Part shown: piece by piece, positions 1 to 64,000 of the stretch
Layout of the letters: each line of letters begins with the position of its first letter
How positions within the stretch are numbered: position 1 is the stretch's first letter
From: Pegea sp. RAD2-039
Lineage: Eukaryota > Chordata > Thaliacea > Salpida > Salpidae
Reading direction: 5' to 3'
Assembly: GCA_034620365.1 (NCBI GenBank)
Contig: JAQGEQ010000126.1
Coordinates: 186,001 to 250,000, forward strand
Length of the DNA stretch: 64,000 nucleotides
Notes under the pieces: model-generated
The model's input: only the letters and a program-made list of their open reading frames with translations
What the model was told of the DNA's origin: nothing
Databases searched by the model: none
Position numbers and translations under genes: made by a program

Positions 1-1130
1 GCCTGCCAAACTGTCCGTTCAAAGAAAGAAGTCTTTCGTGCCACATGTAGTTTCTTACAGCAGAAACTTAGTGTGATGTAAAACAACTGGTGGAAAGAGT
101 TTGATAAGAAAACCCAATTGTACACAGACACTGATAACTATCGAATATTTAATGAAACCCTTAAAACGGTATACGCCCCATCTTTTAGGGCTGATAACTT
201 TCTGCAGAGTTTGAATGGCCGTATTATACTGACTGATACAAACTCCATCTTATCAAGTTGGTTTTGACATTCGCAGTCACTATCAGCGCTAAGTCTGCGG
301 CACAAGTCTTTTCTCGACTACTCAAACCACAGAGGTATAACTCTTCTCTTGACTGCAAATAAAATTCTTGCAAGGATTTTACTAAAAATAGCCTTCTAGA
401 GCTAAAGACGTTCTTCGTGAAACCTAGTGCAAGTTGAGAAGTAGTCGAAGCACTACTGAAATGATATTTGTTCTTCGACAAATCTATCAAAAATGTAGTA
501 AGCAAAAATAAGGATATCACCTTAGTAGATCTCACCAAAACCTTTGGCACTGTTAATGGGACAGCATCTTGTATATCCACCAAAGTTTGTCAATATGATG
601 CCACCTGTTTGTAATAGAGGACGATTTGAAATAAGGATTATTATCAACCCTTTTCTCCATATTCTTCAGTATTATGCTATCATACAAACTATAAACCGTG
701 ATTAAAAAGACGCAATCTTTATTAGGTACCACTTTGATGGCTGCCTAATTCAAACTGAGACATCTAAGACCTAATAATAAAATGTTCCACCATATGGCTC
801 GTGAGTTTATTTCCGCCGATGACACTGCTTTGGTGACACACGCTGAATAGGCGTTACAAAGAATAAAATTTTGTAGAAGCAACAAGACTTTTTGGTCTTA
901 AAGTGATTCTAAAAAAGACGAAAGATTCACCAACGATTAGATCAACAAACTGAGATCAACTTGTAAAAACCCATCGTTCTAACCACACTTCAATACGGGT
1001 CTGAATCCTGGGTCTTGTAAATTCGTCACTTGCGAATTCTACATTGTCTCTACCAATACTACTTCCAAAACACCTTACACATCAAATTCTAATATCTCTC
1101 TACTTAGTAAGCTTAAAAGAAAAATAAATT
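1..1130 (+). mobile_element. Decayed non-LTR retrotransposon (LINE), reverse transcriptase region
   Basis: No open frame survives, but translation on the plus strand in shifting frames gives a recognisable LINE order. A linker before the RT is at 76-230 (NWWKEFDKKTQLYTDTDNYR). An RT stretch like TTEMIFVLRQI is near 450-490, followed by a VDLTKTFGTVN-like motif A at about 520-560. A catalytic motif like FISADDTALVTHAE is near 810-850, and a C-terminal stretch LQYGSESWVL lies at 990-1020. This is the order of a common invertebrate LINE type (RTE-like or relatives). Several frameshifts and stops make it dead. The 5' end lies outside the window. The minus-strand frame at 224-583 is only its shadow. 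Confidence 0.75.
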
Positions 1131-1274
1131 AGTTCCAAAGCTAATCACGTTTGTATCGTGAGATTTAGCTAACAAGTTTGTGGTAAATGTGCACAAAAAT
1201 AAAACTTACAAACAAAATGTTCACCGAATTTTTTAAATAAAAGTTTGCACACATTAGCAAAGAGACTAATTTTC

Positions 1275-1400
1275 TTTTTTCAATAAGATAATTACGATTT
1301 GGAATCTTTCTGACTCAATCACTGCATCAAAATCTATCAACTCTTTTAAAATTATGTAAAAAAATTATGATTTAGGTAATTTTGTCAAGAAGTGAATCAC
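1275..1400 (+). mobile_element. LINE 3'-end fragment (same family as 36320 and 56780)
   Basis: About 54 bases at 1286-1340 match 36328-36382 nearly base for base (start AAGATAATTACGATTTGGAA). The encoded remnant resembles the last residues of a LINE ORF2, TVWN-LPDSI type, as better preserved at 49690-49800. It sits just downstream of the larger LINE relic but probably belongs to a different family. Confidence 0.6.
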
Positions 1401-1906
1401 ACTTATAACGACACCCTGGGAAGACCATCACTATCCTCTTCTTGGGGACCAGGATAACACTGTTGGGTTCCCTTTCATAATTTGTTAAATGACGTTCAAG
1501 TAACGCTTACAAAATGCTTAAGATCAACGTTTTTGGGCTAGGTTCTTTTCGAATTTTTACCAGATCTCTGCTTGCTATGATTTGTTCAAATGATTTTCAG
1601 AAGTTGATTATAATTGTCAACATATATGAAGACTTTTAATTACGACATATATTGACAAAAAACAAGTGAAAAAAACAAGAATTATTATTTTAGTTGTGAA
1701 TAGGAATAAATCGCAGAATACTCCATGCATACTCATGATTTAATTAACAACAAATATATTTGAGATTTTCTCAAAGAAAGTAAAGCCTTTCATAAAGAAA
1801 TCATCTTATAGACCGATTAGCTGAAATATTTAATGGAAATAATGTGTAAGTAGCATCATAAGGTTTAGATGAAGAAAAGTTATTAAGAAAAAAGATTTAA
1901 ATAGAG
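1401..1906. other. Intergenic, AT-rich
   Basis: About 500 bases between the LINE fragment and the alpha-SNAP stop codon. The part nearest the gene should hold the alpha-SNAP 3' UTR (minus strand). I see no other gene or clear repeat. Confidence 0.5.
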
Positions 1907-4142
1907 CTAGCAAAGATCATCTGCATCTTCATCACACGAGTTTTCAGTAGGAATAGTTTTCTTGATTCTTAGTAAGATTGTTGTTAACCACTCATCTATC
2001 CGAGTGATTCGATCATAATCAGTAATTGCTTCTGCAAAAGCATCAGCAGAACCTTTGTCAAACGCTTGAACTAGTTTATCTATTAATTTAAATTCTCGGC
2101 TATCTTCAAAGGCAGGCGAAGCTCTCTGATATTCGTTCATGGCTTGTCTAAAAAACAAATTCAGTTTGAAAGCCTCAAATTTTAAGTTATAAAATAACAC
2201 ATTGAATAAAAGGAACAAAAAAAATAGTTTTTTAGTAGAAAAATAAAATAAACGTTTTAGTAGCAGAGTAGGATATGAACTTTACAAATATTTGAAAATA
2301 TTTTGGAAATTAGAATAAATGATTAAATGGTTTATATTTTAAGTTCACAAAATTAGTGGAAGAATATCTTAGATGATATCGTATTTACTGAAAGTAAATT
2401 AAAATCTAATGAGTTAAATGACTTTTACCAAAGTGATCTTATTTCTAGATTTTTAACTGTTTGATTTAAACAATAAGAAAATAGTTTATTATCAAATTGT
2501 ATATAAATAGAATATAGATAAAAAGTGAAGAGCCTTTTAAAAATAGAATTTAAAAAGAAGAATCCTTAAAATTGCATCACATTAAAAAAAGAGAGAAAAA
2601 AATTGATTAATGAAATAACAAGTTTCAGATTGATTTAAATAAAGGTCTTATTGTAATCTCTTATCACAAAAAAGCTCTGATGAACATTATTCAACTATTT
2701 CTAAATTATCAAATTCTTACTTTTATGGCGCTTATAAAATAATTAATTTAAAGTAATTTTTAAAATAATAAATAATAATCTATTTATTGAGAGCGTGTAA
2801 AAATACTTTAGTCGCCCACGTGATATGTCAAAAATTTTGATTAAAGATGTTTATAAAGACATGATAACGATTTGTGAACTTATTGTGTTTGTAATTATCT
2901 TCTTATAGCAACTTGTCACAAAATCTAACAAAGAAATAAAAGTTGTTCTTACTTAGCATTAACAACCCCTCCCATACAAAAATGACAAAGTATGGCTTTA
3001 AACATGTGTTCTTTGGCAGAATATTTTAAGAGAGGGCTTTCTATGGATATCATTGCAACTTTATCAAATAATTCGATTGCTTTTGTATATTTTTCAAGCT
3101 GGGCAGCATGCAAAGCAACTTTGAGAAAGCATTTATTAGCACTGCTTTTTGAGTCTTCACCATCAAAGTATTCGGCAGCCTGCAAAAGTTTGTCGATGAT
3201 AAAATATCAGTTTGATCTTTTAATAACTACTTTTCCTGTATTAATTTAGGTTAAATTATGATACTTCAGACTTTTTTTTATTATCTTTCATCAATCATGT
3301 TGTATCTGTTTGCTATAAGAGCTGTAGAAATGCCATTTGCAGCCAATTGTTGAATATAATATATAGAAAGATTTACTTTTTCAAAATTGATGATAGCTTT
3401 TTCAATGTTAATTGTATCTGATTCATAAAGTTCAGCGATATTGACATGATGCTTTGCAGCCATTGTAAACCTCCCCATGTCAGTGTAAATGTCGATGGCC
3501 TAGTTAACAAGTAAAAATAATCTGTTCAAAATTTGAGAAGATAACATTTGAACAAAAATATTAAAAAAAATCCACACCTATAAGTAAAAGTTATTTTAAA
3601 ATGAAATGATGCAATCAACAATACTAAAATTGTTATATTTAAACACTAGAAAAATGAAAATGTCTATACAATATGGGTACTTTTCAAAGAATTTTAATTA
3701 AATTATTAGCTATTGGTCAAATAAACTTTACAGAAACATAAAAATAATTTATAAAAACTCATCAAAACATATCTAACTCTAAGAAAAGCCATAATCGCTT
3801 CATCAGGGTTGGATTTCTTGAAACAATTTGCCCCATCAACTAAGTTGCTAGCAGCTTCATGTTTATTTCCAAGTTCAATGTGAATATCAGCAGCTTTTTG
3901 AAAAGCAGAACCAGCGTCTGACCACTTCTTTGACATCTAAGATTAAAGACAATTTTGAGCAACCTAAAAATATAATTTCATTTTCTTACCTTGAACAAAT
4001 TCCCAGCTCTTACATACTTCTCACAAGCAGCTTCAAGTTTAGTTTCTGATCCAAATATGGAAGAGAAAAAACTTTTAGCAGACTTAACATTTCGATCACC
4101 TTCTGCTAAGGCTTCATAAGCTTCTTTTTCTTTAGTGTCCAT
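1907..4142 (-). CDS. NAPA: Alpha-SNAP (soluble NSF attachment protein), 5 exons, complete
   Basis: Adaptor that loads the AAA ATPase NSF onto SNARE bundles so they can be taken apart after membrane fusion; cytosolic and peripheral on membranes. Exons (minus strand): 4142-3990, 3936-3778, 3499-3377, 3179-2953, 2147-1907. They sum to 903 bases, 300 residues, against about 295 in vertebrates. All junctions are GT-AG and in frame. The N-terminus reads [17 protein letters not shown] and is followed by the hydrophobic membrane loop [11 protein letters not shown]-like helices include [15 protein letters not shown] and the signature [15 protein letters not shown]. The C-terminal [13 protein letters not shown] precedes an acidic end (DEDADDLC) in place of the usual EEDLR. 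The first intron is 53 bases. Intron 3 contains a LINE 3' tail. Similarity is strong throughout; gamma-SNAP is excluded by the C-terminal motif. Confidence 0.95.
3258..3350 (+). mobile_element. LINE 3'-UTR fragment in alpha-SNAP intron 3
   Basis: Matches the 3' terminus seen at 36550-36650 and 57000-57105: GATACTTnAGACnTTTTTTATTATCTTT, then TTTGCTATAAGAGCTGTA and GCAGCCAATTGTTGAATA. Inserted antisense to the host gene, starting about 27 bases inside the intron from exon 3. Confidence 0.6.
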
Positions 4143-7082
4143 TGTATCAAGCAAACAGTAAAATTTAGAGAATATAGATAAACAAAACTATAATAAATAT
4201 AAAAAAATATATGAGATTTAATGAATTATCTGAACAAAGTTGTCAAAAGAAAATTTCTTAAAGATATTTAAAAAGTAATGAAATACTTGGAACACTTAAA
4301 ACATATGGTAAAAGATATAACTTTAAAAGATTACTTACCAATGAAATAAATTCTAATAAAATTATTCTTTGGTTATAATTTATAGGATACAATCTATTAA
4401 AATTAATAATTTACATAAAGCATAAAAACTTTATTAAGCTGTTTTTATGCAAGTTACAAAATCTATAAATTAAAAATATAAAATAATTTCTAAACAAATT
4501 AATTATAATCAAGAACAAATATAAGAAAATATATTATTTTAAGACCACTTATAATGCATTATTTCATATTTAAAAAAACTCTAGACAAAAATTTAATAAT
4601 TTCAGATTTAATAAAACTTTTAAATATTAAAATTACTGCTAAAATTCAAAAAAAACTAACACATTATTATACAGTTTATTTTTCTAATTCTAAAAAAATC
4701 AAACAATTGTTAAAAGTCAATAACAACTAAAAAGCTTCATCTAAAAACATCAAAATATAAACAAATCATAAACAAATTAATCAAATTATGTATTTTATTA
4801 TCTAGATAATTTTTAGATTATCACTAAAATGATGACTTAACAAATTAAATAATTAGAAATTTATATAGTTTTCTTTATTTTCTGAGAAGTAATTAATCTT
4901 ACAATCAAAAACTGCAACGTATACAAAGTATAAATTAATTTAGGCATCAAAAATTTTAGAATATTTTACAATAACAACCGCTGTTTAAAAACATTTAACA
5001 TCACTGTATTCTATACGATACTTCAAATTTGTTTGCTAAAAAGTAAAAAATAAACAATAACGTCATGTTATTCTCGAATTTCTATATTTACTTAAAGCAC
5101 GGATTAAAACATTGTTTTATATAAAAATAATATGTTTTTTTTAATTAGGTAAATTACTCATTTTTAATTCGTTAGCAGATGTAGCAATTTTTTTTACGAT
5201 TTTAACAAATAAAAAACTCTATTTCAAGCTCGGGATAATTTTAGCTTGAGATGTTAAATATTAACACGCATACTGTTCTATTCTTTAGTAGAGCTAATCA
5301 ATACCATTACATAAAAACTAAACTAAAAAAGATTTATCATCTATAATAAGTTGAGTTACCGATAAATTGAAATAAAGCTGTTTAAAGTTTAGAGCATAAT
5401 AAAGTAATATAATGTCATTCGGCAGTTTAGTAATTTGATTAGTAAAAATCTTCTGCCTGCAAAACGAAGCAAAGAAAAAAATTGTTTTGTAGACAAATCT
5501 TTTGCTTGATCATAAATGGTGTTATGGAAACACATGTTTATAAGAGATGCATAAAAGCATCTTTCCTAATGCTAATACATTTGCTTTTCAAGAAAACTTA
5601 ATCTTTACAATAATCGATTTAAGGACATTATATTACTATTTCCGTTGTAGTTAATCAATACAGTTAGTGGTTTGAAGTCCCAGAACTTTCCTATCAATTG
5701 TCTTTTAAAGAAACGTTGGTTAGCCAAAATCGTAACAACCAAACAATTGTGGCCAGGTCGACTCTTCATTCTACCACGTCACCTTAGTCATATGACATCT
5801 ATTCTTCGAGTTGATTTTTGGACATGGTTATAAATTAATCCTAATTCAATTCTTGTAGCAAGTCCTTTAAGCTTGTTCAGGTTACATGCGCGGGTCTAGT
5901 TCTACCTCCTACCCTTTACCGGTCACATCCGAAAACTTTATAAGTATTTGCAACGTCGTGCGTTTCTAATGCACCTTCGGTTGCCCAACACAAGACAAAT
6001 TTGGTTTGCTTCAGTTTTGCTTACCAGAGAATATTTACAAGTCAGTTTGTTCGATTAACCTAATAACTTTTCATTAAACTTCTGTATCTTTATTTAAAAC
6101 AACGCTACTGATATTCAAAATAAGATTTCTTTAAAATTTGACCGGCGAACATAAAATGATTCACAGAAACAAATATGCTTACACTTTATTTGAATAAGGT
6201 TTCAGTATACAGTTTTTTAAAGAAACGCTATTTGTTCAGTTACTTATCTCAGGTTTAGGTGACAGTTCATCCAAACATAGTAATTTTAATATAAAGGTCT
6301 TATATAAGTATTTTATCAACTTGCTGGAAGTTTACTTAAAAAGAATTTGCGACTTTATCTATAAAGCTCTTGATTTTTGTTTCTTTGTTTGTCCGACTTC
6401 TAATTGTAAGTATTGTAGATTACAATAATCTCATTGATAGGGCATTACATCAAGTAAACGCAAAAAAATTGATGTTGCTGGCTTTCAATTTGTTGTTAGC
6501 AAACGTTAGTAGCACTTTGGTTCCAGAAAGATTGGAATTTAAAAGTATTTGATATTGAAAAAGTCAATTAGAAATTTAAGTTAATTTTTGATGACTTCTC
6601 AGAAATTGAAACATCTAGTCAACAACTCAAAAATAAAATTTAAAAAATTTGTTTAAGAATTGATCTAAATATTTTTGTAAGTTAAATAACAAGACTAACA
6701 ATGAATTATTTTTGGATTTTTGTTTATTTTGAATAAATCTTTGAAAGTATCAAACAACATATTTTAGAAATGCCAAAAAACTCTATTTGTGAAACATGAT
6801 GATAAAAATTCTAAGAAAACTGATCTCTACATCTAAAAAGTTAAAACGAATAATTGTGAATCTCTACAAAGGTGCAAGTTATTTAAGTGTCTTTCAGAAT
6901 TGAATTCATGAAATATTGAAGACCAAGAAGTTTATGAAACTAAAACACTAAATTACTTACAAGCTACAAAAAAAATCGCCTCACAGTAAAATGTTTGAGC
7001 AAATCAACTGAAGAATGAAAATATCAAATCTCTAATTATCAAGATGTCCAGATATATAAAATATACTTTTGTAGACGATCAA
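4143..7082. other. Intergenic between alpha-SNAP 5' end and EML 3' end
   Basis: About 2.9 kb. 4143-5450 is very AT-rich and should hold the alpha-SNAP promoter; I see no sharp motif. 5640-6060 has higher GC and looks like decayed repeat, but I could not assign a family from either strand. The short plus-strand frame at 6370-6552 has no recognisable content. Confidence 0.4.
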
Positions 7083-10000
7083 TTATATCAACTTCCATTG
7101 CATTGTAGTACAATCAAGCCCGCCAGTTGATATTACATTCTGATCATTCACCAGGAATTGAACTGAAGTCACGTGACTGCTATGTCCTTCAAACACGTGA
7201 CTAGCACTCTGAAAAATTATTAGAAGTTGAAACGAGTTGATATAAGCCTATGATAGAACCTGAGGTTGGGTTACTGGGTAGTTGTAAAGATGAACTTTAC
7301 CGAAGTCATCTCCGGTTGCTAACAACTTGTTGTCATGTGATCTAGCCGCGGAATTGACATCAGTACCATCAGCACCTTCAGGCCATACTCCTAAAACACC
7401 AAATTGTTGCTTATATGAAAAAGGTGCAAAAAACTTACCAATAGTGTTAAACCCGAGTGTACAAGATTGTGTATCCCATTCTGCATCTCTATAAGCGGAT
7501 GCAGATCGAATTTGTTTACAAGTTTTAGGATCCCCTGATCATGAGAGATTAGTTGGATTTTATTGAAGACTTGGGACTTACAAGCAAGGACTTCATAGTC
7601 TCCGGAGTTTGAGAGGATCAGTTGGGAGTCCTTGGACCAATCAAGATGTGTGATGTAACTGCTGTGACCAACACACCTTCCTAATTTGTTCAATTTACTT
7701 CTGCCTTCGTTCATCTGGTAGATGTAGATGGCGTTGTCATGGGAACCAATTGCTAGGTAGTTATTGTCTTCATAGAAAGAAGTTTTAAAGATTGATGAGG
7801 AAAAAATAAATTATTTAAAAAATATTCAGCTTAAAATCCAAAGATGTTTTTCAAGTTTTGAAAGAATGCTCAAGATGAGGTGCTGACTTCAAACCTGGTG
7901 AAAATTTGATGACGTCAAACTGCTCGTCGCCATCCTTGCCTTGCATGACGACTTCCTGTGTATCAGCACACATCACCAACCAGCTTCCATTCTTCAATCC
8001 AACAGCAACCAAGTTCCCATCTGAACTGTAGCCAGCAGATTGAATCCCAAACTCAAAGCTCTGAAAATAGAAACATTGAAACAGCAATTAACATCAACAA
8101 ACATCTAGATACTTTTATCCAATCGACTTGATGACTCTCCGCGTTCCTCGAAATCAGCTGCTTGTCGTGAGCACCAGTGAGGAAGGAAGGTTGAGAAGGA
8201 TGAGCAGCCAGGCCCCAAAGCTCCTCAAAATGTCCCTTAAGTAGATTAAACGATGGTCACGTGGTGGAAATATAGAGTTGTTGAATTAATTTATTGAACT
8301 TCTACAAGTTTTGAAAGATATCTTTGATGAATTACATCAACAATAGTGGTAAAGGCTTCTACGTCTTCCACTGAACCAACTAAGATATTATTTCTTCTTG
8401 TTCCTATATAAACTTTGCCGTCATTAGGCGAAAAGGCGACAGCGCGGCAAACATGTTCAGTGATCTGCAGATTTATTTAAGTAAGTTTGAAACATTAAAT
8501 GCGGATTGGAATCTGTCACCTGCTTCTCAGTAATCGGTCTTAAATGACTCCCATACTTCTTCACAAACCCATCTTTGCCAGTTGTAATGAAGCCTCCATC
8601 ATGTAGAGAGCAGATTCCAAAGACGGGTCCATCATGAACGTTCTGTGACAATTTCATGATATCGATTGTGCTTTGAAGTTCAAAGATAGAAGAAATGAGA
8701 TTTGTTTGTCTTTTCAGAGGAATGTGAAACGAGAAAGAAAAATGAAATATGAAGATCTTACGTGAATCATTTTACTGATCTTTCTAGAGTCACATGACCA
8801 CATTTGGACATTTCCATTCGAGTCACCGGTCAGCAGGGCACCCGTGTTTGTAAATGAGAGGCACAAGCAGAACTTCGGTTTGACGTTTTTCTGAGGTTTA
8901 GCAAATTAACAGAAGCTGGAATTGAGTTTGATGGACTGACCTCAAAGAGGCCTTGTCGTCGATTCAACTTCGATTCACCCAGATTCCAAAACGCGACGTG
9001 GCCTTTACCACACGTGACTAGGATATTAGGGAGCTTTGGGTTGAACTCAACTGCGAACACGGGGTCTTTTGAAGCCTGTAAAGATCATATAGAAGATGAA
9101 GACATAAAAACTTGTTGATAAAACTTTATCAAAACTTGAAAAAACAACTCTAAAAATCTGTTAAAATTCAAATAAAATATTTGAAACTAACTGTGGTTCT
9201 GTTTTCTATCTAGCAACGTTTGATTAGTTTGAAAAGGAAGTAATAGTTGCTGTTGCCGTGATTTGGTTGGTTGGATTGTGAACTAATAGTTGCTATTTGG
9301 TAGTTGGAATTAAAGTAATTTCTAAGTTTGTAAATTGAAAAATCTGTTCATAACCTCACATTTATATTGAAGTTGAATATTTTAATAACATTCAAAAGAA
9401 AGTATTTAATCCAATTTATAGAGATCAAAACCAACACAACGCTTTCTTTGTCTACATCGCGTCATGTCTAGTGCTGTCCAGTGACGTAATAATTAAATCC
9501 ACTTACATGATGTTCAGCAACTTTTTGCTCTTTCGACCAATTCCAAACCGTCAATACATGTTCATTCGACTCATCCACAACAGCTAGAAGATTTCCACCA
9601 TCCTATATAGATACAGCAAAGTGAGTTTCATTTGTAGATGGTGGTGAGTACGAACTGTGTATGAGAAACCAAGACATGAAACCGCTCTTACAAAACCAGT
9701 AAGTACATGAAGAGTCTGTAGGGTTTCAATGCTCCAAACATGAACTTGTGGGACCCTTGGCTGAGAATTAAGTTGATTAAGTTGTAAAGACATATCAAGC
9801 AAAGTATTAAAAAAAGAATTTTAGTAATTTCCCAAACAATTTGCACAATCAAATAAAATCATTAAACGTTTTGTGATAAGTAAACAGAGTAGACGCCAGC
9901 AAGCTATGAATAGTGAAGCTAATGGAAGTTCTCTGTTTCTTTGTTCGTTCAAGCAAATAAATTGAAGTAGGCGATGAGGCCTAAAAGTTTGGCGATTTAA

Positions 10001-11785
10001 TAGCTAATTGAAGGCTAAAAATAGAAGTTTGAAAAATTTGCTAGACATTTTAGAAAGTATTTATATTTATAAGCAAGTCACGCTTTTAAATATCATATTT
10101 CACTAGCTTGTAAGTAAACTACTAGCTGCTCATGCAAATAAGCACTCATCTATCATGCATTAGGTAAAAGTTTGCTAAAAAACCTTTTTTGGGCTGTTAT
10201 TTCCTTTGTGTTCCTTGTCAGGGTAGAAAATGATAAAAATAATTGACAAAATTAAAAACTTAAAATAAAAATTTAATAATAAAAAAGTTAACACAACAAA
10301 ATTAATAAAAACATTTTTTAGAAGCTGGGAGATGTGCCAAAAAATACCTTGCCGTCCAATTCAAGCCCAGCCACCTGTCCACTGGCAGCTTTTGTGCCAT
10401 CTGGGTGTATTGCAAGGCTAAAAAAATAGATAAAAAAATAAGAATTTAAAGTTTTAATTAAAACTAGTAGGAGATAGCTCAAATATTTTACAGATTCAAA
10501 ACGTTGTTATTAATTAAAAGTAGAAAGATTCAAACCTTCTCACGTCATCATTATGACCTTTGTAATGTCGTTGTGTTTGTTGTACTGGATTAAACAAAAC
10601 AACTACAGCAGCGGTAAAATAAACAATCTCTCCGCTGGATAACACTCGTATATTGTATCTTGAATCTTTCCCTCGATAACCATAACTAAAAAGTTGATGA
10701 ACTTTATAAAAACTTCTTCAAATTTCTTTCCTACAAACTACTTACACCCACTCAAGTTCAAGCTTACGCTCAGGTAGGCTGGAAGAAGCAGAAATGTTAT
10801 AAGATTCCAGGTTTGTTGGACCATATAAGATTACTGGGCGACCTTTAAGGTGAATTTTAACACTTCCATCAACTTCATTGTAAGTCGTAGCGACTCGACT
10901 GATGCTAGAGATGAAATTAGAATCAGATTCTTTTCATAAAGTTATTTGTTGTAAATCAAATGTAGGCAACCTTGGCCGGCGTTTTCTTTCAACACCATTA
11001 AGTTGGCTGTTAGAAGATGAACGTCTAAAACAAAACAAAATAAAAGCTTACTTGCCGAATCTCAGTCTAGCAAGTCTCATGTCTACTTGGTCAAGTTTTT
11101 AGGGAAGAATTTCAATCAGATCTTCTTATATCATGAGTTTAGGCTAATCTTATATTTTTGATAAATAAATATGATGATAAAGTACAGTTTTTTTTTTGCT
11201 TATTTCAGCAAGATAATAGTGCAAAATTTTCAATTCAACAAAATTGTCATCATAAGTAAACAACCTTAAAGTTGGATTGCTAGTTGATTGGTTCAAATTG
11301 TTGGTACTTCTTCTCATATAAGCAGAAGAAGGTCTTTTAGGTTTTTTAAACACATCACTTGAAGAGCGATCAGGATCATACTTGGAAGGTAGAGGTTGAA
11401 ATACTGTACCAGCTGCACAAATAGTTGATTTGAAAAACATAGATTTCAGTTTCTTTTATACCTTAGTTAGTAACAAGTTTAAGTTTTAAATTTTAGAAAA
11501 TAATTTAAAACAATTAAATGAAGAATTTTTGGTAAAGATAAGAAAATTGAAAGATTTAGAAACTTACATTTTAGTGGAGTGTATCTACTTTTAGCCTCAC
11601 TTGATTCAGATTTCAACAATTTCAGAATTTGATTAACTTTTGATTTCAGTTCTTTAATCTCTTCACTTTGACAAGAAACTGTTTGTTCCAAAAGTTTAAA
11701 AGACTCCAAAGATACTGTGAAAGAAGCATTTATAAAAATATAAAATGGTCAAAAAAATAAACTTGCCTATGTTTTGTTCATCCAT
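7083..11785 (-). CDS. EML: Echinoderm microtubule-associated protein-like (EML1-4 class), 19 exons, complete
   Basis: Microtubule-binding beta-propeller protein of the cytoskeleton and spindle. Exons: 11785-11767, 11714-11568, 11412-11265, 11024-10971, 10904-10746, 10685-10536, 10417-10348, 9760-9656, 9602-9507, 9075-8941, 8890-8762, 8642-8520, 8464-8336, 8235-8113, 8060-7895, 7767-7582, 7534-7439, 7390-7260, 7208-7083. They sum to 2292 bases, 763 residues, in frame. Residues 8-45 form a heptad coiled coil (trimerisation domain of EML1-4; absent in EML5/6). A Ser/Arg/Lys-rich basic linker follows. The HELP motif begins near residue 142 (LKGRPVILYG, then YGYRGKDSRYN). From there to the end run WD repeats of the tandem TAPE double propeller, including GHSSYITHLDWS and SNSGDYEVLAWD. 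The stop follows MQWKLI, as in EML proteins. Intron 1 has a GC donor. Which of EML1-4 is closest cannot be told; invertebrates usually have one. Confidence 0.95.
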
Positions 11786-13734
11786 TTAGATAATTGAAAA
11801 TTTAACACAAAGGTAGTAAAAACTCAAACTATGTAAAAAAAAACTCAGTTTTATTGTTTGATACAAATACAATGAAATTATGAAACAATTCTTTAAATTA
11901 AGAAAGTTTTTTTAGCTAATAAAAACTAAAAATATTGTTTACAATTTGAAAAAATCACTCAAAAGTTTATCTTTAATTAAATTGATGATTTTTTTATTTT
12001 AAAAAGCAACCTAAGAAATTACAATTATGAAAATCAAAGAAATAATTGACAGATAATTGTTGAGGGTTGGGCTAATCAGAATAAACTATCCTTAAGTCAA
12101 TACTAACATAATTTATACTTAAGAATAATTTTTAAAGTGTTTTAATTTCTATGTAACATACTAAAATAGTTTATATTTAAAACAAAACAATATAACCAAT
12201 TAAACAATGTCTTTAAATTATGAAATTAGAGGAAACCTATAAGATAATGATAATAAAAAATTCTATAGAACAAATGAGTTAATAATATTGTAACTGTTTC
12301 AGGTTTTATTTTCTAGGTTTAATCTTAATAGAATTTAGACAGCAAAAGTATATCTACAAAAAGTTTGAAACAATGAATCAGTATTTTGTAGAAACTATTT
12401 GAAACAACTTACTAATGATAACTATTCTGAGAAAATACAATTTCTTAAATATTTTCACATTCAAAATGCAAACTTCTAAATCAAAAATGTCCCTTTTCTA
12501 TTATCACAAAATATATACTATCAAAAAATACTTCAAGAATAATATATAAGAAATGTTAGCTTCTAAAACAAAAATTTAAAAACTGATTAAAAGTTATTAT
12601 ATGTTTTAAGACATGAGTGCAATAAATAACTTTTTATGATTGACTTTATACAATATTTTAAAACAAAATCTTTATAATAAATACAGCTACTATCAAATAG
12701 ATAAGCTCAAGCTATAAAATTTTATCATATTGTGGAAAAATGTTTCACTTTTCTTGAAGTACAAGCTTAAAAAAATAAATATTAGCTTTTTATTATATAT
12801 TGTTGGTTTACAATAAATACAAACAAATACATTTTACTTATTTATAAATTAAAATGATATAAAACAAATAAAAATAATATTTCTATGAGCAAAAAACATC
12901 GCTTTGCTTCTATTAAATAAAATAAACAACAACATTGTTCTATAAGACTTTGACATTTTAAAAATAGATTAGAAATTTTTTTTAATTCATAAATTTTTAG
13001 AAGCTTTACTCTGTGTAGTCTAGACATGTTTCAAATAAGATCAACATTTTTTTTAATTAAATAAGGATAAACTGAAATGAGAAAATTTCTCAAATTATCG
13101 AAGCGGAAGCATGTTGACAATCTTTTTGTATATCTATTTGCGAATATATTTGAAACCAATAAAGTTTCCAAATCAAATTTCAAAAAATATATTAAAAACT
13201 AGATTACTACTATAGATACTTTTTCAAGTTTAAGTTATTTTGAAGGCGTATCATTGACATAACTTTGTTTACTGCTCAAAGTATTTTCAAAAGTTGGTCT
13301 TTAGCACCTTCGAACGCTAAATGCAAGATTTGGCTGAGAAAAGGGAATCAAACTTTGTATATTGTGTTGTTGGTGTATCAAGAATTTCACTGACTAAGAA
13401 GAAAATTTGATCAAATCTCTGAAATTTGTTGCCTTATTATTATTATTTATTTGTTGCAAGATTAAAACAGCTTTACTAAAACGTTTGTTACATAATTTAC
13501 TACGCAGCTAGAAATCCTATGATACAAATTATTTAGTTACAAGTGAGTAGAAATTAGCAATTTTATCATCATGGATTGAATGCATCAATGATAATTAAAA
13601 AGTTAAAAACATTTTACTGAAAACACATTCACAAAATCATTTCTTAGTAATCTGATTTGTGAATTAGTTGAATAGTTTTTAAAGCATGCGATTCTTTAAT
13701 ATTTTTGTTTACAAAACATGGCAGAACAAATTTT
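11786..13734. other. Intergenic, very AT-rich, EML 5' flank
   Basis: About 1.9 kb upstream of the EML start codon. It should contain the EML promoter and any 5' UTR exon, but I see no island, TATA context or motif that stands out. The minus-strand frame at 12842-13027 is Lys/Leu/Phe-rich low-complexity translation. Confidence 0.4.
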
Positions 13735-13932
13735 TTTTATTTTTTTTTTATATATATAAATGCGAAGGAGGGTGCCTAAAGAGAGCACATCTCACTAGCA
13801 CACATTCTCAGGAGTTTTTTATGGTTTTTCTCAGGAGTTTTATATGTCTCTACCTGGGGTCGAACCCGGTACTTCCTAGCTAGATGTACCTTGTAGCTAG
13901 GTGTAGTAACCGCTTCGCCACCAAGCAGGACA
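13735..13932 (-). mobile_element. tRNA-derived SINE with LINE-type 3' tail
   Basis: On the minus strand the element begins near 13932 with a tRNA-like head. It has an A box TGGCGAAGCGG (13920-13910) and a B box GGGTTCGACCC (13867-13857), the normal order and spacing of an internal Pol III promoter. The body then has two ACTCCTGAGAA-type repeats (rc of 13808-13838). It ends in a 3' segment GTGCTCTCTTTAGGCACCCT (rc of 13771-13790) and CCTTCGCATTTATA, then an A-rich tail with TATA at 13735-13760. The same 3' segment lies at the end of LINE sequence at 61533-61590. The element is about 200 bases and looks nearly full length. Confidence 0.8.
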
Positions 13933-13984
13933 AATATTGAAATTTTGCGAAGAGAATGAAATTTTATTAACATTATTCTTTAAG

Positions 13985-14960
13985 AACAACAAAATTTCAA
14001 TTCAAAAGGAGCAAACAGTTCTTTTTGATCAACGTAGATAATGTTCTCAGGGTTTGATGTGATAAAAAGATCCAAAGTATTACCACCAATTGGGTTAAAA
14101 AAGCAACCATCTGAGATAGGCTATTGGCATCGAGAAAGCTTACAAAGGCATGACTTAAAATGGCTGAATTAAGGTTACTGCAATCCAAGTTAAATGATTT
14201 TCCCATAAATGCCGAACTCGGGTTATTTCAATCAATCTTACTGAAATTTAAATCTTTCAAAAAATCAGAAAATCTGGACTTTGAGCAATGAAAACCGAAA
14301 GCGATAATCTCAAATCCTGGACAATTAATGGCATCGATCTGAATTCTGGAGATCTTGGGTGCAAGCGACGGTTTGTAAACTACGCAAACACCGCCACCTC
14401 TATCTTACAAGCTGTTACAGCGCAAAGCACCAAAATGGTTAGCGTCAACCAGAAAAGAATCAGGATGCAACGGTTTCAACCAAGTTTCGGTGATAAAAAC
14501 AAATGTGAATTTCCAATTGGAAAATGTTGGTAATAATCGACCGCGCGTTGAAGAACATACCTAATCAAATAGAAGAATTGTCTTTTCGACGCTTGTGAGA
14601 TTTGATGATAGGCTGCTGTAAATTGATATCTTAAGCTGGAAGGATGGTATTCACAACTGTGTGCGGAGATAATCTGAAAAAAGAAGATGGCTATTTGCAA
14701 CTTCCGTTTTTTGAAAAAATCTTGACAATTCTCAAGGCCCATGGTAGACCTCGAACTTTGTATTTGAAATCTGTTGGTTGTTTCTTCTGGTTTCGGTTAT
14801 ACGCCTTTTTTCTAAGCAATCATCTTCACAAATATCATGCAATTTTTTTGTCAAGCCTTAGCTTATATAGCTTGGCAATAAATTTGCGTTTTTCACAAAT
14901 TTCCTGAAATGACACTTTCAACAGTCTTTGATGATCTGAGATTTTTTGCTCAGAAAATGA
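13985..14960 (-). mobile_element. Decayed LINE, APE-type endonuclease region (CR1/Jockey-like)
   Basis: Read on the minus strand in changing frames. ETWLKPLHPDSFLVDANHF-like sequence sits near 14490-14430, GGGVCVVYKPSLAPKISRIQ near 14375-14320, and SHAFVSFLDANSLSQMVAF near 14165-14100. These are the ETWL, GGGV and FLD-L-Q-V-FPT motifs of LINE endonucleases. Frameshifts and stops are frequent. The listed small open frames on either strand here are fragments or shadows of it. Confidence 0.7.
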
Positions 14961-15139
14961 GTGTGACATTCTTTGTAGAGGCATCCAGTTCATCCATTGA
15001 TTTAGACAAACCAATGCAGCGGTTATAGATTTGCTGATGGCTGATAATTAGAATTAGAGTTAGAGGAGGTAGAAGTTAGGCCAATGGTTCTATATTTAAT
15101 GCAATAATTATTTTAAACCCCATTTTCTTCATCTGGTTG

Positions 15140-15285
15140 TTTCCAAAGATATCATAAACTTTCTTGCTCACATCACTACAGGCGAGACAAAATCAGGAAA
15201 GGCATTTAATACACTTCATTGCCGAATCCTCAGCGGAGCAAATTTTATTGCAGGATTGACAATTGCCATTGCAAGCTTGTTTTGA
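15140..15285 (-). mobile_element. LINE ORF1 relic with Cys-rich (PHD-like) finger
   Basis: On the minus strand a Cys-rich stretch reads CNGNCQSCNKICSAEDSAMK, then CIKC, and after one stop CLACSD. The Cys spacing resembles the PHD-type finger found in ORF1 of CR1-group LINEs. It lies 5' of the endonuclease relic at 13985-14960 in the same orientation, as ORF1 should. The two are probably parts of one decayed element spanning 15300 to 13985. Confidence 0.5.
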
Positions 15286-15349
15286 TAAAGTCTGTTTGTC
15301 AGAATTGGACTTTAATTTAGATTTTTTGTACCTCTTTTTGAGCGATATA

Positions 15350-18300
15350 AACTACAAGTATGTATTTGGTTGTTTAAAGCAAAATTTAATTTGTCATAAG
15401 TTTCTTTTCTATTTTTAGCTCTGTTTGTCAGTGTTTGCTCAGCATCGAAACATATTTAAACATTTAATTTGAAAAAATCAGTATTTATTATGATTAAAAC
15501 AAAAGGACTCTGGTTTCCACTTTGATTTCGGTAACTGAAAAATAGCTCATAACTGAAGTATTTAATCTGTAATTTGCTGTTGAGCAACAAAAACAAAGAT
15601 GGGAAACAAGTAATCAAAGTTAGAGCCCAACAAATTGGTCAATCTAATCCTGTATAAACCATTTGTACATAATCAGTAGAGATAAATTAATTGAAGTTGA
15701 ACTGTAAAAATGGTTAAATGTTAGATAACACTTCAACACGGCATATAAGACTGATATTATACCAAGCAATAATTATGTTATAAAAAGGGGTCATTGCTCT
15801 TGCTGTATCGTTTAAAATGTGCTATAACTTTTAATAAGGATGACTTAAACCTTTTTTGTTTCTCAGAACAAGTACCAAGACAAAGAAAGCGACTAAAAAA
15901 GTCAACAACTGGATCTCAATAATTTCTGCCCTGGCGTAAATATGCATCGTCGTTCTCGCCCAAAGCAGGCCAAAAAAATTCACCGCTTAAAAATTTTATT
16001 TTCTACTTTTAATCAACTCTAAGTATTTGTTTCGAAATAGTTACACGACCAATACAAACCTTAAAAAAAAAAAAATAGTTTGTACTTAAAGTCTGTTTAT
16101 GTAATGATTATAATAAATATACTCTTATACATTTAGGGATGCTCGAAAATCAGTAAGTATTCTAAGTATATAAGTTTGGTTTTTAAGCGTTATAATAAAA
16201 TAATTTTTAATCTAAACTATACAATATTAAATTAAATTATATAAAGCTGATAATTTTAACCTTACTTCTAACTTTTCTTTACCGCCTCATGCGGTTATTT
16301 TGTGTACTATTCTGCTGTCATTCATGGTTGAAAGCAATTCCTGGTTGGTAAAGACGCATCTTGTGACTATGCATCTTATTATTATTTTCTCTGATTACTA
16401 TTCCACATTTTTTGTTCCTCATTTTTTCGTATAAATCTATGTAAGCTGTTTTCTAGATATTTATTGTACTTATAGAAATATTTTATTTAAAAAATTTGTT
16501 TTACTTTTATAAGCTTTGTTGTGTTTAACTATTAATTTGTTTAAAATAATTTTAGATGCTTCGTCTAATATGATATTTGTTTTTCATTTAACATATTTTA
16601 TTGAAACTAAATGTTTCCAATAGTTTTAGTAAAACGAAAGTATTGAATATTTTTTTAACAGTCTGTAATTTATCATACAGTCAATAGAATGAGCAAATTA
16701 TATTTTATTCTTCTAAAGCTTTTATTTTTTTGGGTTCATTTTTCTGAAATTTATTTAACATAAAAAGTAATTAGTTTTTTAAGGTTAATCTAACAAATAA
16801 TAAAACAAGTAGGGGATTTTTAAACCAAGTTCCTTTATACAAATGTCTTTGACTTATTAGAATTTTTGATGTATTGAATTTATTATTAATTTATTTTAAT
16901 TTTTATTTATTATTTTCATTTATAAATGTATATTGAGATTTAAATCGTTTAACTTTTGATGTATTTTAGAAAATAAATTATGTTTTATTTAAGTAATAAC
17001 TATTCAAAGTAATGTTACCTTTGGGTTATATATTATAGTTATGATTATTTTGCAACTAATTTTTGTAACAAATGAAAAAACTGGCTATTTTTATTGATGT
17101 TGTTAGAGTTTAATAACTACAGTGTTATTAGAGAATTTTTTATTTTAATTAGATAAGACTTTTTCTTAAGAAATATTAATACTTAGTATCATATATGTAT
17201 TTAAAAATGCATCTTAGAATATTTTGACTGAATCATAATTTAATTTTAGTAATATTGATTAATTAAAATTATTAGTAGTATTATATTCTTAAGTTGATTT
17301 ATTTGTTGCACAGAAGTTAGCATATTATATTTTATAATCTTTGTGGTAATACTTTTTATGATAAATAAGAGGGTTTATATTAAAGTTCTTTAATTGAAAT
17401 AATAATACTTAATAATGTATTATTACTATGGTCATTTTTCTTAAAACTTTTTGTCATATACTGAAATGAATTGTTGTTATATATATCTTTGTTAAAATAT
17501 AGCTAGAATTATATGTTACTTGAATATTTTCTAAAGCTATAACAAATTCTATAGCAAAATTCATGTTGCTTAATTCAATTTTTATTAAGTAAAAACTTTT
17601 TAAGGTCAGTATTGTTATAATTTTTAAGTTATAATATTTTTATTTTTTGAGACTTCATTTTTATTTCCAATGATAAATAAAGTATGAGATAAAGAATCAC
17701 AAATTAAATGTTTAAATAAAGTTTTTAAATTATAAAAGCATTAATAAAATGATAAATTACAAAGTTTTATTAAAAAAAACAATTTTTTACTCAAAAAATG
17801 TATAAATAGATGAATTTGTTCATTTTTCTGCAACATTTTCATTCTGTATTGACATTTCTATAAATATAATTTAAAAATTTCAATTATTTCTGAAAGTTTG
17901 AAAATATGTAAATTAGATTTTCTAATATGCAAATTGTATTTAGCTTAAAATGTGTGAAGCTATTTTGATTAATTTCATGTTTTATAATCTAGGATATTAC
18001 TTAAACATACAAACTTTTTAGTTAACAAACAATACACCCTTTTTAATGTATTTGTTTCCAAACCAATATTTTTCTTGGTACTACTAAAAGTAAGTTTTAG
18101 TTTGGTAAATCAAACATTAAACCCTTAATTTTCTATACTTTTTTCTTCAATGACAATATATAACTTCAATAAAATGGAAAACAAATATTTAATGATCTTT
18201 TTTTGTTAAACTACTTTAGAAATAAGATGAATTGTTTTTAAATCAAATTTTATTGAAAAGTTTTGCGGTGAATTTTACAATTTTTCTGTTTATGTTTCAT

Positions 18301-18360
18301 TTTCAGTAAATATTTTTGTTACTTAATCTAAAATTGTTTAATTTAAAGCAAGACGGGAAG
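15350..18360. other. Intergenic AT desert
   Basis: About 3 kb. 15350-16060 has mixed composition and may be more decayed repeat. 16060-18360 is close to 80 percent A+T with long T and A runs. No gene, RNA or repeat is supported on either strand. Confidence 0.5.
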
Positions 18361-18411
18361 AGGCTTTAAAACTGTTAAAATCCAACAACTAGCGCTTTCG
18401 TGCGTATGACG

Positions 18412-18420
18412 ACCGGAAGC
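18412..18420 (+). promoter_or_regulatory. ETS/GABP-type site
   Basis: ACCGGAAGC matches the ETS family core (A/C)CCGGAAG(T/C). Such sites are common in CpG-type core promoters. Confidence 0.45.
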
Positions 18421-18427
18421 ACTGACT

Positions 18428-18441
18428 GTTGCCATAGCAAC
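18428..18441 (+). promoter_or_regulatory. RFX X-box
   Basis: GTTGCCATAGCAAC is a perfect two-armed X-box (GTTGCC, AT spacer, then AGCAAC), the palindromic optimum for RFX factors. In animals RFX proteins control ciliary and some neuronal genes. Confidence 0.6.
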
Positions 18442-19229
18442 GCTTTTTTCTTTTTTTGTCTTTTGCGTACTGCAGTTGGTTGCCATGACATTTTCACGCT
18501 TCGCCAGCGTTTATTTTCTTTGACTTGCAACTCACAATTTATTTGGTTAACCTTTCAATAGCTCTTATCAGTAGGTTTCGAGTTTCTAATTTTTTGCTTA
18601 ATTTATTTTTTAGCTTTAAACGTTTTTGTGATTAATTTAAATCTTCTGGCAATTGATAAATCGGTGAATTTGGTGAGTTTGCTCTTTTACAATTGTTTAA
18701 TGACTCCTAAGAGTAATAATTTTGTGATTACAGCTTTGCTATTTGCTTATTTTTGTAAGGAAATAAAAGTTGATTTTCTTCAAATAGTGATTTTATCTTC
18801 TTACAAATTTGTTTTATTGATTTATTTTCCTGTAGTCTTCAGAATTTATTTTTTTTAATTTCTAATTTAGCAATCTTTCATTTTTCAACAATTTTTATTT
18901 GCATTTGTTAATTTAATTACTGTTTGATAAGTTATGTATTCATGGCTTGATGAGCACTTTATCAAATTTACAATTAAAATTGTTTTCTACAAGCATGAAT
19001 GTTTAAAAGTTTAACTTTCATTTTTTGACAGTTAAACTTCAAAACTAGGGAATTATTTACCTCAATTTATTGAGATCAGTGTTTTATGTAACTAAATCAT
19101 AGATAAATTTTTATACTTTAAATCACTTTTATAGGATAATTAAGTTCAGTTTCTACTTTATCAACTTCAAACTTTAAAATTTCAATTATCTTTTCAACAA
19201 CTTAATGAACTTTTTAGGCGCCTTTGGTA

Positions 19230-19238
19230 ATGTGTTAA
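19230..19238 (+). promoter_or_regulatory. Minimal upstream 'start-stop' frame in FOXN leader
   Basis: ATG TGT TAA lies 25 bases before the FOXN start codon, in the same exon if the acceptor at 19217 is used. Such two-codon frames can lower translation of the main frame. Only the sequence is seen; use is inferred. Confidence 0.3.
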
Positions 19239-19254
19239 TCTTGCTTTTCTGGTC

Positions 19255-22200
19255 ATGACATCGAAGCAGGACTTATCTTTTCAAAAACCTTTGAATGCCG
19301 AATGGTGTGATTATGATAAAAGCAGTTTTGAAATCAACTCTGAAATCGTTCCTCAAGTTGATACGGAAATCACATTGAATATATCAGGCAACAAAGTTTG
19401 TGACATAAACTGCTACATTCCAGAATATGAAGTCTCAACTTTGCCATACACAAGCACATCTGGTTTGAGCGATGCTTCGATAGCAGATTCTGATCTAAAC
19501 TCTTCAGGTTTGAGTATAGAAGATACTTCAAAGGCTTACAACAATAATCTGTTGGAAGATACGGCTGAAGAAATGGATTTAGCTGAAATTAATCCAACAA
19601 TCAAATCTAATTTAGATTGTAATCAATTATTGAATTTATCACCAGATACTGCTGCTACTTTTAACGACGATAAATTCAGTTCTTTTGATGAAACCATTAT
19701 TTCTTCTGGTGATGATAAAACTGATCTGATAGAAGACAAAGATAAAACTAAAGTTGAAGTCAACAATGAAGATGCATTTAGTGAAAAGCGACTGAATTTA
19801 GATCAGTGTTTAGATGTTTCATCACTAAAACCTCTTGATTCATCTACACCTTTCTTTCAGATTAGAAAAGAAAGTTTACTCAAAAATGCGCCATCCAACA
19901 CCACCCAAGTCCACATTGACATCACGAAAGATGTTGAAGCGACTGTTGTGTCTTCTCAACTTCAATTAGATGTTAACTCAAACTTAGCTGCTCGTCCATC
20001 ATTAGATAATCTCTCTGCTGATACTGCTGAAAAAGAAAATAGTTTATGTGAAACCAACGTGCCAATAAAACAAGTAGATGAAAAACACGAGAACAAAACT
20101 TCTGCCATTGAAACTGCTGCAAATTTTCAACAAGCAGCAACTATAGTTGCTACTACTGCTAACGCTTCAACTGCTACAAGTGCGTCTGCTCAATCTCAAA
20201 CGAAGCCAAAAGTCGTGAAATTTATCCGAAATATTTCTCTAAAACCAATCTACAAATTCGATAAAGTCCCTATAAAACAAGTTACGTCATCAAACCAACC
20301 AACAGTCCATCGAATTCAATCATTTCCAGGGCAACCCACTTCTATACAAACGCTAAATAGCGGTAACAACGAAACCTCAGCCTCTAAAGTGACCATCAAA
20401 CCGAAAAATATTCTGGACTTACTCAAAAGTGCCCCTGGCGATAAATACAAACAAATTGGGGATCGAATAGTCTTGCCATACAATAAACTATCAACAGCTG
20501 CTTCAAGCAAAGATACAATCAAAGTCCGAACTATCTCACCAGCAACGCAATTGAACCCTCAACAGCGTAAACCTCTCGTAGTAACAATCAAAAAAGGGTC
20601 TCAAAACCCTTCTAACATGTTCATCTCTCCTAATTTAAAGAAGTCTATGTCCTCATCCAGTGGTAGTATCATCCACCGTGTCTCTCAGATCAACATTGTC
20701 AGCAAGAATAATCCGTCAGTGATAAAACGCTACACACAATCCAAAACTCCTTTAAATGTGCGTTCTCTCAATTCTTTCAACTCGTCACAGACACAGTGGA
20801 AGAAAAGTCTTCCCGCTCTTAACCAACCATATACAGTAAAAGTATCCAATCAAGTGAGTCTCTGCACCAATTCTACCTCAATTCCACTAACATCATTTGG
20901 CAAGAAGACATGGGCTATAAAAAAAGAGATTAAATCCGAGAATATTGGAATCAAATCGAAGATTAGAAACAATTTCTTCTACAAATCACCCATCAAAGGC
21001 CTACACGTCAATCCAACTCCAAATATTGATTTGATGCAAAGTTTCAAGTCTTCAGTCAACCGTCCATCTCCTCATCAACTATTTGATGTCTTTGATGAGC
21101 TAACAAATCTTGATTGGCTGAATGATGAAGATAAATCTTTGTTTCGAGAGATCAGGAAGCTGAATCCGGATGACCCAGGGATCGGTATGAGCGGCGATGA
21201 AAGTGATTTCGATGGAGTTGATCTCGAGAAGAACAAATCAAACCGCTCGATAATAACGGCTTATTCCAAAGTTTACGGATCTGTGAGTTGATCTGGGATC
21301 ACATCAAGATCTAACAACATCTCTTTGCAGGCTTACTACTCTCAAACAAGACCTACGGACTACCAATACAACCCCAATAGCAAACCCCCATACTCGTTCA
21401 GTTCACTTATCTTCATGGCTGTCGAGGACTCAGATGAAAAGAAGCTTCCAGTGAAGGTAAGTCGGGATGTTTCGAGCGTTTATGACGTCATCAATTGCAG
21501 GATATCTACACATGGGTTTGCAAACATTTCCCGTACTTTCGTACGGCGCCATCTGGTTGGAAAAATTCAATACGTCATAACCTGTCGCTTAATCGATGTT
21601 TCCAGAAAGCTGAGAACCCCTACAAGGAAAAGGTTTCTTGTTTTTGTTCAAATGAGTTTAGTTTGAGAATTAACAACTCGCAGGAGACAGCGAAAGGCGC
21701 TCTATGGTGTATTGACCCCGCATACCGGACCAACTTGGTCCAAGCGCTCAAACGAAGCCCCTATTACCCATATCTACATCCAGTAGGTTTTACATCGCCA
21801 GAACCTCTTCGTAATCTTGCTGATCTGCTTCCAGGGTAAATATTTTCCACTTTTTTATTTGAGTTTTAATGTTTTGAACCGCAGGGTTACTAGAGAATTA
21901 CCGAAAACAGCGCAATCCGAAGCAGCTAAACATTTATGGGATGGTATGTACATTTGATAATAGCATCTGCTTGCATCTCTTTCACTACATAACATCACTG
22001 ACAGTTAGAAACAGATTAGTCAGATTTTAGTGGAAGTTTTAGATGGAAGTTAATTGATAATATTCGATTGAAAAATTTAAGTATATTCCAAGTAAATAAC
22101 CAATCAGCATCCAGTATTTAACGATTAATTCTTTCATATTCGTATGTCCACCACTGGCCACTTAACACAAAAGAAGCTACCGACTAGGTGTTTTGTCTAT

Positions 22201-25172
22201 TCTACAGGGAGTAGGTCTTTCTTTCTTCAACTACCAGTGGTTTTTAGCTCACGTAGCATTCGATTTGAGATGGCTTTGGGAATAGCAGTCGTGTCTTATC
22301 TTAAATTCTTAAAATCGATTGCTACAAGCTCTAAAATTGATATCTGAACAATTTCTAATTCCATTTTCTTAATTACTAACCAAATGAATATAATTTGCTT
22401 GGAAAACTGTTTGAAATACATATAGTTGAGTAATTCCAAAATTACGTTGAAGAAATTTGCCTTTCAACACTTTTTCAATTTAAATCAATTTTGTTTCAAT
22501 ATTTGAGGGCAAAATATCGAAATTGAAAACAGAATTTCGATGAGAAGAAAGTTTGTTTCACTAAAAGCTCAGCAGATACAAAAGAATAGATTTGAGATTA
22601 AATCAGAAAGTGTTTGCCACTAACTTGCTTGTTCTGTAAAATGTCACTACTTTGCTGCTTTTGCTGCCATAGTTTACTACCAGCATGTATCTTGTAGGCA
22701 TCCTCATAATTTGCTTGCATCTGTTGTTTCAACTAATCAACTTTTTTCCAAATGTTTTGTGTGTTTACTAAACAGTTTAATTGAAGACATTTCAGCATGA
22801 CAACTTGAAATTATTGAATTTACGGTTGATTTAATCAACCTCATCACTTGCATCATCTGTAATTGCATCCTGTCTTGTTTTGATGAAATTATTTTCATTT
22901 TTTGTTTCATCAATTATAAATTTTGTTTATTCAAAATTGAGTCTGGATCTCATTAAAAGATCTTCTTTTCAAAATTTTTTAGAATTTGTAATCTCAAAAA
23001 GAAGTTTTTTTTTTGCAATTGTTTTGAAGATTTGTTTTACAAATTCAGTTTTAAATTTAGTTTTTCAACTTTTGGTGAAATGTTGTGTTCATTTCGACTT
23101 TTTCCACTTGTTCTGTTGTCGTTTGTTTGTCGCTATTTCATTTATATATCACATCAGTTTGTTGCTTGATACTTTACAAAAATACATCTCTTAAATATTT
23201 CAAACTAATCAATGGTAACTAAACATTTTTACAAAATGCTAATCAGCTAAAACTGCTTCATAAACATAAACTCATTTTGCTAACTTAAAAATTCCTGGAA
23301 ATAATCAGATTACATAAAAAAAGCTGCTGAAAACGCTGCAATAAAAATGTAATTATTTCAAACTAATTTTTAATATGTTGGTGATATTTTAACATTTTCA
23401 AAAAAAGCCCAAATATTTTTTCAACAATTCAACTAATACAATTTTCGACAACTTCAGTCAACAAACTTATAATTGATAACTGAAATAATATTTTCTTGTC
23501 AGATATACACAACGATTGATTTCAATTATCAAGTATGTCTTCACCTCATCACATAAATTAACCTCTGAACTAAATATCTCTAATTCAATAAAACCACCTG
23601 AAACATAAACAAACTGACCATCAAATTTCTGTTACAACTCGCTTCTCCATGGCATGTCTCAACTTTTCCAATTGTTGGTTTCTTGTGCTGTCTCACAACA
23701 ACATCAATCCTAAGATGAAGATTTGATCTTGACATTTTTCTATTTATAGACCCAGTAATGGCTTCCGCTGCCTTTGATTTGGTGAGCTTGAAAAGAAGTG
23801 GTAAGCCTGCTTGTGCTGTTGAAGGTATTAAATATTTCCCAAAACCTCAATCTAGTATCTAAACGATGGAATCATCAAGCTTCGACTTAATTAGCTGCTT
23901 GTAGGCTTCCATAACTCATTAGTAGTTGGCTTTTGAATTAAAGTGCTTGCATCTGCATCACGTTGTTGTCGTTAAATGACTTACTCGTCGTTTAGAATTA
24001 CAAGTAGCTTATGGCTTTAACAACTTAATTCGATTTTATCCATCATCCGTATTAACATCGCTCACTAATCTTCAAAGGATTTGTGCCCAGATGACGCTCT
24101 AACCACTCAACCAACTCCTAGCCCTTCTAGTTAACAAGTTGTCTTTCATTTGCAGATACCAACCGCTTAAACTGGCAAAAAAGCTTCGAGGGAACCCTTG
24201 AAAAAGTCTTGAACAAAACTCCATTTAAAGAGTACGGACCACATCACGTGATCCTCAACTAAACTTCTCAATTTCAGCTTACAACGACGCGACAGCGTAG
24301 AGTCGATAGGAAGCGAGAAGCTTGTAATCAACGATTCCATCACTCAAGAACACACCTACTCTTCAAGCCAACCTTCAACATCTTCATCTGCTCCTAATCA
24401 TCGAAGCGAATCTCCTAATAGTGATAAATCGGCGCCCGATGCCGCGTACGAGTTCGAAAGCGTTGTGACGTCATCAGATGAGGCGGTGATGGGCGGTGAC
24501 TTGTACATAGATGAAGTTGATCTGACTGAGATCGGGAACGAAGTCGAGATCATGTCAAACGCTTCATCAGTTGATGAGCAATCTCAGATGCTCTTTGATA
24601 GCGGTTTCGCGAGCTTGAAACAATTTGATATGAACCAACCTCCGGATAAGAAAGACACAAATCTTACTGATTCGGAGGTCTCAGTTACTCCCGAAAGTCC
24701 TCAGAGGCAAGTTGTAAAAAAGATGACAAAGCGGCGAAAAGTTAAAGAAGAAGTAAAGATGACTGGAAAGCCTGGAAGGAAGAAGATGACAAAGGGGCGT
24801 GTGGGGAGACCCCGAAAATCAGATTTAGGGATCAAGAAGCTTTCTGTTGGAAGCCGAAAGCGCGATTCTGCTGTTGATGAAAGTGTGTCTCGTTCAACTT
24901 TACAAAAAAAGCCGAAGAAGTCTTCAGAGTCGGATGTTGATTCAGAAAAGAAGATGAGGAAATCCCATTACCACACAAGATCTTCAGGACACAGATTGCT
25001 CAGTCCTAGTCAGAATAAAAACCGCAAGAAGCGCTCAAGAATTGATGAAGTAAGTGTAGATGAGAAGGAAGTCATCCCTGCTGCCGTGTTTCCTTCAAAT
25101 ACTGCTGATGAAAGTGATCACGAGATGCTAGATGCTGCTAATTGCTTACTGAGTTTGTCTCGGACTCGATAA
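19255..25172 (+). CDS. FOXN3: Forkhead transcription factor of the FOXN2/FOXN3 (CHES1) group, 8 coding exons
   Basis: Nuclear DNA-binding protein; the FOXN2/3 group acts mainly as a repressor in cell-cycle and DNA-damage responses. Exons: 19255-21282, 21331-21456, 21501-21632, 21684-21835, 21885-21943, 23750-23800, 24156-24231, 24278-25172. They sum to 3519 bases, 1172 residues, in frame. The forkhead domain starts at residue 694 ([16 protein letters not shown]). Its recognition helix [12 protein letters not shown] is at 738-749, followed by [10 protein letters not shown]. Before it, [11 protein letters not shown] at 614-624 is the FOXN2/3 N-terminal motif. The tail has DSGFASLK and [16 protein letters not shown], both FOXN3-like, and a Lys/Arg-rich stretch with an AT-hook-like GRPRK. 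The 676 residues encoded before the forkhead exons are far longer than in vertebrates (about 490 in total). Four introns are only 44-51 bases. The exon 7 donor (GA|GTACGG) was chosen because it alone keeps the frame. Confidence 0.9.
21944..23749 (+). other. FOXN intron 5 (1.8 kb)
   Basis: Long intron just after the forkhead exons. T-rich stretches give chance frames such as 22880-23194. I see no repeat of the families found elsewhere. Confidence 0.5.
24075..24116 (-). repeat. tRNA-like (SINE head) relic in FOXN intron 6
   Basis: On the minus strand GTTGGTTGAGTGGTTAGAGC (24114-24095) resembles the D-arm/A box of tRNA-Leu/Ser or of SINE heads. It is followed by a decayed B box, GGGCACAAATCC (24088-24077). 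The boxes are too close and too altered for a working tRNA gene. Confidence 0.35.
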
Positions 25173-25694
25173 ACCCGTCCAATGTTGCTACTCCTGACAA
25201 ACATTTCAGTTTTTATCCTTGTTTGTTTGTTTGTTTTATTTAACTGCTAATTAGACGAAGTTTCCTGCTTTTATTGCTCTCTATAATTGCGCAATATTGA
25301 AATGTTGTTACTATACTTTGGATGCAGTAGATTTGAACCAAGGACTGCCTCTTTTAGCTACTCTCTAACAAGCCCTGACATTTACAGAAAAAGTTGCCAT
25401 AAATTTGCTGCTACAAACAGAAATCATTTTACTAGAACTTGTAAATAAGACGCGGTGGTGGTGTCTCACCTTCGCTTTTCCACAAAACAAATTCAATTTT
25501 ATCATTTAGTCTTCCATTATATCGACGACTGTGTTAGTTTACGTGAGTGAGAGAAAATAATTGGATACAAAATTAGCATTTTGCAGCTTTGTCTCTAAAT
25601 TGTTACTTCACCACCTCTACAGCATTAGTCTATCTTCTTAATGTCAATTAATGGCCAATAACGTTTTCATGTCCACTAGAAGTAACTAATGTTT

Positions 25695-25902
25695 AATAAA
25701 TCCGTCCTTTTAGAGCTTTATTGTGTCATTAAATTTGTTCTTTTACTATGCAGGTTGCTTATTTTATTTTTTGAACAAAATGATCCTTTGATAATTAGCT
25801 TGGGTGGTTGGTTTTGACCATAATGTCTACTTGACTCTGTCTGCGTGCTGGGATTTTTTGTTAATTTTTTTGTAATAATTTGATCATGAAATTGTAAATA
25901 AA
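25695..25902 (+). terminator. FOXN polyadenylation signals
   Basis: AATAAA occurs at 25695-25700 and again at 25897-25902, the latter followed by a T/G-rich stretch (GTTTTCGATTTCG). This places the 3' UTR at roughly 0.5-0.75 kb. Sequence inference only. Confidence 0.4.
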
Positions 25903-26269
25903 GTTTTCGATTTCGTAAAATTTATTTTTTGTTTTAATTCTATTAAAAAGATTTTGAGATTTTTCAACTTTTAGTTGAAAGACAATTCGTAGCAGAAATC
26001 ATCAGCTTCTGATATCAGATTTTTTCAAATTTAATTCTTGATATTTAAAGTTTGATTAGATTAAACAACTATTTCAGCAATTTTTTGTATAACTTACCCA
26101 TTAATGGAATAATTACTTTCATCAACATTATCAATTTACAATAAAACAATTTCGATAAGAATATATGAATTAAAAGTCTTAAAATATAAGTTAAAGTCTT
26201 TAATGACTTGACATTAGCAAAAATTTATTGTTCTTTATACGAAAGTTAGATAATACTGGTTTAGGGTTT

Positions 26270-27990
26270 ATTGCAGTTAGAAAAGTTCCTTTATAGCTAG
26301 CTTGAGTTGTCTGGATTGAAGCAATGGGTCTAATACTAAAAAGTTTGGCATCGTCGGCCAAGTGTATTTTGGATTTAGAAAAGGTCTATTGATGTGAATA
26401 TTGAAGGGAAGAGTGGCAATAATGATGCCTTGGGGAGCACCACTGAAGACTTCGAGAAAAATTGAAGCAAAGTTATATGATAACTTGTTGCTGTCTATCT
26501 TTAAAAAATTACTTAATTCAAGAGATAAGAGTTGGGTTAAGGTTAGACTGTCTGAGAGTTTTTACTAATATGGGATGTGAAAGTGAGTCAAAGGCTTTGT
26601 GAATAATATTTACAAATAATATTTGTTGTTAGACTATTTGCTGATGACACTGGTGGAGACAGGACAACATCTGATCACTTCAGGACTTTGAGGAAGGAAT
26701 CCCAATTGATAATCAGGGAGTAAGTTGCTTCGGAAAAAATAATTCAGAAATTTCCTTGAAATGATTAATCCGAAGATTTATCAGAGACTACTAGTGAGAG
26801 AAATTGGTCGGTAGCTCAGTGGCTTACCTCGGTGTCATTTCTATGGAATAGGATAATGATGAAACTTGTTCATCGGGAAGATACATAGCTGGAAAATAAT
26901 GAAGAACTAAGCAGATGTAATACAAGTTGTTACATTATAGAATATCTAGATCGCTTAATAGAATAAAAAGAGCTTTGTTCAGGTGTGCGAATTTGTCTCT
27001 AATATTGTGGACTTCTGTGAACCTTGTAAGGTCAGTGAAAGCAAATCATCCAAAAGATTTTTCCGATTTAAGAATAATATTCTTAGAATTATGGTCTTTA
27101 AGTAGAACGCTTGAAAGTTAAAGTTAAAAAATAAAAACTTTTCATAATCAGTAAGATACACATTTTAATTTTAATTCACCAACAAGGGGTGGTATAGATG
27201 AGCAGAAAGTTGGTTTCAATTTAATGAATTTGTAAAATTTACGCGATAAACTGCAGTCATAAATTTTGCTGTCTTGTCTGTAGTGGTGCCACTTCTTAAT
27301 TTCACATTCCTTCCACCTGAGCATGCGTTTTGCTTTATACGAATTATTTATGTTTTTTGTATATAAGATATATAACCATTTATCATGCGTTTGATGTGTG
27401 GTGGAGTTTTAATACAGGCATTTGAATGGAGTTTTTCAGAACTTGTATGAAACTGTCTTAGAAAGACTGTAAAGGTGCATTTCCAGTTAAAGAGGAATAG
27501 ATAGGTTTAATCTTTTCAAATTTGGCTTATTAGGAAGATCATAGGAAGATAAAAATCTCTGAACAAGTAAAAAAGATATGTCACCATGCAAGGTATTGCT
27601 AATACTATGCAGATACCAGAAGGCAACGATTTATTTTGAGATATTGAAGAAGAGAATACAACAAAAGTTAACCTTAGATTTCAAGTTAAAATGATCGACA
27701 CAAATAATTCCAAAACTATTTTTGGAAAATGTGAACGAATCTAATTTGTGTGAACTTATTTAAGTTTATAGTCAAGTAGAGAAGCAAATTTCTATAGAGT
27801 AAGCAAACCTTCTCTAGTGTCAATGCAATCATGTCTAATGATATCATAGCCAAGGGGGTAGACCATGGGGTTTGACATTTTAACCAGTATTTAGTTAGGA
27901 AGAATATGTCGGTTTGATTGAACTAAAGATGATGGGACACAAGATCTATTATGTTTTTATAAGTTCGAATACGAATTACATTTTATTAAT
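26270..27990 (-). mobile_element. Decayed LINE, endonuclease plus reverse transcriptase (CR1/Jockey-like)
   Basis: Read on the minus strand. An endonuclease start like FFLTKYWLK lies near 27940-27900, then GYDIIRHDCIDTRE near 27850-27810 and LNKFTQI near 27770-27740. RT motifs follow: YRPISLTSSL near 26815-26785, LLPDYQLGF near 26725-26695, a KAFDSLSHP-like motif A near 26610-26570, SGAPQGIII near 26445-26415, and a decayed motif C where YADD would be, near 26350. Many stops and frameshifts. Order and spacing fit one nearly full-length ORF2 relic. Confidence 0.7.
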
Positions 27991-28639
27991 AGAACTTCTC
28001 TGAGAAAAATTTGATAGTAGATACTTTATTTGTTTCTTGTAAATATTAGATATTCTTATTTTTTAATAGATAGTATTTAACAGTTACTTGTTGCAAAGTC
28101 AATATATTACTGAAAACATTATTACTAAAGATAGAATCCAAATGAAGAAGACTTTCTGAAAAATCATTTTCTTACAAAATAACAAGTATCTTCTATAAAG
28201 CAAGTTTAACTTATCTGTTCACAAATAAAGTATTCGATTCTGAGTTAATTATCCTTTTATAGAAATTTGTTTGAATGCATGGCTGACACATTTTATAATT
28301 CTTTTCCAGTTGATGTAAGGTTTGAAAACGATACTTCAAGTTCAGCTACGAAAAGCTATCGATGTTCGGTTGGCTCCTAAGTAAGGGAAGAAGACGAAAT
28401 ATACTAATTTAGCTCAGTGGCTTTTGTGACTTTTTGTCTAAGATGGAAATGAATAGACAAATTGGCTGCGCTGATGATAATGCAGACGTGTTCGAGTTCT
28501 TTCATGGTTCTAAAACATGAAATTTACGCAGATGTATGAACAATTAGAAAGAGTAACCAAAAACTTTCCAGCAAAAATATGAAAAAATATCCAAATGCAG
28601 AATGTGTAAAGCTAAATCAGAAACAATCGACCCTATACC

Positions 28640-29165
28640 AGGGTGGTCGTAAACAGCAGGAACAAAATACCTTCAACGCCATAAAAAGTAGCCAAATACC
28701 TTGACTGTTGCATTTGCAAATCAACATATATTTCTGTAAATTAAAAATGGCACAATCAATCCTGAAACAGTTATGAAAAAAAAACTATTTAATACAAGGA
28801 CTTTGGCATCAATACAGACTGGAAAATTACAACCAACAGATTAGAGCTATGTTGTTGTAAGAGACAGAATCAATAAAATGTGTTCATTGATTGACGTCGC
28901 AGTATCAAGCAACATAACTGTAAATATCAGAAAATTCAAAAAGAAATTCAAATACAAGGATCTAAAAATATAAATCCGAAGAATGTGGAAAGTAAATGCT
29001 AAAATAGTTCCAGCTGTGATTAGCGCATCATGAATAACATCAAAGGAATTTGAAAAGTTTGTTTGAAATATACCAGGAAAAATTCAAGGAGTTGAAATTC
29101 AAAAAATAGTATTATTGGAAGCAACGCACATATTGCACAAAGTTTTGATGCTTAACTGAATTTGA
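28640..29165 (+). mobile_element. Decayed non-LTR ORF, C-terminal domain
   Basis: Plus-strand translation gives YVVVRDRINKMCSLIDVAVS, FKYKDLKI, RRMWKVNAKIVPAVI, NIPGKIQGVEIQK and ATHILHKVL. These are the motifs of the conserved region after the RT domain in a widespread LINE group (KYKDL, MW-K-IPVVIGALG, QK-LLG-AHILRKVL). A second copy lies inverted at 44230-44470. Confidence 0.65.
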
Positions 29166-29399
29166 AATTTTTTATAACTTCTTTGTTCAAATAATGTTGC
29201 CCACTTTAATAATGTTGTCCACAACCTATGCATTGTATCCCAGCCAAACTCTTAATGCCATGAAATATTTTCCATCTCTTAACCTTTCTTGGCTTAAAAT
29301 GACCGTTTGTGACTCGCTCTTTATTTCCATCATTGTGTTTTGTAAGATATATCAACAAGCGACAGAAATACGGTGTAAAGAAGGAATTACATTTTATTT

Positions 29400-29770
29400 C
29401 CCTTTCAGCTTGTGACTAAACGTGATAGGCAAGATTGGCCATTCTTTCCACAGAATTGCTGGGTGACATCGGAAACCTTATCTTCCTGCGCTTCGAGCCA
29501 ATACGCGTACCTGGTTACATTTCTATGGAGTGCTGCGTGATCGTGGAAGCTTTTTCTGTTGTGCCGACTTACAAAAGATGCTGGCGTACTGCTAATGGGA
29601 CTTCTCTGCGTTGCATAATCTGCTGTAAGTTGAAACAGCTGAGTGTTTTGTATACCCAAATATTTCAACGTTGATTTTACTACGTCTTTGTACCTCTTTT
29701 TAGAGCATCTCTGTTTTTTACATTCAGGTGAGAGTTTGACATGAAATACTCTTCATTCTGTAGAAATGAG
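29400..29770 (-). mobile_element. LINE ORF2 C-terminal relic
   Basis: Minus-strand translation from about 29720 gives KRYKDVVKSTLKYLGIQ, then LFQLTADYATQRSPISST and SFVSRHNRKSFHDHAALHRN. This matches the post-RT tail of the LINE type seen at 1-1130 (RYKDTLK, then W--LA-DR--WR, then FE--R). One frameshift lies near 29690. Two listed frames (29405-29668 and 29680-29922) are its pieces. Confidence 0.6.
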
Positions 29771-31350
29771 TGACAAATTGAGGCCTGTTTCGCGTGAATA
29801 TGGTTTCGATGCCGATAACTCAGCTTTAGCAAGCACATTGACATTAAGAACGAAATCAAACCATTCGAAGCTGAGAATGTTTCGAAAATAGCGTTAGTGA
29901 AAACGGCCCTGAAGTTGAACAAATTAGTTCAGAAACCACATTCACGTCATACATACACATGTTTAGTTTTTAGATTTAATTATCAATTAATTGTTCACAA
30001 TAATAAGCAGTTAGATTATAAGAATGATAACTTACTTTGAAGATAACACTTGAATAAACTCCTATATTATCTAAATAGCAAAAAAATTGAAACAGAAACG
30101 CCCACTAAGAATATCACTAAGCAATACCAACAACTAGTTTTTATATTAGAAGCTGACAGTATCGAGGTTTGTTTTTAGATGTTGCCAGTATCAAGACTTG
30201 ATCTCACGTAAATAAAGTCTTTCATCTAAATCGTATTTGGAGCCCTTTGAGTGGTAAACTTTGACAATTAACTAATGAAATCTTCGCTTATAAAACTGAT
30301 CAATTTTGGATTTAAGGTCTTTTCTCGGAGAATTTTTAAGAAAGTCTAGTTGAAGGTTAGTTTTATCTTTTTTGTGTTCACCTGATATTTATCCAGTGGT
30401 CTGATTCAGTAAGTGTTTGAGTTAATGACTTGAAACATTTTATTTATTTATTTATTACAATAAATGTGAAGGAGGGTGCCTAAAGAGAGCACCTCTCGCT
30501 AACACACACTCTCACAACTTAGATCTATTTGACGTAATATGAATCAGATAACTGTTTCTTTATATTAAGAAGCGTATTTAACTAAGCAGGGAGCTAGAGC
30601 TTTCTCAATTACTCAACTTCTTATAAAAAAATTTACTCAGAAACTATCTTAGAAGATAATTGATCAATATGTACTTGTTGGGTGCTTGTAGGCAGCTCGT
30701 CGCTGTACTTATTGTCATCCTGCCAGCTTCTGCGACGCCAGCTGCATCAATTCTGCTATACAACTTATTAGCATGGACAGTGGACCTGCTGCATGGACAA
30801 CATCCAGATTTCTATAACTTCTTTCCTGGCTTATAGCATGACCGTTTTTTGCCGAAGCAGGCCATTCTACTATATATTTACTTAGAATTGTGAGAATTAC
30901 TTATTAATCTCTATCAGAATTATTAAGGAGTTTATTTGACGTTTTATAATAATTTACGAGCTTCAAACAGCAAATTTCTATTTTGCCTATTTGTTTTTTC
31001 AGTAATTAAAAATAGATTTCGCTTTTGATATTCTGATTAACGAGTTTAAGATGTTGGCGCGCTAGTGGTAAGTACCCTAAGCCACTAAGTTTACGATTTA
31101 TTTGTAATCACCTATTAAATCAAATTTATTTTTTGAATGCTACAAAATTTAAACAATTTATTTCAAACTGATGATTTTTAAGAGATGAAAAATGATTGCT
31201 GCTTAATAGAAAGAAGGTAGAAATATAAGATTGCAAAATGTTTACAATTGAAATGAAATTATGATTAGGTTGATGATTGCAAAATAATTCAAGGAACTTA
31301 ATCAGAAAATGTTCTTTTTAATATCTAAGCTATTCTTTTAGAATACAAAA
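29771..31350. other. Repeat debris and SLC51A 3' flank
   Basis: Apart from the shared tail at 30437-30525, I see no gene. 30640-30870 is richer in GC and looks like repeat without a family I can name. 31050-31085 holds an imperfect palindrome (CTAGTGG ... CCACTAAG). Confidence 0.4.
30437..30525 (-). repeat. LINE/SINE shared 3' tail with TTTA run
   Basis: On the plus strand (TTTA)n at 30439-30455 is followed by ACAATAAATGTGAAGGAGGG, TGCCTAAAGAGAGCACCTCT and CGCTAACACACACTCTCAC. This is the same terminal sequence as at 13757-13800 and 61533-61590, so the element's body lies at higher coordinates on the minus strand. No RT-coding sequence is evident beside it; 30640-30870 is unassigned. Confidence 0.65.
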
Positions 31351-34300
31351 TCAAATATTGATAAGAATTTCGTTGAATTCATCTTCATCTAAGCTCTCAT
31401 CAATTTGAGATAAGTGTATTTTACCAAATGACGAAATGATTAGAAGAATGGGCATTTCGCCCAATACAATGAAACTGTGAATATCTGAAAAAGATCTTTG
31501 AATAAGACAATTGACTCTTAAATTGTGAAATTTTGAAGTCTACAATAAATACAACCTGAAGCTCTTAACTGCGAATTGAAGACAGAATCACATGAAACAA
31601 GCCCCTTTTTTGAAAGCAAACTCATAATTGAATGTTGTAAAGAAGAAATAAGACAAACAAACTGAAAAATAAAATGTTGTACACAACTACTGCTGATGAC
31701 AAACAAACTTACCTGTATGCTCACATATTTAATTCTTAATTTGTATCTATCTCGTTTTTTCATTGTTCCATTAAATAATAAAGCCAAAAAGTACATTGCA
31801 ATTAATGCAGAAGCAGCATTAACATATTGAATTAGTAATTGATGAGAAGATTCCTTGAACAAATATCATAAAATTGCAAATTAAAAATAAATAAATTCAG
31901 AGTTTTCCGGTTAAAGCAATTTTTTTAAAAATATATTTATTAAATTGGTTAATCTCCATAAAACATACTTCATATAACAAATGTTGCTAAAATTATTTAC
32001 AGACTTTAAAATTAAACGAACAGATGTTATAACAATCGTAAAACGAACAATGCCAAGGTCAGCTTCTCCGTTCAACCAAATCACTGCTCCTATATAGTTA
32101 AGAAGAGGCCGGAGCAAAACAGCTTGCAGTATTCCAATCCTGACCAGTTTAAATATTCTGAAATATAAAAAGTTATGAAATAGCATAAAAAGGATATTTG
32201 TTAAATGTTGGCGTTAAACATTTTATTGTAAGTTTTTGATATATTTTTTTGAATATTTCATCAATTTTCAAAATTTAACTTCACTTTGAAGCAATTAAAT
32301 TATAATTATTATTAATTAGTATCAAATTGTGAGGATTATTTGAGACAAAATCTTTTGAAAGACTTCAAATAAACGATCTAATGCGCTGTTAGTGAATTCA
32401 GTAGATCAAAAAAATTCTGATCTGAAAAATTTTCTTTTTAAAAGCTTTAAAGAAGTTTCGACAAAAAACTAAAAAAACATCAAGAAAGAAAATTAAAAAG
32501 GACATAAATAGAATATTTAAAATGTTATGAAGTCAAAACAGCAACATAAATTTGTCAATTTTTCAAAGAGTTAAAAATAAAACTGAATTAAGATGGAGAC
32601 ATAAATATCAAATGATGAAGACAATCATCAAAATGTCTTTAAAAACTTCTGCAGAAGTCTGAGAAAACCATGAAATAGTCCCAAAACCACCCATCATTTG
32701 TGGTTTTAGGCCACTTTCGGCATCAACCAATTTTCAGTTTGGTTCATTAGCCAATTTAAAAGTTGAAATATTCCCACCTAAAGTAAAGGGTTAAATATCT
32801 CGAAGAAACTTTTCATCAACCAGCAGATTAATCTTAATTTACTAACCAATTGTAGTGAAATATTGAAATAAATTTTATCAACAAAAATGAAATCATTCTA
32901 AATGTTTTTTGTTTAAAGTATATTCCATCTCAATATAGTTTTTGTGGTATAGATTTATTTCCAGAAATATTTTCTCATACAACTAAATTAGTCCATTGCT
33001 TAGAGATTAAGCCAATAATGTAAAAATAATTGTGTATAGACTAATAATGTATGAGTAAAATCTTTTTTGAGTATTTATAACTAGTAAAATAATTAACAAA
33101 AATTAGAAACAAATTATTGAAGGTTTAAACTAACTTGTTTAAGCTCACAGATGGACAAAGACAACAAAAGCAACACGCTAAAGGTGGAGATGCTAAAGAC
33201 ACTTGGTTAGATGAATCAAGAAAATTGCTTTTGTCTTCTGCTAGACTGATTATTACATTCATCAATTCTTTCAATGTGAAAGAAAGGTATCTAAATATAA
33301 AAGCTTGAAACTATAATATTCTTTTTTACTTTATTTCAAAAGTTAGAACAACCTACAAAAAGTTCAACATGAATTTTTTAAACAATTATGCAAAGACTTT
33401 AAATATTTTTATAGCGCAATAATTTATTGATTAAAGTCAATTTATTATATCCAATTTATAAAAGTGCCAATTAGATGACTAATAAACATTTAATAAAAAG
33501 AAGTCCTTATGATCAATATTTACAGATCATAAACAAACTTATCTTGGGATAAACATATGTAAAAAAAATTGAATGTTAATTAAACTTGATCAGTAATTCT
33601 TACACTGAAAAGATAAGTTCTCCCAAAACGCTTGAGCGAGGTGATATAAGGGAAGTGAAAGATATAATTGAATACACCAAATAGGTGTTCTAAAAACCAA
33701 ATATTTCAAATTAATTTCTTTATGTTTTTAAAGGTTAAATTAGTAAAATTTTAACAACTTTCAGTTCACCATTTATAGATGAAAATGTGTTTTACTGCTT
33801 TAGGATTAAATTTAAAGAAATAATTTTAGTGAAACTAACTAATAAAATGAGCAACATTCATAATGTTGTTTGCTTTATGATATGTAAAAAGTGTTAATTT
33901 GCATTTAAAATGCTTATTTTTTATTTATACTGAATCAGTCAGATATTTTTTATGATTACATCCACAAAAAATGTAATAAAAAGATGAATTTCAACCTGAA
34001 TAAAAATCATCTTGGTAAATTTTAACTTAGGTTCACCATAATACTGTTGATAAATTTTATATGAACTATAACAACTGAAGAGAAATGTAAAAGCAAGAAA
34101 GCAAATGGAAAAGATGTAAATGATGTGTTGCCTAAAGTTCATATCTGAAAGCAAACATTTTAGTAAATATATTTAATAAACTATTACATAATTATAGCTA
34201 AATAAAACTAATGTTAATTAAGTTAATAACATTTTATTTTATAATGAAATCTACTGTTTGTTAATTAAAGCTATAAAATATTTCATTACTTAAAATTTTA

Positions 34301-34717
34301 TGAAACTTCAAATACTTTAAATATAGTCAAATAAACTAAAAGTAGTTTATATTTTAGCACTTTGAAATTATTATAATTTTTATTCAGTCAAGCAAAAATA
34401 ATAAGTTTAAGCTTTTAAAACAAACTATAACAACTAAGTTTTAAATATTTGAAAAAATTAGAGTTTTTATAAAAATTAAGGAAGATAAAATAACTACAAT
34501 TGTAAATATATTGGGCATAAACTGGATATATAGATTATCAAATTCTTTCTATTTAAACATTTTCTTCATTTAATATAACAACTTAAGTAATGGTTTCCTC
34601 ATTCTTTAAAAAATAATAAAAGTTTACAAAAATATAAAAACAAATCTTACTCTCTAGTAAATCTTCAGTTTTAGGAGCTGTGTTATAAACGCAGCTTGAA
34701 TTTGATTGAAGAAACAT
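31351..34717 (-). CDS. SLC51A: Organic solute transporter subunit alpha (SLC51A), 8 exons, complete
   Basis: Membrane subunit of a facilitated transporter of bile acids, steroid conjugates and eicosanoids; in vertebrates it needs a beta partner. Exons: 34717-34651, 34144-33996, 33689-33604, 33290-33135, 32157-32001, 31853-31713, 31661-31556, 31484-31351. They sum to 996 bases, 331 residues (human 340), in frame. The extracellular start SNSSCVYNTAPKTEDLLE matches the family pattern. Several hydrophobic segments follow, among them one beginning HIIYIFSICFLAFTFLF and the segment LRPLLNYIGAVIWL. SPRSSVLGELIFSVY matches the IPRSLVLVEM region. The cysteine cluster CCFCCLC at residues 140-146 is the family hallmark. 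The C-terminus is acidic. TMEM184 proteins share the fold but lack the Cys cluster and PRS-type motif together. No beta subunit is visible in the window. Confidence 0.9.
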
Positions 34718-36310
34718 TATTTAAATAATTTTTAACACTAAATATATAAAAAAAAAAGTTTTTTTAGATTTTTCTTCCAAAATTAAAATAATAACAGAGC
34801 AATATAATGTAAACAATATCATTTATAGGGACAGTTTGATATGAGTTGAGCGGACCGTCACGCTTGACTGCTTACGTCGGATACGCTTGATTGAGCAATA
34901 CAAATACAATACTGCCTACACATGTTAATAGTTCTATAAAACTGAAGATGTTTAAAGATATTCTCATATTACCAATTTAGATCATTTCAAATGCTTTGCC
35001 TAAAAAAAAGAGTTTTTAATTGTTATTATTTATAGCTAGATTAGAAAATTATTTTGTTTGAATAACATCATTATAGATAGACTTATGTAAATAAGTTTGA
35101 TTATTTTACTAATTACGGGTTTCTATTAAAATTTGTTGTAAACTTCTTTTAATAGAATAAGTATTTTGAAGTTTTTATTATCAGTAAATTAAGCATAATT
35201 ATTAATAATTCTAAAGATAAATAATTTATTTTTTATATAAATGAAACCATTTATTGATATATTTAAACAAAATTTTATAGATTATTTTTGTATGTTTCAA
35301 TATCTATTGTTATTTTGAAATTAAAAATATTTTTATAAATATTAAACTTATTTAAAGTACTCATTAAGATTATAACAACTTTTATAATTGTAAAGAAAAC
35401 TTAATCGAAATGATTGTTTTTCTATGATAGATCTATGTATAAAGTAATTAAATTTTATAACTTCTCAAATAAAATTGTTTAAGGATATTTTTTTTAATTT
35501 TAGCTTCATTAATGAATATTAATAAATATTATAATAATTAATATTAAATTATTATTTATTAATCAAGCTTGATTAATAAAACTGATTTATAATGTTTATA
35601 TAATAGATAATGATAATAATAATAATAATTTTTACTTTAAATGATTGCTAGTTTTCTTAAAAGAATTATCCAGGAAATAATTCTAATGACTCATATTTGT
35701 TTTTATCAAATCTTGAAGTAAATAAAATTTGATTCTAGATCTAATTCTTATACATCTAATTAGATTCTAATGTAGAATTTCTAAATCTTAAAATGAATAA
35801 AGTCTGCTAAAATTGATTAATGAAAAATCTTTTTAAAAATTTTAAAGTTTTCTGAAAGCAATTTTTACAATTTAAAAATGTGTGTAACTTCATATAACTA
35901 TATATTTATGTTTAATTTTTTTTAATTGTACTTATTATTTAGAATAAAAGTGGAAAAATATTGATTTAAATAACTCAATTTATTTTTATCAATGTTTTGG
36001 TTTATTTAGGTCTACTAGTTTCTGAATATGTTTATTTTAATTTTATAAACTATCATTTTAGTGTTTAAAGGACTTGGACAAATTATATGACTTGAATTAA
36101 ATATCATTTACTTGGAAAACTTTTCCTAAATGTGGTATACCCTATTTTTCTTTCAAAGACTGCTTTCATAAACTTCTATTAAATTCTTGCACATTGTCAC
36201 TACTTTTACATCCTACTAATATTTAAAATTATAATAACTTCTATCATTAATATTTCTCTGTAGAATGTAATCTTTCCAATGCTTTTAGAGACTCCTTGTT
36301 CAAAATGGAC
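34718..36310. other. Intergenic AT desert upstream of SLC51A
   Basis: About 1.6 kb, extremely AT-rich apart from a short CG-bearing patch at 34845-34895 that may belong to the SLC51A promoter. It contains the 26-base palindrome at 35555-35580 and a short ATA run near 35609-35630. Confidence 0.45.
35555..35580. repeat. Perfect 26-base palindrome
   Basis: Arms TTTATTAATCAAG (35555-35567) and its exact reverse complement (35568-35580) meet with no spacer. It sits in an AT desert. It could extrude as a cruciform. Confidence 0.8.
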
Positions 36311-36319
36311 TAAAATCTT

Positions 36320-36655
36320 TCTAAATAAGATAATTACGATTTGGAATCTTTCTGACTCAATCACTGCATCAAAATCTATCACCTCTTAAAATTATGATTT
36401 AAGCAATTTTGTCAACAAGTAAATTATCAAACTGCCAGTTTTTCATTTTCTTCTCTTATTTTGTAATTTTGATTTAAAACTAACAATTACTTATGCTTCT
36501 GTAGTGTTCTTATTTTCTTTTCTACATTATTTTATTTTAAAATGTGATACTTAAGACCTTTTTATTATCTTTCTGCTCATTTTAGTTTTAGTTAAGAACT
36601 TTATAATTTGTTATCTGCAGGCAAATGTTGATTAAAATAAATATATAATTGATTT
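36320..36655 (+). mobile_element. LINE 3' end (ORF2 terminus plus 3' UTR)
   Basis: It begins with the decayed ORF2 end and runs through a 3' UTR with TTTCATTTTCTTCTCTTATTTTG, GATACTTAAGACC and TTATCTGCAGGCAAATGTTG, then an AATAAATA-type tail. It aligns over its full length with 56780-57110 and more loosely with 49620-50035 and 52390-52545. Confidence 0.7.
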
Positions 36656-37059
36656 TTATATAAATTTAGAGAAAATGAAATCATGGTTGTAATCTAAGTT
36701 TTAAGCTATTTTTTACACTATATTAATTTTTTCTATATACTATATGTAATAAACAATTTCTTTTTTTAATGAATTAATTATTTTGTTGACAGTAATTTAT
36801 TGGCTATATGTGATTAGTTATAATTATTTATTACTTTTTAGTTTATCTATAAAATTTATTATTTTTATTAAATAAAACTTCTCTCTAGACATTTAAACTT
36901 TTAAATCAAAAGGTTAACTGTTAAATGGCTTTTAAACGCTTTTTACTTGAGATAAAATTCAGTGTGTAGTACATCTGATAGAGCAAGTATTTATTTAAAA
37001 TATATATCTTAGGTTTTATTGATAATCTATAAAAGCTAGGAATAAATTTGTTTGTCTTC

Positions 37060-40000
37060 ATGCCACCCAGCGGGACTGCTTGTAATAAGGTTGGTTTTTG
37101 GTTCAGCAAAAAGAAGAAGAAGAAATTAAGCTGTGATCAGCTTGCGCTTTGTCTTAAGTAAGTTAAATGTCTGAAATTTCACTTTTTTACTTCATGTTAT
37201 TTGATGTTTATGTAACTTTTTCACTTTTATGTTTCAAAGTACATTTTAAATAAATTTTGAAACATTTTTTTGAGTTTTAATTAAAAATTTTTTTTTGATA
37301 TTTCAGAAATTATGGGTTAGAAGCAGTTGAAGTAAGTTTTAACTGATGATGGACTTGGTCATTAAATTGAAATATTTTAGATTGATGTAAGCAGAAGCAT
37401 ATATGAACAAGGTCCTTTTGTTGCTATCATCCATAAGTTTACAGATTTGATTATAGAGTCGAAAAACGGCAACCAATCAGCAGGGGACTTTCTCAACCAA
37501 TTAAAAGTCAGTTCTCTTTCAAAAAGCAACAAAAAATTCAAAATAGTTTCTTTTTTAGGCTTATACAACTGAATATCCTCAACTTATACTAATCGATCCG
37601 TTGGATAAAATCAATGTTCTTTTAAATCGTTATGACACATACAAACTGATAAACGATACCAAAGTATCTTCTAAAGGTTTGATTAGTTGTAACTATATTA
37701 CTTATTTAAAACTTGTTGCTGATAATAGACAGATTTCTTCATGTTCCAAGCTTTGCACAGTTGAGTAGTCGGGACATTGATGATATTAAATCTCAATTAC
37801 GATCTGCAAATGTTCAGTACCCTTTCGGTAAGTTTTATTTTCAAAAATCATTTTTTTAGTTATCTAGAAAAAACGTTTTAGTCTGCATCAGCATTTTGTT
37901 GGTCGCCTCCAGCTTTTGTCATTATATAATAATTGGAATTAATTGTTTTTTGTTTAATGGATTTTTAACTTATAATCTGTGATATTATCAGATTTTTAAT
38001 GAAAATTTGTTTTATTTCTAGTTTGCAAGAAGAATATTTCGCATGGTTCCAAGTCACATAAGGTGGTTGATATCTATCTTTTAAAGATAAAGTTCAAACA
38101 AAATTAAAACTCTTTTAGCAAATTTTGAGAAATTTAAAAATCGCGCGTTAACTCAAACATCAACCGATTATATACAGATGTGTCTGATCTTTAATGAAGA
38201 AGGTCTGAAAGATGTTGACCCTCCAAGTGTTGCACAGACATTTATTGATCATGGAGCTTTACTTTACAAGGTGACATTAAAACTTTTCATTTTCTGTTTT
38301 GATTGAAATTATTCTTTTATTCTAAATGAGATCTCTATAGCGAGATGGTGGAAATTGAACTTGTTAGCTTAGGGTGTGTCTTGGTGTTTTCTTTAACCCA
38401 CAAAACAATTTATGAAAAGAAAATATCTTTTGTATTTCCACTAGCTTCTTTCAGACTAGTTCAACTCTTTTTTACATTATTCACTTTTATTACTGCTGAG
38501 TGTCTAAGCAATGATAAAATGTTACTAAAAATATTTAATACTTAAATTAAAACAACTTTTTTGTCTAAGTTTCTGTTGAAAATTTATTTAACTTTTAAAG
38601 TAATTAAAAAACAAATAATTTTTGAGAAACAAAAATGTTAAGCTTGTGTAGTAGCTAAACGAATCATTTATTTCAATCTAGCACCTTGACTTGTAAAAAC
38701 TCCTCGACCACCAACACCAAGTCAATTATAACTTGTCTTACAAACAAATCTTGTGTTTGGTGGTTGAAGGTGCTGAAGACTCACTTGCTTCTAGCACCTT
38801 GACTTGTAAAAACTCCTCGACCACCAACACCAAGTCAATTATAACTTGTCTTACAAACAAATCTTGTGTTTGGTTGTTGAAGATGCTGAAGACTCGCTTG
38901 CTTCTAGCACCTTGACTTGTAAAAACTCCTCGACCACCAACACCAAGTCAATAATAACTTGTCTTACAAACAAATCTTGTGCTTGGTTGTTGAAGATGCT
39001 GAAGACTCACTTGCTTCTAGCACCTTGACTTGTAAAAACTCCTCGACCAACAACACACAAGTCAATAATAATTTGTCTTACAAACAAATCTTGTGCTTGG
39101 TTGTTGAAGATGCTGAAGACTCACTTGCTTCTAGCACCTTGACTTGTAAAAACTCCTCGACCACCAACACCAAGTCAATTATAACTTGTCTTACAAACAA
39201 ATCTTGTGCTTGGTTGTTGAAGGTGCTGAAGACTCACTTGCTTCTAGCACCTTGACTTGTAAAAACTCCTCGACCACAACACCAAGTCAATACTAACTTG
39301 TCTTACAAACAAATCTTGTGTTTGGTTGTTGAAGATGCTGAAGACTCACTTGCTTCTAGCACCTTGACTTGTAAAAACTCCTCGACCACCAACACCAAGT
39401 CAATTATAACTTGTCTTACAAACAAATCTTGTGCTTGGTTGTTGAAGATGCTGAAGACTCACTTGCTTCTAGCACCTTGACTTGTAAAAACTCCTCGACC
39501 ACAACACCAAGTCAATATAACTTGTCTTACAAACAAATCTTGTGCTTGGTTGTTGAAGATGCTGAAGACTCACTTGCTTCTAGCACCTTGACTTGTAAAA
39601 ACTCCTCGACCACCAACACCAAGTCAATTATAACTTGTCTTACAAACAAATCTTGTGTTTGGTGGTTGAAGGTGCTGAAGACTCACTTGCTTCTAGCACC
39701 TTGACTTGTAAAAACTCCTCGACCAACAACACCAAGTCAATACTAACTTGTCTTACAAACAAATCTTGTGCTTGGTTGTTGAAGGTGCTGAAGACTCACT
39801 TGCTTCTAGCATCTTGACTTGTAAAAACTCCTCGACCACCAACACCAAGTCAATAATAACTTGTCTTACAAACAAATCTTGTGTTTGGTGATTGAAGGTG
39901 CTGAAGACTCACTTGCTTCTAGCACCTTGACTTGTAAAAACTCCTCGACCAACAACACCAAGTCAATTATAACTTGTCTTACAAACAAATCTTGTGCTTG

Positions 40001-41711
40001 GTTGTTGAAGATGCTGAAGACTCACTTGCTTCTAGCACCTTGACTTGTAAAAACTCCTCGACCAACAACACCAAGTCAATAATAACTTGTCTTACAAACA
40101 AATCTTGTGTTTGGTTGTTGAAGATGTTGAAGACTCACTTGCTTGTAGCACCTTGACTTGTAAAAAATACTCGGCCACCAACACCAAGTCAATTATAACT
40201 TGTCTTACAAACAAATCTTGTGTTTGGTGATCCAGGGTGCTGAGGACTCTCCTTTTACTGGCAGTTCTTATTTATACTAGCTGCTAGAAACTGAGATTAT
40301 TTCAAATCATCCAATTATGAAATCTTTTTTTAATGTTCATTTGAGTTGCTTGTTGAACTATTAGGAAGGTTTATCATTTCACAAAATAATTATTCTTCAA
40401 GTTAGAAACCTCATTCTTTTTACATTCACCAACTACTTAGTGAATTTTTAAACAAATTTTAAGCTTTTTCAAACTGAGGTTTTTTTTCTTTATTCTCAAA
40501 ATAACCTTGTCTCAATTTCAATGAATTTCTTCAAAACGTATTTTTAGAAACTTTTAAACTTACTTTCGCGCGCTGAATGACTCGTCACTTCTTCTTCTTC
40601 AGATTTATGTAATTGGTGACAAATACCACATGGTGGAACGACCATCGCTACGAAATTTTGCCAAAGATTGTTACAAGGATCACCAAACTATATTCTTTCA
40701 TTCTCACGACATATCCAGTGGGGAGTCTTTGAGATCCGAACTTACAACGGTTTGTAGAAGTTTCTACTCGAGTATTTAGTCGATGGATTTATGTGGGTTC
40801 AGTTGAAACCACTTTCTCCTCATCGCTAAACAGTTCTAACAAAATTTTTTGTTTGTTTATATCTAAAGTTTTATTTTTGATTCAATTGTCAGATTTGAAA
40901 CTAAATCAGTTAAATTATTCACTTTGAAGTATTTGGTGACAGTGAAACAAAAATAAATCGTCTAATACAATTCCTCTCACTACTTTCTCATATTTGTTCA
41001 AATCCCAACTTTGTTTGTTCTTTAACTTCACTCAAATATTTGAAAATATTTTTGTTTGATAAAAAATCAATAAAATCTATAAATCGGCGGAGTTTTTCTC
41101 TCAAATCTTCCATATTTTATTGGCTGAATTTTAAATATTCTTTTTTAGCTGGATGCTGATGAATCAACTCCGAGATCTTCCATCAACAACTCGATCATCA
41201 ACAATCTCATCAAACAGCTCAGTGTTGAGATCAAGATGACGATGTTCGGGATCGATGTGATTGTGTGTCCTCAAACTCAAAAACATTATGTGATTGATGT
41301 AAACGTTTTTCCAGGTTCAAAACATTTTAGTAAATTGTTTTGCTTCAATTTTTCGTTTACTAGTTTTAGTAACAAATATATATAAACTGTTACAATATAA
41401 TTTTATTATTATTTGATTATTATCAGCATTTTATGTTAATATTTATTTATTCACTTTCTCGACTAATTTAGCTTTTGTAAAGATTTCGAGTCAGAAAGTC
41501 TCATCTTCGCACAAATCTTTGAATCTTTGAAATTGAGTTTTCTGTCAGCAAATATTAAGAAATTTTTCATTTATTTGAAGGTTACGACGGAGTGAAAAAT
41601 TATTTGGAAATACTTTCCGAAAATATTTCACAGCGAGCATTTGCTATTAACAAGAACGGTACAAGCCACAAAGTTGATAAATTGTCTAATGGAGATTCTA
41701 CTCGATTGTGA
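37060..41711 (+). CDS. ITPK1: Inositol-tetrakisphosphate 1-kinase, 10 exons, complete
   Basis: Cytosolic ATP-grasp kinase/phosphatase acting on Ins(3,4,5,6)P4 and Ins(1,3,4)P3, on the route to InsP5 and InsP6. Exons: 37060-37157, 37307-37331, 37381-37506, 37559-37676, 37729-37827, 38022-38062, 38178-38270, 40603-40749, 41149-41314, 41581-41711. They sum to 1044 bases, 347 residues, in frame. The start MPPSGTACNKVGFWFS matches the family VGYWLSEKK motif; here a run of six lysines follows. NRYDTYKLI, CKKNISHGSKSHK and IDHGALLYK match the ATP-grasp lobes. The metal ligands Asp285 (FGIDVIV), Asp299 and Asn301 (VIDVNVFPGYDG) are all kept. The long disordered tail of vertebrate ITPK1 (414 residues) is absent. 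Intron 7 (38271-40602) carries a minisatellite. Confidence 0.95.
38678..40260. repeat. 113-base minisatellite, about 14 units, in ITPK1 intron 7
   Basis: Unit starts (CTAGCACCTTGACTTG) fall at 38678, 38791, 38904, 39017, 39131, 39244, 39356, 39469, 39580, 39693, 39806, 39919, 40032 and 40145. Spacing is 113 bases except four units of 111-114. Units differ by a few substitutions (GGTGCT or GATGCT; GTTTGG or GCTTGG; ACCACC or ACCAAC). The last unit is the most diverged and breaks off near 40260. Each unit contains nested inverted arms, in unit 1 at 38757-38767 with 38817-38827 and 38769-38774 with 38793-38798. Small open frames of about 60 and 97 residues arise because each frame stays open across one or two units; 113 is not a multiple of 3, so this is not a coding repeat. 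Confidence 0.95.
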
Positions 41712-41769
41712 TTGATTCTGTTTCTTTCCATGTTTTCCTGCATCAACTTTATACCAATCTAAACTTAAT

Positions 41770-41775
41770 AATAAA
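41770..41775 (+). terminator. ITPK1 polyadenylation signal
   Basis: AATAAA 59 bases after the stop codon, followed by a T/G-rich stretch (TTTTGTTGTTTT) 20-35 bases on. It predicts a very short 3' UTR. Confidence 0.55.
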
Positions 41776-41779
41776 TTCT

Positions 41780-42465
41780 ACAACTTGACAATTTTGTTGT
41801 TTTATGAAATCATTCTTAACAACTTTTCAATAATTATTTTAAATCGACAGAAATTCAGTTTTAGACTTTTTATAAAACTTTAATTCTTAAATACTCTCAA
41901 CTAGACGAATTGTTAATATATTTTTGTATTATATAACTGAAATGAAAATTACCAAGCGAAAATTATCAAATTAAACTAGCTTCAAATAAATAAGAAAATA
42001 AACTTGATCTTCTATAACCTTCCAACTTTCTGGAAAGAATCAGATTTTGTAGTAGAAGCTTATATCAAAAAGAAATTGTTTTCTTCTATGAGATGCCTCT
42101 ATCATCCAACTTGCCTTCATCTACCAACCATTCAACAAAATTAAAATGATTTTTCTAAACTTTATACTAGTAGTAGAGCTCATCAAAAAACATAACGTTG
42201 CCAGAAATCATGTTGGCAATTCATCAACATCCTTTCCAAAATCACTAGATAGGGAAATTCAAAATTGGATTTAAATTTTAGTGAAATATTTTATGAATAT
42301 TTTAGTTGTTAATTTTGAGTAAAAAAAGCTATATTTCATTAAATTTCTCAATTCAACAAAAAATATTTTTACCCTCATAACGTCAAGCTAATTTTCAGGC
42401 ATTAATTGAAACTTATTTCTAGATTAAAAAGATAGATTAAACTTACAGCCATCATGAAAGTAATA
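41780..42465. other. Intergenic after ITPK1
   Basis: AT-rich, nothing recognisable before the LINE relic at 42470. Confidence 0.4.
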
Positions 42466-42469
42466 CTCT

Positions 42470-42965
42470 TTGTAACATCATATACCTCGATTTTGCTAAA
42501 GCGTTTGATTCTGTCCCACACAACAAACTCATTATTGTTTTACAAAATTTTAAAGTCAACAGATTTATCCTAAAGTGCATTGAAGATTACTTATCAGGTA
42601 GAATCCAACAAACTCGTGTTAAAAGATCTTTATCTACTCCTAGTTAAGTCACCAATGGTGTTACTCAGGGTTCCGCTCTGGGTCCCCTTCTCTTTATAAT
42701 TTTCATTGAAGACTTCGTCAGAAGACTAGTAGCAGTAGATGTTGTCAGTGTGTTTGTGTATGCAGATGGAATCAAGCTATTATCTTGCAATCCTTCAAAC
42801 TGCACTGCGCACTGTAGAAAACTGGTTTATGAACTGGCAGCTCAGAATCCAGCCCAAAAAGTTTGAACTTATAACTTTCTCCCATAAACCAACTACTAAT
42901 TCCTTGAACCAATATTCCATCAATAAATTTGTTATTCCAAAATTTTTTACTTTATTACATACATA
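42470..42965 (+). mobile_element. LINE reverse transcriptase fragment
   Basis: Plus-strand translation gives YLDFAKAFDSVPHNKLI (RT motif A), then EDYLSGRIQQTRV. After one stop come TNGVTQGSALGPLLFIIFIE (motif B region) and VYADGIKLLS (motif C, with the second catalytic Asp changed to Gly). Two frameshifts precede the end. CR1/Jockey type, truncated at both ends and inactive. Confidence 0.85.
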
Positions 42966-44229
42966 AACATATATTAAGTTAAAAGTTAAGGAGTTTTTTA
43001 AGATTAATATTTATTGAATTGAAAATTAGGAAGATTAAAAAGTTGAAAAATACCAGAAAAGTAAAGTTCAATTTTCTTAGGTAAAAATGTGAATATGATG
43101 CAATAAAAATTGAAAGAACATAGATTCAATGATTGCACCAGCAAAACAAATATACAAATAATTTAAGCCCGTATATTAACCTATATTATTAGTTGTACTG
43201 ATTGTAACAAATATTCAAAACTTTTGAAGACTTGTTTGGCTATTGGATTCAGCAAGATTAATAAATTTGTCTTCAATGTCACCAGCAGATAGCTCAAAAA
43301 ATAAATCTTTATCTTAAAGCTATTCTGGAGAAATCTCATCATTTTTAATTCTAATTTTTGAGGTAATAATTTGAGAATTTTACTAGTTTTAATTTACAAT
43401 CGTTTATAATTTCATAATTATATTTTTCATTTGTAATCGTTGTTTAAAGGCGAAACTGTTCCAATATCTTTGTTATCGCTTAAAATTAGTTTTTACAGGA
43501 AATCAGGAAGTTTATTGAAATTGTTGAATTGATATCGATTGTGAACTGAATTTAAGTTTAACTACAAAAAACTTTCAAAATTAAAATTATCCATCACATT
43601 ATTATAATTTTGAAATATTTGAAATCTATAAAGCAATAAATTGAATAGGTTTCAATCTAGTGTGTAGATAGCTTTAAATTATAAGTTATATTTTATAAAA
43701 CAAATATGTACATAGAATTTTTTATTCAGCGGTTTGATAAAAACTTTATTTTGTAATATGCTAGTTTGAATTCCATGTATTTAGATATTCATTAGCAAAC
43801 TAGTTAAATTAAATTTGTACAACTGCTGATTATATTAAACAAAATCATTGTTCGGCTGACACAAGAAACATCTAGAAAGATTATGAATGAGAATAAAAGT
43901 ATATTGACTATTTTGTAAGGCTTAAAAGCATAAATAAAGTTAAAAATTTTCAATTAAATTATAATAAATATAATAAAAATAAATATAATAAACATTCGAA
44001 GTTAATTTAGTTGTTTCTCAGAAATTTCAGAACCTACTTGCCGGTGACCAGCCCGGTAATTTAGGCTTATGTAAATATAGGGACTAAAGAGTGCGTCACG
44101 AACAATTATTAAAAAGTATTTCATGGCGGTGAAGGTTTTGTTAGGGTGCAATGTATTGTGGGTAATATTAGACAGTAAAAGTTGGCAACTGTAAGAAAGG
44201 AGATTAGGAAAAGTTCCATAGTCAATTTA

Positions 44230-44470
44230 GCATCAAAACTTTAGATAGTATGTGCGCTGCTACCAAGAAAGCCATCTTTTGAATTTCAGCACCTTAAATT
44301 CTTCCTGGTATTTTTAAAATGAAGTTTTCGAATTCCTGAGATTCCACTCTTGATTCTCTAACTACAACTGGGAATATTTTGGTATTTACTTTCCACATTC
44401 TTCGGGTTTCTATTTCTAGATCTTTGTATTTGGATTTCTTCTCAAAATTTTTGATATTTAGAATTTATAA
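44230..44470 (-). mobile_element. Decayed non-LTR C-terminal domain, inverted copy of 28850-29165
   Basis: The minus strand aligns base by base with 28920-29150: KYKDLEIETRRMWKVNTKIF at the protein level, then PGRI and AAHILSKVL-like text. Decayed. Confidence 0.65.
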
Positions 44471-44649
44471 TAATATCACACGTGTATAGTGAAAATAATA
44501 TCAGAGTAAATTATTTAAAAACAAGGAAATTCTGAAATAAGTAGAATTTTTGAAAACTTCATTAGATATGATTTTAAAACTTTAAAATTTTATAAGAGAA
44601 AAATAATCAGAGTTAAAAAATTATAATTGTGGCAGAATTAAAGCAATCC

Positions 44650-44775
44650 AAATTCAGCGTGAACAACACGAGAGAGTCTGACATAACAATATCTGATGGC
44701 AACTGGCTTCAAGTATTGATTGTGCGGTATGATAGAAAATTTGCTCTGATTACCAGGTACAAAATCCAAGTACAA
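44650..44775 (-). mobile_element. LINE ORF2 3' relic (same family as 61640-62260)
   Basis: Shares ATTGTGCGGTATGA, TTGCTCTGA and ACCAGGTAC with 61813-61860 in the same order and orientation. Short and decayed. Confidence 0.5.
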
Positions 44776-45969
44776 AATAGCTTTTAAAGTGTTTTTAGAT
44801 AATTGAAATTTTCTAGAAAAACATAGATGAAGTATTTTTGATATGATAATAAATAAAGTATATAAAACTCAAAACTATTTTAATATATAATTTATTTTTA
44901 AAAATCTATATCTAAATTAAGAAATTTTAATCAACAAATAAAAATTTATCAGGAAAACTGTTATAGATAAATAATTTTAAGCATTGGATTTAAACACAAT
45001 TGGAACATGACTTAAAACTGTAAAAATAAAATGTGTGAAGCGCAACTAACTGCTTGGAGTATGACAAGAATATAAATTAACCTTAAATAGTATCAAGCAA
45101 CAATTAATATGCACCAAAAAGATAAACCATGCTTGAGAATCTTTTTCAAATAACACATCTTTAAATAGAAATTTTATTCTTAATAGAAAATAAATGATGA
45201 AATAAAACTTATTAAAAAGTGGGACAAATCTAAGTTCAGATAATAACAAATCGACTCTTTAACCTATCATTAATGTTTAAAATTATTAATGGTTTTTCTG
45301 ACCTTATCTTTAATTATTTCTTTATATCTTGGCAATGCTCCTAATTTATGTAAAGTATATACTTAGATCTGATTTAGTTTAAAGCTTATTTTTTTGATAG
45401 CTCGATAAATAACTTTTCTTCAGTTTGTTATCAACATCAGCAAAGGTGCTTTGATCTTTTCAATTTTTGCTAACAAAACTGTCGCAACTATGAGATGATT
45501 TTGCAACCAACAACTGATTTAACAAAAGACCTAAATTGAAGAATTTTCATTTCCAAAACATTTAAGAAATCAATTCAACTTTATTTTATGTTTTCTAGAA
45601 TATTTACTTCTAGATATGTACACCTAGAGATTTGACTTTAATAGCAGATAAATATTTGTTTCAATTACTGATTACAAACATTAGATTCATTTCACAACTA
45701 AACCTCAATCTAAACTTTGATTTGTAGATGTAAAAACTTCTTCTAACTTTTAGAGCGAGTGATCCTGAAGATTGATTTGGCAATATGAAAATAGTTGGTT
45801 AATAGAAATACGTTTTATTTGTAACAATAAGAAATATTAACTATAAAATGTTGTTGTGAATTCGTAGGGATCTTTGTGCTTCTTAAACTCTTGATTTAGA
45901 AGCTTTGAAAGCTTCTAAATAGTTCCAAAAAATAAAACCCTTGTTCACCAATTATAAAGATGGAAAAGT

Positions 45970-48685
45970 TTAAAATCGAAGATGAGACTTATTTTTCATC
46001 ATAAACCTGTTTAAATAAAGTATAAGACTTCAATTGAAGCATTAAAAGTACCTACCTATCCAACACTTCCCAGAATTTATACAAGACAGCGCGGTCCATA
46101 TGACGCTTTGTTTCGCTTAACTGCATCACGTGAACATTCCATTTCGAGACATTTGCTTCTAGTCGCTGTTCAATGAACTTAACATGGAAGGCTTGTACTG
46201 AAAAGCAACAAACATCACAATTATAAAGATTTGTAGGGTGAAAAACTACTTTTAGAAAAGATATCAACAGGTGAACCATCAGATAGTAGCCATGGCCAGC
46301 CTTTAAATTGCCAAGATGGTCCCTGGACGAACACAGCGACCACTCTGTCCCTGGTTGTGGACCAGAGTTTAAGTTTGATGATTAATTCATGTAATGAAAT
46401 GTTACCAGTCGTCCGGTGTTTGTAGTTTGGAAATATTGTCGATGATTCGATATGGGACAGTCATTGAAGTGTTGGACTTTCTTCTTTGAATCAGGACTTC
46501 ATTGTCCCTCCTAACCCCCTCAGCTTTCTTTACACTTGTTGGAATGAACTGAAAAATTGACTTTAATGAACATCTGTTGATTTACTGATGATAAACTCAC
46601 TTTAAGTTCTTGTAGAAGGTCTTTTGCGTTGTACAAAGTCACTAATGAGGTAATAGAGGCAGGTATGATGATAATTGGCGTTCTAGAAACCCTCTTTTGA
46701 GGCTTTTGAACAGCAGCAGATGATGGTTTGGCAACTGAATGTTGTTTAGGTGTTGGTAAGGACTTTTTAGTAGTAGCTCCTTCCTAGTTATTAAACAAGT
46801 TACTAGGTGATGATGGAGACAGTAAATATTTACCATGACCGACTTCAGACTCATATCATGATAAGTTCCGGTTGTATCAATTTGAAATCCTAAAGTTCCT
46901 TCTTTGCCACGGAACCTTTCTTGGTCGTAACGACTATACCCAGCCACGTGTTGTTGAGGTTTCTTGCTTATCTGAAATCAGTTTTATTTAGAAATCAACT
47001 TGAGATCAATCTGTAACTCACCGAGTTTCTTGAATATGAACTTGAGATTGTGTTTGAAGCAAAATTGTTTGATGTTGTTGATTGTGTTTCAGAGTTTTGT
47101 TTTCCTTCTTCTTTGTTCTTGATTGCTGAGAGGATAGTGAATACATTCTTACTAAAGTTCTTTACACCGCTTTGCAACACTGAAGAGCGTGTCCGCCACA
47201 TCTTTTCACGAGCAAGAACCTCAGTTGTATCCTCTCTAACCTCCCCATCTTCTGAAGCATCAATAAAAGTTTTGTAAAAAATGAAAACAAAAATCTTTTA
47301 TTAAAAACAATAAATTTAAATTATTATCTTACAATTCGTTCAATTTAATTTTAATAAAGTTTCTTTGAATTATATTTCAGCATTTATTGGACACTTAGAT
47401 TATAGATATCTTTTAAGAGAACTAATCATCGGTTGTTAAAAATTTCTCAAATTGCTATAAAAATACGAAGAACTATTGATACAAACCATAATTTCTAGTT
47501 TCTTCTGTAGATTGAATTACTTTCCTTCGTTGGGCAATATATTTGGCTTTAATTGAAGCAATTTTTTCATCTGATAATGCTTCTGACAGAGATGAAGCAA
47601 GTCCACGTGTAGTGACTGCCTTCTCTCTGGTTTTACCGTCTAACAATTCATCTAAGCGTTTCTGTGGTTGATAAATTATATTAAAAATCAAAGAAATATT
47701 CTTAACTTAAGTAGTTACTAACACTTGATCTTATAGTACTTTTCTGACTGTCTTCTAATCTGGCTTTTTTATTTAAAGGTTCCAATTGAGTTTTATTATC
47801 ATCTAATTGAGTAGCTGATGGCACATTTCTTTTAATAACTTTACTTGGCCTTTGTAGAGTCACATCTAATGGGGCACTTTTGTCAATGCTATTTGAGTTT
47901 GGAACAACTAAAAAAAGAAAAACAATTTTTAAATCAATCATAAACTTTTTATGAAAGTCTACCTCCATTAAGATAGGCCAAAAGATCTTTACGATCAGGT
48001 CTTCGAACTACTGGTATATCTTCAGTAGCAGCTCTACGGACATATTGTGGATGTAGAAGCTCAACATTTTTCAGAAGGAATAAAATCGACTCCAAAGTGT
48101 AATATTCTTTTTTATTTCCATCTTTCCCAGTTCTGTTATTTTATTTATGTTTAAGGTTAGTAATTTATCAATATTTAGTTAATAAAAGTTTTACTTATAG
48201 TTTATAATATACCAATGTATCATATGATATATGAGAAATTTATTTAACTATTCATTTCTTTTAGTAAAATGTCTACAATATTCAATTTTCTTATTCTATG
48301 AAGAGAAATTGACAACAAATTTAATTATCTTATTTATTCAACACATGGCAGTTTAGTATAAATAATATAGAAAGAATAGAAACATTATATAATAAATACA
48401 TTATAAACCAATATGAAAATATATATATAATATAATACTTTGAATCAAAAATACAAAATAAGTGATGAAAAAGAAGAAACATTTATAAATAAATACCAAT
48501 AAAAGAAATCTTATTAATTAAATGAAGTATTTACAGATTAATAAAACAACCTACCCCCAAATAACATAGTTAGTTTTGATATCTTTAGGCCATGAGAAAT
48601 CCCCAAGCTGAATTACATCATTTTCTTCAGCAATTGCCTTTTTATTCATATTATATTCCCGAAGCAGACTCAAAGCATCAGCCAT
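45970..48685 (-). CDS. CDC73: Parafibromin / CDC73, Paf1 complex subunit, 11 exons, complete
   Basis: Nuclear subunit of the Paf1 complex that travels with RNA polymerase II and supports histone modification and 3' end formation. Exons: 48685-48555, 48132-47963, 47907-47723, 47661-47487, 47251-47022, 46971-46834, 46783-46601, 46548-46406, 46350-46250, 46197-46056, 46006-45970. They sum to 1635 bases, 544 residues (human 531), in frame. The N-terminus [12 protein letters not shown] and [17 protein letters not shown] are nearly identical to the family. The middle has [21 protein letters not shown]-like [11 protein letters not shown], and [18 protein letters not shown]. The Ras-like C-terminal domain starts near residue 376 ([11 protein letters not shown]) and includes [24 protein letters not shown] and the end [11 protein letters not shown]. 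The last exon is only 37 bases and was found by its match to the conserved C-terminus. Confidence 0.95.
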
Positions 48686-49615
48686 TTTCGTCAATTATAA
48701 TAAACCAATAGTTATATAAATGCTAAATTTTTAACATAGATTCAAATAATTATTTTAGTTTGTTATCATTAAAATATATTTTTTCAACATATGTAAAATA
48801 TACTTAAAACTTAATTAATATAAATTAAGATATAAATTCACCAAATATAAACAACAAAACTTTTTCACATTTATTTTAAAATATATATACCAAAAATAAT
48901 TACTCATAAATTGAATTAAATGAAAACAATAACTAGGTAAAATATTATTTAACTTATAACTTCTGATTATTAGCTTAAAAAAATTTAAAATATTTAGTGT
49001 AAGTTAAATTTTAGTAAGTTATTTAAAATTTAGTTAAATGAAATGTATATTTAAATTATTCAAAAGTATACTGCAACTTTTTTTTTACCTGTGATAAATT
49101 CAACCAAAAAATATTGGTTTAAGTAAAACTGAGAATTTAAACAAACTAAATAGAAACAAACATACAAAACCATCTATCTACCTTGTCACATTAATAATGT
49201 TACGGGCCAACAAATAAACCTAAAGTTAAAAATTCGTCATTCAAAGAAAAATTTCAGCTGCTAAGCTTTGAAATACGTATTAAATGGCTTATTACTTTAC
49301 AGATTATAAAAAATATGAAAAAATATTTTTTCGCAGTTTAAATTTTAAAATAATAAATATTATTATGATTAAAAGTATAATGAAAAGTATGATTAAAAAT
49401 AATAAGAACTTTCACTGGAGATTTTTAAAACAATAAGTTTAATTATTAAATTTTCCTAAACATAAAAATGTTGTTGTTTATTAGAAACAGCTGGTTTATT
49501 GGTAAACAATTTTTTTTGAAAAAAATACAGCAGCTTAAACCAATTTGAATCAGTGAAAAGGTAAATAATCATTATTAAATTTCAAATGCTATTAAATTAC
49601 TAATTCCCATATGTC
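48686..49615. other. CDC73 5' flank, AT-rich
   Basis: About 0.9 kb, with no clear promoter motif. 49140-49260 has slightly higher GC. Confidence 0.4.
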
Positions 49616-49619
49616 TCAG

Positions 49620-50035
49620 AGGCTCATCATTCAAAAGTAAGCCGCTCAGCAACTTTAACAACATTCAATGTTAACAGTTTCCTTAATATGGTAACTACGG
49701 TTTGGAATGCCCTTCCCGACTCCATCAGTAAATCAAAATTTATAGCATTTTTCAAAATTTTGTTTAAAAAACAAGATTTAAGTAGTTTTCTTAATAAGTG
49801 ATATGTATCACTCCCAATTTCCTCACTTTCTTTTTCTATTTTGTCATATCAAAATTTCGATTCGTGATTTAAGTTTTAACTATGCTACTACAGTGTTCTT
49901 ATTATTTCTCTATTGATCCTAAATTGTAATACCTAAGATCTTCTAATTATTTCTTGGCTCATAGCACTTGGTTTTTGTTTGCTATAAGAGCTATTGAATT
50001 TGTAACTCGCAGCGACGCGTTGAATAAATAGATAA
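49620..50035 (+). mobile_element. LINE 3' end with readable ORF2 terminus
   Basis: The best preserved copy of this 3' end. The frame EAHHSKVSRSATLTTF, then NMVTTVWNALPDSISKSKFI and AFFKILFKKQDLSSFLNK ends in TGA at 49800. WN-LPDSI...F...LKK is the classic end of CR1/Jockey-type ORF2. The 3' UTR follows with CCTAAGATCTTCTAATTATT, TTTGCTATAAGAGCTATTGA, GCAGCGACGCGTTGAATA and a short AATAGATAAA tail. Confidence 0.8.
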
Positions 50036-50039
50036 AGAC

Positions 50040-51569
50040 CTTATTTTCAACTCACCAGAAAGTCTGAAGACTCAGTTGATACTAAAGATATATTTTTTTC
50101 AATTCTTATAGAGAAGAAATGCCCCTTCCAAAGGGCGAATAAATTCTTCAAATTAACAAACTGTTCTTGTTTGTTACCAAAAGTTTTTTTGAACTTATTT
50201 GACAGAGTAGACTCAGGCTAGAAACTTTTCTGATTATTTTTTTTTCAATTATTTTAACAGAAAATTTGTGTTTTTTTTTTGTCATTAATTCTTCTTGGAT
50301 AATTGATCAACTTTTAAGAAGAATATGTCTTGGTGGTGCAACTCATCTCTCCTTTACATTAGGGCTGCAATACGAGATAGCTATTAGAAATAATATTGTT
50401 GAGTATTAAAACCTGTTTTGTCTATTAATAACAAACTTGCTTTAAAAAGGCTTAAAAGAAAGACATTCTTTAATATTTGATATATTACAATGAGAAACTT
50501 ATTTCCAAATTATTTTTGATCCAATACATGGGAAATTTTTGATCAAGATGCCAATAAAAGATTCTAACTAATAAGATGTTATAACGAAATTATAAACTGT
50601 TTCTACATTTGCTTTATGTAAACTTCTTCTATTCTTATCACAACTCTGATTCTAATTTTCTGAAATCCACATGTAATCTACATTTATAAAACAATATCAG
50701 CGTGTAAGTGAAGCTACCTTGTGTACTTTTCAAGATTGATTAGAATAACAATTTGACTAAAATGTTTTGTTAGTAAATATTTTTTACCTCATCTATCTTC
50801 ATATGCATTTATTATTAGCTAAATTATCTGTTATTTTATGAAATTCAAGCCACTTAAAATTTTCTCACCAGTAATAATAACAAATCCCAAAGTTTCGATA
50901 AGTCTGAAAATTGATCTCTATTCTAGAGTATCTTTGATAAGTTTATATAGAAACATTATTTTATCGAGATAGTTGAATCAAATAATGAGATTACACTCTT
51001 TAATCTAAACCTTAAATAAATTCATTTTTGAATATTATCTTTAGTTATGAAATGTGGAGTTTTGTGGTTGAAGGGGCTTTCAACTCTACAAAGGTTACAG
51101 GTTTACTAAAAGCAGATTGAAAGAAAGGCAATTTGTAGGAAAGATTTTTCTTAAAATTATTTAAATAAACTTTTTTTCATTTTTGTTCAAAATGAAAATT
51201 TGATTCGATTTAGTTCAAATTTTCAGCTCTTTTAAGGTTTTTAGTTAATAATTTAATAACTTCAAATTGATATTGAAGTAAGTTAATGATTAATTTGAAA
51301 TCCTGTTAAAAATTATTCATAAAAAACAACTTTTGAAAGAAGACGAAAAAATATTGAATTTTTGAAAAACGATTTTTTTTTACTTCAGTTTTTAACCTGA
51401 AAAAAAATCAACAAATCCAAAAGAAGTTTTCTGAAAGTTCAAACTTTTCTGGAATTTCTCTTTTAATTAATTCTATATTCAAGAATAATATAAGCACAGT
51501 TGAAAGTAAATCAAGTTCAACGCGATAAGAAAATGAAACAAGAAGTTGACGTAAATAGCGTTGATGACG
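50040..51569. other. Intergenic, AT-rich, hyccin 3' side
   Basis: About 1.5 kb. It should include the hyccin 3' UTR near 51569. No other gene is visible. Confidence 0.4.
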
Positions 51570-52047
51570 TCACAGAACAGTAGTTCGCGACTTACAATTG
51601 TCATCATCACCATCTTCATCTGCATATAACAACTTTTCAACTTTTATGTGACGTACAACAGGCGATGACGTCATCACATCTACGTCATCAACGCTTATCT
51701 TCTTGATTAAGAAATCATTTTCATCGCTTCCATCGCTAGCAGGTTGTGACGTCATCAGTTGATTACTATCGCGAATAATTTGAATGGAGTCGGGTCGTTT
51801 TGACGGCTTGCTGATGACGTCATCATCTCGCTTTCCTTTACAGCGGTTTCGATTAGAAGACGTTGTGACGTCATCAACAGCGGGGAATCACCTGATGACT
51901 TCTCGTCGCCATCGACTCGTAGTGACGCCATCTCTATGGCAACATCATTGAGATCTTCTGAGGACTCGGGATCGGAGCTGAGATCTCCTCCAGATGAAGG
52001 AGGCAGAACAAACGCAGTTTTCTATAAAAGCAGCAATGATGACGTCA
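51565..52047. promoter_or_regulatory. Cluster of six TGACGTCA palindromes over hyccin's last exons
   Basis: TGACGTCA, the full CRE/ATF palindrome, occurs exactly at 51565-51572, 51666-51673, 51747-51754, 51815-51822, 51866-51873 and 52040-52047, usually inside GATGACGTCATC. Near-misses lie at 51682 and 51922. The copies fall in coding sequence and mini-introns alike, and in different reading frames. Single copies also occur at 21484 and 24467. Confidence 0.6.
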
Positions 52048-55000
52048 TCAGTAAACGTCGAGACTTCGAACCTTGCCGTCGGCGTTGTCAGTGGACTTTT
52101 TGCCCGAACGCTTCGATCTCAAATCTGCAAATAGAAGATGAAGATGAGAAGAGCTTCAAAGATCACCTGAGACTGACAATTCTTGGGTAATGACGGAAGC
52201 TTGTGAAGATTGGATGACGTGATGCTCTTTAGAGTGAGTTTTGATGATTTCAGGATCTTCTTTGGAGTGTTTGGGGATTCCTTCGAGAGTTTGTCAGCGC
52301 TGAAATTAGTTGTCACAGAAGTTAGAGGTTTGCGGAGCATCACTTAAATAATTTCGTTTCGAATTTCATTTTTTTAATTTATTTTGTCGTTTTATATTCA
52401 CTTATACCTCTGCAGTGTTTCTACATCAATTATGTTAATTCATCATACTTAAGACCTTTATCTTTCTTAAATCATTTTGTATCTATTCGATATGAGATCT
52501 AAAAAATTTGTCACCAGCAGCCAATTGTTGATTATAATAATAAGCTAGGAGAAAAAAGAATCCTTGAATGGATATTTTTGACTCAAACACAATTTAATAA
52601 TGAATTGAAAAGAATGAAACAATATTTCAAGAAATTAGTTTGAAACACTATAAAAAGCCACCAAGAATATTCTGTTTAATTTCAATCTTAAAAAAAGAAT
52701 TTGGATTCAAATTAAGTTTAAAAGTATTATTATTAGATTTGTAAACTAACAAATCGAACAATTGAAGATTATTTTCTTATTTCGATATCTGATTTCTGCC
52801 GCGCTGTGGTTAAAACCTTTTAAAGAAATAATTGGAAATTAGAAGCTAACCAATCATGCATATATGCATCAACTTAGCTTCAAACAGAGAAAGAAAATAA
52901 GATTTTAAAATGATCAGGAAGATTAGACTCACTAGAAAAGATCAGAGACATTTTCTTCATTTGAATCAGGATTTCTAGATTCCTGCACCTTCCTTGAAGA
53001 TGCTGAAAAAAAGAAAACTTATTTGAAGAAGATATGAGTTTGATTATAGAATTGAAATTATAAGTTCTGAGTAAAACACCATCCTACCCCGGCACCGCCC
53101 ACATTCTTAAAGAGACTCGAGGACGCCTTAGGGCGCGATCAAATTTTTAATTGACCTTTGTAAGCTGTAGATGGAAGAATCACCCTTTCTGTCAGCGTAT
53201 GAGCTTTAAGTATTGTGGAGTGTAGCGCACACTGAACTAATCCTACTCTTTAGATCCTGATTGCTGGGTGACGAGGCCCAGTGACCTCAAAGCCAACAGA
53301 TTGTGGACTTTCTATCTAGGTCTACAAACATACCAGCAACTACAAGACAACTATTCTATCGAGCAACTAATTACAATTTACAAGCCTTTTTCGGGTAACT
53401 TTTTAATCATTTAATCAGATTGAAAAAAACAATTTTCAATTTCAAATGTAGATGGCACTAACCTGACATGTTAGCTTGAGACTTATTAGTTGTCAATTGG
53501 GAATCCTCTCTACGAGGGATGTAGTCAGCAGAAACATCTTCATTTTGATGTCTCCATTTATGTAAACGGATAGATTGAGCTGTAGCAGCGGTTCTGGTGT
53601 TACTGTTAGCACGTCCAAGAATGGGTGTCACCGCATATGATAGATTATGAGGGAGGTTTTCCGATTTGAATTTGTGTTCATATCCAGTTGTGTTGATGAT
53701 TGCGTTACAGAATGTCATTAACTGAAAGCAGACGTTTGTGAGTTAACTGGTGATGAGGTATTTATTTGAAGACTTTTATCAATTATTTATCAATTTGAGA
53801 TCTTTAGTAGGCTAGTAGCAAAACTGGTAAATTTTAAACTTTCAGAAACTAATTTTTCGGTTTCAAACATTTCAAGTAGAAATCAATTTTTCTTGCAGAG
53901 AAATAAATTGATAAGAATGAAAAAAGAAAAGTTTTTATTGAAACCAGTTGACAATTGGCTTTATCAAAGTTCAAGTCCAGTTTCAAAGGACGACTTAGTC
54001 TACTTGAAAAAGTTTTCAAACAAAAATACCAAAAATTAAGAAGATTTACAGAAAGTGAGTAATAGAAATTATTGATTTAAGTAAAAAATTTAGATTCAAA
54101 CAAAAAAACTTCACTTTCGAACTGAATTTAAACAGATTTCATTGACAATAACAAGAGACTAAAACTCTTAAAATAAAACCAACAACTTTAGATTTTAGTT
54201 ACTTTAGGTTCCAAGTTCAAATTTGCTGCAACTGAAACTGCTTTCACGACTTCTTTCCCACTTTGCTTGTGACCATTATAGATAGCATAGTGGATCGATT
54301 GAAGGATTGGTAGGAAAAGATCTACTTCCAGAGGAACACGCCGGAAGTTATCGTGACTGGAAAGTAAACATTTGAAGATTTGTATTGACTTGATAGCTTG
54401 AAGAGTGATTGATGTTGTTTTACTATATCAATTAAATTGATATTGAGGCAGTTTTTAGCACCTTAAACCCTCCAAGTATAATTTCTGCCATGGATAACCT
54501 CTAGTTGATAAATAATGACTGACACGACACAATAAACTCAAAGATGCTTGTTGTAGTTCAGCTACCCACTCAAAGTAGGTTTTCATTAAAATACCAAAAA
54601 TCTGCGAAAAATTAAAACGTGAATTGAATCAGAAGTAAAAAGTTAAATGCTTGTTACTTTTGCTCGATTAGAAGCTGTTATTTTTGAGTATTGCTTGGCA
54701 GAGCTTACAATGATGTAATCTGTCTGTCGACGTTGCGTATCTAACAAGTTTTCCATATAAGGGTACTGCAGATAAAATCATTTTAAATAAAAGTTAATAC
54801 TTAATAAAGTGTAATTAAGTTAACAAGTTTATTATAATTATACTTAAAACTTTCATAAATCATAAAAATGTGTGTTAGAGAAAGGTCACCTCCTTCGCGT
54901 TTATTGTAATAAATGTAAAAAAGCATTTATTTTGCATTTGATGTTCTATTACTCATCATAGTTTTATCATTTTATTTATATAACTTATAATTATTTATAT

Positions 55001-55916
55001 AATATACACAAATATAATGAAGCTTTACCAAAGTTGCATTATGATAAATAGATGATTTAGATAAGCATGGAACTTGGGTGGTTGAACTTGGCTGTGATAG
55101 GTTCATAGAAGAGCTTTGACTGCAGTCATCACATAGTAAACCATATATAGAAAGCACGATAGTGCATAAGCTTGAATAATTATCATTTGAAGTTGAATTT
55201 AAAGATAGATGATTATGATAAAAACCTCCTATCAAAGCAGGAAAGAAACCAATCGCATAAAGTTTCAGTTTTTTATTTCTAGAAACAATAAAAAGATAAA
55301 AAATAAAAGACAATAATTCAGATTAAGATTCAAATGCTAATAAAAAAATTATAGATATTTTTCACTTAATAAAGTTATTACTAAAACAAAATATATTTAC
55401 AAGTACATATTCATATTCAATGAAATAAAACTTTGTTTTTTCATATACTTACTTACTCCTATAAAACTTGAATAGCTGATGACATACTGGTGCAACGTAT
55501 TGTGATAAAACTGACTCTCCATTCCCAAATATAGCTTTCTCAAAAGCTTTCAAAGGTTCATCTTGTTTTTGTATATTTTCAGCATATTTGCCAACAGCTG
55601 ATTCAGGCAAACTTTTATATTCTGTCAACCAATCATTCAATACTTTTTCAAACATTTTTTCATCTTTAGAGGATAATTCTTTAACTTGTTTATCAATAGA
55701 AACTGAAAAGTCTTCCTCTAATTTCTTTGGAGGATTTATGCTATCAGACTGGGAGTTATTATGAAATAAATAGTTTTTATTTAGTGGTGATATTATATAC
55801 TTTTCATCTTTAAGACCATTATTGGTTTCTAATAAAGAGTCTGACTTCTGATTGAGTTTTGATTGGGAATTGACAAATCCATTTTCAATATTTGAATCTT
55901 TTTCATTTGCAGACAT
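51570..55916 (-). CDS. HYCC1: Hyccin (FAM126) family, PI4KA complex subunit, about 12 exons
   Basis: Cytosolic partner of TTC7 that helps hold phosphatidylinositol 4-kinase alpha at the plasma membrane. Exons: 55916-55453, 55278-55029 (or to 55010), 54767-54658, 54601-54462, 54356-54203, 53721-53463, 53002-52933, 52803-52751 (weak), 52342-52178, 52124-52072, 52021-51892, 51835-51570. Family matches: LNDWLTEYKSLPESAV, VAPVCHQLFKFYRSK, KLYAIGFFPALIGG, LSKSSIYHN, KITASNRAKIFGIL, SIHYAIYNG, TAQSIRLHKWRHQ and SKLTLKSITSS. About 710 residues in all. An Asn/Ser-rich stretch of about 90 residues precedes the usual N-terminus. Exon 2 to exon 3 does not join in frame with the obvious donor (ATL|GTAAAG); a weaker donor 19 bases later (T|GTGTAT) restores it. 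Exon 8 is supported only by frame and splice sites. The C-terminus RTTVL resembles a class I PDZ ligand. HYCC1 and HYCC2 are equally likely as namesakes. Confidence 0.85.
52390..52548 (+). mobile_element. LINE 3'-UTR fragment in hyccin intron 8
   Basis: It contains TATACCTCTGCAGTGTTTCT, ATACTTAAGACC, ATTTTGTATCTATTCGATATGAG, and CAGCAGCCAATTGTTGATTATAATAATAA. These parallel the 3' ends at 36320 and 56780. Antisense to the host gene. Confidence 0.6.
53070..53400. repeat. Unclassified GC-richer block in hyccin intron 6
   Basis: About 330 bases with marked CG and GGC content (CCCCGGCACCGCCCAC, CGCCTTAGGGCGCG, GGGTGACGAGGCCCAGTGACC), unlike the rest of the intron. It has no open frame that looks coding and no A/B box pair I trust. 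It is most likely a repeat insertion of unknown family. Confidence 0.35.
54876..54925 (+). repeat. Shared LINE/SINE 3' tail in hyccin intron 2
   Basis: GTGTGTTAGAGAAAGGTCAC, then CTCCTTCGCGTTTATTGTAATAAATG. This is a decayed copy of the terminal segment seen at 13757-13800 (opposite strand), 30455-30525 and 61533-61590. Confidence 0.6.
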
Positions 55917-56775
55917 TTTATTTAACAAAACTTTTTATAAATTTATCAAACAATATAGTACCTTATATTTTCAAGCATGAAAGCTGTAAAAATATTGAAC
56001 ATAAACACTAAATAATATTAGATAATAACTAATATAAAATATGCTTAAAACTTGAATCAGTAATATCATAAAGCAAATGATAATATAGCTTATAAATTCA
56101 CAAATTCATTGTTTATTTATTTAATACATGACAACAGGTAAGAAACAGCTTTTATAGTGAGCACAGTACATATTTTTATTTATATTTTAGCAAGTAACTT
56201 AATTTGACTAGAAAGTAATTTTTATCAAGTAAGAAAAAAAACTTAATACCTATTTTAAAATTTATAAATAATATCATTAATTAAAACTTTTTTTTAAGTT
56301 AGAAAATTCATGTTCATAAAAAATACTTTTATATAGTTATTAATTTTGAAAAATTATTACCATACAAGTGTTTGTAGAAAAATATAAAAAATCAAATAAC
56401 AAAAATTAATCAGTAAATTATTGGATTATGAGAGGCAAAAAATTAATTTGAAAAACAAAATAAAAAAACAATCTTTTTATAAAATGATAATTTGAATTTT
56501 TATACTAAAACATAGAGTTTAAAATATGTTAATCAAAGTTTCATATTCCTTCAAACTAAATTATCTAACTCAAAATATTATTACTTCTAAAACAAAATTA
56601 AAAATTGAACCTTAATTAAAATATAAAAATGAAAAGACTTGAGTAAGAAAATTATTTAAAAAAAATGCTTTTAAAATAGTTTTTATCAGACTATATAAAT
56701 AGAGTAAATTATTTGAAGTATAAAAAGTATATGAAAATGAAAACTACTTTAGCTAACTTATAGTAAAAATAATAA
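55917..56775. other. Hyccin 5' flank, AT-rich
   Basis: About 0.85 kb, no gene or clear motif. The start codon at 55916 is in good context (AAAATGTC). Confidence 0.4.
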
Positions 56776-56779
56776 TCTT

Positions 56780-57110
56780 TTCAATAAGATGACCACAACT
56801 TGAAATCTTCTTCCTCATCACATCATCAAAATCTATCACCTCTTTTAAAATTATGATTGAAGTAATTTTTTAATAAGTAAATTATCAAACTGCCAGTTTC
56901 TTCATTTTCTCCACTTATTTTGTAATTTTGATTTAAAATTTACAGTTACTTATGCCTCTGTAGTGTTCTTATTTTCTTTTCTACATTATTTTATGTTAAA
57001 ATGTGATACTTAAGACCTTTTTATTATCTTTCTGCTCATTTTGGTTGTGCTCGGTGTAAGAACTTTATAATTTGTTATCTGCAGCCATTCATAGAATAAA
57101 ATAAATAAAC
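56780..57110 (+). mobile_element. LINE 3' end (twin of 36320-36655)
   Basis: Aligns nearly base for base with 36360-36655: AAAATCTATCACCTCTT, AAACTGCCAGTTTCTTCATT, GTAGTGTTCTTATTTTCTTT, GATACTTAAGACCTTTTTAT, GTTATCTGCAGCCA, AATAAAATAAATAAAC tail. Confidence 0.75.
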
Positions 57111-58350
57111 AAGTTTATAAAATTATACAGAAATTTGTAAATATATAAATTATTTTTAAAGGTCTAAATAATCGTTTTGATATCATTTTCTATCAAATCA
57201 TAAAAATATGCTTTATAACTTAAAAATATATTTTTGTATAAAGTAAAAAATATTTAATCAAAAAGTATTATTAAGCAGTTATATACAAACAGACTATCAA
57301 TAACTTCAATCAAAATAAACTTAATTATTTATTATTAATCAAATTTCTATATTCAATTTTTCTAAAAAAATCTAATATAAATATTAACCAAAATTTATGT
57401 AAAAGGTCAAAGTACTGAAACTTGTGATAAATTGACAGAACAATATTATGATCAAAGTGATTGAAACTGATAACTTCAGATTCGTTGTATTCGAAAAAGG
57501 AGCAAATATAGAAATAGTTTTTAACTAAATTAGAAAGCCAAATTCTCTTTTTTATTTAGTTTTAATAACATTAAAAATGAAGCTAAAGTAAAAATTAAAT
57601 CTATATCTATATACTAAAAAGAATTTCTACTTAATCACAAATATCTAGAACTCAACATTCAGAAATATAGCTGAGCACACCAAACCACGTACGTTTTCAA
57701 GAAATGAAAGTTTAAAAAATCTTTGCCGGACTATTTCCAAATGTCACATATTAGAGATTTATTAAGATCTTTTATGATAAAAATATTTTGCTTTATATTT
57801 CTTACGATCCTTAAATCATTCAATATTCGTTTTCACAAACGCTTTTAAAAATAACAGAACAACCTCAATTAGTTTCTTAATTCTTAAGATTATTTTAATA
57901 GATCATGTTTACTATTATGTAGAGACGTTTTTCGGTCAATATAGAAATATATATTCAGATAATTAACTGGTTTGTTAGTCCGTGAAGACTAAGATAAATC
58001 AGCTTAAAATTGTATTAATAGATTGTCTGCAACGTTCATCATTTAAACATTCAAGTCAGTTATCGACATTACTCTAAATGACTGGATTAATTTAAACATT
58101 TTACAAATAAAACTAAAAAGATAATTTAAAAGATACTTCAATCAAACGTCAATCAAAATCTTAATCTTGATAATCATTGGCTTATTCTTAATTTATTCGA
58201 TTAAAACCAACAAAAATATTAAATAATTTAGAAAATCCCAAAATCTTTAAGAAAAGTGACAGTTTTTAAAGTTAAAAACTATCAATGTTAGATTTAGAAA
58301 AATAATGTAAAAAAAACAAGTTGACAATCTTATTTCTTTTTTAACTTCGC
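57111..58350. other. Intergenic, AT-rich
   Basis: About 1.2 kb between the LINE 3' end and the FRA10AC1 stop. Nothing recognisable on either strand. Confidence 0.4.
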
Positions 58351-60517
58351 TTATAAAAACATTCCGGAGAAATATTCGTCGAATTCGTCTTCTCTGTAAA
58401 ATTTGAAATTGTTTAAAGTTTAATGAAAAATCAAAACAAAATTGTTGCTACAAAAAACTTATGATATTTTAATATTTGATAAATAAACAAAAGATATAAA
58501 ATTATTAAAAGAAAAAACCAATTACCGAGTTTTTTCAGTTTCAATTTTTTTGGGCTTTTTCCAAACATCTTCATCAGATTCATCAGAAGCAGATTTTGCA
58601 GATTTAGAAGAACCAGCTAAAAAAATAATTTTAACTTTTCAGCTTCAGAAGTTTTCTTCAAAATTGGAATAATTTATTGAAAGAAGTTAAAAGATTTTGA
58701 ATGAAACAGTTTTAAAGGATAACAATTTAGGTCACCTTCATCTTTACTTCGTTTTTTCTTTTTGCTGCCTTTTTTCCTTTTTTCTTTTCTTTTTAATGTT
58801 TGGTTTTCTTTAATTTGTTTTCTCTTATTTGATTTGCCAGTAACATCTTTCCGCCTTAGATTTGGTGATAAATAAAGAAAATTTATGGAATTTAAAAAAC
58901 CAAAAACGACATCATTGTAATCACAAACTAACTAAAAAATAAAACTAAACTAACTTATGATGGAAATTCAGTTTATGGGAACACTCTGCACATAATCTTG
59001 CTTTCACAAGAGCATTCTTCATCTCATCATCTTCATGATAAGCAAAATTTACCTCCCAACTCCTCAACCCACTTTTTTCAAAACATTTTTTGTTGCAGCA
59101 TGAAAATTGACCTTTACCAGAAACTACCTAAAAGAACAGATGAATTGTTGAACAATTCTTGAAAAGGTTTAGGTTTTTGAGGTACTTCTTTTTCAGTCCG
59201 CCATCGGAAACCGATTTTATTCTCTTTGAAGAGCGATAAATCGCAAATCGCGTACTCCTTGTACAACTTGTCCCAATACTTCTTCGCAAGACGTTCCTCC
59301 CAACTCAAAGTTGATAACTCAACTTCATCCCATAAGAATTTATGATTTGTGTAAATTACATCAAGATCTGATTTGTCTTTGGAACTAAACATTTTTAATG
59401 TTTACAAAGTGACGTCAAGTTTGATCGACCTAACCTGTCCCGTTTGATGTCACTCAGTTTGCCTCCATATAGAGTTAAATAATCATTTACCATCTTTTTA
59501 TGTCGGTTAAACTGAAAAAAGCATTTAGAGAAAAATATAAAAAATAACTTTAGATATTAAATTTTACTTTTAAACGCATGGCTGCAGATAACACTATTTA
59601 ATTTTGAAGTATGAACCTCTGAGGACTTTATATATTTTATTATTTTTCTCTGCTATAAGAGCTGTATAATGTGTTATTTGCAGACATGCGCCAAATATAA
59701 TAAATAAATATTATCAAAAATAATACATGTTATATTAATCATTATTAACTTAATCAAACTGATACAGAAATCACAATATGCTTATTGTAAATTACTAACA
59801 GCATCTAACGTCAACAATTGATGATATCTCATTCTTTTTCCCTCTTCAACATCTAGCATATCTGCAGCTGATCTTTTAGAGGGCATACTTGGGGCTTTTT
59901 GGTGATGATGTAATAAACCAAGATGACCCCTTTATAAAATATAATAATATTTCACTTTGAATAAACTATAATTACAGAAATTTCTTTGAGCTTGCTCTCA
60001 GAAAGTATTGTGAGAAGCTACTTTTCAATGTAGAAACACAACATCTCTGTATAAGGTAAGTTTTCTTAAATGTTTTAAATCATGCCATAAAATGTTACAA
60101 GTAAATTCATTGAAAAAATCAAATTTAAAAAACATAATAATGATAATCAAATTAACTTACATGGTAAAATATATGTATAATGAAAAAAAAATAAATATTA
60201 AAATGTAAATGATCCTGATAAATAATGATAATAAATTTAACTTACATGTATGGTTTTCTAAAAATGTCATCATCTTTGTTTAATTTCTTTTTTAATCTAA
60301 AACTAGCTTCACTTGAAGTATCAGATAATTCAGATCCATAATTTTGTTGATCCTAAATAACATTAAAAAATGGTTAATATCATAAAAGATTTAGTTAGTA
60401 ATATAATCAAAATAAAAAGTTACATTTTCTTATATAAAAATTTAACTTAACATTTTTTTTTGAAATTGTAAAAGTCAGAAAAATTCATTAACAAAAAATC
60501 ACCTGGACAAAACTCAT
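58351..60517 (-). CDS. FRA10AC1: FRA10AC1 homologue, 9 exons, complete
   Basis: Nuclear protein found with spliceosomal complexes; precise role poorly known. Exons: 60517-60503, 60352-60246, 59929-59800, 59511-59435, 59384-59186, 59127-58955, 58854-58736, 58616-58526, 58393-58351. They sum to 954 bases, 317 residues (human 315), in frame. Matches: DMLDVEEGKRMRYHQLLTLD, FNRHKKMVNDYLTLYGG, DLDVIYTNHKFLWDE, WEERLAKKYWDKLYKEY, FKENKIGFRWRTEKEV. Then comes a four-Cys zinc-ribbon-like region: CCNKKC, LRSWEVNFAYHE and LCAECSHKLNFHH. A Lys/Arg-rich stretch (nuclear localisation) follows, and the acidic end DEFDEYFSGMFL matches human EEFDEYFQDLFL. The first coding exon is just five codons. Intron 3 carries a LINE 3' tail. 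Confidence 0.95.
59600..59705 (+). mobile_element. LINE 3'-UTR fragment in FRA10AC1 intron 3
   Basis: CTCTGAGGACTTTATATATT, then TGCTATAAGAGCTGTATAAT, GTTATTTGCAG and an AATAAATAAATA tail. Same terminal family as 36650 and 57105; antisense to the gene. Confidence 0.55.
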
Positions 60518-60940
60518 TGTATAAAAATTTGAAAGAAATATAAAGTTTTTGCAATCAATCACATAAACTCAATTTAAAAATACAATTTACTATTTTTGTT
60601 AACACACGTCAAAATTGGCTTTTGTACAAAATGTTTGAAAAATAGCTGAATTTAAGAGATTTAAAAACGACCTAAATCAAAAGAAATTATAGTTTTTTAT
60701 AGAAACTTGAAAATATTTTACACAGAATTATAGCACTAATTTATTTCAATATAAAAATAAAAAATCACTATAAAAATAATATTTAAATACGATATCTTAA
60801 GTGTCAAACCTTTTTTTTAAATAGTCTAACTCAAATAATGCTTACAAATTATATTGAATCCCCATTTATACTAACTATACTGCTTAAAATTTACATAATT
60901 AGCTTAAATTCTAAAGCTGTTTATCTCATTTTTATAGCAG

Positions 60941-61532
<592 letters not shown>

Positions 61533-62260
61533 CAATAAATGCAAAGGAGGGTGCCTGAAAAGAGCGCTCTCGCTAACACAGACTCTCACAAATAACATCT
61601 ATTAAGTTACAAATACAGAAAGCAAAAGATATAATACATGTCATTTTGGTAGTCCTCAAAGCATATACAGTGAACATATAATTATAGTAATATTTAAAAA
61701 AGGAAAAATTGACAGTTTAGGAACGGCAATGTTGACAATATTATAACGGTTCAACTTCTTCTTAAACAACGCGAGTGATTCTGACAATGTCTGTTGGCAG
61801 CTGGTTCCATGTACTAATTGTGCGGTATGAAAAAAAATTGCTCTGACCAATGTACCAGGTGATATAGGGTTATTAAGGTGTGATGTGTGTCATCTGAGTT
61901 AGCATAACTTGAGGGAAGGACTAATGGAAAAGAAGTCATCAAACTGAAGGTCAATTAAATTGTTGATATATTTAAAAATAAGGATTAAGTCGTATTTAAC
62001 TCGTCAAACTTCCAAAGTATCTAAATTGAAGAAACTGAGACGATGTTTATAACTATCGTATTTAATATTAAGTTTCTTGCATATGAACCTCGTAAATGTC
62101 GCCTGAACAGACTCGATTTTTTTTAGCTCACAAAAAATAATTATTACTTTTACCCTTGAAAAACACTGTATGCCACTCATCTTACAAATAAATTGTTTTG
62201 CAAACATATAGTCAACTTATTTCTATATAGTGAAACTATTGCAGATGGTAAATATAATGA
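61533..62260 (-). mobile_element. LINE 3' portion: ORF2 terminus plus 3' UTR
   Basis: Minus-strand translation gives ESVQATFTRFICKKLNIKYD, SYKHRLSFFNLDTLEVRR, KYDLILIFKYINNLIDL, FDDFFSISPSLKL, a frameshift, then VRAIFFHTAQL and QTLSESLALFKKKLNRYNIV. This is the post-RT end of a CR1/Jockey-type ORF2 (RRFTRFI, YDSY--RL--LNLDTLE-RR---DLI, LP-SI-SL--FK--L). The 3' UTR runs to 61533 and carries the terminal GTTAGCGAGAGCGCTCTTTT and CAGGCACCCTCC shared with the SINE at 13735. Decayed, but younger-looking than the other relics. Confidence 0.8.
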
Positions 62261-62768
62261 AATAATCAAATTGTCGTTTGCATATCACATAACTTTTCAT
62301 ATCTAAATCACTAATTATTTTTTCAAAGACTTTTTTAATTATTTAAGAAAAATTTTTTTTCTAAATTTGTTTTTCATCATCTATACTCTCTACAATAAAT
62401 TGCTTTTGTGATAAGCATAGATTTTTATTCGTAAATGTCTGTGATAACAATTAGTAACTTGAAGAAATGTTAAGTAACCTTGTAAATTAACTTTCCATTT
62501 GTTAGAAATCAATCAGCTAGCATTTTCTATGTCATATTAACGAATATAACTTGTAAGCATTTAAATAAAAATCTAAGATCTTTTTCACAGCCTGGAAAAA
62601 ACAAGCACATTTATTAGACGAAAGATCATAATAAAACCCAATAAGCTTTATAAAATGATTAAAGCATTTACAGTAAGGTAAATGTATAAGGTAGTAAAAA
62701 ATATTGATCCAAAAAGAGTCCAGTAGAAATATGCAAACTTTGGTGATTTTTTCAAGCTTCAAAAAGTT
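62261..62768. other. AT-rich spacer and receptor 3' flank
   Basis: About 500 bases between the LINE relic and the stop codon of the membrane protein gene. Nothing else seen; the minus-strand frame at 62532-62762 is probably 3' UTR. Confidence 0.4.
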
Positions 62769-63725
62769 TCAAATTTCAACCGATCTATAATCAATTCTTC
62801 CAGTTTGTGAACTCGAAGACTGATTAATGGCAGAAAGTTTTAAATTTTTTTTTGTCTTCCTTCTTCTTAAACAAAATGGCAAAAGAATTTTTCGACATCT
62901 ACGTAAGACTCCAACCGAACAGAAAATATTAATTAAAAGATTGAAACCGTAAAATATAATACCAAGGTTTGTAAACTCATATAAATAAAGTGTACACGTT
63001 ACTATATTGGCAGTCAAGTTCACAAAAACACAAATGAAAGTTATACAGCAGCACCTTTTAATCAAATCTATCATCCGTATTTCATATCTTCGATATGTTT
63101 TCAACGAGGAGCCTTGTACAGATACTGTTGACTTCATACTGGAACGTAGCTTCTGTGTCAAACTTCTTCTCACTAAAGTATGTTCGGGTTTGTTTGTCGA
63201 ATCGGCCCAAGCAGAATCAGGTTGAAGAATCTTACTGGTTTGTAAGCGATGTTTTATTAACGGATACACAAACAAAGGAAGCAGCGCGAAGTGTGTACAT
63301 GTACTGTTGGTGGCACTTAGAAAAATTTGAATTTTTTCTAATCGTTGTTTTGATAGAAAATTTGATTTATCAACGCTATAAAAACAAAGTATAGAAAGAC
63401 TATTTTGGCTGATATAACAAACTGTTAAAAAAGCTAAAACAGCCCAACTACCAATCCAAAAATGTTTTGTGTACATGTATGAAATAGAGTTGTTTGAGTA
63501 GAAAAGTTTTTGACGAAGCCAAAAGATAAAATAAATTGAATAAATTGATGTACTGTAAATAATCTTTTGTATAACAGTCAAAAATGGTCGTATTTTATTT
63601 AGGCGTTCGTTGTTTATCTCACAAAACGGAAAAATGACTTTATCAATAAGAATTGATAAAAAAAATACTGTACTTATGATAGATGCCCATAATAATATCC
63701 ACCTAAAATAATACAAATTTATCAT
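62769..63725 (-). CDS. Multi-pass membrane protein, likely last exon of a 7TM receptor
   Basis: I do not recognise the family. The open frame from ATG at 63725 gives about 318 residues. A good acceptor (TATTATTTTAG) at 63712-63703 suggests instead that coding continues from an upstream exon into 63702. Six hydrophobic segments are visible, around WILLWASIISTVFFLSILI, YSTSIYSIYFIFWL, WIGSWAVLAFLTVCYI, FALLPLFVYPLI, CCCITFICVFVNLTANIV and FYGFNLLINIFCSVGVL. A roughly 60-residue basic Ser/Thr-rich loop lies between segments four and five. A basic tail (RRCRKILLPFCLRRRKTKK) and a Ser/Gln-rich end follow. If one more segment lies in a missing 5' exon, the layout is that of a rhodopsin-like receptor with a long third inner loop and helix 8. 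Plus-strand frames here are shadows. Confidence 0.5.
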   Translation of the reverse strand: MINLYYFRWILLWASIISTVFFLSILIDKVIFPFCEINNERLNKIRPFLTVIQKIIYSTSIYSIYFIFWLRQKLFYSNNSISYMYTKHFWIGSWAVLAFLTVCYISQNSLSILCFYSVDKSNFLSKQRLEKIQIFLSATNSTCTHFALLPLFVYPLIKHRLQTSKILQPDSAWADSTNKPEHTLVRRSLTQKLRSSMKSTVSVQGSSLKTYRRYEIRMIDLIKRCCCITFICVFVNLTANIVTCTLYLYEFTNLGIIFYGFNLLINIFCSVGVLRRCRKILLPFCLRRRKTKKNLKLSAINQSSSSQTGRIDYRSVEI

Positions 63726-64000
63726 TTGCAAAGCTAATTAAACTATTTCAAAGTTTGTTCTTTTTTGTTAACTTAATATTTTTTTAGACTAGTTTTAACT
63801 ATAAATAACTAATTATATTTATGTAAATGTAAATAAATATTTACTTTATTATATCATTTTATAAAAGACTAAGATAAAAACGAAAATCGATTGTTTTTGT
63901 TATGAAATGTCAATTACAAATTGGTATGGAGTTTGTGGTACAAAATATTTCAAATTTAATATCTCTTGTTATTCTATCATTGATAGAAATCGTTTAAAGT
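63726..64000. other. AT-rich, upstream of the membrane protein exon
   Basis: No clear upstream exon or start is visible in the last 275 bases; any first exon probably lies beyond the window. Confidence 0.4.

Follow-up and report, generated by a model that had tools for sequence, protein, structure and literature searches.

A SINE and a LINE of the salp Pegea sp. RAD2-039 that share a 3' core and differ in their terminal sequences

SINEs and LINEs that share a 3' tail occur as pairs in many organisms, and the members of the eel pair UnaSINE/UnaL2 share their terminal repeat. In zebrafish, the LINEs ZfL2-1 and ZfL2-2 need their tail hairpins to retrotranspose, and it is through the region between the endonuclease and the reverse transcriptase that the protein of ZfL2-2 binds the hairpin of its own tail (PMC4176376, in part). 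A survey of 58 SINE/LINE pairs found the CR1 and RTE clades to predominate and lists, under Protostomes, mosquito Gecko with an I-type LINE (PMC3747384, in part). We describe here a SINE and a LINE from the genome of the salp Pegea sp. RAD2-039 that have the same 3' core and differ in the bases that follow it.

The SINE was recognized in a 64,000-nucleotide window, the whole stretch of DNA that was analyzed (contig JAQGEQ010000126.1, positions 186,001 to 250,000; assembly GCA_034620365.1), and was followed through the genome from which the window comes (105.7 Mb, 387 contigs). An earlier note, drawn from the window by itself, had placed a tRNA-derived SINE with A and B boxes at 13735-13932. 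A minus-strand SINE is present at that position, with its body running from 13931 to 13755, and both boxes agree with no mismatch with the consensus (Table 1). A pair of boxes as good as this one arose in 0 of 200,000 mononucleotide shuffles of the SINE head, and no other box A and box B pair at tRNA-like spacing was found in the window when both strands were scanned. Measured from start to start, the boxes are 54 bases apart in the main form of the SINE and 44 bases apart in a short form. ARAGORN predicted no tRNA in 50 SINE heads, Rfam returned no match to the head at E values up to 1 in six loci, and the head was dissimilar to six sampled tRNA genes, a small sample in which to seek the source tRNA. 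Since the boxes and their spacing fit and the ARAGORN, Rfam, and tRNA comparisons are negative, a Pol III promoter in the head is supported, with transcription itself predicted, and descent from a tRNA is likely, as judged only from the two boxes and the distance between them. Of the earlier description as tRNA-derived, the boxes and the tRNA-like spacing therefore stand, and a match to ARAGORN, Rfam, or the six sampled tRNAs does not accompany them.

The SINE family is variable between the head and the core. A form with a shorter middle, and with the 44-base box spacing that is like that of a tRNA, is seen in L072, L111, L113, L115, L116, L108, and several other copies; the main form may have arisen from it by an insertion. 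The main form also has a direct duplication of ACTCCTGAGAA between the head and the core, and one unit instead of two is found there in L073, L074, L081, L112, L118, and L120.

A genome search with the SINE produced 41 matches (40 scored of 1,767 first-look candidates), of which 40, the window copy included, cover 191 to 198 of the 198 bases at 96 to 100% identity and 1 is partial. The genome has 180 exact occurrences of a 17-base word containing box A, and the reversed control has 0. The consensus of 30 fetched copies has a body of 177 bases and, after it, an A-rich tail; the body is identical to the consensus in 8 of these copies and differs by at most 1.7% in the rest. The 30 are the best matches to the window copy and so are biased toward young copies, and they therefore establish that young copies exist without informing the average age of the family. 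Near-identical copies are found in the SINE and the LINE families alike, and both hence include recent copies. SINEs inserted in two LINE copies (L002 and L006) have duplications of about 4 to 6 bases when compared with the uninterrupted LINE. Across 28 of the 30 SINE copies (L023 and L024 were left out because their start was not located by the script), the mean best match for a target-site duplication was 5.2, versus 4.9 when permuted, with 46 of 500 permutations as high, so that the excess is not significant; long target-site duplications were looked for, and none were found.

The 54 bases that directly precede the terminal run of the SINE consensus agree with the LINE tail consensus at 51 of 54 positions. 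The match extends from GAGAATGTGTG to CATTTAT, and in local alignment the SINE consensus reaches a score of 117 with the LINE tail consensus, whereas none of 1,000 mononucleotide shuffles scored above 31. The segment common to the SINE and the LINE relic had been put at roughly 45 bases; the sharing holds (117 against at most 31), and the length is revised to 54 to 55 bases. In some SINE copies, such as L108 (TTGTGAGAATG), the similarity to the LINE reaches a few bases further in the 5' direction. An anchored tail pattern was found in 585 places genome-wide and in 0 places in the reversed control; among the 100 of the 585 that were listed, 98 tails were classified by two core positions, 27 as SINE type and 71 as LINE type.

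In 65 of the 100 box A matches listed of the 180, the exact tail word follows at the distance expected (matched by eye; genome-wide, the word was found 106 times). The 35 other listed copies were all fetched, and each was scored against 200 shuffles: 25 keep at least 45 core bases, 6 keep a part (L069, L078, L079, L080, L123, and L124), and 4 have none (L070, L075, L117, and L119). The core is thus kept whole or in part in 96 of the 100 SINE copies listed of 180. Copies without the segment, for which the search was made, are 4 of the 100 listed, and the refuting outcome named in the earlier note, a SINE that lacks the segment genome-wide, did not occur. L075, L117, and L119 break into other sequence ahead of the core. 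In L070, the head leads directly into the TATATATA/A-rich end, without the core, and L078 and L079 are one sequence at two places in which the inner hairpin is deleted. The core is unchanged in 20 of the 30 young SINE copies and lies in the same place in all 30 of the copies closest to that in the window.

In the LINE locus L061, both reading frames are open, with an ORF1 of 331 residues and an ORF2 frame that measures 1,024 residues between stops and has its first Met at residue 10; the core starts 87 bases past the ORF2 stop. A short LINE peptide had no Pfam match; the whole ORF2 was matched, with RVT_1, PF14529, and PF03372 as the only domains at E values up to 0.1 and no match to RNase H at that threshold. 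ORF1 (P0002) has, by eye, a C4HC3-type Cys/His spacing like that of a zinc finger, and the Pfam entry PHDvar_NSD matched it at an E value of 0.014, under the cutoff. The best solved-structure matches of the LINE reverse transcriptase are R2 and L1 proteins. ORF2 has an APE-type endonuclease and a reverse transcriptase without RNase H, a set that suits the CR1/L2 group and other groups too; judged by its features, the LINE fits the CR1/L2 group. Of 150 scored RVT_1 matches (1,243 candidates), 30 lie in a 1,024-residue open frame, 2 of them with an internal stop (counted by eye), and the LINE is apparently still active or was so recently.

The 3' ends of 20 LINE copies were sampled from the 28 stop-free long frames, L061 excluded. 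In all 20, the core lies at the same distance from RVT_1 as in L061; 19 follow the exact pattern and then continue with TGTAATAAATAAATAAA, and the other, L086, is one base off at the end of the core. Every one of the 31 loci from L031 to L061, 30 of which were fetched by a query containing the tail, also has the core at the 3' end of the LINE. The core is the genuine 3' end of the LINE.

Several pieces of this LINE lie in the window with the SINE (Table 1). The LINE relic that the earlier note had drawn at 61533-62260 exists, with bounds corrected to 61508-62134: family members match it at 84 to 87% over about 600 bases, and 62135-62260 is unmatched by other copies of the family, the matches outside the window beginning at query base 127 or later. 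The (TTTA)148 array that adjoins the relic would be its terminal (TAAA)n, much expanded. A tail noted at 30437-30525 does carry the segment, with the full core at 30460-30513, and one noted at 54876-54925 has both ends of the segment (54867-54914) and is missing the hairpin between them. The tails from which the inner hairpin is cleanly missing (54867-54914, L078, and L079) look like the outcome of reverse transcription or repair that skipped over a folded stem. The window also holds a 113-base tandem repeat at 38677-40228 (13.8 copies, 96% matches) and, on the minus strand at 29405-29752, an open frame that may resemble the conserved end of another retroelement-type protein.

Table 1. Parts of the SINE and pieces of the LINE in the window (positions are those of the window)
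Feature	Position	Strand	Details
SINE body	13755..13931	-	177 nt; 98.9% identity to consensus of 30 genomic copies
SINE A-rich terminal tail, not (TAAA)n	13735..13754	-	
Box A TGGCGAAGCGG	13910..13920	-	0 mismatches to TGGCNNAGYGG; sole window site paired with box B
Box B GGTTCGACCCC	13856..13866	-	0 mismatches to GGTTCGANNCC
54-nt core common to SINE and LINE 3' end	13756..13809	-	92.6% identity to LINE core (window copy)
LINE fragment: ORF1 and endonuclease part of ORF2	14009..15306	-	tblastn P0001, P0002
Young LINE copy, 5'-truncated: last 97 nt, core and terminal repeat	30439..30535	-	96.9% identity to L061 4449-4545
LINE fragment: reverse transcriptase part of ORF2, residues 644-816	42442..42957	+	
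LINE fragment: C-terminal part of ORF2	44587..44752	-	
LINE tail remnant, hairpin missing	54867..54914	+	20-nt and 16-nt core pieces flank gap; 26-nt match to LINE end
(TTTA)148 array adjoining LINE relic	60941..61532	.	592 bases, Tandem Repeats Finder, 100% matches
LINE 3'-end relic: ORF2 residues 884-1024, 3' UTR, and start of terminal repeat	61508..62134	-	76% identity to L061 3953-4550; tblastn P0001
Core ending LINE relic	61535..61587	-	88.9% identity to LINE core

The SINE and the LINE part immediately after the core. Following CATTTAT, each of the 19 young LINE copies continues with TG TAA and (TAAA)n, that is, with a TTG(TAAA)n end, whereas the SINE continues with ATATATA and then an A-rich stretch. 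Tails were taken from loci L001 to L081; a script sorted 33 as SINE and 30 as LINE, and L028, L071, L073, and L080, which are SINE copies with a changed core, were moved by eye from LINE to SINE. All 37 SINE tails so classified end in TATATATA and an A-rich stretch. A start of ATA after CATTTAT is found in 37 of 37 SINE tails versus 0 of 26 LINE tails, and a start of TG is found in 23 of the 26 LINE tails. The division is not a clean one, for within 45 bases only 14 of the 26 LINE tails, many of which are older, have TAAATAAA, and 4 of the 37 SINE tails have it too. A run of at least 8 A's lies within 45 bases in 20 of 33 SINE tails. The last bases of the SINE include TATATATAAAA. With ATA at the start of every one of the 37 SINE tails and of none of the 26 LINE tails, the expectation that both elements end in the same tetranucleotide fails, the LINE ending in TTG(TAAA)n and the SINE in TATATATA and an A-rich stretch. 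The TTTA-type tail attributed to the SINE is likewise replaced by ATATATA and an A-rich stretch; the (TTTA)n array is that adjoining the LINE relic. An exact-word genome search for a LINE-type core start joined to a SINE-type end gave three places, of which L108 and L110 are SINE copies and L109 is a LINE copy.

For the LINE tail, a long hairpin is predicted, with a z score of -3.1 in the older form and -4.0 in the young form, and 0 of 200 shuffles were as good in either. The fold of the SINE consensus tail has a z score of -1.4, with 17 of 200 shuffles as good, and the basal pair of the inner stem is lost in the SINE tail. In a covariation analysis of 52 distinct LINE tails, 296 of 312 cells were paired, and 254 of 2,000 column shuffles were as good; the most variable hairpin pair gave Fisher P values of 0.20 and 0.44. 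With the LINE fold strong, the SINE fold weaker, and no support from covariation, a hairpin in the shared tail is plausible as a predicted fold.

The SINE is a short non-autonomous retroposon, very probably copied by the LINE via the shared 3' tail, with recognition through the core. The proposal that the SINE borrows the reverse transcriptase of the LINE through this tail, which had been made from the window, gains genome-wide support from the core in 96 of the 100 listed SINE copies and 20 of 20 LINE copies. Transcription by Pol III would start from the promoter inside the SINE, the ORF2 protein of the LINE would recognize the hairpin of the shared tail in the SINE RNA as it would in its own RNA, and ORF2 would then nick the target DNA, the SINE being copied by target-primed reverse transcription. 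Binding and mobilization of the SINE by ORF2 are suggested by analogy to UnaL2 and ZfL2. As the two families end in different bases, it is probably the core that governs recognition, and a particular terminal repeat would be needed little or not at all. The mismatch of the termini offers a natural experiment on the portion of the tail that the LINE reverse transcriptase needs. It is possible, and we propose it tentatively, that the reverse transcriptase needs only the internal core and that the SINE has drifted from (TAAA)n to its TATATATA/A-rich end and still spreads; if that is true, core recognition is separable from terminal-repeat priming in a natural system.

The main alternative to core-only recognition is a sublineage of the same LINE, minor or past, that ends in CATTTATATATAAAA and is the true partner of the SINE, the abundant (TAAA)n LINE being a sister that does not mobilize it. 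L109 (C228:16422-16482), which by eye has an ORF2 end and has the LINE 3' UTR and the end CATTTATATATAAAATC, speaks for such a sublineage, as does the SINE core, which at some positions is as in the older LINE form and at others as in the younger. Two of the three places found in the search for SINE-type ends are, however, SINE copies (L108 and L110; the exact word misses diverged copies), L109 may have come to end at CATTTAT in an AT-rich target by chance, and such an end is present in 0 of the 20 sampled LINE copies with long open frames; we regard the existence of this partner as unlikely. Quite improbable is mobilization by a different, relaxed LINE that recognizes poly(A) and would act on the A-rich end of the SINE, leaving the core as a passive relic of its origin. 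The A-rich runs that end SINE tails (at least 8 A's in 20 of 33) and L070, which has kept its TATATATA/A-rich end without the core, would agree with such a LINE, but the core is whole or partial in 96 of the 100 listed SINE copies and unchanged in 20 of the 30 young ones. Sequence similarity by itself does not give the direction of the transfer, and the LINE might have gained its 3' end from the SINE; against this, LINE-type tails are the commoner (71 versus 27 of the 98 classified among those listed), and the core is at the LINE 3' end in all 31 loci from L031 to L061 (30 via the tail-containing query), so that we consider it very doubtful and infer a direction from LINE to SINE. Only the view of a single window would leave room for the reading that an unrelated repeat inserted next to each of the two elements and supplied the segment. 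This reading is refuted: all 20 sampled LINE copies with long open frames carry the segment in one position, as the 3' end of the LINE itself, and in the SINE it likewise holds one position in all 30 of the closest copies.

With the SINE taken as copied by the LINE through their shared core, the pair can be set beside those already described. Words of 15 and 16 bases from the SINE and the LINE had no match in the literature searched, and topic searches gave no title or abstract start that names this pair, with most subscription journals outside both searches. Unless it is listed in SINEBase, Repbase, or Dfam, the pair is new, and its arrangement is already known. The published list of SINE/LINE pairs is modest, and this one extends it by a young, apparently active pair whose two members occur together in one small genome. 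Like the present LINE, whose tail hairpin is predicted, the zebrafish L2-clade stringent-type LINEs ZfL2-1 and ZfL2-2 have a hairpin in the 3' tail, and in the eel pair UnaSINE/UnaL2, likewise of the L2-clade stringent type, such a tail is shared with a SINE (PMC4176376, in part). The present pair differs from UnaSINE/UnaL2 in that its SINE and LINE end in different terminal sequences. With the surveyed pairs it has in common a Pol III-type SINE with a LINE-derived 3' end, and its partner is CR1/L2-like by features (PMC3747384, in part). The tobacco TS SINE and a potato RTE-clade LINE resemble it in the long 3' end that they share, but those two both end in a TTG repeat, whereas the SINE and the LINE here differ (PMC3747384, in part). 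The pair is a classical SINE/LINE tail-sharing arrangement, in which the mismatch of the termini is the one unusual detail.
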